From Streptomyces griseomycini (GTDB lineage Bacteria; Actinomycetota; Actinomycetes; Streptomycetales; Streptomycetaceae), in assembly GCF_014203535.1 (NCBI RefSeq), contig NZ_JACHJI010000001.1, positions 124,001 to 188,000 on the forward strand: a stretch of 64,000 nucleotides of DNA, in the 5' to 3' direction. A model generated the notes under the pieces. That model was not told the origin of the DNA. It made no database searches and worked only from the letters and a program-made list of their open reading frames with translations. This document shows positions 1-64,000 of the stretch, one piece after another (positions within the stretch are counted from its first letter, which is position 1; each line of letters opens with the position of its first letter). Made by a program: the position numbers and the translations under genes.

Positions 1-1
1 G

Positions 2-595
2 AGGTTCCGCGGCCGGGGCGTCGTGCGCACCCTGCTCATCGCCCCGTTCCTGGTGGTCCCGGTGGCGGCGGCCCTGCTGTGGAAGCACGTCCTCTACAAC
101 CCCGAGTACGGCCTGCTCAACGGCCTGCTGCACTACGTCGGCGGCCCGCAGCCGGACTGGATCTCGAACACCCCGCTGCTCGCCGTGGAGGCCGCGCTGG
201 TGTGGCAGTGGACCCCGTTCATGATGCTGATCATCCTCGCCGGACTGCAGAGCCGGGACCAGCAGCAGATCGAGGCCGCCCGGGTCGACGGGGCGGGCGA
301 CTGGCAGATCTTCGTCCACCTGACCCTGCCCCACCTGCGCCGCTACCTCGAACTGGGGGCCCTGCTCGGCTCGATCTACATCGTGCAGAACTTCGACGCG
401 GTCTTCACCATCACGTCCGGCGGCCTGGGCACCGCCAACCTGCCCTACACCGTCTACCAGACCTTCTACCAGGCCCACGAGAACGGCCTCGCCTCGGCCG
501 CCGGCGTCCTGGTCGTCATCGGCTCGATCGTCATCGCGACCTTCGCCCTGCGCGTGGTGTCGTCCCTGTTCCGCGAGGAGGTGTCCCGCGCATGA
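2..595 (+). CDS. ABC transporter permease, polyol/sugar type (5' partial)
   Basis: This is an inner-membrane subunit of a CUT1-type carbohydrate importer (MalF/SmoF class). The reading frame is open to the left window edge, so the N-terminus is missing and about 197 residues remain. The EAA loop that docks the ATPase is clear (EAARVDGAGDWQIF, followed by LTLP), with hydrophobic segments on both sides. The stop overlaps the next permease start in an ATGA, so the two are translationally coupled. The next permease and the dehydrogenase downstream suggest a sugar-alcohol substrate, which is inference. The binding protein is presumably upstream of the window. Confidence 0.9.
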   Translation, partial: RFRGRGVVRTLLIAPFLVVPVAAALLWKHVLYNPEYGLLNGLLHYVGGPQPDWISNTPLLAVEAALVWQWTPFMMLIILAGLQSRDQQQIEAARVDGAGDWQIFVHLTLPHLRRYLELGALLGSIYIVQNFDAVFTITSGGLGTANLPYTVYQTFYQAHENGLASAAGVLVVIGSIVIATFALRVVSSLFREEVSRA

Positions 596-1443
596 GCACC
601 GTCGCCGTACGCGGCCGCGACCGGTTCCGCAAGGGAGCGGGTCTGGGCCTGGTGGCCTGGCTGGCCGGGATCGTCTTCTTCCTGCCCATCGCCTGGATGG
701 CCCTGACGTCCTTCCACTCCGAGGCGGACGCGGCCACCAACCCGCCGTCCTTCACCGCCGCCCTCACCCTGGACGGCTACCGCGAGTTCTTCGGCGCGGG
801 CGGCGGCGCGAGTCCCTGGCCGGCCCTGATCAACTCGACGGTCGCGTCCGTGACCTCGACGCTCCTGGTCCTCCTCCTGGCCCTGCCCGCGGCCTACGCC
901 CTCTCCGTCCGCCCGGTGAGGAAGTGGACGGACGTCCTGTTCTTCTTCCTCTCCACCAAGATGCTGCCGGTCGTCGCGGGCCTGCTGCCGATCTACCTGT
1001 TCGCCAAGAACGCCGGGCTGCTCGACAACATCTGGCTGCTGGTCGTCCTCTACACCTCCATGAACCTGCCGATCGCGGTGTGGATGATGCAGTCCTTCCT
1101 CGCCGAGGTCCCGGTCGCGGTGATCGAGGCCGCGCAGATCGACGGCGCCCGGCTGCCGACGGTGCTGGCCCGCGTGGTCGCGCCGATCGCCCTGCCCGGC
1201 ATCGCGGCCACGGCCCTGATCTGCTTCATCTTCAGCTGGAACGAGCTGCTGTTCGCCCGGGTCCTGACGGGCGTGGTCGCCGAGACCGCCCCCGTCTTCC
1301 TGACCGGCTTCATCACCAGCCAGGGCCTGTTCCTGGCCAAGGTGTGCGCCGCGTCGCTCGTCATCTCCCTGCCGGTGCTCGCCGCGGGGTTCGCCGCCCA
1401 GGACAAACTCGTCCAGGGCCTGTCGTTGGGAGCCGTGAAATGA
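592..1443 (+). CDS. ABC transporter permease, polyol/sugar type (SmoG/MtlG-like)
   Basis: This is the second membrane subunit of the importer, 283 residues, with the MalG-class layout of about six transmembrane helices. The EAA motif reads EAAQIDGARLPTVL. A segment STKMLPVVAGLLPIY before it resembles the motif I associate with sorbitol/mannitol permeases. The ATG at 592 is chosen because it overlaps the previous stop (ATGA) and begins a typical short cytoplasmic N-terminus. A longer overlapping frame starting at 79 is only the out-of-frame shadow of the first permease. The stop in turn overlaps the dehydrogenase start, so all three genes are one operon. Confidence 0.92.
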   Translation: MSTVAVRGRDRFRKGAGLGLVAWLAGIVFFLPIAWMALTSFHSEADAATNPPSFTAALTLDGYREFFGAGGGASPWPALINSTVASVTSTLLVLLLALPAAYALSVRPVRKWTDVLFFFLSTKMLPVVAGLLPIYLFAKNAGLLDNIWLLVVLYTSMNLPIAVWMMQSFLAEVPVAVIEAAQIDGARLPTVLARVVAPIALPGIAATALICFIFSWNELLFARVLTGVVAETAPVFLTGFITSQGLFLAKVCAASLVISLPVLAAGFAAQDKLVQGLSLGAVK

Positions 1444-2429
1444 AGGCCGCCGTCATCGAGTCCGTGGGCAAGGCCGTCGTCACCGAGGTCCCGGACCCGA
1501 CGCCCGGGCCGCGCGAGGTCGTCGTCGAGGTCGCGGCCTGCGGGCTGTGCGGCACGGACCTGCACATCCTCCAGGGCGAGTTCGCGCCCGAGCTCCCGAT
1601 CGTGCCGGGGCACGAGTTCGCGGGCGAGGTGGTCGGCGTCGGCTCCCAGGTCACGGAGGTGTCGGTCGGCGACCGGGTCGCGGTGGACCCCTCCCTCTAC
1701 TGCCACGAGTGCCGCTACTGCCGCACCGGCCACAACAACCTCTGCGAACGCTGGGCCGCGATCGGCGTCACCACGGCGGGCGGCGCGGCCCGGTACGCGG
1801 TGGCGCCCGTGGCGAACTGCGTCAGGCTCCCCGAGCACGTCCGCACGCAGGACGCGGCGCTGATCGAGCCCCTGTCCTGCGCGGTGCGCGGCTACGACGT
1901 GCTCCGGTCCCGCCTCGGCGCCCACGTCCTGATCTACGGCTCCGGGACCATGGGCCTGATGATGCTGGAGCTGGCGAAGCGGACCGGTGCGGCGAGCGTG
2001 GACGTGGTGGACCTGAACCCGGCGCGGCTGGAGACGGCCGTCCGCCTCGGCGTCTCGGCCTCGGCGGCGAACGCCGACGAGCTGGACCGCCCGCAGGGCT
2101 GGGACGTCGTCATCGACGCGACGGGCAACGCGGCGGCGATCCAGGACGGCCTGGACCGCGTCGCCAAGGCCGGCACCTTCCTCCAGTTCGGGGTCGCCGA
2201 CTACGCGACGCGCGTGCGGATCGATCCGTACCGGATCTACAACCAGGAGATCACGATCACCGGGTCGATGGCCGTCCTGCACAGCTACGAGCGGGCGGCG
2301 GAACTCTTCGCGGGTGGCGTCCTGGACCCGGACGTCTTCATCAGCGACCGCCTCCCGCTGGACCGGTACCCCCAGGCCCTGGACCAGTTCGCGGCGGGCG
2401 TGGGCCGGAAGATCGTGGTCGTGCCCTGA
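1440..2429 (+). CDS. Zinc-dependent medium-chain alcohol/polyol dehydrogenase
   Basis: This is a 329-residue MDR-family dehydrogenase that oxidises an alcohol, probably the imported polyol, using NAD(P). The GHE zinc motif is present (VPGHEFAGEVVGVG), with the catalytic-zinc cysteine in CGLCGTD near residue 37. The structural-zinc lobe has the usual four cysteines (CHECRYCRTGHNNLC). The Rossmann glycine motif is YGSGTMGLM. The start overlaps the permease stop (ATGA), tying the enzyme to transport. Sorbitol or xylitol dehydrogenase is a fair guess, and threonine dehydrogenase is the nearest alternative. The substrate cannot be told from sequence alone. Confidence 0.88.
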   Translation: MKAAVIESVGKAVVTEVPDPTPGPREVVVEVAACGLCGTDLHILQGEFAPELPIVPGHEFAGEVVGVGSQVTEVSVGDRVAVDPSLYCHECRYCRTGHNNLCERWAAIGVTTAGGAARYAVAPVANCVRLPEHVRTQDAALIEPLSCAVRGYDVLRSRLGAHVLIYGSGTMGLMMLELAKRTGAASVDVVDLNPARLETAVRLGVSASAANADELDRPQGWDVVIDATGNAAAIQDGLDRVAKAGTFLQFGVADYATRVRIDPYRIYNQEITITGSMAVLHSYERAAELFAGGVLDPDVFISDRLPLDRYPQALDQFAAGVGRKIVVVP

Positions 2430-2524
2430 GGTCTCCCGGACGCCGGGCGAACCGTCCTCCGGCCCGCCCCGTGTCCGAGGACGGGTCCGAAGGCCGGCGG
2501 AGGTCCCGGGGGCAGTCCCCCCCG

Positions 2525-2595
2525 GGGGACGGGACGGGGGCGGGGGCGGGGGCGAAAATCCCCGGGCGCTCCGCCCCCGCCCCCGTACCGTCCCC
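2525..2595. terminator. Long GC hairpin after the dehydrogenase
   Basis: Two 24-nt arms (2525-2548 and 2572-2595) are complementary at 23 of 24 positions around a 23-nt loop that includes GGCGAAAATCCCC. There is no U-tract, as is usual for Streptomyces terminators. It lies 95 nt after the dehydrogenase stop and ends 3 nt before the ATG of the decayed small gene. Confidence 0.6.
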
Positions 2596-2598
2596 GGC

Positions 2599-2824
2599 AT
2601 GCCCAAGACCGAACGGCTTCGCCCACGAGGCCCACGCCGGCAGAACCGTCCGCGTCACCCACCACAACCGCCCCGCGACCGTCCTGCACGGAGACCGGGC
2701 CACCCGTTTCCTCACCGGGGTCACCTCCGCTTCCGGCCCCCAGCTCGTCATGGCCCGCTGGACCGGGAACCACGAGCGCGGCAACGAACGCACCGCCCGC
2801 GCCCACCCCCGCAACCGGCGCCGA
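2599..2824 (+). pseudogene. Frameshifted remnant of a small conserved protein
   Basis: An ATG at 2599 encodes MPKT and then goes out of frame. One base later, the frame beginning at 2612 reads NGFAHEAHAGRTVRVTHHNR, continues through LVMARWTGNHERGNERTA, and ends near HPRNRRR at 2824. That second frame has no usable start and no stop where the protein should end; it stays open to 3793. I recall short Streptomyces proteins with ARxTGNYKRGNER-type endings, so this looks like about 75 codons of a real gene with a one-base insertion around 2608-2612 and a lost stop. A sequencing error is the alternative for the frameshift but would not explain the missing stop. Confidence 0.45.
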
Positions 2825-2900
2825 GCCGGGACGGGAGCCGACCGCGTCAAACGGATCCCAGGTAAGGGAACAGTAAAACGGCCTCGCTCGTTCACCCGGC

Positions 2901-4112
2901 ATGACCGCTATGACCCCCGGCTCGAACATCCCCCTCCCCACCGCCCGCGTGACGGTGGACGTCGCCGCGCCCGTGCGGCTCGACGTATCGGGCCTGCTGC
3001 TCACCGCCGACGGCAAGGTGCGCTCCGACGACGACTTCATCTTCTACAACCAGCCCGCCGGCCCCGGCGTGACCTACCGCTCCGGCGGCGGCACCGCCCC
3101 CGACGCCATCACGGTCGACACCACGGCCGTGCCCCCCGGCATCGAGAAGATCGTCGTCACCGCGAGCCCCGACGCCGCCGGCCAGACCTTCCAGGGCATC
3201 GAACCGACGGCCACCGTCCGCAACGCGGACGACAACGCCGTCCTGGCCACCTTCACTCCCCCGCGTCTCGGCACCGAGACCGCCCTGGTCGTGGTCGAGA
3301 TCTACCTGCGGGGCGGCGTCTGGAAGGTCCGCGCGGTCGGCCAGGGCTACGCCAACGGCCTGGCCGGCATCGCCACCGACTTCGGCGTCACGGTCGAGGA
3401 ACCGGCCGCTCCGGCCCAGCCGGCCCCCGCACCCCAGCAGCCGGTCGCTCCGCCGGCCCCGCCGGCGGCCGCTCCGCAGGCGCCTCCGGCGCCCGCCGCG
3501 CCCCCGGCCCCGCCCGCCGCCGCCCCCGGCACCGGGAAGATCAACCTCGACAAGGGCCGGGTCAGCCTCCAGAAGAACCAGACCGTCTCCCTGATGAAGG
3601 GCGGCCGCCCGCTGCTCTCCCAGGTCAAGATGGGCCTCGGCTGGGAGCCGGCGTACCGCGGCAAGGACATCGACCTGGACGCCTCGGTCATCGCCTACGG
3701 CCCGCAGCGCAACCACATCGACAGCTGCTACTTCGGCAAGCTCCAGATCGTGAACGGCGCGATCCGCCACTCCGGCGACAACCTCACCGGTGAGGGCGGC
3801 GGGGACGACGAGGTGATCACCGTCGACCTCGGCCGGCTCCCCATGGAGGTCACCGGCCTGGTCTTCACGGTCAACTCCTTCTCCGGCCAGAAGTTCACCG
3901 AGGTCGCCAAGGCGTACTGCCGACTGCTGGACGCCACCACGGGCGAGGAACTGGTCCGCTTCGACCTCACGGGCGCCGAACCGCAGACGGGCGTGATGAT
4001 GGCGAAGCTGATCCGCCAGTTCTCCGGCGAGTGGGAGATGACCGCGATGGGCGACTTCGTGAAGTCCCGCACGGTGCGGGGCATGGTGAAGCCCGCCGCC
4101 CAGGCGCTGTAG
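2901..4112 (+). CDS. Double TerD-domain protein
   Basis: This 403-residue protein has two TerD-family (tellurite-resistance/stress) domains joined by a proline/alanine-rich linker at about residues 172-212. The first domain carries DDDFIFYNQ near residue 50. The second carries GLGWEP and DIDLDASVIAYG and later DDEVITVDL, all typical of TerD. The family binds calcium and is linked to membrane-associated stress responses; it is cytoplasmic, and there is no signal peptide. The start is either ATG 2901 or the in-frame ATG at 2910, because neither has a strong ribosome site. It converges on the Ro60 gene across a shared terminator. Confidence 0.88.
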   Translation: MTAMTPGSNIPLPTARVTVDVAAPVRLDVSGLLLTADGKVRSDDDFIFYNQPAGPGVTYRSGGGTAPDAITVDTTAVPPGIEKIVVTASPDAAGQTFQGIEPTATVRNADDNAVLATFTPPRLGTETALVVVEIYLRGGVWKVRAVGQGYANGLAGIATDFGVTVEEPAAPAQPAPAPQQPVAPPAPPAAAPQAPPAPAAPPAPPAAAPGTGKINLDKGRVSLQKNQTVSLMKGGRPLLSQVKMGLGWEPAYRGKDIDLDASVIAYGPQRNHIDSCYFGKLQIVNGAIRHSGDNLTGEGGGDDEVITVDLGRLPMEVTGLVFTVNSFSGQKFTEVAKAYCRLLDATTGEELVRFDLTGAEPQTGVMMAKLIRQFSGEWEMTAMGDFVKSRTVRGMVKPAAQAL

Positions 4113-4125
4113 CGACTCGCAGGAA

Positions 4126-4157
4126 ACACCGGGCGCCCGCCAGGGGGCGCCCGGTGT
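4126..4157. terminator. Bidirectional terminator between terD-like and Ro60 genes
   Basis: There is a perfect 13-bp stem, ACACCGGGCGCCC at 4126-4138 with its complement at 4145-4157, and a 6-nt loop. It sits 13 nt after the TerD stop and 4 nt after the Ro60 stop, so it can serve both convergent genes. Confidence 0.85.
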
Positions 4158-4161
4158 CACC

Positions 4162-5745
4162 TCAGGCGGTCCACGGCCAGTCGGCGTTCCGACCGGCCTC
4201 GAGCAGCGGGACCATGCGGAAAGCGGCGTCCGAGAGGCCCCCGAAGGTGTGCCGGTTCGCCGTGCCCGACGGGCCGTGGCCCGCCCGGTACCCGGCGAGG
4301 TTCCAGGTGTAGACGGGCACGTCGGCCGGGACCTGCTCGGTCGGGTCGCCGTACCGGCTGTGGGCGTACTGCTCGTCGGTGACGATCAGCACCCGGTCGT
4401 GCCCCTTGTAGTGCCGGCGCACCGCCTCGGTCGTGTCGGTGCCGCCGAGGTCGCCGAAGCGGTCGAGGACCTTCAGCACGGACTCGCCCCGGCGGAACCG
4501 CACCGGCTTGCTCGTCGAGCCGAACTCCACGAGGTCCGCCTTCGCCGCCCGCAGCGCGAGCGCGGTGCCGAAGACCGCCGCCGCGTCCGCGCGGGTGAGC
4601 TCGGAGCGGTCCGACATCCTCGAGTGGAACATCGAGCCCGAGCGGTCGACGAGCACCAGGGTGCGGCCGGGCAGCGCGGGCACGTTGGCCAGCGAGTGGC
4701 CGAGCGCCTGCTCCAGCGGGTACGACCAGCGCAGCGACGGCGCGTGCCGGTACGCGGCGAGGTACCGGAAGGGGAACTGCCGCGACCGCGCGACCTCCGC
4801 CGGGTCGGCGATGCGGGCGGCGACCCGCGCCGCCACCTCGTCCGAGACCCCGGCCCCGTCGAAGTTCCGCAGGTTGCGGACGAGGGCCATCGCGCCCATG
4901 GACGGGATCACGGCTTCCCAGGCCGCCTTGTCCATCGGTCCCTGCAGCCAGCCCGCCAGCGCCTCCCAGGTGATGCCCGCCGCCGCGAGCCGCTCGGCCC
5001 CGTCGGGCGCCGCGACGACCGCGCGCCGCTCCTCGACGGGCAGCGCCATCAGCTCGCGGTGGGCGGTGAGGACATGGTCCGAGGCGGGCGGCACCGCGGT
5101 GTCCGGGCGGTGCCGGCGGTCGAGGGCGTACCGGAACAGCTCGCCCTGCCACGGCTTGTCCGGGTCGGGGGCCGCGTGCACCAGGTTGAGGATGTCACCG
5201 AAGCGGTAGCCCTTGGAGGCGGTGTCGTACTTCAGCAGCGCCCTGCCGCCGTAGAGCCGGCGCACGGCGTCGGCGACGCCGCGCTTGACGGGCTTGGGGA
5301 TGTTCCGGCCGTACCGGGCGGTCCAGTACGCGAGGAGTTCGCCGGGCTCGTCGGGCCGCCGCAGCACGGAGTCCACGACCTGGCGGTTGGACGGGCCGTC
5401 GGTCGCGCCTGCCTCCAGGCGGGCCTTGACGTACTCGGCGGCGCCCACGATCGAGGCCGTCCGCAGGTTGCCCTCGCCGCGCAGCCAGCCGAGCAGGCCG
5501 GCGGTCCAGGAGGGGTCGGTGACGGCGAGTTCGCGGACGAGCTTCGCGAACCGGTCGTCGCGGTCGGCGCCGGTCTCGTAGAAGGTCCGCTGCGTCACGA
5601 GGTCGGACACGGCGAGCAGGAAGAGCTCGGAGCGGACCTCCCGCTCCTGTCCGCGGCCGCCCTCGCAGGTCCGCAGCACGCGGCCGGTCGACGTCACCCG
5701 CGACGTCGGCTGCGCCCTGGCGGCCCGGGTGTTGAATCGCGCCAT
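4162..5745 (-). CDS. rsr: Ro60/Rsr-type TROVE domain protein
   Basis: This is a 527-residue orthologue of the Ro60 autoantigen: a helical-repeat TROVE ring (about residues 20-350) followed by a von Willebrand A domain. The MIDAS metal site is intact as DRSGSM (about residues 367-372), with a downstream TDTTEAV and VTDEQYA. TROVE proteins bind Y RNAs on the outside of the ring and misfolded or 3'-tailed RNA in the cavity. In Deinococcus the Y RNA tethers the ring to PNPase. ATG 5745 is chosen because GGGGGA lies 8 nt upstream; an in-frame ATG at 5766 lacks this. Two Y-RNA-like genes lie directly upstream on the same strand, the usual bacterial rsr arrangement. No rtcB or PNPase gene is nearby. 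Confidence 0.92.
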   Translation of the reverse strand: MARFNTRAARAQPTSRVTSTGRVLRTCEGGRGQEREVRSELFLLAVSDLVTQRTFYETGADRDDRFAKLVRELAVTDPSWTAGLLGWLRGEGNLRTASIVGAAEYVKARLEAGATDGPSNRQVVDSVLRRPDEPGELLAYWTARYGRNIPKPVKRGVADAVRRLYGGRALLKYDTASKGYRFGDILNLVHAAPDPDKPWQGELFRYALDRRHRPDTAVPPASDHVLTAHRELMALPVEERRAVVAAPDGAERLAAAGITWEALAGWLQGPMDKAAWEAVIPSMGAMALVRNLRNFDGAGVSDEVAARVAARIADPAEVARSRQFPFRYLAAYRHAPSLRWSYPLEQALGHSLANVPALPGRTLVLVDRSGSMFHSRMSDRSELTRADAAAVFGTALALRAAKADLVEFGSTSKPVRFRRGESVLKVLDRFGDLGGTDTTEAVRRHYKGHDRVLIVTDEQYAHSRYGDPTEQVPADVPVYTWNLAGYRAGHGPSGTANRHTFGGLSDAAFRMVPLLEAGRNADWPWTA

Positions 5746-5797
5746 GGTGAATTCCCCCGAATTCATGTCCGTTTCGGAGGGAGGCGCGACAGGGGAA

Positions 5798-5936
5798 GGT
5801 GCCCGAGAAACGAGTCGGCGACGGAACAGTCAGGCGCGTCTTCCACTTCCGCCACGTCGACCGGGGGTCGACGACGGGATTCGAACCCGCAGTGAACCCG
5901 ATCCGAGAAGTATCCGCTGCCTGCGCACCGGGCACC
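5798..5936 (-). ncRNA. Y-RNA-like ncRNA 2 with permuted class II tRNA-like module
   Basis: Read on the minus strand, an 8-nt arm GGTGCCCG (5936-5929) is exactly complementary to CGGGCACC (5805-5798), closing the molecule. The conserved Y motif follows (GGTGCGCAGGCAG at 5929-5917, then TACTTC). Next come a T arm (stem GCGGG/CCCGT, loop TTCGAAT, 5890-5874), a perfect 8-bp acceptor-like hairpin CGTCGACC-CCC-GGTCGACG (5873-5855), and a D arm of the tRNA-Leu/Ser kind (GCG, 11-nt loop containing GG, CGC, 5852-5836). T arm, acceptor and D arm therefore occur in permuted order with the acceptor closed by a 3-nt loop, as in the YrlA class of bacterial Y RNA. No anticodon arm or CCA is evident. The ends are estimates, and no clear promoter is seen between the two RNAs. 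Confidence 0.8.
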
Positions 5937-6020
5937 CATCAAGTGCTGCGCCTCCCGAGATCAGATCGGCGGCGGCCTGGATTCGATCACAACGAAGGAG
6001 CCGTCGCCCGCGCACCGGGA

Positions 6021-6180
6021 GGTGCGTGAAGTTGTGGTGTCCAGAGATCGAGGCCGGCGGAACCGACGATGGTGCTCTGACCCCTGAGCTACACCGGCGC
6101 GTGGTGCCGGTGGCGGGACTCGAACCCGCGGCCGCCCCATTATGAGTGGAAGTAGGTCCTGCCTTCGCACCTGGACGTGC
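6021..6180 (-). ncRNA. Y-RNA-like ncRNA 1 containing a complete permuted tRNA
   Basis: The outer helix is GGTGCGAAG (6171-6163) against CTTCACGCACC (6031-6021), pairing nine bases with a 2-nt CA bulge. This resembles the bulged Ro-binding helix of Y RNAs, and the 5' strand reads GGTGCGAAGGCAG, close to animal and bacterial Y RNAs. The interior holds an anticodon arm, variable loop, T arm, 3' acceptor strand with CCA, a 3-nt link, 5' acceptor strand and D arm (see the next entry). Comparing RNA 1 and RNA 2 over the 23 nt from GGTGCG to TACTTC gives 18 matches. A TAGAGT promoter element lies just upstream. RNA 1, RNA 2 and rsr are in tandem on one strand. The 3' end is an estimate, because CGCACC can also pair with GGTGCG immediately downstream (6016-6011). 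Confidence 0.82.
6073..6151 (-). other. Circularly permuted tRNA-Met(CAU)-like domain
   Basis: In transcription order the minus strand gives: anticodon stem TTCCA, loop CTCATAA and stem TGGGG (6151-6135); variable loop CGGCC; T arm GCGGG-TTCGAGT-CCCGC (6129-6113); CACCGGC, A, CCA (6112-6102); a CGC link; then GCCGGTG (6098-6092), TA, and D arm GCTC-AGGGGTCA-GAGC plus A (6089-6073). The two acceptor strands are perfectly complementary over 7 bp. Joining the 5' half before the 3' half gives exactly 76 nt with canonical numbering: U8, A14, G18G19, A21, U33, anticodon CAU at 34-36, UUCGA T loop, A73, CCA. The break falls between positions 26 and 27. It may be a tRNA mimic within the Y RNA or a processable permuted tRNA; sequence alone cannot decide. 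Confidence 0.75.
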
Positions 6181-6183
6181 ATC

Positions 6184-6214
6184 ACTCTAGGAGGACGGCC
6201 GAGGGCCGGGCCAA
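6184..6214 (-). promoter_or_regulatory. Putative promoter of Y-RNA-like ncRNA 1
   Basis: On the minus strand TTGGCC (6214-6209) and TAGAGT (6189-6184) are separated by 19 nt. TAGAGT fits the Streptomyces housekeeping -10 (TAGRRT), and transcription would begin near 6180-6177, at the expected 5' end of the RNA. The spacer is slightly long. Confidence 0.5.
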
Positions 6215-6235
6215 CGAATTAATCGCGGCGGGATC

Positions 6236-7693
6236 TCAGCGGCGCTTCTGCCGCTTCCACGGGCCGGTGATGGCGAGCATGATGCCCGGCTCCTGGATGT
6301 TGGCGTAGAGGGTCTTTCCGTCGGGCGAGAAGGTGACGCCGGTGAACTCGCTGAACTCCGGCTCCTCCTCGGTGCCGATGTTCACCTCGTTGCGGGCGAT
6401 GGGGTACGTGCGTCCGCTGTCGGTGGCGCCGAACAGGTGCTGCACGCCCTCGCCGTCCTCGGCGATGATCAGGCCGCCGTACGGGGAGACGGTGATGTTG
6501 TCGGGGCCGTCGAAGGCGCCGTCCTCGGCGGGGTTCCGGTTGACGCCGAGCAGGACCTTCAGGGTCAGGGTGCGGCGCCCGGGGTCGTAGAACCAGACCT
6601 GGCCGTCGTGCCGGACCGGGCTCTCCTCACGGGCGTACGAGGAGACGAAGTACGCCCCGCCGTCGCCCCACCACATGCCCTCCAGTTTGCGGGCGCGGGT
6701 GACCTCGCCGGGTCCGAACTGCTCGCGCACGGCGACCTCGCGGGCGTCGCGGTCGGGCACGTCCACCCAGTCGACGCCGTACACCGTGCCGGTCCTCGTG
6801 GCGCGGGAGAGGTCGTCGACGAACCGGCCACCGGAGTCGTAGCACTTGGGCGCCTGGAGGACGCCCGCGTCGTCGGCGAGGGTGCGGAACCTGCCGGGGC
6901 CGTGGCGGAAGCCCTCCGGCGGGGTCCAGCGGTAGAACAGGCCGTTGGGCTCGTCGGCGTCCTCGGTGAGGTAGGCGTGGCCGCGCCTGACGTCGATGAC
7001 GACGGCCTCGTGGTCGTAGCGGCCGAAGAACTTCAGGGGCTTGGGGTCGCGGTTGGCGCGCCGGTCGGCGGGGTCGACCTCGAAGACGTAGCCGTGGTCC
7101 TTGGTCATGCCGTTCTCGCCGGCGCGGTCGGAGTTCTCCTCGCAGGTGAGCCAGGTGTCCCAGGGGGTGCTGCCGCCCGCGCAGTTGTTGGCGGTGCCGG
7201 CGATGGCGACCCATTCGGCGACGCTGCCGTCGGGGCGCACCTCGACGACGGTGCAGCCGCCGGGCGCGGCCGGGTCGTAGACGAGGCCCTCGGTGAGCGG
7301 GACGGGGAACTCCGCCTCGTCGCGCGGGCCGTCCATCTCGTGGTTGTTGACCAGGAGGGTGCTGCCGCGCGGGCCGGGGAAGGCGGCCGTGCCGTCGTGC
7401 TCGGCCGGCGTGAACTCGCCCGACTCCAGCCGGGTCTTCCCGGTGTGGGTGAGGACGCGGTAGGTGAAGCCGGCGGGCAGGGCGAGGATGCCGTCCGGGT
7501 CCGGCACGAGGGGGCCGTAACCGACTCCGCCGTGCCGGTCCGCCGCGGTCTCGGACCGCTCGTCCGCGCTCTCGGTCTCGGCGGTCGCGAGGGCGTGGGG
7601 TGCGGAGGAGAGGGCGCCGACGCTGCCCACCAGTGCGACACCGGCACCGGCGATCGCGGAGTTCCTGGCGAAGTCCCTGCGGGTGAGCGACAT
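6236..7693 (-). CDS. PhoX/DUF839-family Tat-exported phosphatase
   Basis: This 485-residue protein has a twin-arginine signal (RRDFARNSA at residues 5-13, hydrophobic stretch, AHALA region) and a single PhoX/DUF839 beta-propeller domain. Family hallmarks visible include LLVNNHEMDG, WLTCEENSD, HGYVFEVDP and a C-terminal FTGVTFSPDGKTLYANIQEPG. PhoX enzymes are calcium/iron alkaline phosphatases that release phosphate outside the cell. The ATG at 7693 is preceded by AGGAGA. A PHO-box-like direct repeat lies about 70-90 nt upstream, arguing for PhoP control. The next genes downstream on this strand are the Y-RNA and Ro60 genes, which have their own promoter. Confidence 0.88.
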   Translation of the reverse strand: MSLTRRDFARNSAIAGAGVALVGSVGALSSAPHALATAETESADERSETAADRHGGVGYGPLVPDPDGILALPAGFTYRVLTHTGKTRLESGEFTPAEHDGTAAFPGPRGSTLLVNNHEMDGPRDEAEFPVPLTEGLVYDPAAPGGCTVVEVRPDGSVAEWVAIAGTANNCAGGSTPWDTWLTCEENSDRAGENGMTKDHGYVFEVDPADRRANRDPKPLKFFGRYDHEAVVIDVRRGHAYLTEDADEPNGLFYRWTPPEGFRHGPGRFRTLADDAGVLQAPKCYDSGGRFVDDLSRATRTGTVYGVDWVDVPDRDAREVAVREQFGPGEVTRARKLEGMWWGDGGAYFVSSYAREESPVRHDGQVWFYDPGRRTLTLKVLLGVNRNPAEDGAFDGPDNITVSPYGGLIIAEDGEGVQHLFGATDSGRTYPIARNEVNIGTEEEPEFSEFTGVTFSPDGKTLYANIQEPGIMLAITGPWKRQKRR

Positions 7694-7760
7694 GGTGTCT
7701 CCTGTGACGGTGGATGTGCCGTGGAGGGTGGCGGACCTCGTGCGCCGTCACGCTCCCGCC

Positions 7761-7782
7761 CGGGCCTGAACTCCGGTTGAAC
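7761..7782 (-). promoter_or_regulatory. PHO box (PhoP direct repeats) upstream of the PhoX gene
   Basis: On the minus strand two adjacent 11-nt units, GTTCAACCGGA and GTTCAGGCCCG, start 11 nt apart. This is the spacing and GTTCA core of Streptomyces PhoP direct-repeat units. The site lies 68-89 nt upstream of a phosphatase start, which fits. Confidence 0.65.
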
Positions 7783-7911
7783 TCCGGAGGTCACGCCGTG
7801 CCCCGCTTGCGTGAACCGCGGGGGACCGCCACCGGGCCCGCGCGGCCGCCGGCGTCCCGGTCCTCCGGCGCCCCGCCGGGGCCGGGGGACACCGCGCGTC
7901 CGACCGCGCCC

Positions 7912-7985
7912 CAGCCCCGTACCGGGACCGGACCTCAGCCCCCGTGCCGGGACCGCGCCTCAGCCCCCGTGCTGGGACCGGGCCT
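7912..7985. repeat. Three tandem 24-25-nt repeats spanning a gene's 3' end
   Basis: Three near-identical units (7912-7935, 7936-7960, 7961-7985), each with the form CAGCCCC(C)GT, then a GGGACCG core, then CCT, lie head to tail. The last unit overlaps the final codons and stop of the minus-strand gene at 7960-9396, so the gene's own 3' end appears to have been duplicated twice downstream. Confidence 0.75.
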
Positions 7986-9396
7986 TGAACGCCGCCTTCC
8001 GGGCCTCCTTGGCGATCTTCTTGTCCGGGTGCAGCCGGCCCATCGCCTCCAGCACGTCCGCCGTGGCCGGGTGATCCACCCGCCAGGCCGCGGCGAAGAA
8101 GCCGCTGTGCTGGCGCGCCAGTCCTTCCACCAGGGCGCGCAGTTCCTCGGAGTTGCCCTCGGCCGCGAGCTGGGCGGCCACCGTGTCGACGGTCAGCCAG
8201 AAGATCATGGCCTCGGACGGGGGCGGCACGTCGGCCGCCCCGTGCTCGGTCAGCCACACCCGCGCCAGGCCGCCGAGTTCGGCGTCGTCGAGCACCTCCC
8301 GCAGGGCGGGCTCGGCCGGGAGTCCGACCAGCGACAGCGCCTGCTGGCAGCGCAGCCGCCGCAGCGGCGCGCCCCCGTCCGTCCCGCGTGCCGCCGCCAG
8401 CAGCTCCCGTGCGGCGGTGAGGGGGTCGCGCCGGGCCAGCCAGTGCTCGGTCTCCGCGTGGGCCGCCGTCGGCGGGAAGGCGGCCGTGCCGTCGAGCAGC
8501 GCGTCGGCGCCCTTGTCCGCGAGGTCCCCGACCGCCGGGGCGGCGAACCCGGCCTCCAGCAGCCGGGCGCGCAGTCCGTACAGTCCGAGCGGGGTCAGCC
8601 GCACCATGCCGTAGCGGGAGACGTCGGTGTCGTCCACCGACGCCGCCGAATCGTCGCCGGCGTCGTTCAGCAGCGCCTCGTCCACCGGCCGGTACTCCAC
8701 GAGTCCCACCGGCTCCAGCGTGCGGAACTGGTCGTCCAGCCGCACCATGGCGTCCGACACCTGCTCGAGGACGGCGTCGGTCGGTTCGGCCATGTCGCCG
8801 GGGACGAGTACGGAAGCGGCCAGCGCGGGCAGCGGCACCGGCGTTCCGGTGGGCTCGTCCCCGCCGACGGTCAGCAGGTACAGGTTGCCGAGCACGCCGT
8901 CGAGGAACTCCGCCTCGGCCTCGGGGTCCCAGTCCAGGGAGTCGAGGTCGAGCGTGCCGGACCCGTCCTCCGCGGCGATGGCGTCGACGAGCCCGCCCAG
9001 GTCGGGCACGCTCGCGTCGGCGAGCACCGTCTCCAGGGCGGCGAGCCACACCCCGAGCACGTCCTGCGGCGACCCGCCGGTGAGCAGCGCCAGGCCGGCG
9101 CCGGCCGCGACCGTCCCCTCCTCCTCGTCGACCACCTCGACGAGCCCGGCGTCCACCGCGACGCGCCAGGCCTCACTGGCGTCGGCCGCGGCGTCCGGGC
9201 CGCTCAGTCCGAGCACCTCGGCGGCCTCCGGCAGCTGCTCGTCGACGAGTCCGCCGCCGGCGTCGACCCTGGTCCCCGGCCCGGCCCAGCGGGCGAGCCG
9301 GGCGGCCCGGGACAGCAACGGGGTGGACAGCGCGTCACGCGCCAGCTCCGCTTCGGGGTGCAGCCGCGCCGGCGGCAGGGGGGAGCTGTCTGACAT
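7960..9396 (-). CDS. Conserved acidic hypothetical protein
   Basis: This is a 478-residue, alanine/leucine- and acid-rich soluble protein that I cannot assign to a named family; I believe it is conserved in Streptomyces. There is no signal peptide or membrane helix. The body looks all-helical with repeat-like segments (for example HPATADVLEAMGRLHPDKK). The C-terminus switches to a basic tail (KKIAKEARKAAFKARSQ). The ATG at 9396 has AGGAG at good spacing. A possible -10 TAGGCT lies on the minus strand at 9443-9438. Its 3' end lies in a tandem repeat. It is divergent from the secreted nuclease gene. No function is proposed. Confidence 0.8.
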   Translation of the reverse strand: MSDSSPLPPARLHPEAELARDALSTPLLSRAARLARWAGPGTRVDAGGGLVDEQLPEAAEVLGLSGPDAAADASEAWRVAVDAGLVEVVDEEEGTVAAGAGLALLTGGSPQDVLGVWLAALETVLADASVPDLGGLVDAIAAEDGSGTLDLDSLDWDPEAEAEFLDGVLGNLYLLTVGGDEPTGTPVPLPALAASVLVPGDMAEPTDAVLEQVSDAMVRLDDQFRTLEPVGLVEYRPVDEALLNDAGDDSAASVDDTDVSRYGMVRLTPLGLYGLRARLLEAGFAAPAVGDLADKGADALLDGTAAFPPTAAHAETEHWLARRDPLTAARELLAAARGTDGGAPLRRLRCQQALSLVGLPAEPALREVLDDAELGGLARVWLTEHGAADVPPPSEAMIFWLTVDTVAAQLAAEGNSEELRALVEGLARQHSGFFAAAWRVDHPATADVLEAMGRLHPDKKIAKEARKAAFKARSQHGG

Positions 9397-9506
9397 CGGC
9401 CGGTTCTCCTAGGGCGCCTGTGATGACTCAGCCGCTCAGCCTAGACGGATTTCCACCCATGCCGCCCACTTCATCTCCCCTTCAGCGCCCGTACATGGCC
9501 GAAACC

Positions 9507-9536
9507 TTGACAAGTGACCTGGCCAGGCAGGAGATT
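9507..9536 (+). promoter_or_regulatory. Putative promoter with internal palindrome for the secreted nuclease
   Basis: The 303-nt gap 9397-9699 holds a consensus TTGACA at 9507-9512 and GAGATT at 9531-9536, 18 nt apart. The perfect palindrome CCTGGCCAGG (9518-9527) lies between them, where an operator would block the polymerase. The -10 is weak. A GTTCACC at about 9564 resembles a single PHO unit but has no partner at 11 nt. No other structure was seen in the gap. Confidence 0.4.
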
Positions 9537-9699
9537 GACGCGCGTAGAAGTCGGCGGACAGTTGTTCACCGGGCCTCTCGGGGCCGGCCCCGCGCCCGTC
9601 GGCTCTCCCCGCGCGCCGCGCCGCCACCACCGGTCGCGGCTCCCGCCGTCCACGCTCCACCCTCGTCCCGGCGCTCCACACGTCCCCGGAGGGAATCCG

Positions 9700-11529
9700 T
9701 TGCCGAGCAAGTCGTCCACGCGCCTCGCCGCGCTCACCGTCGCCGCCGTGTGCTCCGCGGCGTCCACCGTCCTGGTCACCTCGCCCGCGCACGCCGACAC
9801 CGTGCGCATCCACGACATCCAGGGCGACACCCGCATGTCCCCGTACGCCGGTGAGCAGGTCACCGACGTGGCCGGAATCGTCACCGGCATCCGCACCTAC
9901 GGCTCGTCCCGGGGCTTCTGGATCCAGGACCCGGCCCCGGACGCCGACCCCGCCACCAGCGAGGGCGTGTTCGTCTTCACGGGCTCGACCCCGAAGGGCG
10001 TGGCCGTGGGCGACGCCGTCACCGTCTCCGGCACGGTCACGGAGTACGTCCCCGGCGGCACCTCCTCCGGCAACCAGTCCCTGACGGAGATCACGCGCGC
10101 CACCTTCACGGTCGTCTCCAGCGGCAACCCGGTCCCGGCCGCCACCGTCGTCGACGCGCGGTCCGTCCCCGCCGCCTACGCCCCGGCCGGCGACCCCGCC
10201 GCGAACGGCTCGGTCAACGCCCTCCCGCTGCGCCCCTCCACGTACGCCCTGGACCGCTACGAGTCCCTGGAGGGCATGAACGTCCAGGTCTCCGACGCCC
10301 GCGTGGTGGGCGCCACCGACCCGCACACCGAGCTCTGGGTCACGGTGAAGCCGTGGGAGAACCGCAACCGCCGCGGCGGCACGGTCTACGGCTCCTACGA
10401 CGCCCAGAACACCGGCCGCCTCCAGATCCAGTCCCTGGGCCGCGCCGCGGACTTCCCCGACGCGAACGTCGGCGACACCCTCACCGGCACCACCACGGGC
10501 CCCCTGGACTTCAACCAGTACGGCGGGTACACCCTGGTGGCGAACGAGCTCGGCACCCTCGAGGAGGGCGGCCTGGAGCGCGAGACGACCCGCAGGCAGC
10601 GCGCGGGCGAACTGGCGGTCGCCACCTACAACGTCGAGAACCTCGACCCCTCCGACGACACCTTCGCCGCGCACGCCGCCGCGATCGTGGACAACCTGAG
10701 CTCGCCCGACATCGTGTCCCTGGAGGAGATCCAGGACAACAACGGCGTCACCGACGACGGCACGGTCGCCGCCGACGCGACGATGACGAAGCTGATCGAG
10801 GCCATCGAGGCGGCCGGCGGCCCCCGTTACGACTGGCGCTCGGTCGACCCCGTCGACAAGGCCGACGGCGGTCAGCCCGGCGGCAACATCCGCCAGGCGT
10901 TCCTGTTCAACCCCGACCGGGTCTCCTTCACCGACCGCGCGGGCGGCGACGCCACGACGGCCGTCGGCGTCACCGAGGTCCGCGGCAGGGCGGCCCTGAC
11001 GGTCTCCCCCGGCCGCATCGACCCGACGTCCGAGGCCTTCGAGGACAGCCGCAAGCCGCTGGCCGGCGAGTTCGTCTTCCGGGGCCGCACGGTCATCGTG
11101 ATCGCCAACCACTTCGCCTCCAAGGGCGGTGACCAGGGCCTCACCTCGCAGTACCAGCCGCCGTCCCGCGGCTCGGAGACCCAGCGCCACCTCCAGGCGA
11201 AGGCGGTCCACGACTTCACCGCCAAGCTCCTCAAGACGCAGAAGAACGCGGACGTCGTCGTCCTGGGCGACATCAACGACTTCGAGTTCTCGGAGACGAC
11301 CGAGATCCTCGAGGGCGACGGCACCCTCTGGTCGGCCGTCAAGTCCCTCCCGGAGAGCGAGCGTTACTCCTACGTCTACCAGGGCAACAGCCAGGTCCTG
11401 GACCAGATCCTGATCAGCCCGTCGATCCGCCGCGGCTGCACGTTCAGCTACGACAGCGTGCACGTCAACGCCGAGTTCCACGACCAGATCAGCGACCACG
11501 ACCCGCAGGTCCTGCGCTTCCGCCCCTAG
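9700..11529 (+). CDS. Secreted endonuclease/exonuclease/phosphatase-family nuclease (ExeM/NucH-like)
   Basis: This 609-residue exported protein starts at TTG 9700, chosen because GGAGGG lies 6 nt upstream and a clean signal peptide follows (about residues 1-32, ending VTSPAHA). An N-terminal OB-fold, as in YhcR/ExeM nucleases, spans about residues 33-290. The EEP catalytic domain follows: ATYNVENLDPSD, SLEEIQDNNG, ANHFASKGGD, DINDFE and a final HVNAEFHDQISDHDPQVLRF carrying the catalytic SDHDP. It should degrade extracellular DNA or RNA, or release phosphate from it, which would suit the phosphate-linked gene nearby; that link is inference. Its TAG stop shares the palindrome CTAG with the convergent gene. 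Confidence 0.9.
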   Translation: MPSKSSTRLAALTVAAVCSAASTVLVTSPAHADTVRIHDIQGDTRMSPYAGEQVTDVAGIVTGIRTYGSSRGFWIQDPAPDADPATSEGVFVFTGSTPKGVAVGDAVTVSGTVTEYVPGGTSSGNQSLTEITRATFTVVSSGNPVPAATVVDARSVPAAYAPAGDPAANGSVNALPLRPSTYALDRYESLEGMNVQVSDARVVGATDPHTELWVTVKPWENRNRRGGTVYGSYDAQNTGRLQIQSLGRAADFPDANVGDTLTGTTTGPLDFNQYGGYTLVANELGTLEEGGLERETTRRQRAGELAVATYNVENLDPSDDTFAAHAAAIVDNLSSPDIVSLEEIQDNNGVTDDGTVAADATMTKLIEAIEAAGGPRYDWRSVDPVDKADGGQPGGNIRQAFLFNPDRVSFTDRAGGDATTAVGVTEVRGRAALTVSPGRIDPTSEAFEDSRKPLAGEFVFRGRTVIVIANHFASKGGDQGLTSQYQPPSRGSETQRHLQAKAVHDFTAKLLKTQKNADVVVLGDINDFEFSETTEILEGDGTLWSAVKSLPESERYSYVYQGNSQVLDQILISPSIRRGCTFSYDSVHVNAEFHDQISDHDPQVLRFRP

Positions 11530-12248
11530 CGGCCGGTCCGTGCCCGGTCCGGCGGCACGAGCCCGAGAGCGTGCTCGTACCGCCGGACGGTGCTGCTCCT
11601 CAGCCCCGGCCACCTCTGCACCCGCTCCCACGCGGCGGTCGCCGAGCCCACCCCGGAACCGGGTGCGGCGAGCGCGTCGGCGTGCGCCCGGGCGCTCTCC
11701 CACTCCGCGTAGTTGAGCACCCGGGTTCCGTCGGTCCCGAGGTGGAAGTGGGCGGAGATCCCCCCGGGGTGCGGCCGCGGGTCGCTCTCCAGGGCCTCGA
11801 GGACGGCGTCGACCCACGCCCGCTGCCGTGCGGCGTCGGGCCCGTCGAACTCGACGTCGACGATCACCACGCACCCCGGAACCGCTCCCGCGTCCTCCCG
11901 GGCACCGCTGCGGTAGTGCCGGTAGCGGTGGAGCGCCACCCGCTCGATCCCCGGCACGACCGTGTCGATCTCGTCCACCCGCTCCTGCCGGTGCGTCTTC
12001 GCGAACGCCTCGAACGCCTGCTCGCTCGCCCACTGCGAGTAGTGCAGCAGGGTCTCCCCGTCCTCCCCCGTGTAGACGTGGTACCCGAGCAGACCGGAAG
12101 CGGGCCAGGCCCGCCGCTCCCAGGTCCGCCCGATCGCCTCGACGGCCTCCTGCTGCCGTTCGGGCGTCCCCACCCGCCAGGTACTGAACAGGGACGCGCC
12201 GATCCGGGGATCGGTGAGGTCGGGGTGCCGGGTCGTGCGACGGGTCAT
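11526..12248 (-). CDS. Antibiotic-biosynthesis-monooxygenase (ABM) fold protein
   Basis: This 240-residue protein contains two tandem dimeric alpha/beta-barrel (ABM-type) halves. The first holds LLGYHVYTGEDGETLLHYSQ and the second CVVIVDVEFDG and VLNYAEWESARAH. Such proteins act as cofactor-free monooxygenases or haem-degrading or unknown-function enzymes. The start at 12248 (MTRRTTRHP) is preferred over the in-frame ATG at 12260 because GGAG sits 8 nt before it. It converges on the nuclease gene and the two stop codons overlap in CTAG. The substrate is unknown, and no biosynthetic cluster surrounds it. Confidence 0.75.
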   Translation of the reverse strand: MTRRTTRHPDLTDPRIGASLFSTWRVGTPERQQEAVEAIGRTWERRAWPASGLLGYHVYTGEDGETLLHYSQWASEQAFEAFAKTHRQERVDEIDTVVPGIERVALHRYRHYRSGAREDAGAVPGCVVIVDVEFDGPDAARQRAWVDAVLEALESDPRPHPGGISAHFHLGTDGTRVLNYAEWESARAHADALAAPGSGVGSATAAWERVQRWPGLRSSTVRRYEHALGLVPPDRARTGR

Positions 12249-12336
12249 GACGGTCTCCACTGCTCGGTGAACGCGACGACCCCACCCTCCGACCTCAACC
12301 CGACTTCAGGTCAAGCCGCGCCCGGCACCCGGCCCC

Positions 12337-12699
12337 TCAGCCGTACTGCCCCGCGTACCGCCGCATCACCGCGCCCGCGACGACGACCACCACCGCCGCC
12401 GCCCCGGCGATCAGCACCGGCCTGCGGTACCGCAACCCGGCCTGCCCCGCGTGGGCGACGCTGCTCCGCAGCTGCACGGTCATCGCCCCGGCCTTGTCCC
12501 TGAGGTCGTCCGCCCGGGCCCGCGCACGCCCCTTGACGTCCATCTTGCCCGCCAACTGCTCGACGGTGTCGCCGAGTTCGTGCCGCGTCCGCTCGATCTG
12601 CCTGCGCAGCTCGTCCGGCCCCTTCGCTCCCTGAGCGGTGGCCGCGCCCTCCGCGCTCGCGTCCACGTGGGAACCCGCGCGCGCCACTTCCTGCGTCAT
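12337..12699 (-). CDS. DUF3618 family membrane-anchored protein
   Basis: This 120-residue protein has the DUF3618 signature (PDELRRQIERTRHELGDTVE, then LAGKMDVKGRA), an amphipathic helix, and a C-terminal transmembrane helix (PVLIAGAAAVVVVVAGAV) with a basic end. It is commonly encoded with a DUF1469 protein, as here, and its start overlaps that gene's stop (ATGA). The pair probably acts at the membrane under stress. The function is not established. Confidence 0.88.
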   Translation of the reverse strand: MTQEVARAGSHVDASAEGAATAQGAKGPDELRRQIERTRHELGDTVEQLAGKMDVKGRARARADDLRDKAGAMTVQLRSSVAHAGQAGLRYRRPVLIAGAAAVVVVVAGAVMRRYAGQYG

Positions 12700-13115
12700 C
12701 GGTGCGCCCTTCCCTTGATCTCCGCCACATCGGCCCTCACGCTGCCCATCGTCCGTTCGGGCTTGGGCGGCGTGGCCCCGCGCAGCTGACTGCGACCGGC
12801 GACGGCCAGCACGCCCGCGACGGCGAACAGCAGCGCCGTGACGATCAGCGCCGCCGCCCACACGGGCAGCACCAGCGAGAGGGCGGCGACACCCGTACCG
12901 GCCAGCGCGAGGAGCCCCGCGTAGGCGAACGCCCCCGCCGCACCCAGCATCCCGCCGCCGCGCCCGGCGCGCCGGCCCTTCTCGGACAGTTCCACCTTGG
13001 CGAGGGTCATTTCCTGCCGCACGAGCCGCGAGAGCTGTTCGGTGGCCTGTCCGACGAGCTCGCCCACGCTGTGGTGCCCGTCGTGAACCGGTCGTTGGTC
13101 GATGGTCCCGGTCAC
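12696..13115 (-). CDS. DUF1469 (phage holin superfamily III) membrane protein
   Basis: This 139-residue protein has a family-typical amphipathic stretch (VGELVGQATEQLSRLVRQEM) followed by two adjacent transmembrane helices at about 60-115. GTG 13115 is chosen for AGGAGG 9 nt upstream; the ORF could extend to 13145. The 'holin' name is a family label only, since nothing phage-like is nearby. It is translationally coupled to the DUF3618 gene and divergent from dapA. Confidence 0.85.
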   Translation of the reverse strand: MTGTIDQRPVHDGHHSVGELVGQATEQLSRLVRQEMTLAKVELSEKGRRAGRGGGMLGAAGAFAYAGLLALAGTGVAALSLVLPVWAAALIVTALLFAVAGVLAVAGRSQLRGATPPKPERTMGSVRADVAEIKGRAHR

Positions 13116-13286
13116 GGTGTACCGCCTCCTCTCGGTCGGGGACACCCGGGTACCCCTGCCCGTCCCCCGCTACCGCTCCCGGGCCGGAGACGAGGGGCCA
13201 CTGTCCGCCGTTCGACAGCAACGCTTACCCGTACCGGACAGAAATCATCAGTAGATCTTCACAATGGCACGGCCGACACTACTCCC

Positions 13287-14225
13287 ATGGCACCTCCCAC
13301 GACCTCCCCCACGACCTCCCCCGCGGCGCGCCCCTTCGGCCGCGTCCTGTGCGCGATGGTCACCCCGTTCACCCCCGACGGCGCGCTCGACCTCGACGGC
13401 GCCCAGCGGCTGGCCGACCACCTGGTGGCCCACGGCTGCGACGGCCTGGTCCTCTCCGGCACCACGGGGGAATCCCCGACCACCACGGACGCGGAGAAGT
13501 CGTCCCTCATCACGGCGGTACGCGAGGCGGTGGGCGGCCGCGCGTCGATCGTCGCGGGCGTCGGCACCTCCGACACCCTCCACACCGCCGGACTGGCCCG
13601 TGCGGCCGAGAAGGCCGGCGCCGACGGCCTCCTGGTGGTCGCGCCGTACTACAGCCGGCCCCCGCAGGACGCGGTCGAGGCGCACTTCCGCGAGATCGCG
13701 GACACCACGGGGCTCCCCCTCGCCCTGTACGACATCCCGGCCCGCACCGGCGTCCGCATCGAGCCCGACACCCTGCTCCGCCTCGCCGAGCACCCCCGGA
13801 TCGTGGCGGTCAAGGACTGCTCGTACGACTTCCTGGCCGCCCAGAAGGTCCTCGCCCGCACGGACCTCGCGTACTACGCGGGCTGCGACGAGCACAACCT
13901 GGCCCTGTACGCGGTCGGCGGCGCGGGCTGCGTCAGCACGGTCGCGAACGTCGTCCCGGGCCACGTCCGTGCCGTCCTGGACGCCTTCGACGCGGGCGAC
14001 ACGGCCCGGGCGGCCCGCCTCCAGCAGCGGGCGACCGCCCTCATCGAGGCGATGATGGCCGGCGGCCTCCCCGGCACGGTCACGGCGAAGGCCCTGCTCA
14101 CGACGCTGGGCCTGCCCGCGGGTCCGGTCCGCCCGCCCCTGAGGCCCGCCGACCGCGGGACGACCGACGGGCTCAGGGCCGTGCACGACCGCCTGACCGG
14201 CCCCGGCGGAACCGGCCCCTTCTAG
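13287..14225 (+). CDS. dapA: 4-hydroxy-tetrahydrodipicolinate synthase
   Basis: This 312-residue TIM-barrel aldolase condenses pyruvate with aspartate semialdehyde, the first committed step to diaminopimelate and lysine. The family motifs are present: GTTGES near residue 55, the catalytic tyrosine in LYDIPARTG, and the Schiff-base lysine in VAVKDCSYD. The ATG at 13287 gives the expected N-terminus, but no ribosome site is visible. TAGATC at about 13253 could be a -10 for a short leader. dapD lies 3 kb away, and streptomycetes usually have a second DapA-like gene, so this may not be the only one. Confidence 0.92.
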   Translation: MAPPTTSPTTSPAARPFGRVLCAMVTPFTPDGALDLDGAQRLADHLVAHGCDGLVLSGTTGESPTTTDAEKSSLITAVREAVGGRASIVAGVGTSDTLHTAGLARAAEKAGADGLLVVAPYYSRPPQDAVEAHFREIADTTGLPLALYDIPARTGVRIEPDTLLRLAEHPRIVAVKDCSYDFLAAQKVLARTDLAYYAGCDEHNLALYAVGGAGCVSTVANVVPGHVRAVLDAFDAGDTARAARLQQRATALIEAMMAGGLPGTVTAKALLTTLGLPAGPVRPPLRPADRGTTDGLRAVHDRLTGPGGTGPF

Positions 14226-14246
14226 GGTCTTGCGTCTGGATCAGGC

Positions 14247-14272
14247 CGGATCAGGGAGCGGGGTCTGATCCG
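14247..14272. terminator. Convergent hairpin between dapA and the sigma/anti-sigma operon
   Basis: The perfect 8-bp stem CGGATCAG/CTGATCCG with a 10-nt loop lies between two convergent stops. A further GGATCAG copy just upstream offers an alternative pairing. Confidence 0.7.
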
Positions 14273-14283
14273 AACGAGAGGCC

Positions 14284-15522
14284 CTAGGCCCGGCGTTCGA
14301 CGAACACCGGCTGCCACTCCACCGTCTCGAGGTAGTCGTCCGGCTCGCGCACCCCGCTCAGCGGCACGACCTTCTCGCTGCCGATGGTGACCAGGACCAG
14401 CCGCGGCCGGTACTCCCCCGGTCCGGGAGCCCGCTCCCAGGCGATCAGCCGCCGGTCGTCCACCCAGGCGAGCAGCTCCGCCCCGCGCACCCGGGCGACC
14501 TCCTTGCCCGTGCGCGGGTCGCGGATCTCGGACCAGGACTTGTCCTTGGCCTCGGCCGTCAGCCCGAGCGCGGCGAGACTGCCGTCGGGGGACAGCCGCG
14601 CGCCGACGTCGGACCGCAGGTGCCGTTCGTCCGCGGGCGCGGCGACCTCGTTCCCGGCGAGGTCGTAGAACTGCTGCATTCCGTCGCTTCCCCCGATGAC
14701 CTGCGCGTACAGGAGCCGGCCGTCCCGGGAGAACGCGAAGTCCTGCCGGCCGTTGACGTCCCGGCGCTTCGCGACCGGGCTCCAGGCGCCCTTGCCGTCG
14801 GCCACGTCCAGGACGTAGAAGCCGCTGCGGGAGGACTTGCCGCTGAACTGCGGCACCCAGACCTCGTCGGCCGGGAAGCCCTCCTTCTGCCCCGCCTTCA
14901 TCCGCACCATCAGGTCGGGGTGCTCACCGTACGTCGTGGCGACGAGCCTGCCGCCGTCGCGCGAGAAGGCGAGGCCGCCGACCCCGCGGTCGACGGGGAT
15001 CCACCGGTCGACGCGGCCCGTGGCCAGGTCGAGGATGCCGATCCGCCGGGCGGGCAGCTCCCGTTCCAGGACGGCCGCGGTGCGCGCGCCGGGCGCGACG
15101 GCGACGAACGACCACCGGTCGTCCTTCTCGTACCTCCCGGTCTCCGGGTCGAGCAGCCAGTAGGTGCGGGTGAGTGCGGCCCGGTCGTCCGACCGCACCG
15201 CGGGCTCCGCCGTGTAGTAGGCGGCCAGCACCGACCGGCCGGCCGCGATCAGGTCGCGCGGCGGCGACTGGTCCGGGTGCGCGAGGACGCCGTTCCCGTC
15301 CAGGACGGCGGCGGGGCGGACCTCCTCCTTCCCGGTGTCCAGCAGCGGCACGCCCACGGCGACCGCGACCACGGCCGTCGTGGCGGCGGCGACGGAGACC
15401 AGCCTGCGCGTGCGGCGGCGCCGGCGCACCGCCAGCACGCGGTCGGCGAACCCCGGTCCGGGCGCCGCCAGTTCCGCTGCCTGCTCGCGCAACGCGTCGC
15501 GCACGAGTTCGTCGACGTTCAT
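14284..15522 (-). CDS. Probable anti-sigma factor/membrane protein with WD40-like repeats
   Basis: This 412-residue protein is predicted to be type II membrane-anchored: a cytoplasmic N-terminus (DELVRDALREQAAELAAPGP), one transmembrane helix at about 40-60, and an extracytoplasmic beta-propeller-like region with repeated blades such as GVGGLAFSRDGGRLVATTYG and QDFAFSRDGRLLYAQ. The start overlaps the sigma-factor stop (ATGA), the arrangement of SigE-family sigma factors and their membrane anti-sigma or sensor partners. No zinc HxxxCxxC anti-sigma motif is seen, so the inhibitory role is inferred from context. Confidence 0.75.
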   Translation of the reverse strand: MNVDELVRDALREQAAELAAPGPGFADRVLAVRRRRRTRRLVSVAAATTAVVAVAVGVPLLDTGKEEVRPAAVLDGNGVLAHPDQSPPRDLIAAGRSVLAAYYTAEPAVRSDDRAALTRTYWLLDPETGRYEKDDRWSFVAVAPGARTAAVLERELPARRIGILDLATGRVDRWIPVDRGVGGLAFSRDGGRLVATTYGEHPDLMVRMKAGQKEGFPADEVWVPQFSGKSSRSGFYVLDVADGKGAWSPVAKRRDVNGRQDFAFSRDGRLLYAQVIGGSDGMQQFYDLAGNEVAAPADERHLRSDVGARLSPDGSLAALGLTAEAKDKSWSEIRDPRTGKEVARVRGAELLAWVDDRRLIAWERAPGPGEYRPRLVLVTIGSEKVVPLSGVREPDDYLETVEWQPVFVERRA

Positions 15523-16076
15523 GGCCGTACCTCCACGGGCGAGTAGTCACGGGACGGCTGCTGCTCGGTGCCGGCCGGGCCGAGGGCCCGCAGCTCGGGC
15601 GCGAGGGCGCGCAGCCGGGCCAGGGAGCGGTGGGTGGTGGACCGCACGGTGCCGACGGAGCAGCCCAGGATGCGGGCCACCTCGGCCTCGGGCAGGTCCT
15701 CGAAGTAGCGCAGCACCAGCACGGTGCGCTGCCGCGCGGTGAGCCGGGCCAGCGCGCCGCGCATCAGCAGGCGCAGCTCGGCGGTGGCCGCTGCCTCCCC
15801 GTCCGCGCCGACGTCCGGCGGCTCGGCCACGCTCAGCTCGCGGGCGCGCCACTTCAGACGCCAGCGGCTGATCTGCTGCCGGTAGAGGACCTGCCGGACG
15901 TAGGCCTCGGGTTCGTCGATCCGGTGCCAGCGGCCCGCCGCCTTGATCAGCGCGTTCTGGAGCAGGTCCTCGCCCGCGTGCCGGTCACCGCCGCTCAGCA
16001 GGACCGCGGTCTTCAGCAGCGCGGACGACCGGTTCGCCACGAATTCCCGGAAACTCTCCTGCGCTTCGACATCCAT
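15519..16076 (-). CDS. SigE-family ECF RNA polymerase sigma factor
   Basis: This is a 185-residue sigma-70 family regulator of the actinobacterial SigE-like group. Region 2 contains AGEDLLQNALIKAAGRWHRI and region 4 the helix-turn-helix RYFEDLPEAEVARILGCSVG followed by TVRSTTHRSL. It redirects polymerase to a stress regulon. It is the first gene of a two-gene operon with the membrane protein above. A ribosome site GAAGG precedes ATG 16076. The signal it responds to cannot be read from the sequence. Confidence 0.9.
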   Translation of the reverse strand: MDVEAQESFREFVANRSSALLKTAVLLSGGDRHAGEDLLQNALIKAAGRWHRIDEPEAYVRQVLYRQQISRWRLKWRARELSVAEPPDVGADGEAAATAELRLLMRGALARLTARQRTVLVLRYFEDLPEAEVARILGCSVGTVRSTTHRSLARLRALAPELRALGPAGTEQQPSRDYSPVEVRP

Positions 16077-16195
16077 CGTCGCCTTCTCTTCCCCCGGGAG
16101 CGGACCCGGTGTCCGCCCCCTGCGCCCCTATGGACGCGCGCGGACCCCTCCCGCTATGCCACCGCCCACGGGAAAACCACGGAGCGTCCAGACGA

Positions 16196-16245
16196 ACGGG
16201 CCGGGGCCGCACCGCGCGCGGAAGCGCGGTGCGGCCCCGGCCCGT
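16196..16245. terminator. Very strong hairpin after the small secreted-protein gene
   Basis: A perfect 20-bp stem (16198-16217 with 16224-16243), extendable by two pairs, closes a GCGGAA hexaloop. It lies 30 nt downstream of the minus-strand small gene and upstream of the sigma-factor gene, and insulates the two. Confidence 0.8.
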
Positions 16246-16272
16246 CGAGGCGAACGCCCCGTCGAGGAGCCC

Positions 16273-16512
16273 TCAGCTCCAGGCGTACCCGTCCCCGAAC
16301 AGCAGGAAGTGCTCCAGCACGTCCTCCGCGGGGTCGTCGACCTGCCCGACGTTGACGTTGAGCAGTCCGATCCGGGGCCCGTTGTGGGAGCCGGTGTTGG
16401 TCTCGTCCGCGTACGCGGAATCGGCCAGTGTCCCGCACAGGAGCACCGCGGCCAGAACTCCGACCACCCCCGTCACACGACGGAGTACGCTCCACAGCCG
16501 CTCGTTCGTCAT
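16273..16512 (-). CDS. Small secreted protein, unknown function
   Basis: This 79-residue precursor has a Sec signal peptide (basic MTNERLWSVLRRVTG, hydrophobic core, cleavage after DSAYA at about residue 36). It leaves a mature peptide of about 43 residues that contains the compact motif RIGLLNVNVGQVDDP and ends HFLLFGDGYAWS. ATG 16512 is chosen for AGGGGA upstream. The cysteine in VLLCG is within the signal and does not fit a lipobox. I do not recognise the family. A single-copy gene with its own terminator suggests an expressed extracellular peptide. Confidence 0.7.
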   Translation of the reverse strand: MTNERLWSVLRRVTGVVGVLAAVLLCGTLADSAYADETNTGSHNGPRIGLLNVNVGQVDDPAEDVLEHFLLFGDGYAWS

Positions 16513-16647
16513 CGCCCGTCCCCTTTTCCTGTATGTCAGTCGTCCCGGCGTCTGATCGGACTCTGTGTCCACCTGTTCATCTGCCAAGAAGACCTCGAGG
16601 TCACGGGGAGTAACCCGTACGTGAGCGGACGGGCCGCCGGAACGGGG

Positions 16648-17637
16648 TCAGTTGTGGCTGTGGAGGACCTCGTTCAGGCCGCCCCAGACCGCGTTGTTCG
16701 GCCGGGCCTCGACCGTGCCGGTGACGGAGTTGCGGCGGAAGAGGATGTTGGAGGCGCCGGACAGTTCGCGGGCCTTGACGATCTCGCCGTCGGGCATGGT
16801 GACGCGGGTGCCGGCGGTGACGTAGAGGCCGGCCTCGACGACGCACTCGTCGCCGAGCGCGATGCCCACGCCCGCCTCGGCGCCGATCAGGCAGCGCTCG
16901 CCGATGGAGATGATCACGTTGCCGCCGCCGGAGAGCGTGCCCATGGTGGAGGCCCCGCCGCCGATGTCCGAGCCGTCGCCGATCACGACACCGGCCGAGA
17001 TGCGGCCCTCGACCATCGACGTGCCGAGCGTGCCGGCGTTGAAGTTGACGAAGCCCTCGTGCATGACGGTGGTGCCCTCGGCGAGGTGGGCGCCGAGGCG
17101 GACCCGGTCGGCGTCGGCGATCCGCACGCCCTTGGGGACGACGTAGTCCGTCATGCGCGGGAACTTGTCGATGGAGGTCACCTGCAGGTGCAGGCCCTCG
17201 GCGCGGGCGTTGAGCCGCACCTTCTCGATGTCGTCCACGGCGACCGGGCCGAGCGAGGTCCAGGCGACGTTGGCGAGGTGGCCGAAGATGCCGTCCAGGC
17301 TCTGGCCGTGCGGCTTGACCAGGCGGTGCGAGAGCAGGTGGAGGCGCAGGTAGACGTCGTGCGCGTCGACCGGCTTCTCGTCCAGCGAGGAGATGACCGT
17401 GCGGACCGCGATGACCTCGACGCCCCGGCGGGCGTCCGGCCCGATCGCCGCGGTGGCGCCGCCGCCGAGGAGTTCCGCGGCCTGCTCCGCGGAGAGCCGC
17501 TCGGTGCCGGAGGGGCCGGGTTCGGCGACGAGTCCGGGCGCGGGGAACCAGGTGTCGAGGACGGTGCCGTCGGCGGCGACGGTGGCGAGGCCGGCGGCCA
17601 CGGCGCCGGTGGTGCTCTGAGCAGTCGTGTCGGTCAT
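16648..17637 (-). CDS. dapD: 2,3,4,5-tetrahydropyridine-2,6-dicarboxylate N-succinyltransferase
   Basis: This 329-residue enzyme transfers succinyl from succinyl-CoA to tetrahydrodipicolinate in the succinylase branch of DAP/lysine synthesis. The C-terminal half is a left-handed beta-helix with hexapeptide repeats (about 165-290: [20 protein letters not shown], then [14 protein letters not shown]). It is the actinobacterial long form of the enzyme. It stands alone on the minus strand. Together with dapA at 13.3 kb it marks a loose DAP region without forming an operon. Confidence 0.95.
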
Positions 17638-17721
17638 GAGGGCAACCTAACCGGCGGGGGGCCGGCGATGCGAACCGGTGCGTCGGCGTCTCAGGTGGCG
17701 GGCGGCCCGGCACCGCGGCGC

Positions 17722-18264
17722 TCACCGTCCCGGGATGACCCGGGCCAGCACCTCCCGGGCGTACTCCTCGTCATAGGGCGTGTCGGTCAGCAGGGCCTGG
17801 AGGCAGATGCCGTCCAGCAGCGCGACCAGGGCGCGGGCGGTGACCGGGTCCGTGCGGCGGGACAGGCGCTCGGCGACGCCCTCGCACCACTCGGCCGCGA
17901 CGGGGCGCAGGGCGGGACGGCGCAGGGCCGCCAGGTACAGCTCGTACTCCAGCTCCACGCCGGTACGTTCACCGGCCAGCCACTCGCCCATCAGCGCGGC
18001 GAGCTCGGCCGCCAGGTCGGTCTCCGGGTCCTCCAGGCCGCCGCGCGCGGCGACCGTCTCGGCGAAGCCCTCGTTCGCCTGCCGCAGGGCGGCGACCATC
18101 AGCTCGTCGAGCGTCGCGAAGTGGTACGTCGTGGAGCCGAGCGGCACATCGGCCTCGGCGGCGACACTGCGGTGGCTGAGCCCGGCGATGCCGCTGCGGC
18201 CCACCACCCGGATCGCCGCGTCGATGATCCGCTGCCGCCGCTCGGGGTCGTGGCGCCGGGCCAT
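17722..18264 (-). CDS. TetR-family transcriptional regulator
   Basis: This 180-residue regulator has an N-terminal helix-turn-helix (RQRIIDAAIRVVGRSGIAGL, SHRSVAAEADVPLGSTTYHF) and a TetR C-terminal ligand domain. Its start overlaps the SMR-gene stop by one base (TGATG), so it is co-transcribed with the exporter. The palindrome at the operon's start is its likely operator, giving drug-responsive autoregulation. The inducer is unknown. Confidence 0.9.
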   Translation of the reverse strand: MARRHDPERRQRIIDAAIRVVGRSGIAGLSHRSVAAEADVPLGSTTYHFATLDELMVAALRQANEGFAETVAARGGLEDPETDLAAELAALMGEWLAGERTGVELEYELYLAALRRPALRPVAAEWCEGVAERLSRRTDPVTARALVALLDGICLQALLTDTPYDEEYAREVLARVIPGR

Positions 18265-18584
18265 CAGTGCGCGCCCCCGAGGTTGAGCACGACCACGCCC
18301 ACGATGATCAGTGCGATGCCGGTGGCCTTGACGACGGTGAGCCCCTCCCCCAGGAACAGGACGCCGATCGTGGCGATGGCGGCGGTGCCCACTCCGGCCC
18401 AGATCGCGTACGCCGTGCCGACGGAGACGGTGCGCAGCGTCTGCGCGAGCAGGGTGAAGGAGACCACGTATCCGAACAGCGTCAGCAGCGAGGGCCAGAG
18501 CCTGCTGAAACCGTCGCTGTACTTCATCGCGGTGGTGGCGCCCACCTCGGCGGCGATCGCCCCGGCCAGCAGCAGGTATCCCAT
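18264..18584 (-). CDS. Small multidrug resistance (SMR) family exporter
   Basis: This 106-residue protein has four transmembrane helices and the length and layout of EmrE/QacE/SugE proteins. The essential membrane glutamate is present (AGAIAAEVGATTAMKYSDGF), as is the AYAIWAGVGTA loop-helix motif. SMR dimers expel cations such as quaternary ammonium compounds or guanidinium by proton antiport. ATG 18584 has no ribosome site and lies 2 nt from the palindrome, suggesting a leaderless message. The ORF could extend to 18620, but that part overlaps the operator. Confidence 0.92.
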   Translation of the reverse strand: MGYLLLAGAIAAEVGATTAMKYSDGFSRLWPSLLTLFGYVVSFTLLAQTLRTVSVGTAYAIWAGVGTAAIATIGVLFLGEGLTVVKATGIALIIVGVVVLNLGGAH

Positions 18585-18585
18585 G

Positions 18586-18599
18586 TGTACGAGCGTACA
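18586..18599. promoter_or_regulatory. Probable TetR operator
   Basis: TGTACGAGCGTACA is a palindrome with 6-bp arms around a 2-bp centre. It begins 2 nt before the SMR start codon, covering the -10 to +1 region of a leaderless promoter. Confidence 0.65.
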
Positions 18600-18622
18600 T
18601 AACGGGTGTGCGCCGGACACGG

Positions 18623-18653
18623 GAACGGCGACGCCCGTGGGGCGTCGCCGTTC
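18623..18653. terminator. suf operon terminator
   Basis: GAACGGCGACGCCC (18623-18636) pairs perfectly with 18640-18653 around a GTG loop, 14 bp, 19 nt downstream of the last suf gene. Confidence 0.85.
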
Positions 18654-18671
18654 TCCTGGGTGCCGTGCGTC

Positions 18672-19004
18672 TCAGACGTTGAACCCGAGCGCCCGCAGCT
18701 GCTCACGGCCGTCGTCCGTGATCTTGTCGGGGCCCCACGGCGGCATCCAGACCCAGTTGATGCGCAGTTCGCTGACCAGGCCGTCCGTGGCGGACTTGGC
18801 CTGGTCCTCGATGACGTCCGTCAGCGGGCAGGCCGCGGAGGTCAGGGTCATGTCGACGGTCGCCACGTTGGAGTCGTCGATGTGGATGCCGTAGATCAGG
18901 CCGAGGTTGACGACGTCGATGCCCAGCTCGGGGTCGACGACGTCCATCAGGGCCTCTCGGAGCTCCTCCTCCGAGGCCGGCTTCATCTCCACGGTCTCGC
19001 TCAT
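18672..19004 (-). CDS. SufT-like metal-sulfur cluster assembly factor (DUF59/MIP18)
   Basis: This 110-residue MIP18/PaaD-like protein is the last gene of the suf operon. Family motifs are ALMDVVDPELGIDVVNLGLI and TLTSAACPLTDVI, the latter with the conserved cysteine. DUF59 proteins help mature Fe-S proteins. Its start overlaps the sufU stop (ATGA). Confidence 0.92.
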   Translation of the reverse strand: MSETVEMKPASEEELREALMDVVDPELGIDVVNLGLIYGIHIDDSNVATVDMTLTSAACPLTDVIEDQAKSATDGLVSELRINWVWMPPWGPDKITDDGREQLRALGFNV

Positions 19005-19471
19005 GCGGTTGTCCTTTCGGCGTCGGCGCCGGAGCCCAGCGCCTGGGCCGTCGCGTCCTTCCACGCCATCCAGCTGAGGAGGGCGCACTTGACCCGGGCC
19101 GGGTACTTGGAGACACCGGCGAACGCGACCGCGTCCTCCAGGATCTCCTCCATCGCGTCGTCGGGCTCGAGCCTTCCCTTGGACTGCATCAGCTCCAGGA
19201 AGGTCTCCTGGATCCTCTGCGCCTCGGACAGGTCCTTGCCGACCAGCAGGTCGTTCAGCACCGAGGCGCTGGCCTGGCTGATGGAGCAGCCCTGCCCCTC
19301 GTAACTGACGTCGCTGACGGTCGTGCCGTCGTACTTCACGCGCAGCGTGATCTCGTCGCCGCATGTCGGGTTGACGTGGTGCACCTCGGCGTCGCCATCC
19401 CGAAGACCCCGCCCGTGCGGGTTCTTGTAGTGGTCCAGGATGACGTCCTGGTACATGGAGTCCAGCTTCAC
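19001..19471 (-). CDS. sufU: Sulfur transfer/scaffold protein SufU
   Basis: This 156-residue SufU accepts persulfide sulfur from SufS, in the Gram-positive/actinobacterial system. The zinc-ligating set is visible: NPTCGDEI, EGQGCSISQAS and RVKCALLSW. The SufU-specific insert between the second and third cysteines is present (about 75-120), distinguishing it from IscU. It is separated from sufS by 11 nt. Confidence 0.95.
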   Translation of the reverse strand: MKLDSMYQDVILDHYKNPHGRGLRDGDAEVHHVNPTCGDEITLRVKYDGTTVSDVSYEGQGCSISQASASVLNDLLVGKDLSEAQRIQETFLELMQSKGRLEPDDAMEEILEDAVAFAGVSKYPARVKCALLSWMAWKDATAQALGSGADAERTTA

Positions 19472-19482
19472 GCCTCAGCCCC

Positions 19483-20735
19483 TCATCCGAAGAAGTTCCG
19501 TACGTGCTCCAGGCCGTCGACCAGTGCGTCGATCTCGGCCGGCGTGGAGTACAGATAGAACGACGCTCGCGTGGTCGCGGGAATTCCGTACCTCAGGCAG
19601 ACCGGCCGCGCGCAGTGGTGGCCGACCCGGACGGCGATGCCCTGTTCGTCGAGGACCTGGCCCACGTCGTGGGGGTGGATGTCACCGAGCGTGAACGAGA
19701 TCGCGGCGCCGCGCTCCTCGGCCGTGGCGGGGCCGATGATGCGCAGGTCCGGGACCTCGGCCAGGCGCTTGACCGCGTACTCGGTGATCGCGTGCTCGTG
19801 GGCGAGGATCTTGTCCATGCCGATCGACGACAGGTAGTCGATCGCCGCACCGAGGCCGACCGCCTGGGCGATCGGCGGGGTGCCCGCCTCGAACTTGTGC
19901 GGGGCCGGGGCGTACGTCGACGAGCTCATCGACACGGTCTCGATCATCTCGCCGCCGCCGAGGAACGGAGGCAGGTCCTCCAGCAGCTCCTGGCGGCCCC
20001 AGAGGACGCCGATGCCGGTCGGGCCGCACATCTTGTGGCCGGTGAAGGCCACGAAGTCGGCCTGGAGGGCCTGCACGTCCAGCGGCATGTGCGGCGCGGC
20101 CTGGGAGGCGTCGACGCAGACCAGGGCGCCGACCTCCTGGGCGCGGCGCACTATGGCCTCGACCGGGTTGACCGTGCCCAGGATGTTGGACACCAGCACG
20201 AAGGAGACGATCTTCGTCTTCTCGGTGATGATCTCGTCGATGTTCGACAGGTCGAGCCGGCCGTCGTCGGTGAGGCCGAACCACTTCAGCTTCGCGCCCG
20301 TGCGCTGCGCCAGCAGCTGCCACGGCACGATGTTGGAGTGGTGCTCCATCTCCGTGATGACGATCTCGGTCTCGTGGTCCACCCGGTAGGGCTCGTCGGC
20401 CCAGCCGAGCATGTTGGCCACGAGGTTGAGCGACTCGGAGGCGTTCTTGGTGAAGATCACCTCGTCGCGCGAGGGCGCGTTGACGAACTCCGCGACCTTG
20501 TCGCGCGCGCCCTCGTACAGCGCCGTGGCCTCCTCGGCGAGCACATGCACACCGCGGTGGACGTTGGCGTTGTAGCGCTCGTAGTACTCGCTCAGGGCGT
20601 CCAGCACCTGGCGCGGCTTCTGGCTGGTCGCCGCGTTGTCCAGGTACACGAGCTTCCGCCCGTCGTGGACGACGCGGTCCAGGACGGGGAAGTCCTTGCG
20701 GATCGCCTCGGTGTCGAGGAGGCCCGGCAGCTGTG

Positions 20736-20739
<4 letters not shown>
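19483..20739 (-). CDS. sufS: Cysteine desulfurase SufS
   Basis: This 418-residue group II PLP enzyme removes sulfur from cysteine as a persulfide. Key features are the PLP lysine in AFTGHKMCGPTG, the ligand histidine in TEMEHHSNIVPW, and the catalytic cysteine in RVGHHCARPVC near residue 365. It starts at GTG 20739, overlapping the sufC stop (GTGA). Confidence 0.96.
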
Positions 20740-21500
<761 letters not shown>

Positions 21501-21507
21501 GGGTGCC

Positions 21508-21825
21508 TCAGGACTCCTGGGTGAGGGAGACGAGCACGTCGTCCCCTTCGATCTTTACGGGGTATACGGGGACGGGGCGCGTCGCCGGAAGGGCGTCGGG
21601 CTTGCCGGAACGGAGGTCGAAACGCGAGCCGTGCAGCCAGCACTCGATGTGGCAGTCGTCCACCTCGCCCTCCGAGAGGGAGACGTTCGCGTGCGAGCAG
21701 ATGTCGTGGATCGCGAACACCTCGCCCCCGGTCTGCACGATGGAGACCGGCGTGCCGTCGAGTTCCACCCGCTTCGGGGTGTCCTCCTCCAGCTCGCTCA
21801 GCCCGCAGGCGCGTCGGAAGGTCAT
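21508..21825 (-). CDS. Rieske [2Fe-2S] ferredoxin of the suf operon
   Basis: This 105-residue non-haem Rieske ferredoxin (NirD/BphF type) has cluster ligands CSHANVSL and CWLHGSRF (C-x-H...C-x2-H). In actinobacterial suf operons it sits between sufD and sufC, and it probably supplies electrons for cluster assembly. Its start overlaps the sufD gene junction (ATGA), and sufC begins 7 nt after its stop. Confidence 0.93.
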   Translation of the reverse strand: MTFRRACGLSELEEDTPKRVELDGTPVSIVQTGGEVFAIHDICSHANVSLSEGEVDDCHIECWLHGSRFDLRSGKPDALPATRPVPVYPVKIEGDDVLVSLTQES

Positions 21826-23006
21826 GCGACCGAAGCCTCCAGCTCCTCCTCGATCCTGCCGATCAGGCGCTCCTCGATGTCGGGGAGGCCGATCTGCTGG
21901 ACCAGCTCGGCGAAGAAGCCGCGGACCACCAGACGGCGGGCGTCCTTCTCCGGGATGCCGCGGGCCATCAGGTAGAAGAGCTGCTCGTCGTCGAAGCGGC
22001 CGGTCGCGGAGGCGTGGCCGGCGCCGACGATCTCACCGGTCTCGATCTCCAGGTTGGGCACGGAGTCGACGCGGGCGCCGTCGGTGAGGACCAGGTTGCG
22101 GTTCATCTCGTAGGTGTCGGTGCCCTCGGCCTTGGCCTCGATGAGCACGTCGCCGATCCACACGGCGTGCGCGTCGTCGCCCTGGAGCGCGCCCTTGTAG
22201 ACGACGTTCGACTTGCAGTGCGGGACGTTGTGGTCGACCAGGAGGCGGTGCTCCTGGTGCTGGCCGGCGTCGGTGAAGTACAGGCCGAACAGCTCGGCCT
22301 CCCCGCCGGGGCCGGCGTACCGCACCCGCGGGTGCAGCCGGACCACGTCGCCGCCGAAGGTGACGATGATCGACTTGAGGGAGGCGTCCCGGCCGACGAG
22401 GGCGTCGTGCTGGGCGGCGTGCACCGCCTTGTCGTCCCAGTCCTGGACCGAGACGACGGTCAGCTTGGCGCCGTCGCCGATGACGTACTCGACGTTGGCG
22501 GCGAGCACCGCGTCACCGGTGTGGTCGATGACCACGACGGCCTCGGCGAAGGCGCCGAGCTCGATCACCTGGTGGGCGTAGGCGGTGCCGCCCTCGCCGT
22601 GCACCGCGATGCGGATCGGCTCGGTGAGGACGGTCTCCTTCGGCACGGTCACGACCGAGGCCTGCTCGAAGGCGGAGTACGCCTGGGCGGCGACGCGGTC
22701 CACCGGGGTGCCGGCGCGGCCGAGCCGCGCGTCGTCGCGGCCGACGGTCTCGACGGTGACGCCCTCGGGCGCCTCGACGGTGACCTTGACGCCCTCGCCG
22801 GTGGCGGTGGCGGTGCCGTCGTGCAGACCGCGCAGCCGCTCCAGCGGGGTGAACCGCCACTCCTCCTCGCGGCCGTGGGGGACGGGGAAGTCCGCCACGT
22901 CGAAGGACGGGGGCGCGCTCATACGGGTGGCGACGGTCGACTCGGCGGCGACCGCGATCGAACCCGCGGTGGTGGAGCCCACGGGGATGTTCTGAGCCTC
23001 AGCCAT
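21822..23006 (-). CDS. sufD: Fe-S cluster assembly protein SufD
   Basis: This 394-residue scaffold subunit has a helical N-terminus and a right-handed beta-helix core. The C-terminal HASATGRFDDEQLFYLMARG and RRLVVRGFFAELV are the shared SufB/SufD signature; the histidine in GHASATG is the conserved SufD residue. It is preceded by sufB across 58 nt. Confidence 0.95.
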   Translation of the reverse strand: MAEAQNIPVGSTTAGSIAVAAESTVATRMSAPPSFDVADFPVPHGREEEWRFTPLERLRGLHDGTATATGEGVKVTVEAPEGVTVETVGRDDARLGRAGTPVDRVAAQAYSAFEQASVVTVPKETVLTEPIRIAVHGEGGTAYAHQVIELGAFAEAVVVIDHTGDAVLAANVEYVIGDGAKLTVVSVQDWDDKAVHAAQHDALVGRDASLKSIIVTFGGDVVRLHPRVRYAGPGGEAELFGLYFTDAGQHQEHRLLVDHNVPHCKSNVVYKGALQGDDAHAVWIGDVLIEAKAEGTDTYEMNRNLVLTDGARVDSVPNLEIETGEIVGAGHASATGRFDDEQLFYLMARGIPEKDARRLVVRGFFAELVQQIGLPDIEERLIGRIEEELEASVA

Positions 23007-23064
23007 GGCTGTCGTAGTGCTCGCTTTCGTGTACGTGAGTGGCTTGACGGAACGGCGCCGGTGC

Positions 23065-24486
23065 TTAGCCGACCGCGCCTTCCATCTGCAGCTCGATCAG
23101 CCGGTTGAGCTCGAGCGCGTACTCCATCGGCAGTTCCTTGGCGATCGGCTCGACGAAGCCGCGCACGATCATCGCCATCGCCTCGTCCTCGGACAGACCG
23201 CGGCTCATCAGGTAGAAGAGCTGGTCCTCGGAGACCTTGGAGACGGTCGCCTCGTGGCCCATGGACACGTCGTCCTCGCGGACGTCCACGTAGGGGTAGG
23301 TGTCCGAGCGGGAGATCGTGTCGACGAGCAGCGCGTCGCACAGCACGTTGGACTTCGAGCCCGGGGCGCCCTCGCCGATCTCGATCAGACCGCGGTAGGA
23401 GGTGCGGCCGCCGCCGCGCGCCACGGACTTGGAGACGATGTTGGAGGACGTGTTCGGGGCCATGTGGACCATCTTGGCGCCCGCGTCCTGGTGCTGGCCC
23501 TCGCCGGCGAAGGCGATGGACAGGGTCTCGCCCTTGGCGTGCTCGCCCATCAGGTAGACGGCCGGGTACTTCATCGTCACCTTGGAGCCGATGTTGCCGT
23601 CGACCCACTCCATGGTCGCGCCCTCGTAGGCCACGGCGCGCTTGGTGACCAGGTTGTAGACGTTGTTCGACCAGTTCTGGATGGTCGTGTAGCGGCAGCG
23701 GGCGTTCTTCTTGACGATGATCTCGACCACGGCGCTGTGCAGCGAGTCCGACTTGTAGATCGGAGCCGTGCAGCCCTCGACGTAGTGCACGTAGGCGCCC
23801 TCGTCGACGATGATCAGGGTCCGCTCGAACTGGCCCATGTTCTCGGTGTTGATCCGGAAGTAGGCCTGGAGCGGGATCTCGACGTGCACGCCCTTCGGCA
23901 CGTAGATGAAGGAGCCGCCGGACCACACGGCGGTGTTCAGCGCGGCGAACTTGTTGTCACCGGCCGGGATGACCGTGCCGAAGTACTCCTTGAAGAGCTC
24001 GGGGTGCTCCTTCAGGGCCGTGTCGGTGTCGAGGAAGATGACACCCTGCTCCTCCAGGTCCTCGCGGATCTGGTGGTAGACGACCTCCGACTCGTACTGG
24101 GCGGCGACACCGGCGACGAGGCGCTTCTTCTCGGCCTCGGGGATGCCCAGCTTGTCGTAGGTGTTCTTGATGTCCTCGGGCAGGTCCTCCCAGGACTGCG
24201 CCTGCTTCTCCGTGGAGCGCACGAAGTACTTGATGTTGTCGAAGTCGATGCCGGAGAGGTCCGAGCCCCAGTTCGGCATGGGCTTCTTCTCGAACAGGCG
24301 CAGGCCCTTGAGGCGGAGCTTGGTCATCCACTCCGGCTCGTCCTTCTTCCCGGAGATGTCCCGGACGACGTCCTCGTTCAGGCCACGGCGCGCCGACGCG
24401 CCGGCCTCGTCACGGTCGGCCCAGCCGTATTCGTACTTGCCCAGGCCCTCGAGCTCGGGGTGGGCAGTCTCCGTGGGGAGAGTCAT
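23065..24486 (-). CDS. sufB: Fe-S cluster assembly protein SufB
   Basis: This 473-residue scaffold is where the nascent cluster forms. The conserved [20 protein letters not shown] and the late [20 protein letters not shown] are clear. ATG 24486 follows GGAGGAA at standard spacing. The start overlaps the sufR stop (ATGA), so repressor and operon share one message. Confidence 0.96.
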
Positions 24487-25196
24487 GCGGGGTTCCTCCC
24501 GGACGTGCTTGCAGATGCGTGGTGGGAAATCTTGGGGATGAACGTCGTGCAGACGCCGTCGCCGTGCGCGATGGTCGCCAGCCGCTGCACATGCGTACCG
24601 AGAAGCTCGGCGAAAAATTCCGTCTCGGCCTCGCACAGCTGCGGGAACTTCTCGGCGGCGTGGGCGACCGGGCAGTGGTGCTGGCACAGCTGCTCGCCGA
24701 CCGGTGCGCTGCGCGCCGTCGCAGCGTACCCGTCCGCGCTCAGGGCCTTGGCCAGGGCTTCCGTCCGCTCCTCGGGGGCCGCGGCCTCGACCGCCCTGCG
24801 GTAGGCGTCCGCCTGCGCGGCGATCCTGGCGCGGGCGAAGGCGGCGACCGCCTCGTCCCCGCCCTCGCGCTCGGCGATCCAGCGCATCGCGTCCACCGCG
24901 AGCTTGTCGTAGGACTGGTCGAAGGCGTCCCGCCCGCAGTCGGTGAGGGCGAACACCTTCGCCGGGCGGCCGCGCGTGCGCGCGCCGTAGACCCGCCGCT
25001 CGCGGGCCTCCACGACGTTGTCCGCGGCCAGCGCGTCCAGGTGCCGGCGGACGGCCGCCTGCGTGAGCCCGAGCCGCTCGGCCAGTTCGGCGACGGTCGA
25101 CGGGCCGTGGTCCAGGATGGAGCGGGCGACCCGGTTGCGGGTGGACCGCTCTCCGGTCGCCAGTTCCTCGTGGGAAGCCTCGCCAACGTTTTTCAC
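24483..25196 (-). CDS. sufR: SufR-type Fe-S-sensing repressor of the suf operon
   Basis: This 237-residue DeoR/ArsR-like winged-helix regulator has its helix-turn-helix at about residues 30-60 ([20 protein letters not shown]). C-terminal cysteines in [12 protein letters not shown] and QLCEAE match the [4Fe-4S] ligands of SufR. With its cluster it represses suf; apo-SufR releases it. GTG 25196 is chosen because the N-terminus matches what I recall of Streptomyces SufR. The palindrome overlaps this start, which suggests a leaderless transcript. The frame is open upstream to 25268, which is a less likely start. Confidence 0.92.
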
Positions 25197-25209
25197 AACG
25201 CCATTGTTG
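25196..25209. promoter_or_regulatory. SufR operator (CAAC-N6-GTTG)
   Basis: CAACGCCATTGTTG fits the CAAC-N6-GTTG palindrome that I recall being reported for SufR in Streptomyces. It abuts the sufR GTG start, so binding would cover the transcription start. Confidence 0.75.
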
Positions 25210-25268
25210 CGTAATTCGTCCGAGCCGGGCAAGCCGCGCCCGGACGGCCCCACGGTGCGCTGCGTCAC

Positions 25269-25282
25269 TTAGGCAAACCTAA
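25269..25282. promoter_or_regulatory. Iron-box-like site (DmdR/DtxR type) near the suf promoter
   Basis: TTAGGCAAACCTAA matches 13 of 14 positions of the right part of the 19-bp iron box ending TTAGGCTAACCTAA. The outer 5 bp on the left do not match. It lies about 75 nt upstream of sufR and 76 nt upstream of the divergent AAC(3)-like gene. Confidence 0.45.
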
Positions 25283-25357
25283 GGTGACCTGCGGGAACGA
25301 TCTTCGGTCGATCAATTCGATGGCGCCCTGCGGTGGCGTCCGGGAGACTCACGGACC

Positions 25358-26170
25358 ATGTCCGCAGCCCTTCCCACCGGTCCTCTCGTCACCCGGGACA
25401 GCCTCGCCGCGCAGCTGCGCGAGCTCGGCGTGCGGCCGGGCGAGACCCTCCTCGTGCACTCCTCGCTCAGCTCCCTGGGCTGGGTCAACGGCGGCCCGGT
25501 CACGGTCGTCGGGGCGCTGCTCGACGCGCTCGGCCCGGACGGCACGCTGGTGGTACCCGCCCAGTCCGGCCACCTCTCCGACCCGGCGCTGTGGCGGGCG
25601 CCGGCCGTACCCGAGGAGTGGTGGGGCGCCATCCGGGCCACCATGCCCGCGTACGACCCGCTGACCACGCCCACGCGGGGGGTGGGGGTGGTCCCGGAGA
25701 CCGTGCGGACCTGGCCGGGCGCCCTGCGCAGCGCGCACCCCCAGACGTCGTTCGCGGCGGTGGGCCCGCGGTCCGCCGAGGTCGTCGCCGGGCACGCGAC
25801 CGACTGCCGGCTCGGGGAGCGCAGCCCGCTGGCCGTCCTGGAGCGGATCGGCGCGCGGGTGCTGCTGCTCGGGGCCGGATACGACAGCTGCACCGCCTTC
25901 CACCTCGCCGAGTACCGCGTCCCCGCCCCGCGCGTCGAGGTGGGCCGGCCCGGTCCCGACGGCTGGGAGACGGTGACCGAGGTGTCGATCTCCTCCGAGC
26001 GGTTCGACGAACTCGGGCACGACTTCGAGCGGGACCGTCCCGTGGCGCACGGCCGGGCCGGGGCGGCCGGGGCACGGCTGTTCCCGCTGGCGGACGCGGT
26101 GGCGTACGCCGAGCGGTGGCTGGAGCTGCACCGCCCCCGGGCGGAGGAGTTCGAGAACCCCGCGGTCTGA
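25358..26170 (+). CDS. AAC(3)-family N-acetyltransferase
   Basis: This 270-residue member of the aminoglycoside 3-N-acetyltransferase (antibiotic_NAT) family has LLVHSSLSSLGWVNGG near residue 30, PAQSGHLSDP, and an AVLERIGARVLLLGAGYDSC core. Family members acetylate aminoglycosides with acetyl-CoA, but chromosomal streptomycete copies are often of unknown substrate. It should not be read as a proven resistance gene. It is divergent from suf and is followed 31 nt later by an ABC exporter. Confidence 0.88.
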   Translation: MSAALPTGPLVTRDSLAAQLRELGVRPGETLLVHSSLSSLGWVNGGPVTVVGALLDALGPDGTLVVPAQSGHLSDPALWRAPAVPEEWWGAIRATMPAYDPLTTPTRGVGVVPETVRTWPGALRSAHPQTSFAAVGPRSAEVVAGHATDCRLGERSPLAVLERIGARVLLLGAGYDSCTAFHLAEYRVPAPRVEVGRPGPDGWETVTEVSISSERFDELGHDFERDRPVAHGRAGAAGARLFPLADAVAYAERWLELHRPRAEEFENPAV

Positions 26171-26201
26171 GGCGCCCGCCGCCTCCCTAGACTCGTGACC
26201 C

Positions 26202-27125
26202 ATGCGAAGTGAGCCCGTGGTCCAGGTCCAGGCCCTGGTGAAGCGGTACGGAACGAAGACCGCGGTGGACGGCCTCGACCTGGTGGCCCGGCAGGGCGTG
26301 ACCGCCGTGCTCGGTCCCAACGGGGCGGGCAAGACGACCACGGTCGAGACCTGCGAGGGGTACCGGCGGCCGGACTCCGGCACGGTGCGCGTCCTGGGCC
26401 TCGACCCGGTGCGGGACTCGGCGGCGCTGCGGCCCCGCGTCGGCGTGATGCTCCAGTCCGGCGGCGTCTACTCGGGCGCACGGGCGGACGAGATGCTCCG
26501 GCACGTGGCGAGGCTGCACGCGCATCCGCTGGACGTGGACGCGCTGATCGAGCGGCTCGGGCTCGGCTCCTGCGGCCGCACGGCGTACCGGCGGCTCTCC
26601 GGCGGCCAGCAGCAGCGGCTCGCGCTGGCGATGGCCGTGGTCGGACGTCCCGAGCTGGTGTTCCTGGACGAGCCGACGGCCGGTCTCGACCCGCAGGCCC
26701 GCCGCGCCACCTGGGACCTCGTGCGGGACCTGCGCGCCGACGGCGTCTCCGTGATCCTCACCACCCACTACATGGACGAGGCCGAACAGCTCGCCGACGA
26801 CGTCGCGATCATCGACGCCGGCCGGGTCATCGCCCAGGGCTCCCCCGAGGAGCTGTGCAGGGGCGGCGCCGAGAACACGCTCCGCTTCACCGGCCGTCCC
26901 GGTCTGGACGTGGCCTCGCTGCTCAAGGCCCTGCCCGCCGACTCCTCCGCCGACGAACCGGTGCCGGGCTCGTACCGGGTCGTCGGCAAGGTGGACCCGC
27001 AGCTGCTCGCCACGGTCACCTCCTGGTGCGCCCAGCACGGGGTGATGCCGGACCGGATCTCGGTGGAGCGGCACACCCTCGAAGACGTCTTCCTGGAGCT
27101 GACCGGCAAGGAGCTGCGCTCGTGA
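26202..27125 (+). CDS. ABC-2 type exporter ATPase
   Basis: This 307-residue drug/polymer-exporter ATPase (DrrA/CcmA group) has Walker A GPNGAGKTTT, signature LSGGQQQRLALA, Walker B LVFLDEPTAGLDPQ and switch histidine in LTTHYMDEAE. The C-terminal ~90 residues form the DrrA-like extension. The stop overlaps the permease start (GTGA), so the two form a two-component exporter of unknown substrate. Confidence 0.94.
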   Translation: MRSEPVVQVQALVKRYGTKTAVDGLDLVARQGVTAVLGPNGAGKTTTVETCEGYRRPDSGTVRVLGLDPVRDSAALRPRVGVMLQSGGVYSGARADEMLRHVARLHAHPLDVDALIERLGLGSCGRTAYRRLSGGQQQRLALAMAVVGRPELVFLDEPTAGLDPQARRATWDLVRDLRADGVSVILTTHYMDEAEQLADDVAIIDAGRVIAQGSPEELCRGGAENTLRFTGRPGLDVASLLKALPADSSADEPVPGSYRVVGKVDPQLLATVTSWCAQHGVMPDRISVERHTLEDVFLELTGKELRS

Positions 27126-27892
27126 CGACCACCGGCACCTACTCACCGAAGCCGGGTGCGGCACCGCTCCCCCGCATGATCGCCGCGCAGGCCGTGCTCG
27201 AGACGAAGATGCTGCTGCGCAACGGCGAGCAGCTGCTGCTGACGGTGGTCATCCCCACGCTGCTGCTGGTGCTCTTCAGCACCGTGGACGTCGTGGACAC
27301 CGGCGAGGGCGAGACGGTGGACTTCCTCGCCCCGGGCGTCCTGGCGCTCGCCGTGATGTCGACGGCGTTCACCGGGCAGGCCATCGCGACCGGCTTCGAG
27401 CGCCGGTACGGGGTGCTGAAGCGGCTGGCCTCGTCCCCGCTGCCGCGCTGGGGACTGATGACCGCGAAGACGCTGTCCGTGCTGGTCACCGAGGTCCTCC
27501 AGGTGGCCCTGGTCACGGTGATCGCCCTCGTGCTCGGCTGGTCGCCGCAGGGCGACCCGTTCACGGTGTTCCTGCTGCTGGTGCTGGGCACGGCCGCCTT
27601 CTCCGGGCTCGGCCTGCTGATGGCGGGCACCCTGAAGGCCGAGGCGACGCTCGCCGCCGCCAACCTGGTGTTCCTGCTGCTGCTCGTCGGCGGCGGAGTG
27701 GTCGTGCCGCTGGACAGGTTCCCGGACGCGGCCCGGGACGTGCTCGGCCTGCTGCCGATCTCCGCGCTGTCGGAGGGACTGCGGGACGTGCTCCGGCACG
27801 GGGCCGGGGTGCCGTGGGACGACCTCGGGATCCTCGCCGTCTGGGCGGTCGCGGGTCTCGCCGCGGCCGGGAAGCTCTTCCGCTGGGAATGA
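27122..27892 (+). CDS. ABC-2 type exporter permease
   Basis: This 256-residue integral membrane protein has six predicted helices and the ABC-2 motif around VMSTAFTGQAIATGFERRYG followed by VLKRLASSPLPRW. The GTG start at 27122 overlaps the ATPase stop. Its neighbour downstream is ctaA, but no haem link can be shown. Confidence 0.92.
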   Translation: MTTTGTYSPKPGAAPLPRMIAAQAVLETKMLLRNGEQLLLTVVIPTLLLVLFSTVDVVDTGEGETVDFLAPGVLALAVMSTAFTGQAIATGFERRYGVLKRLASSPLPRWGLMTAKTLSVLVTEVLQVALVTVIALVLGWSPQGDPFTVFLLLVLGTAAFSGLGLLMAGTLKAEATLAAANLVFLLLLVGGGVVVPLDRFPDAARDVLGLLPISALSEGLRDVLRHGAGVPWDDLGILAVWAVAGLAAAGKLFRWE

Positions 27893-27946
27893 GCACCGGG
27901 AAAGCACCGTGAGCGACCCTCGTGAAAGCATGCACAAGCGGCGTCC

Positions 27947-27959
27947 TACGATGGGACGC
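27947..27959 (+). promoter_or_regulatory. Leaderless promoter element of ctaA
   Basis: TACGAT (27947-27952) lies exactly 7 nt before GTG 27960, the spacing expected if transcription starts at the start codon. This decides the ctaA start in favour of 27960 over the upstream GTG/ATG codons. Confidence 0.55.
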
Positions 27960-28982
27960 GTGCCAAACGTGACCCGCGCCGACGCCCAGGCGGCCGTGCG
28001 CAACCCCCTCGCCTTCATCGCCGCACGCTGGACCCCGGCCCCCCGGACGGTCCGGCGGGCGGCCCTCGCCGCGCTCGTCATGTCGGTGGTCATCGTGGTC
28101 ACCGGCGGTGCCGTACGGCTGACCGGCTCGGGCCTGGGCTGCCCGACCTGGCCCAAGTGCACCGAGGACTCGCTCACCACGACCAGCGAGATGGGCCTGC
28201 ACGGCGTCATCGAGTTCGGCAACCGCCTGCTGACCTACGTGCTGTGCGCCGCCGTCGGCTGGGCGATCATCGCCGCGCGCTCCCAGAAGCCGTACCGGCG
28301 TGACCTCACCCGGCTGGGCTGGGCCCAGTTCTGGATCGTGATGAGCAACGCCGTCCTCGGCGGCATCGTCGTGCTCGTCGGCCTCAACCCGTACACCGTG
28401 GCGGCCCACTTCGTGGCGACCGCGGCGCTCATCGCCGTGGCCACCGTGATGTGGCACCGCACCCGGGAGGGCGACGCCGCACCGCGCCCCCTGGCCGGCA
28501 GGGCCGTCCGGCAGTTGGTGTGGGTGCTGACCGCCGTCTCCGTGCTGCTCATCCTGGTCGGCACGGTGGTCACCGGCGCCGGCCCGCACGCGGGCGACTC
28601 CAGCGAGGTCCCGCGGATGCCGGTCGACTGGGAGACGGTCAGCAAGGTGCACGCCGTGCTGGCGTGGATCGTGGTGACGCTGACCTTCGCCCTGTGGTTC
28701 GTCCTCAAGGCGGTCGACGCCCCCGAGGGCCCGCTGAACCGCACCCGCGAGCTGTTCCTGATCCTGCTCGCGCAGGGGGCGATCGGTTACGTGCAGTACT
28801 TCACGGACCTCCCCGAGGTCCTGGTCGGCCTGCACATGTTCGGCTCGAGCGTGATGTGGATCTGGGTGATCCGGGTCCTGCTGTCGCTGCGCGAGCGGCC
28901 GGAGGCGGACGTGCCCGGCCCGGCGGCGCCCGCGGCTCAGCCGTCCCGCGCGACGAGCGCGTCGATCGCCGCTCCCAGGTAG
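27960..28982 (+). CDS. ctaA: Haem A synthase (COX15/CtaA family)
   Basis: This 340-residue membrane enzyme oxidises haem O to haem A for aa3-type cytochrome oxidase. It has eight predicted helices in two four-helix halves, with the haem-ligand histidines in GLHGVIEFGN, AAHFVATAA, SKVHAVLAW and VGLHMFGSSV, and the extracytoplasmic CPTWPKC cysteine pair. In-frame starts exist at 27909, 27930 and 27951; 27960 (MPNVTRADAQ) is preferred for promoter spacing. Its last 46 nt overlap the convergent nucleotidyltransferase gene. ctaB lies 3 kb away. Confidence 0.93.
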   Translation: MPNVTRADAQAAVRNPLAFIAARWTPAPRTVRRAALAALVMSVVIVVTGGAVRLTGSGLGCPTWPKCTEDSLTTTSEMGLHGVIEFGNRLLTYVLCAAVGWAIIAARSQKPYRRDLTRLGWAQFWIVMSNAVLGGIVVLVGLNPYTVAAHFVATAALIAVATVMWHRTREGDAAPRPLAGRAVRQLVWVLTAVSVLLILVGTVVTGAGPHAGDSSEVPRMPVDWETVSKVHAVLAWIVVTLTFALWFVLKAVDAPEGPLNRTRELFLILLAQGAIGYVQYFTDLPEVLVGLHMFGSSVMWIWVIRVLLSLRERPEADVPGPAAPAAQPSRATSASIAAPR

Positions 28983-29674
28983 TCCCGGGTCAGCCGGGCC
29001 CGGCGTGCGGTCCACCCCTCGGCCGGCGGCGCGGGATCGCCGTAGCGCCTGCTCCTGACGTCCTCGACGACCTCGACGGGCGCGCCGAGGCCGGGCAGTG
29101 CCTCCAGGGCCTCCCGCTTGGAGATCAGCCGGCCCTCGCGCAGGGTGACGGTGGCGCGCGCGAAGGTCAGCAGGCCCAGGTCGACCCACACGTCCCGCTC
29201 CCACAGAGCGGCCCGGTCCACCGCCGGCCGCCAGAAGTCGCGCTGGTCGCGCACCACGAACGCGGCGAGTTCGCCGTCCGGCACCGGCGGCAGCACGTCC
29301 GCGGGCGGCGCCCCGTGCAGGACGCGCCCGAAGGTGTGCAGCTCGCTCCGGGTGACCGGGGTGACCGGCCGTGCGAACAGCCGCTCGTGCGCCCAGGTGA
29401 GGTGGCGCCGCTCGGCGCCCGCCGCGGTGTCCGGCGTCAGGTAGGTGCAGTGCAGCCGGTCGGCGAGCGGCTCGGCCCGCAGCCGGGCGTGCAGCAGCGC
29501 CACCCGCCACACCGTCCGGGCCGTGATCGGGTGGTCCAGGACCGCGATCAGGTCCAGGTCGCTGCGGCCCTCCCGGTAGTCGCCGCCGGCCAGTGAGCCG
29601 TGCGCCCAGACGGCGACGGGGGCGAGCGGTGCGAGGCCGGTGAGGAAGCGGTCGAGCAGGGTGTCGGTCGGCAT
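28937..29674 (-). CDS. Nucleotidyltransferase-domain protein (AadA-like)
   Basis: This 245-residue protein has the polymerase-beta-type nucleotidyltransferase signature HGSLAGGDYREGRSDLDLIA (GS...DxD) near residues 25-45 and a helical C-terminal half. The layout resembles aminoglycoside adenylyltransferases and DUF4111 proteins, but the substrate is unknown. The 3' end overlaps ctaA by 46 nt in antisense orientation, an unusually long overlap for two real genes. Confidence 0.75.
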   Translation of the reverse strand: MPTDTLLDRFLTGLAPLAPVAVWAHGSLAGGDYREGRSDLDLIAVLDHPITARTVWRVALLHARLRAEPLADRLHCTYLTPDTAAGAERRHLTWAHERLFARPVTPVTRSELHTFGRVLHGAPPADVLPPVPDGELAAFVVRDQRDFWRPAVDRAALWERDVWVDLGLLTFARATVTLREGRLISKREALEALPGLGAPVEVVEDVRSRRYGDPAPPAEGWTARRARLTRDYLGAAIDALVARDG

Positions 29675-29692
29675 ACGACCGGTCTTCCCGCC

Positions 29693-30799
29693 TCACCCCA
29701 GCCCGTACACCCTGCCCGCGTTCCCCGCGGCGATCATTCCGCCCACCCGCTGCGCGTCCGCCGGTGCCCACGCGCCCTCCGCCACCCAGGTGCCGAGCAC
29801 CCGGCCGAGCGCCTCGCGGAACAGCCGGGCCCCGACGACGTGCAGCTCGGGCAGACCCCGGGCGCCGGTGGAGAAGAGGATCTTGCCGAAGGGAGCGAGT
29901 TCCAGGAGCTCCGCGAGGACGGTCGCCGCACGGGCGCCGGTGCGTACGAGCGCGGCGCCGGAGTCGGCGTAGACGTGCGGGAAGACGCCCGCGAGGTGGG
30001 CGGCGTGGCGGTGGTACGGGTAGCCGTGCAGCAGCACGAGGTCGGTGCCGAGGCCGGCGGTGGCCCGGACGAAGTCGGTCAGCAGCACGGGGTCGGCGCG
30101 GTCGACGCGGGCGCCCGGTGCGCCGAGCCCCGCGTGCAGCTGCAGGGGGCGGCCCGAGGCGACCGCGATCCACAGCAGGTGGCGCAGCAGCACCGGGTCG
30201 CTCAGCTCGTCCCCGACCCGACGGGCGGCCAGCCAGCGCCCGGCCGCGCCGCGCACCTCCCCCGGCCCGGGCGGTGCGGGGGCGAGGGCCAGCCCGTGCC
30301 GCAGGCCGGCGACGGAGGCGAAGGCGACGGCGTGCGCGGCGGCGCCGTGCACGGACTCGGCGAGGTTGGCGAGGAAGGACTCGACGGTGCCGGAGGTGTC
30401 GGCGACCTGTTCGGCCAGTTGCTCCAGGCGGACGATCTCGTGGGCGTCGGCGCCGGCGGACGCGGCCAGCTCGGCCGGACCGGTGAGGTCGCCGGGCAGG
30501 CCCGTGTCGACCAGGTAGGTGGTGATGCCGCTGCCGCGCAGCAGCCGGCGCCCCGCCTCGACGGCGCCCAGTTCGCGGCGCCGGGCGAGGTACCGCGCGG
30601 GCGGGCAGTACGGCTCCAGGCCGAGCAGGGGCGGGCACCAGCGGCGTACGGCGAACCCGGTCTGGGTGTCGAAGAGGGTGGTGCCCGGGGCGGGCGGGCC
30701 CTCGGTGCGGACCAGCTGGGCCTCGAAGGTGCCGAGGCCCAGCTCCGTGCGCAGTACGCCGTGGCAGTACTGGTCCACGAGGGACGGCGGGTCGATCAT
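29693..30799 (-). CDS. Amidohydrolase-family protein
   Basis: This 368-residue TIM-barrel amidohydrolase-2-like protein has an N-terminal VDQYCHGV and later QLHAGLGAPG and LLHGYPYHRHAAHLAGVFPH, which look like metal-binding histidine motifs. The arrangement resembles the amidohydrolase domain attached to some glutamine synthetase-like proteins (FluG). It is 18 nt upstream of the nucleotidyltransferase gene and probably in operon with it. The substrate is unknown. Confidence 0.8.
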   Translation of the reverse strand: MIDPPSLVDQYCHGVLRTELGLGTFEAQLVRTEGPPAPGTTLFDTQTGFAVRRWCPPLLGLEPYCPPARYLARRRELGAVEAGRRLLRGSGITTYLVDTGLPGDLTGPAELAASAGADAHEIVRLEQLAEQVADTSGTVESFLANLAESVHGAAAHAVAFASVAGLRHGLALAPAPPGPGEVRGAAGRWLAARRVGDELSDPVLLRHLLWIAVASGRPLQLHAGLGAPGARVDRADPVLLTDFVRATAGLGTDLVLLHGYPYHRHAAHLAGVFPHVYADSGAALVRTGARAATVLAELLELAPFGKILFSTGARGLPELHVVGARLFREALGRVLGTWVAEGAWAPADAQRVGGMIAAGNAGRVYGLG

Positions 30800-30878
30800 C
30801 CGGGGCTCCCCGTGTGGACGCTGTGCTGCCTACAGGTCCTAACGGGTGAACCGGTGAGTAGGTGTTGCGGTCGGCCGG

Positions 30879-31211
30879 TCAGTCGTTGGACGGGCCGCCC
30901 ACCTGGATGCCCGCCATGCGGCTCCACTCGTACGGGCCGGTCCTGACCTTGGCCGCGAACTCGCCGTCGAAGTCCTCGTGGACGGTGATGCCCGCCTTCT
31001 CGACCGCCTTCTCGGCGATCGCGTAGGAGGGCGCCACCAGGTCGCCCCAGTCGCCGTCCCCGCCGACGAGCACGATCCGGGCGCCGCGCTGGCCGAGGTA
31101 CGCGACCTGTCCCTCGGCGCCGCCGTGCGCCTCGGCGAAGCTGCTGATCTGCTGGGCGAGCCGGGCCGCCTTCTGCTCGGCCTTCGGGTCCACCTGCTGC
31201 GTGTCTGCCAT
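30879..31211 (-). CDS. Conserved small hypothetical protein
   Basis: This 110-residue soluble alpha/beta protein has segments EQKAARLAQQISSFAEAHGG and RGARIVLVGGDGDWGDLVAP and ends near MAGIQVGGPSND. I believe it is widespread in Streptomyces next to ctaB but know no function. The start at 31211 is supported by the leaderless promoter just upstream. No membrane helix or export signal is present. Confidence 0.8.
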   Translation of the reverse strand: MADTQQVDPKAEQKAARLAQQISSFAEAHGGAEGQVAYLGQRGARIVLVGGDGDWGDLVAPSYAIAEKAVEKAGITVHEDFDGEFAAKVRTGPYEWSRMAGIQVGGPSND

Positions 31212-31218
31212 GACCAGG

Positions 31219-31235
31219 ATGCTACCGACGGGTAG
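31219..31235 (-). promoter_or_regulatory. Leaderless promoter and small palindrome
   Basis: On the minus strand TAGCAT (31224-31219) ends 7 nt before the ATG at 31211, indicating a leaderless message. It overlaps an inverted repeat CTACC-CGTC-GGTAG (31235-31222) that could be an operator. Confidence 0.5.
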
Positions 31236-31244
31236 ATCGAACGG

Positions 31245-31289
31245 CGACGGGCGGGGTCCGTGGCCTTGGCCACTGGACCCCGCCCGTCG
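31245..31289. terminator. ctaB terminator
   Basis: CGACGGGCGGGGTCC (31245-31259) pairs perfectly with 31275-31289, and the interior GTGGCC-TT-GGCCAC continues the helix with one bulged T. It ends 15 nt from the ctaB stop. Confidence 0.88.
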
Positions 31290-31304
31290 GACGTCTCGGG
31301 GTGG

Positions 31305-32252
31305 TTACCGCAGGAAGGGGTCCACCGCGACCGCCACGAAGAGCAGCGACACATAGGTGATGGACCAGTGGAACAGGCGCATCTCCTTGAGCTTGGCGCC
31401 GGTCACCTCGGCCTTCGCCCGGTTCCGCAGCGCGTGCGCCTCCCACAGCCACCAGCCGCCCGCGGCCAGCGCGACCACCGTGTAGAACCAGCCGGTGTAG
31501 CCGAGCGGGGTCAGCAGCAGCGAGACCGCGACCATCACCCAGCTGTAGATCACGATCTGCTTGGCGACCGCCTTGTTGCCGGCGATGACCGGCAGCATCG
31601 GCACGCCCACGCGCGCGTAGTCGTCCTTCACCTTCATCGACAGCGGCCAGTAGTGCGGCGGCGTCCAGAAGAAGATGACCAGGAAGAGGATGACCGGGGC
31701 CCACGCCAGCGAGTTCGTCACCGCCGTCCAGCCGATCAGCACCGGCATGCAGCCCGCGATGCCGCCCCACACGATGTTCTGCGCCGTGCGCCGCTTGAGG
31801 ATCATCGTGTAGACGACGACGTAGAAGAGGAGCGCGCCGAGGGCGAGCCAGGCCGACAGCCAGTTGACGGTGAGGCCGAACAGCAGCGTCGACACGACCG
31901 CCAGGGTGATGCCGAAGGCCAGGCACTCGCGCGGGCTGACCATGCCGGTCACCAGCGGGCGCTGCGAGGTGCGGTCCATCAGCGCGTCGATGTCGCGGTC
32001 GATGTACATGTTGAGCGCGTTGGCGCCGCCCGCGGACAGGTAGCCGCCGACGCAGGTCAGCAGCACCAGCCCCAGGTCGGGCACACCCTGCTGCGCCAGG
32101 AACATCACCGGGACGGTGGTGATGAGCAGCAGCTCGATGATCCGCGGCTTGGTGAGAGCCACGAACGCCATGACACGCGCCCCGAACGGCCGATGGGCCG
32201 GGCTCTGGCTCGTCCCGAGCATTCCCGCTGGACGGGATTCAACGGCCGTCAC
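31305..32252 (-). CDS. ctaB: Protohaem IX farnesyltransferase (haem O synthase)
   Basis: This 315-residue UbiA-family prenyltransferase adds farnesyl to haem b. The Mg-diphosphate motif [18 protein letters not shown] and the second loop [15 protein letters not shown] are present, with about nine helices. GTG 32252 ([11 protein letters not shown]) is chosen; the ORF extends to 32351 but the extra residues are not family-like. It is divergent from tkt. Confidence 0.95.
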
Positions 32253-32596
32253 GCACACCCCTACAGAGATCCCAGCGAGCCTCCGCGTGTGGGACGGCGG
32301 TAAGGGCTCGCGCGTACCACGCCACTCTAGACGTTGCCCAGACCCGGACATTCGCGGGGGTCGGGTCGTGTTGGGCGCCCCCCTCCGAGGTGCGCCCGGG
32401 AGCTCGATTGAGCACCCGGATGAGCGGCTCCGTATTCATCTGCCGAATGCGTGAACGACCCAGTCAGGAGGCGGATCCACGGGAGTTCCCACAGTCTGGA
32501 ATGACTCGAAAGAACGCACGTCCCACGGGGGTAGGCTCGACCCCGCCGGCGGGTAGTCGCCGGCATCCGACATGTGGAGAGGAGCCCTGACTCAGG
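32253..32596. promoter_or_regulatory. Divergent ctaB-tkt control region
   Basis: These 344 nt hold a TAGGCT -10-like element at 32532-32537 facing tkt and, in the tkt leader, a hairpin with 7-bp stem GCCGGCG/CGCCGGC (32545-32551, 32558-32564) and GGTAGT loop. AGGAG near 32578 is the likely tkt ribosome site. For ctaB, TAGGGG on the minus strand just before its GTG could be a leaderless -10. No further structure was recognised between about 32260 and 32500. Confidence 0.45.
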
Positions 32597-34684
32597 GTGA
32601 GCACCAAGCCGACCACCACAGACCTCGAGTGGACCGAGTTGGACCAGCGGGCCGTCGACACCGCCCGCGTCCTGGCCGCCGATGCCGTACAGAAGGTCGG
32701 CAACGGCCATCCTGGTACGGCGATGAGCCTGGCGCCCGCCGCCTACACCCTCTTCCAGAAGGTGATGCGGCACGACCCGTCGGACGCCGACTGGGTCGGG
32801 CGCGACCGCTTCGTGCTGTCCGCCGGTCACTCGTCCCTGACCCTCTACACCCAGCTGTACCTGGCCGGCTTCGGCCTGGAGCTGGACGACCTGAAGTCCT
32901 TCCGCACCTGGGGCTCGAAGACGCCGGGCCACCCGGAGTACGGGCACACCCGGGGCGTGGAGACGACGACCGGCCCCCTGGGCCAGGGTGTCGCCAACGC
33001 CGTCGGCATGGCGATGGCCGCCCGCTACGAGCGCGGCCTGTTCGACCCGGAGGCCGCCCCCGGCACCTCCCCGTTCGACCACTTCGTCTACTGCATCGCC
33101 GGTGACGGCTGCCTGCAGGAGGGCATCTCCGCCGAGGCGTCCTCGCTGGCCGGCCACCAGAAGCTCGGCAACCTGGTCCTGCTGTGGGACGACAACCACA
33201 TCTCGATCGAGGGCGACACCGAGACGGCCGTGTCCGAGGACGTCGTCAAGCGGTACGAGGCCTACGGCTGGCACGTGCAGCGGGTGGCCCCGAAGCCGGA
33301 CGGCGACCTGGACCCGAACGCGATCTACGACGCGATCCAGGAGGCGAAGAAGGTCACGGACAGGCCGTCCTTCATCGCCATGCGGTCGATCATCGCCTGG
33401 CCGGCCCCGAACGCGCAGAACACCGAGGCCGCCCACGGCTCGGCGCTGGGCGACGAGGAGGTGGCGGCCACCAAGCGCGTCCTGGGCTTCGACCCGGAGC
33501 AGACGTTCGAGGTGTCCGACGAGGTCATCGGCCACACCCGCAAGGCGCTGGAGCGGGGCAGGCAGGCCCGGGCCGAGTGGGAGAAGTCGTTCCAGGAGTG
33601 GCGGGACGCCAACCCGGAGCGCGCGGCCGAGTACGACCGCATCGCCGCCGGTGAGCTGCCCAAGGGCTGGGAGGAGAAGATCCCGGTCTTCGAGCCGGGC
33701 AAGGGCGTCGCCACCCGTGCCGCCTCCGGCAAGGTGCTCCAGGCGCTCGGCGCGGTGATCCCGGAGCTGTGGGGCGGCTCGGCCGACCTGGCCGGTTCCA
33801 ACAACACGACGATCGACAAGGCCTCGTCGTTCCTCCCGGCGGACAACCCGCTGCCCGAGGCCGACCCGTACGGCCGCACGATCCACTTCGGCATCCGCGA
33901 GCACGCCATGGCCGCGGAGATGAACGGCATCGCGCTGCACGGCAACACCCGGATCTACGGCGGCACCTTCCTGGTGTTCTCCGACTACATGCGCAACGCG
34001 GTGCGGCTGTCGGCGCTGATGCACCTGCCGGTGACGTACGTGTGGACGCACGACTCCATCGGTCTGGGCGAGGACGGCCCGACCCACCAGCCGGTCGAGC
34101 ACCTGGCCTCGCTGCGCGCGATCCCGGGCCTGAACGTCGTCCGTCCGGCGGACGCGAACGAGACCGCGATCGCCTGGCGCGAGGTCCTCAAGCGCTGGAC
34201 CAAGGAGTTCGGCAAGGGCACCCCGCACGGTCTGGCCCTCACCCGTCAGGGCGTGCCGACGTACGAGCCGAACGAGGACGCGGCCAAGGGCGGCTACGTC
34301 ATGTTCGAGGCCGACGGCGGTGCGCCGGAGGTCATCCTGATCGCGACCGGTTCCGAGGTGCACGTCGCCGTCGAGGCGCGCGAGCGGCTCCAGGCGGACG
34401 GTGTGCCGACGCGCGTGGTGTCCATGCCGTCGGTCGAGTGGTTCGAGGAGCAGGACCAGGGGTACCGGGACAGCGTCCTGCCGCCCTCCGTGAGGGCCCG
34501 CGTGGCCGTCGAGGCGGGGATCGGCCTCACCTGGCACAAGTACGTCGGTGACGCCGGTCGCATCGTCTCCCTGGAGCACTTCGGGGCCTCCGCCGACGGC
34601 AAGGTGCTGTTCGAGGAGTTCGGCTTCACCGCCGAGAACGTGGCCGCCGTCGCGCGGGAATCGATCGCCGCGGCCCGGCGCTGA
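32597..34684 (+). CDS. tkt: Transketolase
   Basis: This 695-residue thiamine-diphosphate enzyme of the pentose phosphate pathway has N-terminal [15 protein letters not shown], the ThDP motif [13 protein letters not shown]...LLWDDN, and the pyrimidine domain [18 protein letters not shown] 32597 starts the protein; AGGAG lies about 16 nt upstream, rather far. It heads an operon tkt-tal-zwf-opcA-pgl. Confidence 0.96.
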
Positions 34685-34718
34685 CGCTCACACACGACAC
34701 GTAGGAGATGGAATTTCC

Positions 34719-35837
34719 ATGACAGACGCACTCAAGCGCCTTTCCGAGGAAGGCGTCGCGATCTGGCTGGACGACCTGTCGCGCAAGCGGATCACGTCCG
34801 GCAACCTCGCCGAGCTGATCGACCAGCAGCACGTCGTGGGCGTCACCACCAACCCGACGATCTTCCAGAAGGCGATCTCCGAGGGCGACGGCTACGACCA
34901 GCAGCTCACCGACCTCGCCGCCCGCAAGGTCACCGTCGAAGAGGCCATCCGCATGATCACCACGGCGGACGTCCGCGACGCCGCCGACATCCTGCGCCCG
35001 GTCTTCGACGCCACCGACGGCCGGGACGGCCGGGTCTCGATCGAGGTCGACCCGCGTCTGGCGCACGACACCCGCGCGACGGTCGCCGAGGCCAAGCAGC
35101 TGGCCTGGCTGGTGGACCGGCCCAACACGCTCATCAAGATCCCGGCGACCGAGGCCGGCATCCCGGCGATCGCCGAGACCATCGGCCTGGGCATCAGCGT
35201 CAACGTGACGCTGATCTTCTCCCTGGAGCGCTACCGCAAGGTCATGGACGCGTTCCTGACCGGTCTGGAGAAGGCCAAGGAGCGCGGCCTGGACCTGTCG
35301 AAGATCCACTCCGTGGCGTCGTTCTTCGTGTCCCGCGTGGACACCGAGATCGACAAGCGGATCGACGCGCTCGGCACCGACGAGGCCAAGGCGCTGCGCG
35401 GCAAGGCCGCCGTCGCCAACGCGCGCCTCGCCTACCAGGCGTACGAGGAGGTCTTCTCCTCGGACCGCTGGAACGCGCTGGAGCGCGAGGGCGCCAACAA
35501 GCAGCGTCCGCTGTGGGCGTCCACCGGTGTGAAGGACAAGGCGTACCAGGACACCATGTACGTCACCGACCTGGTCGCGCCCAACACGGTGAACACCATG
35601 CCGGAGGCCACCCTGCTGGCCACCGAGGACCACGGCGAGATCACCGGCAACACCGTCGCCGGGACCTACGAGCAGGCCCGCGCCGACCTCGACGCGGTGG
35701 AGCGGCTCGGCATCAAGTACGACGACGTGGTGCAGCTCCTGGAGGACGAGGGCGTCGAGAAGTTCGAGGCGTCCTGGAACGACCTCCTGAAGTCGACCGA
35801 GGCGGAGCTGCGGCGCCTCGCCCCTTCGGAGGGCTGA
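34719..35837 (+). CDS. tal: Transaldolase
   Basis: This 372-residue actinobacterial transaldolase has the Schiff-base lysine in [13 protein letters not shown] near residue 140, with [15 protein letters not shown] at the N-terminus and [13 protein letters not shown] near 265. AGGAG precedes ATG 34719 by 11 nt, 34 nt after tkt. Confidence 0.96.
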
Positions 35838-35841
35838 CGCG

Positions 35842-37365
35842 TTGTCCAGCAGCAATCCGCTGCGTGACCCGGCGGACCGACGGCTCCCGCGCATCGCGGG
35901 GCCGTCGGGCCTGGTCATCTTCGGTGTGACGGGCGACCTGTCCCGCAAGAAGCTGATGCCGGCCGTGTACGACCTCGCCAACCGGGGGCTGCTGCCGCCG
36001 GGCTTCTCGCTGGTCGGCTTCGCCCGCCGCGAGTGGGCGAACGAGGACTTCGCCCAGGAGGTCCACGACGCGGTCAAGGAGCACGCCCGCACCCCCTTCC
36101 GCGAGGAGGTCTGGCAGCAGCTCATCCAGGGCATGCGGTTCGTGCAGGGCACCTTCGACGACGACGGGTCCTTCGAGCGGCTGCGCGCCACGATCGAGGA
36201 GCTGGACAAGGCGCAGGGCACGGGCGGCAACTTCGCCTTCTACCTGTCGGTGCCGCCGCGTTCCTTCCCGGTGGTCATCCAGCAGCTGAAGAAGCACGGA
36301 CTGGCCGACCAGAAGGACGGCTCCTGGCGCCGCGCGGTCATCGAGAAGCCGTTCGGGCACGACCTGAGGTCGGCCGAGGAGCTGAACGCGATCGTCCACG
36401 AGGTGTTCGCCCCGGACCAGGTCTTCCGGATCGACCACTACCTGGGCAAGGAGACCGTCCAGAACATCCTGGCGCTGCGCTTCGCCAACCAGATGTTCGA
36501 ACCGATCTGGAACCGGTCCTTCGTCGACCACGTGCAGATCACCATGGCCGAGGACATCGGCATCGGCGGCCGGGCCGGCTACTACGACGGCATCGGCGCC
36601 GCCCGCGACGTCATCCAGAACCACCTCCTGCAGCTGCTCGCGCTGACCGCGATGGAGGAGCCCGCCTCCTTCGACGCGGACGCGCTGGCCGCGGAGAAGA
36701 CCAAGGTGCTCGGCGCCGTCCGGCTGCCGAAGGACCTGGGCCGGGACACCGTGCGCGGGCAGTACACGGCCGGCTGGCAGGGCGGCGCGAAGGTCATCGG
36801 CTACCTGGAGGAGGAGGGCATCGACGCCTCCTCGAGGACCGACACCTACGCGGCGATCAAGCTGGGCATCGACAACCGCCGCTGGGCGGGCGTCCCCTTC
36901 TACCTGCGCACCGGCAAGCGGCTGGGCCGGCGGGTCACCGAGATCGCGGTGGTCTTCCAGCGGGCGCCGCACTCCCCCTTCGACTCCACCGCCACCGAGG
37001 AACTGGGCTCCAACGCCATCGTGATCCGCGTCCAGCCGGACGAGGGCGTCACGGTGCGGTTCGGCTCCAAGGTGCCGGGCACGTCGATGGAGATCCGGGA
37101 CGTGTCGATGGACTTCGCCTACGGCGAGTCGTTCACCGAGTCCAGCCCGGAGGCGTACGAGCGGCTGATCCTCGACGTCCTGCTCGGCGACTCCAACCTC
37201 TTCCCGCGCACGGAGGAGGTCGAGCTGTCCTGGAAGATCCTCGACCCGATCGAGGAGTACTGGGACGGCAACGGCAAGCCGGCCCAGTACCCGGCCGGTA
37301 CGTGGGGACCCGTCGAGGCGGACGAAATGCTCGAGCGAGACGGACGGAGCTGGCGCCGGCCATGA
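35842..37365 (+). CDS. zwf: Glucose-6-phosphate 1-dehydrogenase
   Basis: This 507-residue enzyme has the NADP motif VTGDLSRKKLMPA and the catalytic motif RIDHYLGKETVQN. It starts at TTG 35842; its Shine-Dalgarno (CGGAGGG) lies inside the last codons of tal. The stop overlaps opcA (ATGA). Confidence 0.96.
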   Translation: MSSSNPLRDPADRRLPRIAGPSGLVIFGVTGDLSRKKLMPAVYDLANRGLLPPGFSLVGFARREWANEDFAQEVHDAVKEHARTPFREEVWQQLIQGMRFVQGTFDDDGSFERLRATIEELDKAQGTGGNFAFYLSVPPRSFPVVIQQLKKHGLADQKDGSWRRAVIEKPFGHDLRSAEELNAIVHEVFAPDQVFRIDHYLGKETVQNILALRFANQMFEPIWNRSFVDHVQITMAEDIGIGGRAGYYDGIGAARDVIQNHLLQLLALTAMEEPASFDADALAAEKTKVLGAVRLPKDLGRDTVRGQYTAGWQGGAKVIGYLEEEGIDASSRTDTYAAIKLGIDNRRWAGVPFYLRTGKRLGRRVTEIAVVFQRAPHSPFDSTATEELGSNAIVIRVQPDEGVTVRFGSKVPGTSMEIRDVSMDFAYGESFTESSPEAYERLILDVLLGDSNLFPRTEEVELSWKILDPIEEYWDGNGKPAQYPAGTWGPVEADEMLERDGRSWRRP

Positions 37366-38459
37366 AGATAGACCTCACGGACACCACGGCCAGCAAGATC
37401 AACAAGGCACTGGTGCAGGGCCGCCGCGCCATCGGCACCCCGGCCGTCGGCATGGTGCTCACGCTGGTCATCGTGACGGACGAGGAGAACGCCTACGACG
37501 CGCTGAAGGCGGCGAACGACGCCTCGCACGAGCACCCCTCGCGCACGCTCGTGGTCATCAGGCGCGTCTCCCGCTCGCCCCGCGACCGCACCCAGTCCCG
37601 CCTCGACGCCGAAGTGCGGGTGGGCGCGGACGCGGGCACCGGCGAGACGGTGGTGCTGCGGCTGTACGGCGAGGTCGTCGACCACGCCCAGTCGGTGGTG
37701 CTGCCGCTGCTGCTGCCGGACGCCCCGGTGGTGGTCTGGTGGCCGGTCAACGCCCCGCTGGACCCGGCGAAGGACCCGCTGGGCGCGCTGGCCCAGCGCC
37801 GGGTGACCGACACCTACGCCTGCGAGGACCCGGTCCGGGAGCTCACGGCCCGCGCCGACGCCTACACCCCGGGCGACACGGACCTGTCCTGGACCCGCAT
37901 CACGCCGTGGCGTTCGATGCTGGCCGCGGCCCTGGACCAGGTCGCCTGCGAGGTGGTCGGCGTCGAGGTGGAGGGCGAGGAGTTCAACCCGAGCTGCGAG
38001 CTGCTGGCGATGTGGCTCGCGGACCGGCTGGACGTCCCCGTGCGGCGCTCGCTGTCGGCCGGGCCGGGGCTCACGGCGGTCCGCCTGGACACCGACTGCG
38101 GCCCGATCGTGCTGGACCGGGCCGACGGTTCGCTGGCGACGCTGTCCATCCAGGGGCAGCCGAAGCGTGCGGTGGCGCTCAAGCGCCGGGACACGGCGGA
38201 GCTGATCGCGGAGGAGCTGCGGCGCCTGGACCCGGACGACACGTACGCGTCGGCGCTGCGGTACGGCGTGGAGCGGCTGAAGCCGTCGGAGGAGGCGTCC
38301 GGCGAACCGTCGGGTGAGCGGCCGGACGGGTCGGGTGAGCGGCCGGCCAAAGGGGAGCCGGAGCGCGAAGCGGTCCCCGCGCCCGTCGAGTCGGTCGCGA
38401 AGGGTCCCGCGGACCGGGCGACGGCGCAGGCGCCGGTGAAGAGGGCGGCGGCGAAGTGA
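37362..38459 (+). CDS. opcA: G6PDH assembly protein OpcA, with low-complexity tail
   Basis: This 365-residue protein is needed for zwf enzyme assembly or redox activation in actinobacteria and cyanobacteria. The family body runs to about residue 308. It continues with a charged, repetitive tail (SGEPSGERPDGSGERP, then alanine/proline-rich to the end) that exceeds the family's usual ~310 residues. It starts within the zwf stop and its own stop overlaps pgl (GTGA). Confidence 0.93.
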   Translation: MKIDLTDTTASKINKALVQGRRAIGTPAVGMVLTLVIVTDEENAYDALKAANDASHEHPSRTLVVIRRVSRSPRDRTQSRLDAEVRVGADAGTGETVVLRLYGEVVDHAQSVVLPLLLPDAPVVVWWPVNAPLDPAKDPLGALAQRRVTDTYACEDPVRELTARADAYTPGDTDLSWTRITPWRSMLAAALDQVACEVVGVEVEGEEFNPSCELLAMWLADRLDVPVRRSLSAGPGLTAVRLDTDCGPIVLDRADGSLATLSIQGQPKRAVALKRRDTAELIAEELRRLDPDDTYASALRYGVERLKPSEEASGEPSGERPDGSGERPAKGEPEREAVPAPVESVAKGPADRATAQAPVKRAAAK

Positions 38460-39241
38460 CCACGACACCGCAGCTCGTCGTGCACCGCGACAAGGAGCTG
38501 ATGGCCCAGGCCGCGGCGGCCCGGCTGATCACGCGGATCGTGGACGCCCAGGCGTCGCGGGGCTCGGCCTCCGTCGTCCTGACCGGTGGCCGCAACGGCA
38601 ACGGCCTGCTGGCCGCGCTGGCGGCGGCCCCGGCCCGGGACGCGATCGACTGGGGCCGGCTCGACCTGTGGTGGGGCGACGAGCGGTTCCTGCCGGAGGG
38701 CGACCCGGAGCGCAACGTCACCCAGGCCCGCGAGGCGCTGCTCGACGCGGTGCCGCTGGACCCGGAGCGCGTGCACGCCATGCCCGCGTCCGACGGACCG
38801 CACGGCGCCGACGCGGACGCGGCGGCCGCCGCCTACGCGGAGGAACTGGCCCGTGCCGCGGGTCCGGAGAACCACGGCCCCGTCCCGGCGTTCGACGTCC
38901 TGATGCTGGGCGTCGGCCCGGACACGCACGTGGCCTCCCTCTTCCCGGAGCTCCCGGCCGTCCGGGAGACGGAGCGCACGGTGGTCGGCGTGCACGGCGC
39001 GCCCAAACCCCCGCCGACCCGGGTGACCCTCACCCTCCCGGCGATCCGCGCGGCCCGCGAGGTGTGGCTGCTGGCCGCCGGCGAGGACAAGGCCGAGGCG
39101 GCGGCGATCGCCCTGTCGGGCGCGGGCGAGATCCAGGCCCCGGCGGCGGGCGCGTACGGCCGTGCCCGCACCCTGTGGCTGCTGGACGCGGCGGCGGCGT
39201 CGCAGCTGCCGCGGGCGCTGTATCCGCCGGCGTCGCCGTAG
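38456..39241 (+). CDS. pgl: 6-phosphogluconolactonase
   Basis: This 261-residue DevB/NagB-like enzyme hydrolyses 6-phosphogluconolactone. Motifs are LTGGRNGNGL, LWWGDERFLPEGDPERN and LMLGVGPDTHVASLFP. In the glycine-rich first motif RNGNG replaces the common GxTPK-like form. GTG 38456 overlaps the opcA stop. It is the last gene of the pentose phosphate operon. Confidence 0.94.
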   Translation: MTTTPQLVVHRDKELMAQAAAARLITRIVDAQASRGSASVVLTGGRNGNGLLAALAAAPARDAIDWGRLDLWWGDERFLPEGDPERNVTQAREALLDAVPLDPERVHAMPASDGPHGADADAAAAAYAEELARAAGPENHGPVPAFDVLMLGVGPDTHVASLFPELPAVRETERTVVGVHGAPKPPPTRVTLTLPAIRAAREVWLLAAGEDKAEAAAIALSGAGEIQAPAAGAYGRARTLWLLDAAAASQLPRALYPPASP

Positions 39242-39253
39242 CGCACCCACCGC

Positions 39254-39296
39254 ACGCACGGACCCCCGACTCGTCAGGAGGCGGGGGTCCGTGCGT
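39254..39296. terminator. Bidirectional terminator between pgl and the alpha-glucoside operon
   Basis: The perfect 15-bp stem ACGCACGGACCCCCG (39254-39268) with its complement at 39282-39296 and a 13-nt loop lies between two convergent stops. Confidence 0.88.
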
Positions 39297-39308
39297 ACTG
39301 GGGTCCTC

Positions 39309-40148
39309 CTACTTCACCGAGCCGGCCATCACCCCCTGCACGAAGTGCCGCTGGAAGGCGAAGAACACCACCACCGGCACCACCAGGGACAGGAACGCCC
39401 CGGGCGCGAGCACGTCGATGTTGCTGCCGAACTGCCGGATCTGCGACTGGAGTTCCACCGTCAGCGGCTGCGAGGAGCTGTCCGCGAACAGCAGCGCCAC
39501 GAGCATGTCGTTCCACACCCACAGGAACTGGAAGATGGCCAGGCTGGCGATCGCGGGACGGCCCACCGGCAGCACCAGCCGGGTGAAGATCCGCCATTCG
39601 CTGCCGCCGTCCATCCGGGCGGCCTCCAGCATCTCCTTCGGCATCTCCGCGAAGTAGTTGCGCAGCAGGAACACGGCGAACGGCAGCCCGTACGCCACGT
39701 GGAACAGCACGACACCGGGGATGGTGCCGAACAGCCCCAGCTGGCCGAAGAGTTTGGCGACCGGCAGCAGACCGATCTGCACGGGGACGACCAGCAGCGC
39801 GACCACGAGCAGGAAGACGGGCTCGCGGCCGGGGAAGTCCAGCCAGGCGAAGGCGTAGCCGGCGAGCGCGGCGACGACCACGACCAGCACGGTGGTCGGC
39901 ACCGAGATCAGCACGGTGTTCCAGAACGCCTGGGTCATGCCCGAGTTCTTCAGCAGTGCCGTGTAGTTGTCGAAGGACAGCTGCCCGGGGCTGGTGAACA
40001 CGGTCCACCAGCCGCCCTTGGCGGTGTCCTCGGCGGAGCGCATCGAGGACAGGAACAGCCCGGCCAGCGGCGTCATCCACACCAGGCCGACGAGGACCAG
40101 GAAGGCCTGCACCACGGCGCTGCTCAGCCCGCGCCGGATCGCGTTCAT
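39309..40148 (-). CDS. Alpha-glucoside ABC transporter permease (MalG class)
   Basis: This 279-residue permease has six helices and the EAA motif EAARMDGGSEWRIFTRLVLP. ATG 40148 overlaps the stop of the other permease (ATGA). It is the last gene of the four-gene operon GH13-binding protein-permease-permease. Confidence 0.93.
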   Translation of the reverse strand: MNAIRRGLSSAVVQAFLVLVGLVWMTPLAGLFLSSMRSAEDTAKGGWWTVFTSPGQLSFDNYTALLKNSGMTQAFWNTVLISVPTTVLVVVVAALAGYAFAWLDFPGREPVFLLVVALLVVPVQIGLLPVAKLFGQLGLFGTIPGVVLFHVAYGLPFAVFLLRNYFAEMPKEMLEAARMDGGSEWRIFTRLVLPVGRPAIASLAIFQFLWVWNDMLVALLFADSSSQPLTVELQSQIRQFGSNIDVLAPGAFLSLVVPVVVFFAFQRHFVQGVMAGSVK

Positions 40149-41509
40149 CGCTGGCTCCTTCGGAAGCGTCGGACGTTGAAGACCATGGCGGGGATGACGA
40201 GCAGCAGCAGGAGCACGCCGAGGGCGCTGCCCAGGCCCTGGTCGTTGCCGCCGCCGAACGAGACCAGCCACATCTGGGTGGCCAGCACGGTCGCGTCCTC
40301 CTGCACGGGTCCGGGGGCGATGATGTAGACGAGGTCGAAGACCTTCATCACGTTGATCACCAGGGTGACGAAGACGACGGTGAGCACCGGCGCGAGCAGC
40401 GGGACGGTGATCTTCCGGAAGATCTGCCACTCGTTGGCGCCGTCCATCCGGGCCGCCTCCAGCGCGTCCCGGGGCAGGGCGGCGAGGCCCGCGCCGATCA
40501 GCACCATCGCGAAGCCGGTCCAGATCCACAGGTAGGCGCCGATGATGGCCGGGGTGACGAGGGTGGGCCCGAGCCAGGAGATGCCCTCGTAGGGCGGCGC
40601 GAAGTTGTCGGCGGTCAGCTTCACCGCGTAGGAGCCGCTGTCCAGGCCGGTGAAGCGGAAGGACCCGTCGGCCGCGGTGGTGGTGCTCGCGACCGTCTCC
40701 CCGTCGCGGACCGCCTCGACCTCCATCCCGGGCAGTCCGCTCTCCCGGTCGTCGACCACTCCCGGTTCCCCTCCCCCACCGGGGGTGAAGTCGAGGTAGA
40801 CGACGCCGCGCACCTCGTCGGCGCCGGCCGTGCGGGCGGCCGCCTCCCGGGCGGGTTCGGCGCCGCCCGGCAGGTCCTTGGGGGCGACGCCGACCAGGCC
40901 GAGCGCCGCCGTGCCGCCGGGCGAGACGTCCGCGCCGGTGACGTACGAGCCGTCCGGCTGCCGGGTCAGCCCCTCGTCGTCGCGCGGGCGGGCGGTCGGG
41001 TAGGAGGAGGTGCCCTCGAAGGCGTCGTGGACGGCGACGGCGGCGGCGTTGAGCACGCCCTTGTCGGGGTCCTCGTCGTAGGCCAGCCGGAAGATGATGC
41101 CGGCCGCCAGGAAGGACACCGCCATCGGCATGAACAGCAGCAGCTTGAAGGCGGTGGCCCAGCGGACCTTCTCCACCAGCACCGCCAGGATCAGGCCCAG
41201 GCCGGTGAGGAGGGTGGGGGCGACCACGACCCAGATCGCCGTGTTGCGCACGGCGGTGAGGGTGGTCGGGTCGCGGAACATCTCGGCGTAGTTGTCGCCG
41301 CCCACGAACTGCGTGCCCGAGGCGTCGAAGAGGCTCCGGCCGATGGAGAACAGCACGGGGTACACGACGAGCGCGCCCAGCAGGAGCAGCGCGGGCAGGA
41401 CGAACAGCAGGGCGATGACCCGCCCCCGGCGGCGCAGGCGTCGGCCGCGCGCGCCGTCGGGGTGCACAGGTGCCGGAGGGCTCGCCTCTTTCACCACGGT
41501 GGCGGTCAT
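40145..41509 (-). CDS. Alpha-glucoside ABC permease (MalF class) with extracytoplasmic insert domain
   Basis: At 454 residues this is about 150 longer than a usual permease. Between the third helix and the EAA half lies an insert at about residues 140-290. Its end is a carboxypeptidase-regulatory/SdrB-like beta domain (VVYLDFTPGGG, GMEVEAVRDGETVAS, TTTAADGSFRFTGLDSGSYA). The EAA motif EAARMDGANEWQIFRKITVP follows. The start at 41509 is 5 nt after the binding-protein stop. The insert probably sits outside the membrane near the binding-protein docking site; the role is inferred. Confidence 0.9.
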   Translation of the reverse strand: MTATVVKEASPPAPVHPDGARGRRLRRRGRVIALLFVLPALLLLGALVVYPVLFSIGRSLFDASGTQFVGGDNYAEMFRDPTTLTAVRNTAIWVVVAPTLLTGLGLILAVLVEKVRWATAFKLLLFMPMAVSFLAAGIIFRLAYDEDPDKGVLNAAAVAVHDAFEGTSSYPTARPRDDEGLTRQPDGSYVTGADVSPGGTAALGLVGVAPKDLPGGAEPAREAAARTAGADEVRGVVYLDFTPGGGGEPGVVDDRESGLPGMEVEAVRDGETVASTTTAADGSFRFTGLDSGSYAVKLTADNFAPPYEGISWLGPTLVTPAIIGAYLWIWTGFAMVLIGAGLAALPRDALEAARMDGANEWQIFRKITVPLLAPVLTVVFVTLVINVMKVFDLVYIIAPGPVQEDATVLATQMWLVSFGGGNDQGLGSALGVLLLLLVIPAMVFNVRRFRRSQR

Positions 41510-41514
41510 GGCGG

Positions 41515-42843
41515 TCAGTTCCCGTACGCCTTGGCCGCGGCGGCCTCGAGCGCGGCGGCGGTCTTCTGCGGGTCGGACGGGTCGCGCAGGAAGTCCTGGA
41601 GGATCTTCCACTCGCCGGCGCCCTTGGTGCCGCCGAAGGCCGCCGGGGCCTGGTCGGACATGTCGAAGCGGACCGAGTCGCCGGCGTCGATCAGGGACTC
41701 GGCGGTGGCGCGGGTGACGTCGTCGCCGTAGGAGGCGAGGTCCAGCTCCTTGTTCGGGGAGAGGAAACCCCCGGCCTCGGCCCACACGGCCGCCGCCTCG
41801 GGCGTCGCGAGGTACTCCATGAGGGCCATGCCGGCCTCGGCGTTCTTGCCGTCCTTGAGGACCACGGCCGCGTCGCCGCCGCTGACCACGGGCGCCTCGC
41901 CGTCGCCGACCGGCGGGAAGGGGAAGAAGTCGGCGTCGGTGCCGATGGTGCGGCCGAACTGGTCCTTGGCCACACCGGCGACGAAGTCGCCCTCGTAGAC
42001 CATGGCGGCCTCGGCCTCGGGGCCGAAGACCTTCTCGACGGAGCCGGGGAAGTCGGTGTTGAGGGCGCCCTTCTGGCCGCCCTCGACGAGCTGCTTGTCC
42101 TTGAACAGCTTGCCGAGGGTGGTGAGTGCCTCGACCACGGTCGGGTCGGTCCACTTGATCTCGTGGGCGGCGAGGGCGTCGTACTTCTCGGGCCCGGCCT
42201 GGGAGAGGTAGACGTTCTCGAACCAGTCGGTGAGCGTCCAGCCGTCCTGTCCGGCGACCGAGAAGGCGGCGAGGCCGGAGTCGGAGACGGTGCGGCCGGC
42301 CTCCAGCATGGCGTCGTAGGTCTTCGGCGGGGTGACGCCGGCCTGTTCGAGGGCCTCGGGGCTGTACCAGACGGTGGACTTGTGGGCGGCCTTGAAGTAG
42401 AGGCCGTACAGGGTGCCGTCGACGGTGCCGTAGTCGCGCCACACCTCGGCGAAGTTGGCCTTCACCGTGGACTCGACGTCCTTGTCCAGCGGCTTGAGCC
42501 AGCCCTTCTCGGCGAACTGCTTGAGCACGCCGACCTGCGGGACCATCACGACGTCGGGGGCGTTGCCGCCCTCGATCTTGCTGCCGACGACGGTGGAGAC
42601 GTTGTCGCCGGTGGACACGAACTGCGTCTCGGCACCGGTCTTCTCGGTGAAGGCGTCCAGCACCTTCTGGAAGTTCTTCTGCTCGCTGCCGGACCAGACA
42701 CCGGCGACGGTGACGGTCTGGCCGTCGAGCGACTTGTCGCCGCCGCCGGCCGAGACGGGGTCGCCGCTGCCGCAGGCGGTGGCGCCGAGGGCGAGGACGA
42801 GGGCGGTGCATCCGGTGATCAGGGTGGTGCGTCGTCGCATCAT
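41515..42843 (-). CDS. Alpha-glucoside ABC transporter substrate-binding lipoprotein
   Basis: This 442-residue extracellular solute-binding protein (family 1) has a lipoprotein signal: hydrophobic stretch then the lipobox ALGATAC near residue 24, so it is anchored outside the membrane. The two-lobe maltose-binding-type body includes GNAPDVVMVPQVGVL. The start is ATG 42843 or the adjacent ATG 42840. The GH13 enzyme upstream in the operon points to a maltose, trehalose or other alpha-glucoside ligand. Confidence 0.92.
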   Translation of the reverse strand: MMRRRTTLITGCTALVLALGATACGSGDPVSAGGGDKSLDGQTVTVAGVWSGSEQKNFQKVLDAFTEKTGAETQFVSTGDNVSTVVGSKIEGGNAPDVVMVPQVGVLKQFAEKGWLKPLDKDVESTVKANFAEVWRDYGTVDGTLYGLYFKAAHKSTVWYSPEALEQAGVTPPKTYDAMLEAGRTVSDSGLAAFSVAGQDGWTLTDWFENVYLSQAGPEKYDALAAHEIKWTDPTVVEALTTLGKLFKDKQLVEGGQKGALNTDFPGSVEKVFGPEAEAAMVYEGDFVAGVAKDQFGRTIGTDADFFPFPPVGDGEAPVVSGGDAAVVLKDGKNAEAGMALMEYLATPEAAAVWAEAGGFLSPNKELDLASYGDDVTRATAESLIDAGDSVRFDMSDQAPAAFGGTKGAGEWKILQDFLRDPSDPQKTAAALEAAAAKAYGN

Positions 42844-42896
42844 CGTTGATGTCCCTTCGGGATCCATGGAGACGGGAGAACGGCGGGCGCGGGGGG

Positions 42897-44534
42897 TCAG
42901 GTGCCGCTGATCCACCAGGCGGCGGTGGAGCCGGGCAGCACCCCGGGCGGGCAGGGACCGCTGGCGAGCAGCGGGGTGCCGGGGACCGGGGCGGGTACGG
43001 GGGCGGTGCCGAAGTTGACGGCGCAGACCAGGTCGTCGCCGCGGACGAAGGCCAGGACGCCGGGCTGGGCGTCCAGCCAGCGCAGCGTGCCCTCGCCCAG
43101 CTGGGGCAGGGCGGCGCGCAGTTGCAGGCCGTCGCGGTACAGGTGCCAGGAGGAGCGGGTGTCGGCGAGGGCCCGGTCGGTGGCGTGCTCGGCGAACCAC
43201 TCGGGCTGCGGCAGCCACGGCCTGGCCCCCTCGGCGCCGGAGGTGAAGCCGAACGGGGACGCCTGTCCCGACCAGGGCAGCGGCACCCGGCAGCCGTCGC
43301 GGATCCGGGCCCGGCTGCCGGTGCGGCGGAAGATCGGGTCGGTGAGCACGTCGTCGGGCAGGTCCACGACCTCGGGCAGGCCCAGTTCCTCGCCCTGGTA
43401 GATGTACGCGGCGCCGGGCAGGGCCAGCATCAGCAGCGCGGCGGCGCGGGCGCGGGCGGCGCCGAGGCCGCTGCCGCCGGGGGCGGGTTCGCCGTAGCGG
43501 GTGACGGTGCGGACCTGGTCGTGGTTGTTGAGGACCCAGGTGACGGTCGAGCCCGTGCCGGCGATGTCCTGCATGGCCTCGGAGATGACCTTGCGGAAGG
43601 CGTCGGCGTCCCAGGGGGCGCCGAGCAGGTCGAAGAAGAAGGCCTGGTGGAGTTCGTCCGGGCGGACGTACCGGGCGTGTTCGCGGGCGGAGGGGACCGA
43701 GACCTCGCCGACCAGGAGGCGTTCGCGGCCGTCGCGGGCGGTGTACTCCTCGCACACCGCCCGCCAGTGCCGCCACACCCCGTGCACCTCGGGCTGGTTC
43801 CAGGCGAGCGGGTTGACCGAGTCGCGGGTGCGGGCGTCGGCCTCCGGGTCGGGCGAGTCGGGCAGTCCGGGGTGCTTGAACAGGCCGGCGGCGACGTCGA
43901 TGCGGAAGCCGTCGACGCCCCGGTCCAGCCAGAAGCGGAGTATCCGGTCGAACTCGGCGGCGACCTCGGGCTCGCGCCAGTTCCAGTCCGGCTGCTCGGG
44001 CGTGAACATGTGCAGGTACCACTGGCCGGGCCGGCCGTCCGGCTCGGTGACGCGGGTCCAGGCGGGGCCGCCGAACATGGCGTGCCAGTTGTTGGGCGGC
44101 TCGGCGCCGTCCGGTCCGCGGCCGTCGGCGAAGTGGAAACGGGCGCGCTCGGGGCTGCCGGGGGGCGCGGCGAGTGCTTCGCGGAACCAGGGGTGCTCGC
44201 TGGAGCAGTGGTTGGGGACGATGTCCAGCAGCACCCTGACGCCGAGCCGCCGGGCGGCGTCCACCAGCCGGTCGAACTCGGCGAGGTCGCCGAAGACCGG
44301 GTCGACGTCCGTGTAGTCGGCCACGTCGTAGCCGTGGTCGTGCTGCGGCGAGGGGTAGAAGGGGCTCAGCCAGATCCCGTCCACGCCGAGTTTCTTCAGG
44401 TAGGGCAGACCCGCCCTGACCCCGGCGAGATCGCCGATGCCGTCACCGGTGCTGTCCAGGAAGCTGCGGACGTACACCTGGTAGATCACTGCGTCGCGCC
44501 ACCAGCGGTGGGTGTCGATGCGCTTGAGACTCAC
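42897..44534 (-). CDS. GH13 alpha-glucosidase (oligo-1,6-glucosidase/AglA type)
   Basis: This 545-residue cytoplasmic enzyme of glycoside hydrolase family 13 is the first gene of the operon. The four conserved regions are DIVPNHCS, GFRIDVAAG (nucleophile Asp), LVGEV (acid/base Glu) and NNHDQVR. The absence of a signal peptide fits hydrolysis of the imported sugar. It starts at GTG 44534. Confidence 0.93.
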   Translation of the reverse strand: MSLKRIDTHRWWRDAVIYQVYVRSFLDSTGDGIGDLAGVRAGLPYLKKLGVDGIWLSPFYPSPQHDHGYDVADYTDVDPVFGDLAEFDRLVDAARRLGVRVLLDIVPNHCSSEHPWFREALAAPPGSPERARFHFADGRGPDGAEPPNNWHAMFGGPAWTRVTEPDGRPGQWYLHMFTPEQPDWNWREPEVAAEFDRILRFWLDRGVDGFRIDVAAGLFKHPGLPDSPDPEADARTRDSVNPLAWNQPEVHGVWRHWRAVCEEYTARDGRERLLVGEVSVPSAREHARYVRPDELHQAFFFDLLGAPWDADAFRKVISEAMQDIAGTGSTVTWVLNNHDQVRTVTRYGEPAPGGSGLGAARARAAALLMLALPGAAYIYQGEELGLPEVVDLPDDVLTDPIFRRTGSRARIRDGCRVPLPWSGQASPFGFTSGAEGARPWLPQPEWFAEHATDRALADTRSSWHLYRDGLQLRAALPQLGEGTLRWLDAQPGVLAFVRGDDLVCAVNFGTAPVPAPVPGTPLLASGPCPPGVLPGSTAAWWISGT

Positions 44535-44565
44535 CCCGTCGACCTGTCTGTGCGTGCGTGCGGTT

Positions 44566-44604
44566 ATGCATGCATGTTAAGTAGGCGTGTCGCGAGGGTG
44601 TCAA
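44566..44604 (-). promoter_or_regulatory. Promoter/operator of the alpha-glucoside operon
   Basis: On the minus strand a consensus TTGACA (44604-44599) is followed 18 nt later by TTAACA (44580-44575), with the palindrome ATGCATGCAT (44566-44575) at the start-site region. Together TTAACATGCATGCATAA forms an almost symmetrical element that a repressor could bind. Confidence 0.5.
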
Positions 44605-44686
44605 TGAACGTACGGAACCTACCGGGGAGTTGGACGTGACAAATCGGCACTTACCCGGGCATGGATGGCACAGATGAGATGTCCGC

Positions 44687-44703
44687 GTTACTTAACAAGT
44701 AAC
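44687..44703. promoter_or_regulatory. 17-bp palindrome of unknown regulator
   Basis: GTTACTTAACAAGTAAC has perfect 7-bp arms around AAC. It shares TACTTAAC with the sequence inside the alpha-glucoside promoter about 100 nt away, so one regulator may bind both. The 200-nt gap 44535-44734 holds nothing else recognisable. Confidence 0.55.
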
Positions 44704-44734
44704 TAGGGAGGTCTTCGCGAGGGCTGCCGGAGGG

Positions 44735-46006
44735 CTAGCGGGAGGAGACGGCGGCGAGCTCGGTCGCCAGTCGGCGCACGGCGGCCTCGGGCGTCTGCCG
44801 CCCGGTCATCGCGTCGTGCACGACGGCCTGCACCACCAGGCTCACCTGGTCGTAGTGCGGGCTCTTGGGACGCGGGGCGGCGGCGAGCACGCTCTCGCGC
44901 AGGGTCGGCAGGTACGGGAACCGCCGGACCAGTTCGGGGTCGTCGTACAGCGCGGCCCGCACCGGCGGCAGCGCGCCGCGCGTGAGGACCTGGCGCTGGA
45001 CGCGCTCGCCGGTGAGGTACGCGATCAGGCGCGCCGCGGAGTCGGGGTGCCGGGCGTGGCTGCTGACGGCCAGGTTGGAGCCGCCCAGGACGCTGGCCCC
45101 CGGGCCGTCCGGCCCGGGCAGCGGCACGGCGCCCACCTCGCCGGCGACCCCGGAGCCCGGGGCGGAGGCGGCGACGTAGGCGTAGGGCCAGTTGCGCAGG
45201 AAGAGCAGCCGGCCGTCCTGGAAGGCCTGCTTGGACTCCTCCTCCTTGTACGCCAGCGCCTCCTCCGGGATCCAGCCCTCGCGCACCCCGCGCGCCAGGA
45301 AGCCGATGCCCTCCCGGGCCGCCCGGGAGTCCACGGTGACGCGCTCGCCCTCGTCGCCGAGGATGGTGCCGCCCGCCGAGTAGACGGCCTCGGCCGCGTT
45401 GACGGTGAGGCCCTCGTAGGGCAGGAACTGGCCCGCGTAGCCGTCGAGGCCGTGCTCCGGGGCGACGGTTTCCGCGGCCCGCTCCAGCTCGGCCCAGGTG
45501 CGCGGCGGCTCGATGCCCTCCTCGGCCAGGACGTCCTTGCGGTACAGCAGCAGCCCGGCGTTGGTGACGTACGGGACGGCGTGGAGCCGCCCGCCGTAGG
45601 TCGCCGTGTTCACGACCGGGCGCAGGAAGGCGTCGAGGGGGAAGCGGTCGCGGGGCAGCGGGCGGATCCAGCCGGCGGCGGCGAACTCCGAGGTCCAGCT
45701 GACGTCGATGTTGAGCACGTCGAACCGGCCGCGCTCGCCGCGGCGCAGGTCGGTGATCATCTGCGCGCGGGTCTCGTCGGCCGAGTCGGGCAGTTCGACG
45801 AGGGTGACCTTCTCACCGGGGTGGGTGCGGTTCCAGCCCTCGAGGACGGAGCCCAGGTAGCCGGTGAGGTCGCCGGCGGTGGCCAGGGTGAGCGGTCCGC
45901 GCCCGTCCGCGTCGGCCTCCCCGGCCCGCGCTCCGGAGGCGACGTGACCGGTCAGGACGACGATCAGGACGAGAAGGCCCCTACCCGCGGCATGGATCCA
46001 CCGCAT
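44735..46006 (-). CDS. Orphan extracellular solute-binding protein
   Basis: This 423-residue family 1 solute-binding protein has an N-terminal signal (RWIHAAGRGLLVLIVVLTGH) but no lipobox cysteine, so it is predicted secreted or signal-anchored. The body has FDVLNIDVSWTSEFAAAGWI and AVPYVTNAGLLLYRKDVL. ATG 46006 follows GGGAGGAA. No permease or ATPase accompanies it, so it may serve a distant transporter or act as a sensor. It is divergent from the PadR operon. Confidence 0.88.
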   Translation of the reverse strand: MRWIHAAGRGLLVLIVVLTGHVASGARAGEADADGRGPLTLATAGDLTGYLGSVLEGWNRTHPGEKVTLVELPDSADETRAQMITDLRRGERGRFDVLNIDVSWTSEFAAAGWIRPLPRDRFPLDAFLRPVVNTATYGGRLHAVPYVTNAGLLLYRKDVLAEEGIEPPRTWAELERAAETVAPEHGLDGYAGQFLPYEGLTVNAAEAVYSAGGTILGDEGERVTVDSRAAREGIGFLARGVREGWIPEEALAYKEEESKQAFQDGRLLFLRNWPYAYVAASAPGSGVAGEVGAVPLPGPDGPGASVLGGSNLAVSSHARHPDSAARLIAYLTGERVQRQVLTRGALPPVRAALYDDPELVRRFPYLPTLRESVLAAAPRPKSPHYDQVSLVVQAVVHDAMTGRQTPEAAVRRLATELAAVSSR

Positions 46007-46064
46007 AGGTTCCTCCCTGTACACCGGCTCCCGGGCGCCCTCGTCCGGGAGTCAGAGGCCATGT

Positions 46065-46079
46065 ATACCCGTTAGGTAT
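46065..46079. promoter_or_regulatory. Inverted repeat upstream of the padR-ABC operon
   Basis: ATACCCGTTAGGTAT has 5-bp arms around 5 nt and lies between the divergent binding-protein and PadR genes, next to a possible -10 GATACT at 46084. PadR-type autorepressors bind such sites. Confidence 0.45.
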
Positions 46080-46133
46080 GCGCGATACTAGGGCCTGCGG
46101 CACATTACCCAGGATGCGAGGAGGAGAGCACGA

Positions 46134-46649
46134 GTGCGGCTGCCCCTCCTGGCCCTGCTCGCGCGCGGCCCGGCCCACGGCTACGAGCTCAAGCAGGACC
46201 TTGAGCAACTGCTGGGCTCCGCGTACCCTCAGCCGAACGTCGGCCAGATCTACGTCACCCTCGGCCGCCTCGAGAAGTCGGGGCTGATCGAGGGCGAGGA
46301 CGTCGAGCAGTCGAGCCGGCCCAACAAGAAGGTCTACCACCTCACCGACGCCGGGCGGGAGGCGCTGCGCGCCTGGTACGAGGAGACGGCGGACGAGCCG
46401 CGGGTGCGGGACGAGTTCTTCATGAAGCTGGCCCTGGCCCCGCAGACCGGTCTCGCCGACCAGATCGCCCTGATCAACAAGCAGCGGCGCCAGTACCTCA
46501 ACACCATGCGGCAGTTGTCGAAGCTGGCCGCCGCCGAAGACCGGGACAACCGCATCGCCCATCTGCTGATCGAGGGCGCGATGCTGCACCTGCAGGCCGA
46601 CCTCGACTGGCTGGAACGGTGCCAGGAAGAGCTGGAGGAGCTTCAGTGA
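46134..46649 (+). CDS. PadR-family transcriptional regulator
   Basis: This 171-residue regulator has the PadR winged helix LLARGPAHGYELKQDLEQLL and QIYVTLGRLEKSGLIEGEDV, and a C-terminal coiled-coil dimerisation region rich in Leu/Gln/Glu. GTG 46134 follows GGAGGAG. The stop overlaps the ABC ATPase start (GTGA), so it is co-transcribed with, and likely represses, its own exporter. Confidence 0.93.
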   Translation: MRLPLLALLARGPAHGYELKQDLEQLLGSAYPQPNVGQIYVTLGRLEKSGLIEGEDVEQSSRPNKKVYHLTDAGREALRAWYEETADEPRVRDEFFMKLALAPQTGLADQIALINKQRRQYLNTMRQLSKLAAAEDRDNRIAHLLIEGAMLHLQADLDWLERCQEELEELQ

Positions 46650-47395
46650 GCGAGAGCACCGCTGAAGTGCTGCGCGCCGAAGGCCTGGTCAAGACGCACC
46701 ACGGCGAGGGCGCCCCGGCGCACGCCGTGCGCGGGGTCGATCTGCGCGTGGCGCGCGGCGAGTTCGTGGCGATCACCGGCCCGTCCGGCGCGGGCAAGTC
46801 GACGCTGCTGCACCTGCTCGGCGGGCTGCAGCGGCCGGACGCGGGCAGCATCTGGCTGGACGGCGAGTGCACCGACGGCTACGGCGAGGCCCGGTGGGCG
46901 GTGGAGCGCAGGAAGCGCATCGGGATCGTCTTCCAGTTCTTCAACCTCGTGTCCGACCTGTCGGTCGCCGACAACGTGGAGCTGCCCGCCCTGCTCGCCG
47001 GGGTGCCGCCGAGGAAGGCCCGCGCCGAGCGCGAGGAGCTGCTGGCCGAGCTGGGGCTCGCGGGCAAGGAGCGGAGCATGCCGGGCGAGCTGTCCGGCGG
47101 TGAGCAGCAGCGGGTCGCGCTGGCCCGGGCGCTGGTCAACCACCCGCCGCTGCTGCTGGCCGACGAGCCCGCCGGCAGCCTGGACAGCAAGGGCACCCGC
47201 GAGGTGATGCGGCTGCTGTCCCGCTTCCACCGGCGCGGCCAGACGATCCTGCTGGTCACCCACGACGCCCGGCTGGCGAGCGCCGCGGACCGGGTGATCA
47301 GCTTCTTCGACGGGCGGATCGCCGACGACGCGGAACTCGACGGCGTGCCGCCGCGCGGCAGGGGCATATCCGGGGTCCTGGAGCTGAAGGACTGA
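46646..47395 (+). CDS. ABC transporter ATPase (MacB/LolD type)
   Basis: This 249-residue ATPase has Walker A GPSGAGKST, signature LSGGEQQRVALA and Walker B LLLADEPAGSLDSKG, typical of the LolD/MacB group that partners FtsX-like permeases. It is coupled to padR upstream and to the permease 45 nt downstream. Confidence 0.94.
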   Translation: MSESTAEVLRAEGLVKTHHGEGAPAHAVRGVDLRVARGEFVAITGPSGAGKSTLLHLLGGLQRPDAGSIWLDGECTDGYGEARWAVERRKRIGIVFQFFNLVSDLSVADNVELPALLAGVPPRKARAEREELLAELGLAGKERSMPGELSGGEQQRVALARALVNHPPLLLADEPAGSLDSKGTREVMRLLSRFHRRGQTILLVTHDARLASAADRVISFFDGRIADDAELDGVPPRGRGISGVLELKD

Positions 47396-47440
47396 CATGC
47401 GGGCCGTGTACGACCACCGCGCGCCGAGGGGGTGAGGCCC

Positions 47441-49723
47441 GTGCGAGCCACCCTGCGCTGGGCGCACTCCGATCTGCGCACGCACCGCGGCGAGGCGCTG
47501 TTCCTGGTCCTCGCCACCGCGGGCATCGTCGCGTCCCTGCTGCTGGCCACGGCCCTGTTCGGGTACGCGACCAACCCCTGGCAGCGCGTCTTCGCGCAGG
47601 CGCGCGGCGCGCACGTGACGCTGCACACCACCGCCTCCGCCGACGCCGGGGAGCTGGCCGGCCTGGACGGCGTGGAGTCCGTCGCCGGCCCCCACCCCAC
47701 CGCCTCCCTCACCCTCGCCTCGCGCGGCAGCCGCGCCCTGGTCGAACTGCGCGGCACCGCCGAGCGGCCCGACGTGGGCCGTCCGCTGATCACCTCCGGA
47801 CGCTGGCTGGACCCGGCCGCCCCCGACGGCGTGGTCCTGGAGAGCCGGCTGGCCGACGCGCTGCTGGCGGCTCCCGGAGACACCCTCACCGTGCCCGGCA
47901 CCGCGCGGAGACTGACCGTCGTCGGCGTCGCCGACAGCGCCGAGCCGCGCTACCGGCCCGGGGAACGGCCGGGCCTGGTGTGGGCCCTGCCGTCGGCCGT
48001 GGCGGACCCGGGCGGACAGGTGATCGGTCTCAGGCTGACCGACCCCGGCGACACCGGGTACGCCGTGCAGCGGGCGGTGACCGTGCTGGGCGCCGGGGCG
48101 ATCGGCGAGGTCGCCACCTGGCAGCAGGCGCGCGGCGAGGCCCAGGGCGACAACCGGCTGCTCGGCCAGGTGCTGGGCCTGTTCGGCCTGGGCGCGCTGG
48201 TCGCCGCCGGGTTCGCCGTGCACGGGGCGATCTCCACCCGGATCCGGGGGCATCTGCGGGACATCTCCGTCCTCAAGGCGATCGGTTTCACGCCCGGCCA
48301 GGTCGTCCGCGTCTTCCTGGTCCAGCATCTGGTCTACGCCCTGCTGGGCGCCGTGGCCGCCGCCGCGCTCACCGAGGCGCTGGGCAGCGCGGTGCCGGGG
48401 CGGCTCGGCGACGCGGTCGGCGTGTGGCAGGGGCTGCCCGGGCACACCGCGGCACTGGTCGCGGTGCCGGTGGGGGCGGTGCTGTTCATCGGCGCGACCA
48501 CCGGGCTCGCCGCCTGGCGGGCGGGCCGGGTGCCGCCGGTGCCGGTGCCCCGGCCGACGGCTCCCCGGGCCGGCCGGCTGACGGGGGTGGCGCGGCGGGC
48601 GCTGGGGTCGCGGGTGCCGCCGGCCCTGGTGCTCGGCTGGCACAGGGCGTTCACGCGCCGCCCGCGTTCCCTGGGCGCGGTGGCCCGGCTGGCGCTGCCG
48701 CTGCTGCTGATCGTGGTGGCGATGAGCGCGTGGACCACCCTCGACCGCTTCCACAGCGCTCCCGAGCGGATGGGGATGCCCACCGCCCTCAGCGTCCGCG
48801 CGGACCCCGGGCTGGGCGAACGGGAGGTCCGTGCCCTGCTGGAGCGCGATCCCGGGGTCGCCGCCGCCTACCCGGGTGTGGAGGTGGCCGCCCTGGTGCC
48901 CGGCCAGACGGCCACCATCGCCCTGCGCGGTCTCGGCACCCACCGGGAGCCGTACCCGTTCACGCTGGCCGAGGGCCGTGCCGCGCGCGGCCCCGACGAG
49001 GCGGTGGCCGGACAGGGGCTGCTCGACCTGCTGCACGTCCGGGTCGGTGACTGGGTGCGGATGACCGTCGGCGACCGGCCGCAGATCCTGCACATCGTCG
49101 GCCGCAGCATCGAACCGGAGAACGCCGGCCGGACCATCTCCACCTCGCTCGACACCCTCCGCGCCAACGACCCGGCCCTCCGGCCGACCCTCCACCAGCT
49201 CCGCCTGGTCCCCGGCGCCGACCCGGAGGCGGTGGCCGACCGGCTGACCGGGGCCGGGCGCGGCCATCTCGACGTGCACACGGTGACCAACCCGGCCGAC
49301 GGGCTGTCCCCGCTGCGGGCGGTGGTCCTCGGGTTGATCGCGGTCCTCGCGCTGATCGGGCTGATCGAGCTGCTGACGGCGATCGGCGGCACGGTCCGCG
49401 AGGGCGAACGCGATCTGCTGGCGCTCAAGGCCATCGGCCTCTCCCCCCGGCAGATCACCGCGATCACGGTCACGGCCGTCTCCGGTACGGCGCTGGCGGC
49501 CGTGCTCGTCGCCATGGCCCTGGGGCTGCCGCTGGCGCACTGGCTGATCGACGCCCAGGGCAGGTCGAGCGGCATCGGCGCCGGGATCGCCCAGGGTCCC
49601 CCGCCCGTGCTCCTGCTGCTGCTCGGGGCGGCCGCCGTGCTGGGCGCCGCCGCCCTCGCCGCCCTCCCGGCCGCCCGTGCGGCCCGCCGCCGCCTCGCGG
49701 ACACGCTGAGCGCGGTGGCCTGA
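47441..49723 (+). CDS. FtsX-like ABC permease
   Basis: This 760-residue permease has two FtsX domains, the pattern of exporters of lipids, peptides or envelope signals: an N-terminal helix and large extracytoplasmic domain, the first FtsX helix set (about residues 240-370), a second extracytoplasmic domain, and C-terminal helices. LKAIGFTPGQVVRVFLVQ and LKAIGLSPRQITAITV are the two matching coupling segments. GTG 47441 is preferred over GTG 47432 because GAGGGGG lies 8 nt upstream. Confidence 0.92.
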   Translation: MRATLRWAHSDLRTHRGEALFLVLATAGIVASLLLATALFGYATNPWQRVFAQARGAHVTLHTTASADAGELAGLDGVESVAGPHPTASLTLASRGSRALVELRGTAERPDVGRPLITSGRWLDPAAPDGVVLESRLADALLAAPGDTLTVPGTARRLTVVGVADSAEPRYRPGERPGLVWALPSAVADPGGQVIGLRLTDPGDTGYAVQRAVTVLGAGAIGEVATWQQARGEAQGDNRLLGQVLGLFGLGALVAAGFAVHGAISTRIRGHLRDISVLKAIGFTPGQVVRVFLVQHLVYALLGAVAAAALTEALGSAVPGRLGDAVGVWQGLPGHTAALVAVPVGAVLFIGATTGLAAWRAGRVPPVPVPRPTAPRAGRLTGVARRALGSRVPPALVLGWHRAFTRRPRSLGAVARLALPLLLIVVAMSAWTTLDRFHSAPERMGMPTALSVRADPGLGEREVRALLERDPGVAAAYPGVEVAALVPGQTATIALRGLGTHREPYPFTLAEGRAARGPDEAVAGQGLLDLLHVRVGDWVRMTVGDRPQILHIVGRSIEPENAGRTISTSLDTLRANDPALRPTLHQLRLVPGADPEAVADRLTGAGRGHLDVHTVTNPADGLSPLRAVVLGLIAVLALIGLIELLTAIGGTVREGERDLLALKAIGLSPRQITAITVTAVSGTALAAVLVAMALGLPLAHWLIDAQGRSSGIGAGIAQGPPPVLLLLLGAAAVLGAAALAALPAARAARRRLADTLSAVA

Positions 49724-49735
49724 GTCCCCGGCGGG

Positions 49736-50692
49736 TCAGCCGCCGTAGGGGCCCCGGGGGTTCTGCGGAGGGTACGGCGGCTGCGGGGCGTACGGGTTGC
49801 CGCCCGCTCCGGGCGCGTACGGCGACTGCGGGTACGGCGCGTACGGGTGGCCGCCCGTCGTGGGCGCGTACGGGTGGCCGTAGGGGTTGCCCTGCGGCGG
49901 TACGTGCGGCAGTCCCGTCGGCGGCACCGGCGGGACGGGGCCCGGCAGGGGCGGGAGGCTCGCCGGGTGCGTGCCCAGCCGGATGCGGTAGCGGCGCTTC
50001 AGCCGGCCCGTCTCCAGCAGGGCGATGGCCGTGACGGTGACCGGGGCGCCCAGGATGAAGACGACGCCCATGGTGAGGCTGAGCCCGTGCAGGTCGCCGG
50101 TGACGAGGTCGGGAATGGCCATCAGCCAGGTCGTCACCGTGGCGAGCAGCGCCGGCAGCGAGCGGTGCACGGCGGCCGTGCCGAAGAAGTTGCCGGAGAC
50201 CCGGATCGCCCCGGTGACCACGAAGACGAGCAACCACAGCGCCACGAGGGCCAGGAGCAGGAACGCCGGCCCGCCCAGAGCGGACGAGTACTGGAGCAGC
50301 ACGACCATGACGACGACCGAACCGACGAACAGCAGCAGCAGCTTCAGGCAGTTGAGGAGCTGCCCCCGCAACTGCCGCACGGTGCCGCCGCGCCGCCAGA
50401 CGAACAGCATCACCCCGACGGTGAGCGGGGTGATGAACAGCAGCACGGCGGAGGCGGTGAGCGCGTTCTCCATCAGTTCGTCGAAGGCGAACCCGCCCTC
50501 GATGAAGGTGTAGACCCCGAAGGAGGCGATCGCCCCGACGATGACCCTGAGACGCTTGAGCTGTTCCACGGACGGGTCGAGCGGTTCCGGGATCCAGGCC
50601 GGGTGGAACACCACCCACGCCACGTTCCTGGGCTTCAGCAGGGACCGGGCCGTCAGCCTGCCGCCGAGCCAACTCCCGTGAGTTCTGGCCAC
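49736..50692 (-). CDS. Six-helix membrane protein with Pro/Tyr-rich tail
   Basis: This 318-residue protein of unknown function has six predicted helices (about residues 45-235) resembling Yip1-type proteins. A cytoplasmic tail after about residue 245 has repeated PYAP-like units (NPYGHPYAPTTGGHPYAPYP). GTG 50692 follows GGGGGAG by 6 nt. It converges on the FtsX gene with only 12 nt between stops and no clear terminator. Confidence 0.82.
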   Translation of the reverse strand: MARTHGSWLGGRLTARSLLKPRNVAWVVFHPAWIPEPLDPSVEQLKRLRVIVGAIASFGVYTFIEGGFAFDELMENALTASAVLLFITPLTVGVMLFVWRRGGTVRQLRGQLLNCLKLLLLFVGSVVVMVVLLQYSSALGGPAFLLLALVALWLLVFVVTGAIRVSGNFFGTAAVHRSLPALLATVTTWLMAIPDLVTGDLHGLSLTMGVVFILGAPVTVTAIALLETGRLKRRYRIRLGTHPASLPPLPGPVPPVPPTGLPHVPPQGNPYGHPYAPTTGGHPYAPYPQSPYAPGAGGNPYAPQPPYPPQNPRGPYGG

Positions 50693-50737
50693 CTTGCGCT
50701 CCCCCGAGCGATCGCCACCATGATCGCCGAGGATTCT

Positions 50738-50774
50738 ACGGGAAGCGGGCGGCACCCCGCCGCCCGCTTCCCGT
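50738..50774. terminator. pgi terminator
   Basis: A perfect 15-bp stem (50739-50753 with 50759-50773), 16 with the outer A-T pair, has an ACCCC loop and lies 8 nt beyond the pgi stop. Confidence 0.88.
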
Positions 50775-50781
50775 GCCCTGC

Positions 50782-52434
50782 TCACCGCCGGCCGCGCAGC
50801 TCCCGGTAGGTGGCGACCAGCGCCTGGGTGGAGGCGTCCAGGCCCGGCACGTCGGCGCCCTCGGTGAGGGCGGGCTCGACGCGCTTGGCGAGCACCTTGC
50901 CCAGCTCCACGCCCCACTGGTCGAAGGAGTCGATGTTCCAGATCGCGCCCTGGACGAACACCTTGTGCTCGTAGAGGGCGACGAGCTGGCCGAGCACGGA
51001 CGGCGTCAGCTCACGCGCGAGGATCGTGGTCGTGGGGTGGTTCCCCTTGAACGTCCTGTGCGGCACCAGCTCCTCCGGCACCCCTTCGCCGCGCACCTCG
51101 TCCGGGGTCTTGCCGAAGGCCAGCGCCTGGGTCTGGGCGAAGAAGTTGGCCATCAGCAGGTCGTGCTGGGCCTTCAGTTCGTCGCTCAGCTCGTCGACCG
51201 GCTCGGCGAAGCCGATGAAGTCCGCCGGGATCAGCTTGGTGCCCTGGTGGATCAACTGGTAGTAGGCGTGCTGCCCGTTGGTGCCGGGCGTGCCCCACAC
51301 CACCGGTCCCGTCTGCCACTCCACCTCGCGCCCGTCCCGGCCGACGTACTTGCCGTTGGACTCCATGTCGAGCTGCTGGAGGTAGGCGGTGAACTTCGAC
51401 AGGTAGTGCGAGTACGGCAGCACCGCGTGCGACTGCGCGTCGAGGAAGTTGTTGTACCAGACGCCCAGCAGGCCCAGTAGCAGCGGCACGTTGGCCTCGG
51501 CGGGGGCGGTCCGGAAGTGCTCGTCGACGATCCGGAACCCGTCGAGCATCTCCCGGAACCGGTCCGGGCCGATGGCGATCATCAACGACAGGCCGATCGC
51601 CGAGTCGTAGGAGTAACGCCCGCCGACCCAGTCCCAGAACTCGAACATGTTCGCCGTGTCGATGCCGAACCCGGCGACCTCCTCGGCGTTCGTCGACAGC
51701 GCGACGAAGTGCTTCGCGACCGCCTTCTCGTCCCCGAGGGCGTTCAGCAGCCAGGTCCGCGCGGAGGTGGCGTTGGTGACCGTCTCGACGGTGGTGAACG
51801 TCTTGGACGCGACGATGAACAGCGTCTCGGCCGGGTCCAGGTCACGGGTGGCCTCGTGCAGGTCGGCGCCGTCCACGTTGGACACGAAGCGGAAGGTCAG
51901 CGAGCGGTCGGTGTAGGCGCGCAGCACTTCGTACGCCATCGCCGGGCCCAGGTCGGAGCCGCCGATGCCGATGTTGACGACGTTGCGGATCCGCTTGCCG
52001 GTGTGGCCGGTCCACTCGCCGGAGCGGACCCGGTCGGCGAAGTCGGCCATCCTGTCGAGCACGGCGTGCACGCCCGGGACGACGTTCTCGCCGTCGACCT
52101 CGATCACCGCGTCCCGGGGCGCGCGCAGCGCGGTGTGCAGGACGGCCCGGTCCTCGGTGGTGTTGATCCTCTCGCCGCGGAACATGGCGTCGCGCAGCCC
52201 GAACACGTCGGTGGCCCCGGCCAGTTCGCGCAGCAGTCGGAGGGTGTCGTCGGTGACCAGGTGCTTGGAGTAGTCGACGTACAGGTCACCGACCCGGAGG
52301 GTGTACGCGGTGCCGCGGCCGGGGTCGGCGGCGAACAGCTCGCGCAGGCGCACCTCGCCGAGCTCCTCCCGGTGCTCGGCCAGCGCGCTCCACTCGGGCG
52401 TCTGGTTCAGCCTGGTACGACCGTCTGCGTTCAT
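50782..52434 (-). CDS. pgi: Glucose-6-phosphate isomerase
   Basis: This 550-residue enzyme interconverts glucose-6-phosphate and fructose-6-phosphate. Motifs are [18 protein letters not shown], the active-site SKTFTTVET phosphate loop and [18 protein letters not shown] with the catalytic Glu/His environment. A TAGGTT -10-like element (minus strand, 52500-52495) lies 61 nt upstream. The 251-nt gap to the RbpA paralogue shows no further feature. Confidence 0.96.
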
Positions 52435-52685
52435 CTCGGACTTCAGCCTTCTTCCTTGCTGCCTGTACTGCGTACCTGCCCCGCTGCCGGTCCCAACCTA
52501 ATGGAGCGGCGGTGGACACGAGCCGACGCGGCGCCGTCGTCCGGCGCAACAACAGGTACGTCCGGCGGGCCCACCGGTGTCAGCGGCCGGCCCGCGGAAG
52601 CGGCGGTCGGCCCGTCGGTACCGGCACGGCGTGCAAGGAAACGGCTGCGGCCAGGCACTCATGGGCGCCCGGCCGGCCTCGACTC

Positions 52686-53021
52686 CTAGATCTCGCCCCG
52701 CAGTTTGGCGAGCGCCTCGGCGAGGATCGCCTCGCCGTCCGCGTCGCTGCGCCGCTCCCGCACGTAGGCGAGGTGCGTCTTGTAGGGCTCGGTGCGCGGT
52801 GGGTCCGGGGGATTGTCGCGGTCCTGCCCGGCCGGAAAGCCGCAGCGGGGGCAGTCCCAGGTCTCGGGCACCTGCGCGTCGCTCGCGAAGCTCGGCTGTG
52901 TCTCGTGCCCGTTGGAGCACCAGAAGGAGACGCGCAGCCGCGGCGCGGACTCGCCGCGCTCGGCCTCGCCCATCGGCCCCGCCCCGACCCGGCTCCCCCG
53001 GATCGCGTTGCCACTTGCCAC
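52686..53021 (-). CDS. RNA polymerase-binding protein, RbpA paralogue (RbpB-like)
   Basis: This 111-residue protein has the RbpA architecture: basic N-terminal RGSRVGAGPMGEAERGE, a zinc-ribbon-like core with WCSNGHE and WDCPRCG, then the sigma-interacting helix THLAYVRERRSDADGEAIL. True RbpA has a THWDMLxERR helix, so this divergent form is more likely the paralogue. It probably modulates HrdB-type polymerase. GTG 53021 follows GGGAG. Confidence 0.88.
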   Translation of the reverse strand: MASGNAIRGSRVGAGPMGEAERGESAPRLRVSFWCSNGHETQPSFASDAQVPETWDCPRCGFPAGQDRDNPPDPPRTEPYKTHLAYVRERRSDADGEAILAEALAKLRGEI

Positions 53022-53086
53022 GGTGTAACTCCCTGCGTGATGGTGCCGCGAAGCGAGTCGGCGTGCCGCTCCGCTGCGAGCGCCTC

Positions 53087-53092
53087 AGTCTA
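53087..53092 (-). promoter_or_regulatory. -10 element of the RbpA-paralogue gene
   Basis: TAGACT on the minus strand fits the Streptomyces -10 and lies 66 nt upstream of the GTG start. The -35 (around TGGACG) is weak. Confidence 0.4.
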
Positions 53093-53144
53093 CGTAAGGC
53101 CCAACGCGCGTCCAGTGTCCGGAGTTACCACCCCCACGTCCAGA

Positions 53145-53200
53145 CGCAGGCCCCATGATAGGCCGCGCCGTGCCGCGCGTACCGAACATGGGGCCTTGCG
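53145..53200. terminator. secG terminator
   Basis: CGCAGGCCCCATG (53145-53157) pairs with CATGGGGCC(T)TGCG (53187-53200), 13 bp with one bulge and a 29-nt loop, 42 nt beyond the secG stop. Confidence 0.7.
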
Positions 53201-53241
53201 TGGGGAATGCGCCGGGGACGGGTGCGGGGTGTCCCCTCGGC

Positions 53242-53472
53242 TCAGTTGTTCACCTTCATCATGATGCCGAGCACCACGATGCACGCGAACCAGAGCAGAC
53301 CGACCACCACGGTGATCCGGTCGAGGTTGCGCTCGGCGACCGAGGAGCCGCCGACGGAGGACTGCATGCCACCACCGAACATGTCGGAGAGGCCGCCGCC
53401 CTTCCCCTTGTGCATCAGCACCAGCAGCATCAGCAGCAGGCTGAAGACGATCAGGGCGATGGAGAACCCCAT
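53242..53472 (-). CDS. secG: Preprotein translocase subunit SecG
   Basis: This 76-residue protein has two transmembrane helices flanking the conserved loop MHKGKGGGLSDMFGGG. It is a non-essential stabiliser of SecYEG. ATG 53472 is used; GTG 53478 two codons upstream is equally possible. It sits downstream of tpiA, as in many actinobacteria. Confidence 0.94.
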   Translation of the reverse strand: MGFSIALIVFSLLLMLLVLMHKGKGGGLSDMFGGGMQSSVGGSSVAERNLDRITVVVGLLWFACIVVLGIMMKVNN

Positions 53473-53513
53473 AACCACGGCTGGACCAACTTCCTCGGAT
53501 TCGGATGGACGAC

Positions 53514-53542
53514 GCGGGGCCCAGCACAGGGCTGGACCCCGC
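53514..53542. terminator. Hairpin after tpiA
   Basis: A 12-bp stem (53514-53525 with 53531-53542) has one mismatch and an ACAGG loop, 56 nt after the tpiA stop, between tpiA and secG. Confidence 0.65.
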
Positions 53543-53597
53543 AAGGGTACGACGGATCGCCGCTAGCGCATACTCACTGCCTGCCGGTTCGTCCGGC

Positions 53598-54374
53598 TCA
53601 CTGGTCGCGGAAGCGGACGATCTTGACGAACTCGTCCGCGTCCAGCGAGGCACCGCCGACCAGCGCGCCGTCGATGTCGGCCTGCGCCATGATCTCGGCG
53701 ACGTTGCCGGCCTTCACGGAGCCGCCGTACTGGATGCGGACCTTGTCGGCGACCTCCTGCGAGTACAGCTCGGCGATCTTGCCGCGGACGGCGGCGCAGA
53801 CCTCCTGGGCGTCCTCGGCGCCGCAGACCTTGCCGGTGCCGATGGCCCAGACGGGCTCGTAGGCGATCACGATCGTCTCGGCCTGCTCGGCCGGGATGTC
53901 CTTCAGACCGCCCTCGACCTGGGCGAGGGTGTGGGTGACGTGGTTGCCCGCCTCGCGGACCTCCAGCTCCTCGCCGACGCAGAGGATGGGGGTGATGCCG
54001 TGCTTGTAGGCGGCCTTCACCTTGGCGTTCACGAGTTCGTCGGTCTCGCCGTGGTACTGGCGGCGCTCGGAGTGGCCGATCGCGACGTAGGTGCACTTCA
54101 GCTTGGCCAGCATGGGGCCGGAGATCTCGCCGGTGTAGGCACCGCCGTCGTGCGCCGAGATGTCCTGGGCGCCGTACTTGATCCTCAGCTTGTCCCCGTC
54201 GACGAGGGTCTGCACGGACCGCAGGTCGGTGAAGGGCGGCAGGACGGCGACCTCGACGGCCTCGTAGTCCTTGTCGGCCAGGGCGAAGGCGAGCTTCTGG
54301 ACGTGGGCGATGGCCTCCAGGTGGTTGAGGTTCATCTTCCAGTTGCCCGCCATCAGCGGCGTGCGCGTGCTCAT
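53598..54374 (-). CDS. tpiA: Triosephosphate isomerase
   Basis: This 258-residue TIM barrel has [10 protein letters not shown], the catalytic His in AIGHSERR, the catalytic Glu in [12 protein letters not shown] and the phosphate loop [10 protein letters not shown]. It lies 5 nt downstream of pgk in the same operon. Confidence 0.97.
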
Positions 54375-54379
54375 CGAGG

Positions 54380-55591
54380 TCAGTCCTCCAGTGCGGCGAG
54401 GCCGGGGAGCGTCTTGCCCTCGAGGTATTCGAGGGAGGCGCCGCCTCCGGTCGAGATGTGGCCGAATGCCTGCTCGTCGAAGCCCAGGGTACGGACCGCC
54501 GCGGCGGAGTCTCCGCCGCCCACCACGGTGAAGCCCGGGGAGTCGATGAGGGCCTGGGCGACCGCCTTGGTGCCCTCGGCGTAGTCGGGGTGCTCGAAGA
54601 CGCCCATCGGGCCGTTCCAGAAGACGGTGGCGGCGTCGGCGAGCTTCGAGGCGTACAGCTTGCGGGTCTCGGGACCGATGTCCAGACCCTCCTGGTCGGC
54701 CGGGATGGCGTCCGCGGCGACGGTGGTGGGGTGGGTGGCGGCCTTGGCCTTCAGGTCGGGGAACTCGGTGGAGACGAGGACGTCGACCGGGAGGACCAGC
54801 TCGACGCCGTTCTTCTCCGCGCGCTCCATGTACTCCCGGACCGCCGGGATCTGGTCCTCCTGGAGGAGGGAGATGCCGACCTCGTAGCCCTTGGCCTTGA
54901 GGAAGGTGTACGCCATGCCGCCGCCGATGAGGAGCCGGTCGGCCTTGCCGAGCAGCTGGTCGATGACGGCGAGCTTGTCGGAGACCTTGGCACCGCCGAG
55001 GGCGACGACGTAGGGCCGCTTGACGTCCTCGGTGAGCTTCCTCAGGACGCCGACCTCGGTGGCGATGAGGTACCCGGCGTAGTGCGGCAGGCGGGCCGGG
55101 AGGTCGTACACCGAGGCGTGCCTCCGGTGCACCGCGCCGAAGCCGTCGCCGACGTAGACGTCGGCGAGCTCGGCGAGCCGGTCGGCGAAGGCGCCGCGCT
55201 CGGCGTCGTCCTTGCTGGTCTCACCCGCGTTGAAGCGCAGGTTCTCGACGACGGCGACCTGCCCGTCGGCGAGGCCGGCGACGGTGGACGTGGCGGACTC
55301 GCCGACGGTGTCCGTCGCGAAGGCCACGTCGGCGCCGAGGAGTTCACCGAGGCGCGCGGCGGCCGGGGCGAGGGAGAAGGCGGGGTCCGGGGCGCCCTTG
55401 GGGCGGCCCAGGTGCGAGGCGACGACCACGCGGGCGCCCGCCTCGGCGAGGGCCTTGACGGTGGGCAGCACCGCGCGGATGCGGCCGTCGTCGGTGATGG
55501 TGGTGCCGTCCAGCGGCACGTTGAGGTCGGCGCGGACGAAGACCCGCTTGCCCGCGACGCCTTCGGAGAGGAGTTCGTCGATCGTCTTCAT
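54380..55591 (-). CDS. pgk: Phosphoglycerate kinase
   Basis: This 403-residue kinase has [16 protein letters not shown] at the N-terminus and [18 protein letters not shown] and GGGDSAAAV towards the C-terminus. A GGGAG ribosome site precedes ATG 55591. Three 10-bp direct repeats lie immediately upstream. Confidence 0.97.
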
Positions 55592-55610
55592 GGGGGCTCC
55601 CTGGTTAGAG

Positions 55611-55640
55611 CTCGTGTTCGCTCGTGATCGCTCGTGATCG
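55611..55640. repeat. Three 10-bp direct repeats upstream of pgk
   Basis: CTCGTGTTCG, CTCGTGATCG and CTCGTGATCG follow each other without gaps, 20-49 nt upstream of the pgk start. The 10-bp period places each copy on the same face of the DNA helix, as for cooperative regulator binding. Confidence 0.8.
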
Positions 55641-55669
55641 AAAGAGGGCGACTGTTCCGATACGCGCGT

Positions 55670-55709
55670 CAGGGCTCGGACAGCGCGTTGCCGCGCCGGC
55701 CGAGCCCTG
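55670..55709. terminator. Hairpin after gap
   Basis: CAGGGCTCGG (55670-55679) pairs perfectly with 55700-55709 around a 20-nt loop that can form a further GCGC stem. It lies 29 nt after the gap stop and may attenuate readthrough into pgk. Confidence 0.65.
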
Positions 55710-55737
55710 CACTCATATCAGGCCGCCTGCTCCACGA

Positions 55738-59929
<4,192 letters not shown>

Positions 59930-60031
59930 GAACCCCAAGACCTCCCCCTAGAGGTGGTCCGCCACAGCAGCGAACAGATGCCAGGCTCATGACACATCAT
60001 GATCGAGTCAAGGGTGCCTCAGCGACACGCG

Positions 60032-60074
60032 GAGGCCGGTACCGGTCACCCGACTGGGCTCCGGCACCGGCCTC
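60032..60074. terminator. Terminator of the uvrC-rapZ-yvcK-whiA operon
   Basis: GAGGCCGGTACCGG (60032-60045) pairs with 60061-60074 with one mismatch, and outer GTCAAG/CTTGAC segments can extend it. It lies 12 nt past the whiA stop. Confidence 0.75.
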
Positions 60075-60085
60075 TTGACGGATCG

Positions 60086-61075
60086 TCAGCCAACGAGGTT
60101 GTCGGCGAGCTCCTCGCTGAGATTGGCCTCCGTGCCCGGGATGCCGAGGTCGGCGGCGCGCTTGTCGGCCATGGCGAGCAGCCGGCGGATGCGGCCGGCC
60201 ACGGCGTCCTTGGTCAGCGGCGGGTCGGCGAGCGCGCCCAGCTCCTCCAGGGAGGCCTGCTTGTGCTCCATGCGCAGCCGGCCGGCGGCGGCGAGGTGCT
60301 CGGGGACGTCCTCGCCGAGGATCTCCAGGGCGCGCTGCACCCGGGCGCCGGCGGCGACGGCCGCGCGGGCGGAGCGGCGCAGGTTGGCGTCGTCGAAGTT
60401 GGCCAGCCGGTTCGCCGTGGCCCGCACCTCGCGGCGCATCCGGCGCTCCTCCCAGGCCAGCACCGACTCGTGGGCGCCGAGCCGGGTGAGCAGGGCGCCG
60501 ATCGCGTCGCCGTCGCGCACGACGACCCGGTCCACGCCGCGCACCTCGCGCGCCTTGGCGCCGATCGACAGGCGACGGGCGGCGCCGACCAGGGCGAGCG
60601 CGGCCTCGGGGCCGGGGCAGGTCACCTCCAGGGAGGAGGAGCGGCCCGGTTCGGTGAGCGAGCCGTGCGCCAGGAAGGCCCCGCGCCACGCCGCCTCGGC
60701 GTCGCAGGTGGCTCCCGAGACCACCTGCGGGGGCAGGCCGCGGATCGGGCGGCCACGGCCGTCCACCAGACCGGTCTGGCGGGCCAGCTGGTCGCCGCCC
60801 GCGACCACGCGCACGACGTAGCGCGAGCCGCGGCGCAGCCCGCCCGGGGCCATCACGATCAGTTCGGAGCTGTGGCCGAAGATCTCCAGGATGTCCCGCT
60901 TGAGCCGGCGGGCCGCCATCGCGGTGTCCAGCTCGGCCTCGATCACGATGCGCCCGCTCACCAGGTGGAGGCCGCCGGCGAACCGCAGGACGGCGGAGAC
61001 CTCCGCCTTTCTGCAGCAGGTCCGGGTGACGGGGAGCCGGGAGATCTCGTCCTTCACCGCTGCCGTCATCGCCAT
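60086..61075 (-). CDS. whiA: Sporulation regulator WhiA
   Basis: This 329-residue protein is a degenerate LAGLIDADG homing-endonuclease fold (about residues 20-220) fused to a C-terminal helix-turn-helix ([20 protein letters not shown]). With WhiB it activates sporulation-septation genes in Streptomyces. ATG 61075 and ATG 61069 are both possible; GGAAGGA precedes them. It overlaps yvcK by 10 nt. Confidence 0.97.
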
Positions 61076-62133
61076 GGGCCGATCCTTCCATGCATCCGAA
61101 AAATACGGTCGTACGCGGCGGCCAGCAGCTCCGGGTCGTGCCGGGGGCTTCCGTCGGGCCGGGCCACCGGCGCCAGCTCGACCGCGGCCCCGAACCGCTT
61201 GGCGGCGTCGGTCAGGGAGTCGCGGTCGGGCACGGCGGCCTCGTCGGCCAGCACCACGTCCAGGGCGAGTTTAGGGGCGTGTCGTCCCAAAACCTCCAAA
61301 TGACGCTGCGGGGAGAAGCCCTCGGTTTCTCCCGGCTGCGGGGCGAGGTTCAGGGAGAGTACCCGGCGCGCCTTCGTCTGGACGAGGGCGTCCAGCAGTT
61401 CCGGCACGAGCAGGTGCGGGATGACCGAGGAGAACCAGGAGCCGGGGCCGAGCACCACCCAGTCCGCGTCGAGGACCGCCTCGACCGCCTCGGGGACGGC
61501 GGGCGGGTCGTGGGGCACGAGGTGCACGGACTGCACCTCGCCGGGGGTGAGGGCGACGGTCGCCTGTCCGCGGACGGTGTCCACGGCCTCCGGGCGCTCG
61601 GGGTCGTGCCCCTTGACCAGCGCCTGGAGCTCCAGCGGCACCGCGGACATGGGCAGCACGCGCCCGTGCGCGCCGAGCAGCCGGCCCACCAGGTCCAGGG
61701 CCTGGACGTGGTCGCCGAGCTGCTCCCACAGGGCGACGATCAGCAGATTGCCGACCGCGTGCTCGTGCAGGTCGCCCTTGGACTGGAAGCGGTGCTGGAT
61801 GACCCGGGCCCAGGTCTGGCCCCAGTCGTCGTCGCCGCACAGCGCGGCCAGCGCCTTGCGCAGGTCGCCGGGCGGCAGCACGCCCAGCTCGTCGCGCAGG
61901 CGCCCGCTGGAGCCGCCGTCGTCGGCCACGGTGACGACGGCGGTGAGGTCGCCGGTGATCCGGCGCAGCGCGGCGAGCGAGGCGGACAGCCCCATGCCGC
62001 CGCCGAGCGCGACGACCTTGGGCTGGGTGCCCCGGCGGCGCGGTCTCGCACCGCGGGTCTCGACCGGCCGGCCGGCGCGCCCCTCGGGGACCGCCCTGCG
62101 CAGCCGGCTCAGCCGCGGAGTACGTGGTGTCAT
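61066..62133 (-). CDS. yvcK: YvcK/CofD-like UDP-sugar-binding protein
   Basis: This 355-residue CofD-fold protein has [35 protein letters not shown] and [15 protein letters not shown]. In Bacillus YvcK is needed for gluconeogenic growth and peptidoglycan synthesis. The first ~36 residues are a basic, low-complexity extension before the fold. Confidence 0.95.
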
Positions 62134-63134
62134 TCCCGTCCCATGTCCCGGTGGACGACCACCGTCTCCACGCCCTCGGCGGCGAGCCGGGCGGCGAGCT
62201 TCTCCGACATGGCGACCGACCGGTGCTTGCCGCCGGTGCAGCCGACGGCGATGGTCACGTAGCGCTTGCCCTCACGGCGGTAGCCCGCGGCGACCAGCCG
62301 CAGCAGCTCGGCGTACCGGTCGAGGAACTCCTTGGCGCCGGGCTGGTGGAAGACGTACGACGCCACCTCCTCGTTGAGGCCGGTGTACGGACGCAGCTCC
62401 GGGACCCAGTGCGGGTTGGGCAGGAAGCGCATGTCCACGACCAGGTCGGCGTCGACCGGGAGGCCGTACTTGAAGCCGAAGGACATGACGGTGGCCCGCA
62501 GCTCGGGCTCCTCCTCGCCGGCGAACTGGGCGTCCATCTTGGCGCGCAGCTCGTGCACGTTCAGGCTGGAGGTGTCGATCACCAGGTCGGCGTCGCCGCG
62601 CAGCTCGCGCAGCAGCTCCCGCTCGGCGGCGATGCCGTCGACGATGCGGCCGTCGCCCTGGAGGGGGTGCGGACGGCGCACGGACTCGAAGCGGCGCACC
62701 AGCGCCTCGTCGGAGGACTCCAGGAAGACGATCCGCCGGGTGACGCCCCGGGCGTCGAGGTCGGCCAGGGACTCGCGGAGGTTGTCGAAGAAGCGCCGGC
62801 CGCGGACGTCGACCACGACGGCGATCCGCGCCACGTTGCCCTGGGAGCGCGCGCCGAGCTCCACCATGGTGGGGATCAGCGCGGGCGGCAGGTTGTCGAC
62901 GACGAACCAGCCCAGGTCCTCCAGACACTTCGCGGCCGTCGAGCGGCCGGCCCCGGACATGCCGGAGATGATCACCAGCTCGGGGATGGCCGCCTCGGGC
63001 GTCCCGACCTTTTCCTTGCCCGTACTCACCTGTGCTCCGTCGTCCTGGCGCGCGCCGTGGAGGGTGCCGTCCGCGCCGGTCTCCTGTTGCGCCCGCTCCC
63101 GCTGCGCCGCGGGCCCTGTCTCGTGCTCGGTCAT
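62130..63134 (-). CDS. rapZ: RapZ/YvcJ-type nucleotide-binding protein
   Basis: This 334-residue protein has Walker [11 protein letters not shown] near residue 58, [17 protein letters not shown], and the C-terminal domain [17 protein letters not shown]. In E. coli RapZ controls glmZ sRNA decay; in Gram-positives the role is unclear. The ~48-residue N-terminal extension is charged and disordered. It is ATGA-coupled to yvcK. Confidence 0.95.
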
Positions 63135-64000
63135 GTCTCCTGCCCCCGTCGTTCGTCCGGGGTGCCCGCGGGCACGGGCTCCCCGGGAGAACCCGCGGTC
63201 TCCCCGGGTTCTTCCACGTCTTCCATGATCTCGCCCGTCGCCGTGTTCACGGCGGGGGCGGCGGGTGCCGCCGCGGCCAGGGTCGCGGCGACCGTCTCGG
63301 CCGTCTTACGGCCTATGCCCGGAACCTCACAGATCTGATCGATTGTCGCCGACCGCAGCTTCTTCACCGAACCGAAGTGCTTGATCAGGGCCTGCTTGCG
63401 GGTCTCGCCGAGGCCCGGCACGTCGTCCAGGGGGCCGGAGCGGAAGCGCTTGGCGCGCTTGGCGCGCTGATAGGTGATCGCGAAGCGGTGGGCCTCGTCA
63501 CGGACCCGCTGGAGCAGGTAGAGGCCCTCGCTGGTGCGGGGCAGCACCACCGGGTCGTCGTCGCCCGGCAGCCACACCTCCTCCAGCCGCTTGGCGAGGC
63601 CGCAGACGGCGATGTCGTCGATGCCGAGCTCGTCCAGGGCCCGCCGGGCCGCCGCGACCTGCGGCGCGCCGCCGTCGACGACGACGAGCTGGGGCGGGTA
63701 GGCGAAGCGCTTGGGGCGGCCGTCGTCCTCGGTGAGGGTGCTCGCGGGCGGTTCGGTGAGGCCGTCGGGGGCCGTGCCGTCGACGGCCGTGCCCTCGCCG
63801 CCGTCCTCCCCGTCGGTCCACTCCCCCGTCCGCTCCTTCTCCGCGAGGTAGCGCCGGAAGCGGCGGGTGATCACCTCGTGCAGGGAGCGGACGTCGTCCT
63901 GCCCGGCGAAACTCTTGATCTGGAAGCGGCGGTACTCGCTCTTGCGGGCCAGCCCGTCCTCGAAGACGACCATGGAGGCCACCACGTCGTCGCCCTGGAG
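63131..64000 (-). CDS. uvrC: Excinuclease ABC subunit C (5' partial)
   Basis: This is the C-terminal ~289 residues of UvrC; the frame is open to the right window edge. Visible are the RNase H-like nuclease core ([36 protein letters not shown]), the catalytic-region [13 protein letters not shown], and the tandem helix-hairpin-helix ([32 protein letters not shown]). An acidic insert (about 63745-63840) and a 40-residue tail are lineage-specific. Its stop overlaps the rapZ start. Confidence 0.96.

Follow-up and report, generated by a model that had tools for sequence, protein, structure and literature searches.

A predicted Streptomyces Y RNA with a permuted whole-tRNA cloverleaf whose anticodon stem is split by a putative Ro60-binding stem

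When a stretch of bacterial DNA reads as a complete tRNA with its 3′ half placed before its 5′ half, is it a rearranged tRNA gene, a Y RNA that imitates a tRNA, or a likeness without consequence? This question is raised by a locus on the minus strand of a 64,000-nucleotide stretch of Streptomyces griseomycini DNA (contig NZ_JACHJI010000001.1, positions 124,001 to 188,000; hereafter the window), for which an original prediction, made from the letters alone, had described a complete tRNA cloverleaf with anticodon CAU in permuted order. The minus-strand letters are as described: rejoined, they give 76 nt with all canonical landmarks, the acceptor halves pair at 7 of 7 positions, CGC alone separates CCA from position 1, and ARAGORN calls the rejoined molecule tRNA-Met(cat) and finds 0 tRNAs in the window in native order. 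We do not take this call as proof because it is too permissive. Among the 159 distinct cellular units with an anticodon arm that are defined below, ARAGORN called 158 after rejoining (156 with the expected anticodon) and 17 in native order, and after the letters at positions 26-48 of the rejoined units had been shuffled it still called 110, 115 and 116 of the 159. The case therefore rests on comparison among relatives. Folding energy was likewise set aside as uninformative, the minimum-free-energy fold of Y1, as we call the predicted unit, being not unusually stable (z = -1.0).

Results

Y1 as a whole spans 6176-6039 on the minus strand, which also carries every other feature of the window given below, and it lies between a PhoX gene on its upstream side and, downstream, a TROVE-domain gene (Ro60 orthologue, Rsr; 4162..5766; Pfam PF05731, E 9.9e-13). 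It scores 160.6 bits with R1, a covariance model built from 38 distinct Y1 sequences whose alignment itself contained the Y1 sequence, and its structure was followed by covariation on two alignments, A1 and A4. A putative -10 element of a Y1 promoter, TAGAGT (6184..6189), is conserved: among 116 distinct stretches from upstream of such units the first T is kept in 97%, A in 99% and the last T in 97%; a sigma-70 scan found nothing. The outer stem is formed by GUCCAG (6171..6176) and CUGGAC (6039..6044), and 99.3% of its A4 cells are paired, with two-sided changes at 4 of 6 pairs; in A1 the GUCCAG strand is invariant, partly since the search motif fixed it. The next segment is GUGCG, followed here by AA (6164..6170); GUGCG recurs in all three units of the locus and upstream of TROVE genes in relatives that were retrieved by protein, and from its resemblance to the internal loop of animal Y RNAs that serves as the Ro60 site we take it to be the likely Ro60 contact strand. 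It is followed by the inner Ro-stem, GGCAGGACC (6155..6163) with GGUUCCGCC (6056..6064), in which 87.9% of A4 cells are paired and 6 of 9 pairs show double changes, pair 18-129 being unpaired in 27 of 45 rows.

The tRNA-like head is enclosed by these stems. A linker UACUU (6150..6154), kept also in armless units, leads into the anticodon hairpin CCA-CUCAUAA-UGG (tRNA positions 29-41; 6137..6149), which has the triplet CAU at 6144-6142 and shows two-sided changes in A4. There follow G42 and G43 (6135..6136), the 3′ side of the anticodon-stem base; the variable loop CGGCC (positions 44-48; 6130..6134); the T arm GCGGG-TTCGAGT-CCCGC (6113..6129), its stem 100% paired in A4 and the arm matched by the Rfam YrlA model; the acceptor 3′ strand CACCGGC (positions 66-72; 6106..6112), with 98.1% of cells paired and 6 of 7 pairs showing double changes; the acceptor-closing loop ACCACGC, that is A73-CCA plus CGC (6099..6105); the acceptor 5′ strand GCCGGTG (positions 1-7; 6092..6098); and U8, A9, the D arm and A26 (6073..6091; D stem 100% paired in A4), where TA precedes the D arm GCTC-AGGGGTCA-GAGC (6089-6074) and A26 is 6073. 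On the far side of the D arm lie C27 and C28 (6071..6072) and then a linker AUCGUC (6070-6065), just before the inner Ro-stem 3′ strand. The original prediction had closed the anticodon stem with U27U28 (6151-6150), through two G-U pairs, at the end of the first linker. The comparative data instead place positions 27-28 at the two Cs of 6072-6071, so that the stem has five Watson-Crick pairs, the two Us are better read as unpaired, and the stem is split between 28 and 29, where the predicted Ro-binding stem is inserted. C27C28 lie just outside the range first given for the module, 6073..6151.

Besides the split, two further units downstream had been overlooked. Y2 (5952..6021) is Y RNA-like, shares the GGUGCG and CUUC motifs and has similar counterparts in relatives; no T arm was found in Y2. 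Y3 (5800..5934) is permuted tRNA-like (R1 64.2 bits) and, by eye, has the canonical YrlA layout with no separate anticodon hairpin, and a Leu-like D arm. Y1, Y2 and Y3 have GGUGCG..(A/C)CUUC in common. In some relatives (L004, L006) the Y3-type unit upstream of TROVE has, again by eye, an apparent class II variable arm, and judged from such sequences tRNA mimicry by these Y units may cover both tRNA classes. The S. griseomycini genome holds one more Y-like unit (L204, G000:C8:96887-97032; R1 E 1.7e-9), which ARAGORN reads as tRNA-Thr.

Relatives were gathered by TROVE, motif or R1 searches, and because the loci were selected in this way the unit frequencies given here are not genus-wide. TROVE matches were found in 35 of 61 genomes searched, that of S. 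griseomycini included, and in a set of 29 stretches 22 hold a Y1 unit, two of them duplicates; the Y1 sequence is identical in L012 and in S. hygroscopicus (L041). With R1, 304 of 392 Streptomyces genomes gave matches at E <= 1e-3, a count that is inflated, since the four matches of E~1e-8 that were opened proved to be tandem tRNA-Asn genes (L205, L197, L198, L199). These are false positives of R1-type models: the permuted module is imitated where the first tRNA-Asn contributes its anticodon arm, T arm and acceptor, and the next its acceptor and D arm, and the matches cover model positions 26-103 only, within two real tRNAs. In a survey of the class at E <= 1e-9, R1 matched 48 of 394 genomes and 19 of 137 genera, with at least one match (G230) that spans positions 26-103 only and may be of the tandem kind. 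Full-length R1 matches among those listed were taken in down to E 3.3e-21.

The resulting collection comprises 291 distinct cellular tRNA-like units from 221 loci. They were parsed from landmarks, with offsets fixed relative to two anchors, the final C of (A/C)CUUC and the point where the D stem ends, and an arm was counted where the three pairs 29-31:39-41 surround exactly seven loop nucleotides, which is so in 159 units. The fetched stretch contains a TROVE match for 128 of these and none for the other 31, and at eleven orphan loci (L322-L329, L331, L334, L335) there was no TROVE match within 17 kb, so Rsr may not partner every copy. Most of the eleven orphan units have, by eye, a Glu-like D arm, and the flanking ORFs of eight mostly differ. 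In one genome (G005; L027) the TROVE match has an in-frame TGA, and that copy may therefore be broken.

The split of the anticodon stem was assessed on A4 and on all 159 cellular arm units. A4 was aligned by R1, which does not contain pairs 27-43 and 28-42, favours GG at 42-43 and holds no information on 27-28 after the D arm; its 47 sources were chosen from the loci so as to include variants, and rows were kept at E <= 2e-20 (45 of the 69 matches at 1e-8). All 90 A4 cells at 42-28 and 43-27 are paired, with zero one-sided changes: pair 42-28 is G-C in 22 rows, A-U in 21 and C-G in 2, and pair 43-27 is G-C in 42, C-G in 2 and A-U in 1. In 500 shuffles neither the percentage of paired cells nor the covariation score nor the count of double-change cells was ever equalled; 27 and 72 of 500 reached the pair count and the pair-type count, measures that are weak because just two pairs are under test. 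Sliding by +1 column still left 81% of cells paired. A sign test on independent pairs was discarded as underpowered, with 4 supported pairs. In the full set both pairs are formed in 154 of 159 units, and 311 of 318 cells are paired, where 2000 shuffles gave 290 at most. Thirty-two units depart from C27-G43/C28-G42, of which 25 keep two Watson-Crick pairs, 2 form both with a G-U, and 5 are broken, two of these (both L217) looking like misparsed D arms.

A contiguous 5-bp hairpin closed by U27U28 pairs almost as often (153 versus 154 of 159 units), but in A4 it shows one-sided changes only and 4 unpaired cells, and it was rejected because the split stem outscores it on compensatory changes. Higher in the stem, two-sided changes occur at pair 30-40 in 23 of 45 rows and at 31-39 in 25 of 45. 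The compensatory changes that the original prediction had proposed to look for in Streptomyces Y-RNA loci are thus present in both the anticodon stem and the acceptor. By this comparative evidence, the five-base-pair anticodon stem is real but split, with the predicted Ro stem entering between 28 and 29.

Of the loop that this stem carries, U33 is kept in 158 of the 159 cellular arm units and A38 in 157; position 32 is C in 148, and position 37 is a purine in 142. Over 114 Streptomyces Y1 sequences, variation amounts to 1.20 and 1.24 bits at positions 34 and 35, the most variable of the arm, versus 0.07 at 33 and 38, and the anticodons seen include CAU, GAU, GUU, CUU and CUC, among others. A tree from which the tested columns had been left out gave at least 82 changes of the triplet, against 16 for pair 28-42, 17 for 30-40, 21 for 31-39 and 7 for 27-43. 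By a longest-stem rule, 137 of 180 hairpin units have 7-nt loops; the fixed offset gives 7 nt for 14 more that this rule reads as 9 nt. A smaller loop of 3 or 5 nt could be formed by extension of the hairpin in nine of the 159 (L036 and L163 included); L031 has a 4-nt loop that is not anticodon-like, and L012 and L049 have 6-nt loops. Since U33, A38 and the stem are held while the triplet drifts, selection appears to act on the shape of the anticodon arm and not on its codon meaning. The acceptor-closing loop is not conserved either, varying from ACAACGC to UUCG and others, and CCA stands in register in 21 of 159 units. Free drift of the anticodon loop and CCA among homologues is what the original prediction had itself named as evidence against a tRNA function, and taken together the two drifts make it unlikely, as judged from sequence, that Y1 functions as a tRNA.

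Viral contigs were searched with a motif that ignores the anticodon arm. Among the 80 loci listed (120 stretches), 33 hold a parsed tRNA-like unit and 47 do not, and a TROVE match lies in the same stretch for 28 of the 33. The distinct viral arm units number at least 19; U33 and both split pairs are present in 19 of 19, so that 38 of 38 cells are paired, a value reached by 0 of 5000 shuffles, and the U27U28 version pairs in 18 of 19. Searches of plasmid and phage records with blastn returned 12 and 1 matching records, respectively, with a M. abscessus prophage among the matches. In Mycobacterium phage prophiGD43A-5 (MW584167.1; L460:5960-6110), the annotation gives tRNA-Thr(tgt) for a Y-like unit that sits upstream of a gene annotated as "Ro-like RNA binding protein"; to judge from this one prophage case, such Y units can be mis-annotated as tRNAs. 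Y-like units that differ from one another, recognized by motif, stand in arrays of four or five beside TROVE (L336, L337) and on viral contigs (L358, L409). At a separate cellular locus (L330:4782-8856; G419:C174), 16 tRNA genes form a cluster that has a TROVE gene right next to it, and a split-arm unit is set among them with tRNA-Thr on one side and tRNA-Gly on the other; a second unit near 6569 has, by eye, an apparent Leu-like long variable arm.

Discussion

We consider it probable that Y1 is a Y RNA that carries a permuted whole tRNA cloverleaf, its anticodon stem split by a predicted Ro60-binding stem, and that the cloverleaf is a tRNA-shaped docking or decoy module and not a tRNA. Sequence and covariation show that the order is permuted and the acceptor closed, that the 7-nt loop with U33 is intact, that the 27-28:42-43 pairs and both the outer and the inner stem are formed, and that a TROVE gene lies next door. 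That the locus is Y RNA-like, as originally proposed, is borne out by YrlA being its best Rfam match, though below threshold, by end stems that covary and by the TROVE gene directly downstream. In such a scheme Y1 would be transcribed from the conserved -10-like TAGAGT and bound by Rsr through the GUGCG stem, presumably as at the animal Ro60 site, and it would fold into an L shape from which the Ro stem leaves the anticodon stem at a three-way junction. A tRNA-binding enzyme, perhaps a modifier, a nuclease, or PNPase as for YrlA, might then engage the whole mimic, which is the least certain step, and Y1 would either tether this partner next to the Rsr ring or divert it from real tRNAs. The closed acceptor would bar charging, and a freely drifting triplet would make decoding irrelevant. 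The topology is unexpected, with a predicted protein-binding helix inserted into an anticodon stem whose base comes from two distant strands, and an arm kept for shape (U33, A38, stem) and not for a codon suggests a partner by which anticodon arms are recognized.

A narrower proposal is that sets of mimics with differing anticodon arms absorb tRNA-cutting toxins or defence nucleases as decoys, and that phages carry them as counter-defence. We regard this as possible, on balance unlikely. It would fit the triplets, which differ at every one of the 6 loci that hold at least two arm units, the Y units that viral contigs have together with TROVE in one stretch, and the bacterial unit inside a 16-tRNA-gene cluster with TROVE just beside it. 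The literature is also suggestive, in the parts of these sources that were covered: a role for YrlA as competitive inhibitor of an anticodon nuclease has been put forward as a suggestion (PMC7790460), and jumbo-phage TROVE proteins have been linked to RNA repair (PMC7824862). However, the target nuclease is hypothetical, the covered part of PMC7790460 reports no YrlA fragments in Salmonella, and of the loci with units (221 cellular, and 33 viral among those listed) only 6 hold two or more arm units, the window having one; the RtcB ligase of S. griseomycini, moreover, is encoded on another contig. An extension of the same idea is more tentative still and, to us, doubtful: that actinobacterial and actinophage Y RNAs include whole-tRNA impostors with diversified anticodon arms, opened in the anticodon stem and mounted on Ro60, which serve as decoys for anticodon nucleases or other tRNA-targeting weapons. 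The phage copies beside Ro60 make a role in conflict testable.

That Y1 is an ordinary YrlA-type Y RNA, in which the extra hairpin merely fills a junction and its likeness to an anticodon arm is incidental, seems improbable. The D arm, T arm and closed acceptor are as in YrlA, and the hairpin without an anticodon-like loop in L031, together with the nine units able to form smaller loops, would suit a filler. Against a filler stand the 7-nt loops of most hairpin units, U33 and A38 staying near invariant while 34-35 drift, and a five-pair stem completed by a split strand.

The original prediction had considered a working permuted tRNA, and in its full form this would be a Y-like transcript that is cut and resealed into tRNA-Met/Ile(CAU). 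The 76 nt with all landmarks, the encoded ACCA, a best-scoring tRNA of its own genome that is Met(cat) at 78% identity and an RtcB ligase encoded in the genome speak for it; linkage of RtcB to Y1 is rejected, since the gene lies on another contig, and a specific tRNA parent is rejected, the best own match being 78%. Against it, the triplet changes far more often than the varying stem pairs, and the body does not fit the anticodon: the best-scoring native tRNA shares the anticodon of the unit in 30 of 159 cases, a number that masking the loop lowers to 5. Some relatives have a UUCG-closed acceptor and two have 6-nt anticodon loops; inspection of the 28|29 junction (linkers UACUU and AUCGUC) revealed no bulge-helix-bulge, that is, no two 3-nt bulges around a 4-bp helix; and 57 distinct ordinary tRNAs, Met(cat) three times, are present among the genome loci read. 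The drift of CCA is indecisive on its own, because CCA is not encoded either by the permuted tRNA genes that the covered part of PMC3978253 describes in the alga C. merolae. With anticodon drift and the mismatch of body and anticodon, along with a kept predicted Ro-binding stem and an adjacent TROVE gene, we consider this reading very improbable.

An artefact of tandem or degenerate tRNA genes has next to no probability: although R1 does match the tandem tRNA-Asn pairs of the four genomes opened, the window holds no tRNA, full Y stems covary, and for the counted units it was rejected because the counts require GGUGCG..CUUC, absent from the four tandem stretches.

Comparison with known systems

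The tRNA-like domain of tmRNA has a free, charged CCA end and is not known to have an anticodon arm. It and Y1 are both tRNA mimics of the stable-RNA type, and they differ in that Y1, as a predicted RNA, has a closed acceptor and an anticodon arm. Animal Y RNAs are not known to be tRNA-like above the lower stem. They resemble Y1 in the lower stem itself, which is their Ro60 site (PMC4726728, as far as covered) and is predicted to be so in Y1.

Permuted tRNA genes of algae and Thermofilum (PMC3978253, in the part covered) share with Y1 a 3′ half that lies upstream of the 5′ half around a short acceptor-side intervening sequence. Unlike them, Y1 has long conserved Y stems, a TROVE neighbour and no bulge-helix-bulge that could be seen, and in Y1-type units the anticodon is neither maintained nor fitted to the tRNA body, drifting even among close relatives.

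The closest likeness is to YrlA. At gathering thresholds, Rfam models gave nothing in the window; with relaxed thresholds YrlA (RF02553) was the best match, at 30.4 bits for Y1 and 19.2 for Y3, both under its gathering threshold of 69. Y1 and YrlA are alike in the stem formed by the 5′ and 3′ ends, in the permuted order of T arm, loop-closed acceptor and D arm, and in the adjoining Ro60/TROVE gene. The Rfam consensus has no anticodon hairpin, and its base stem runs into the tRNA-like core. The mimicry described for YrlA in the covered part of PMC8394870 comprises the D, T and acceptor arms, and YrlA is described there as bound by PNPase and modified by DusA and TruB; Y1 adds a full anticodon arm, conserved with compensatory changes and exceeding that partial mimicry as originally claimed, and its Ro stem stands between positions 28 and 29. 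In the literature covered, bacterial Y RNA mimicry is that of a partial tRNA. That literature is a partial selection outside the primary YrlA studies (PMC7790460, PMC9569102, PMC8394870 and PMC11277228 among others), and within it an anticodon arm in a bacterial Y RNA is not mentioned. Provisionally, then, the arm and the topology of Y1 appear undescribed so far, and Y1 looks related to YrlA and seems to work like it.
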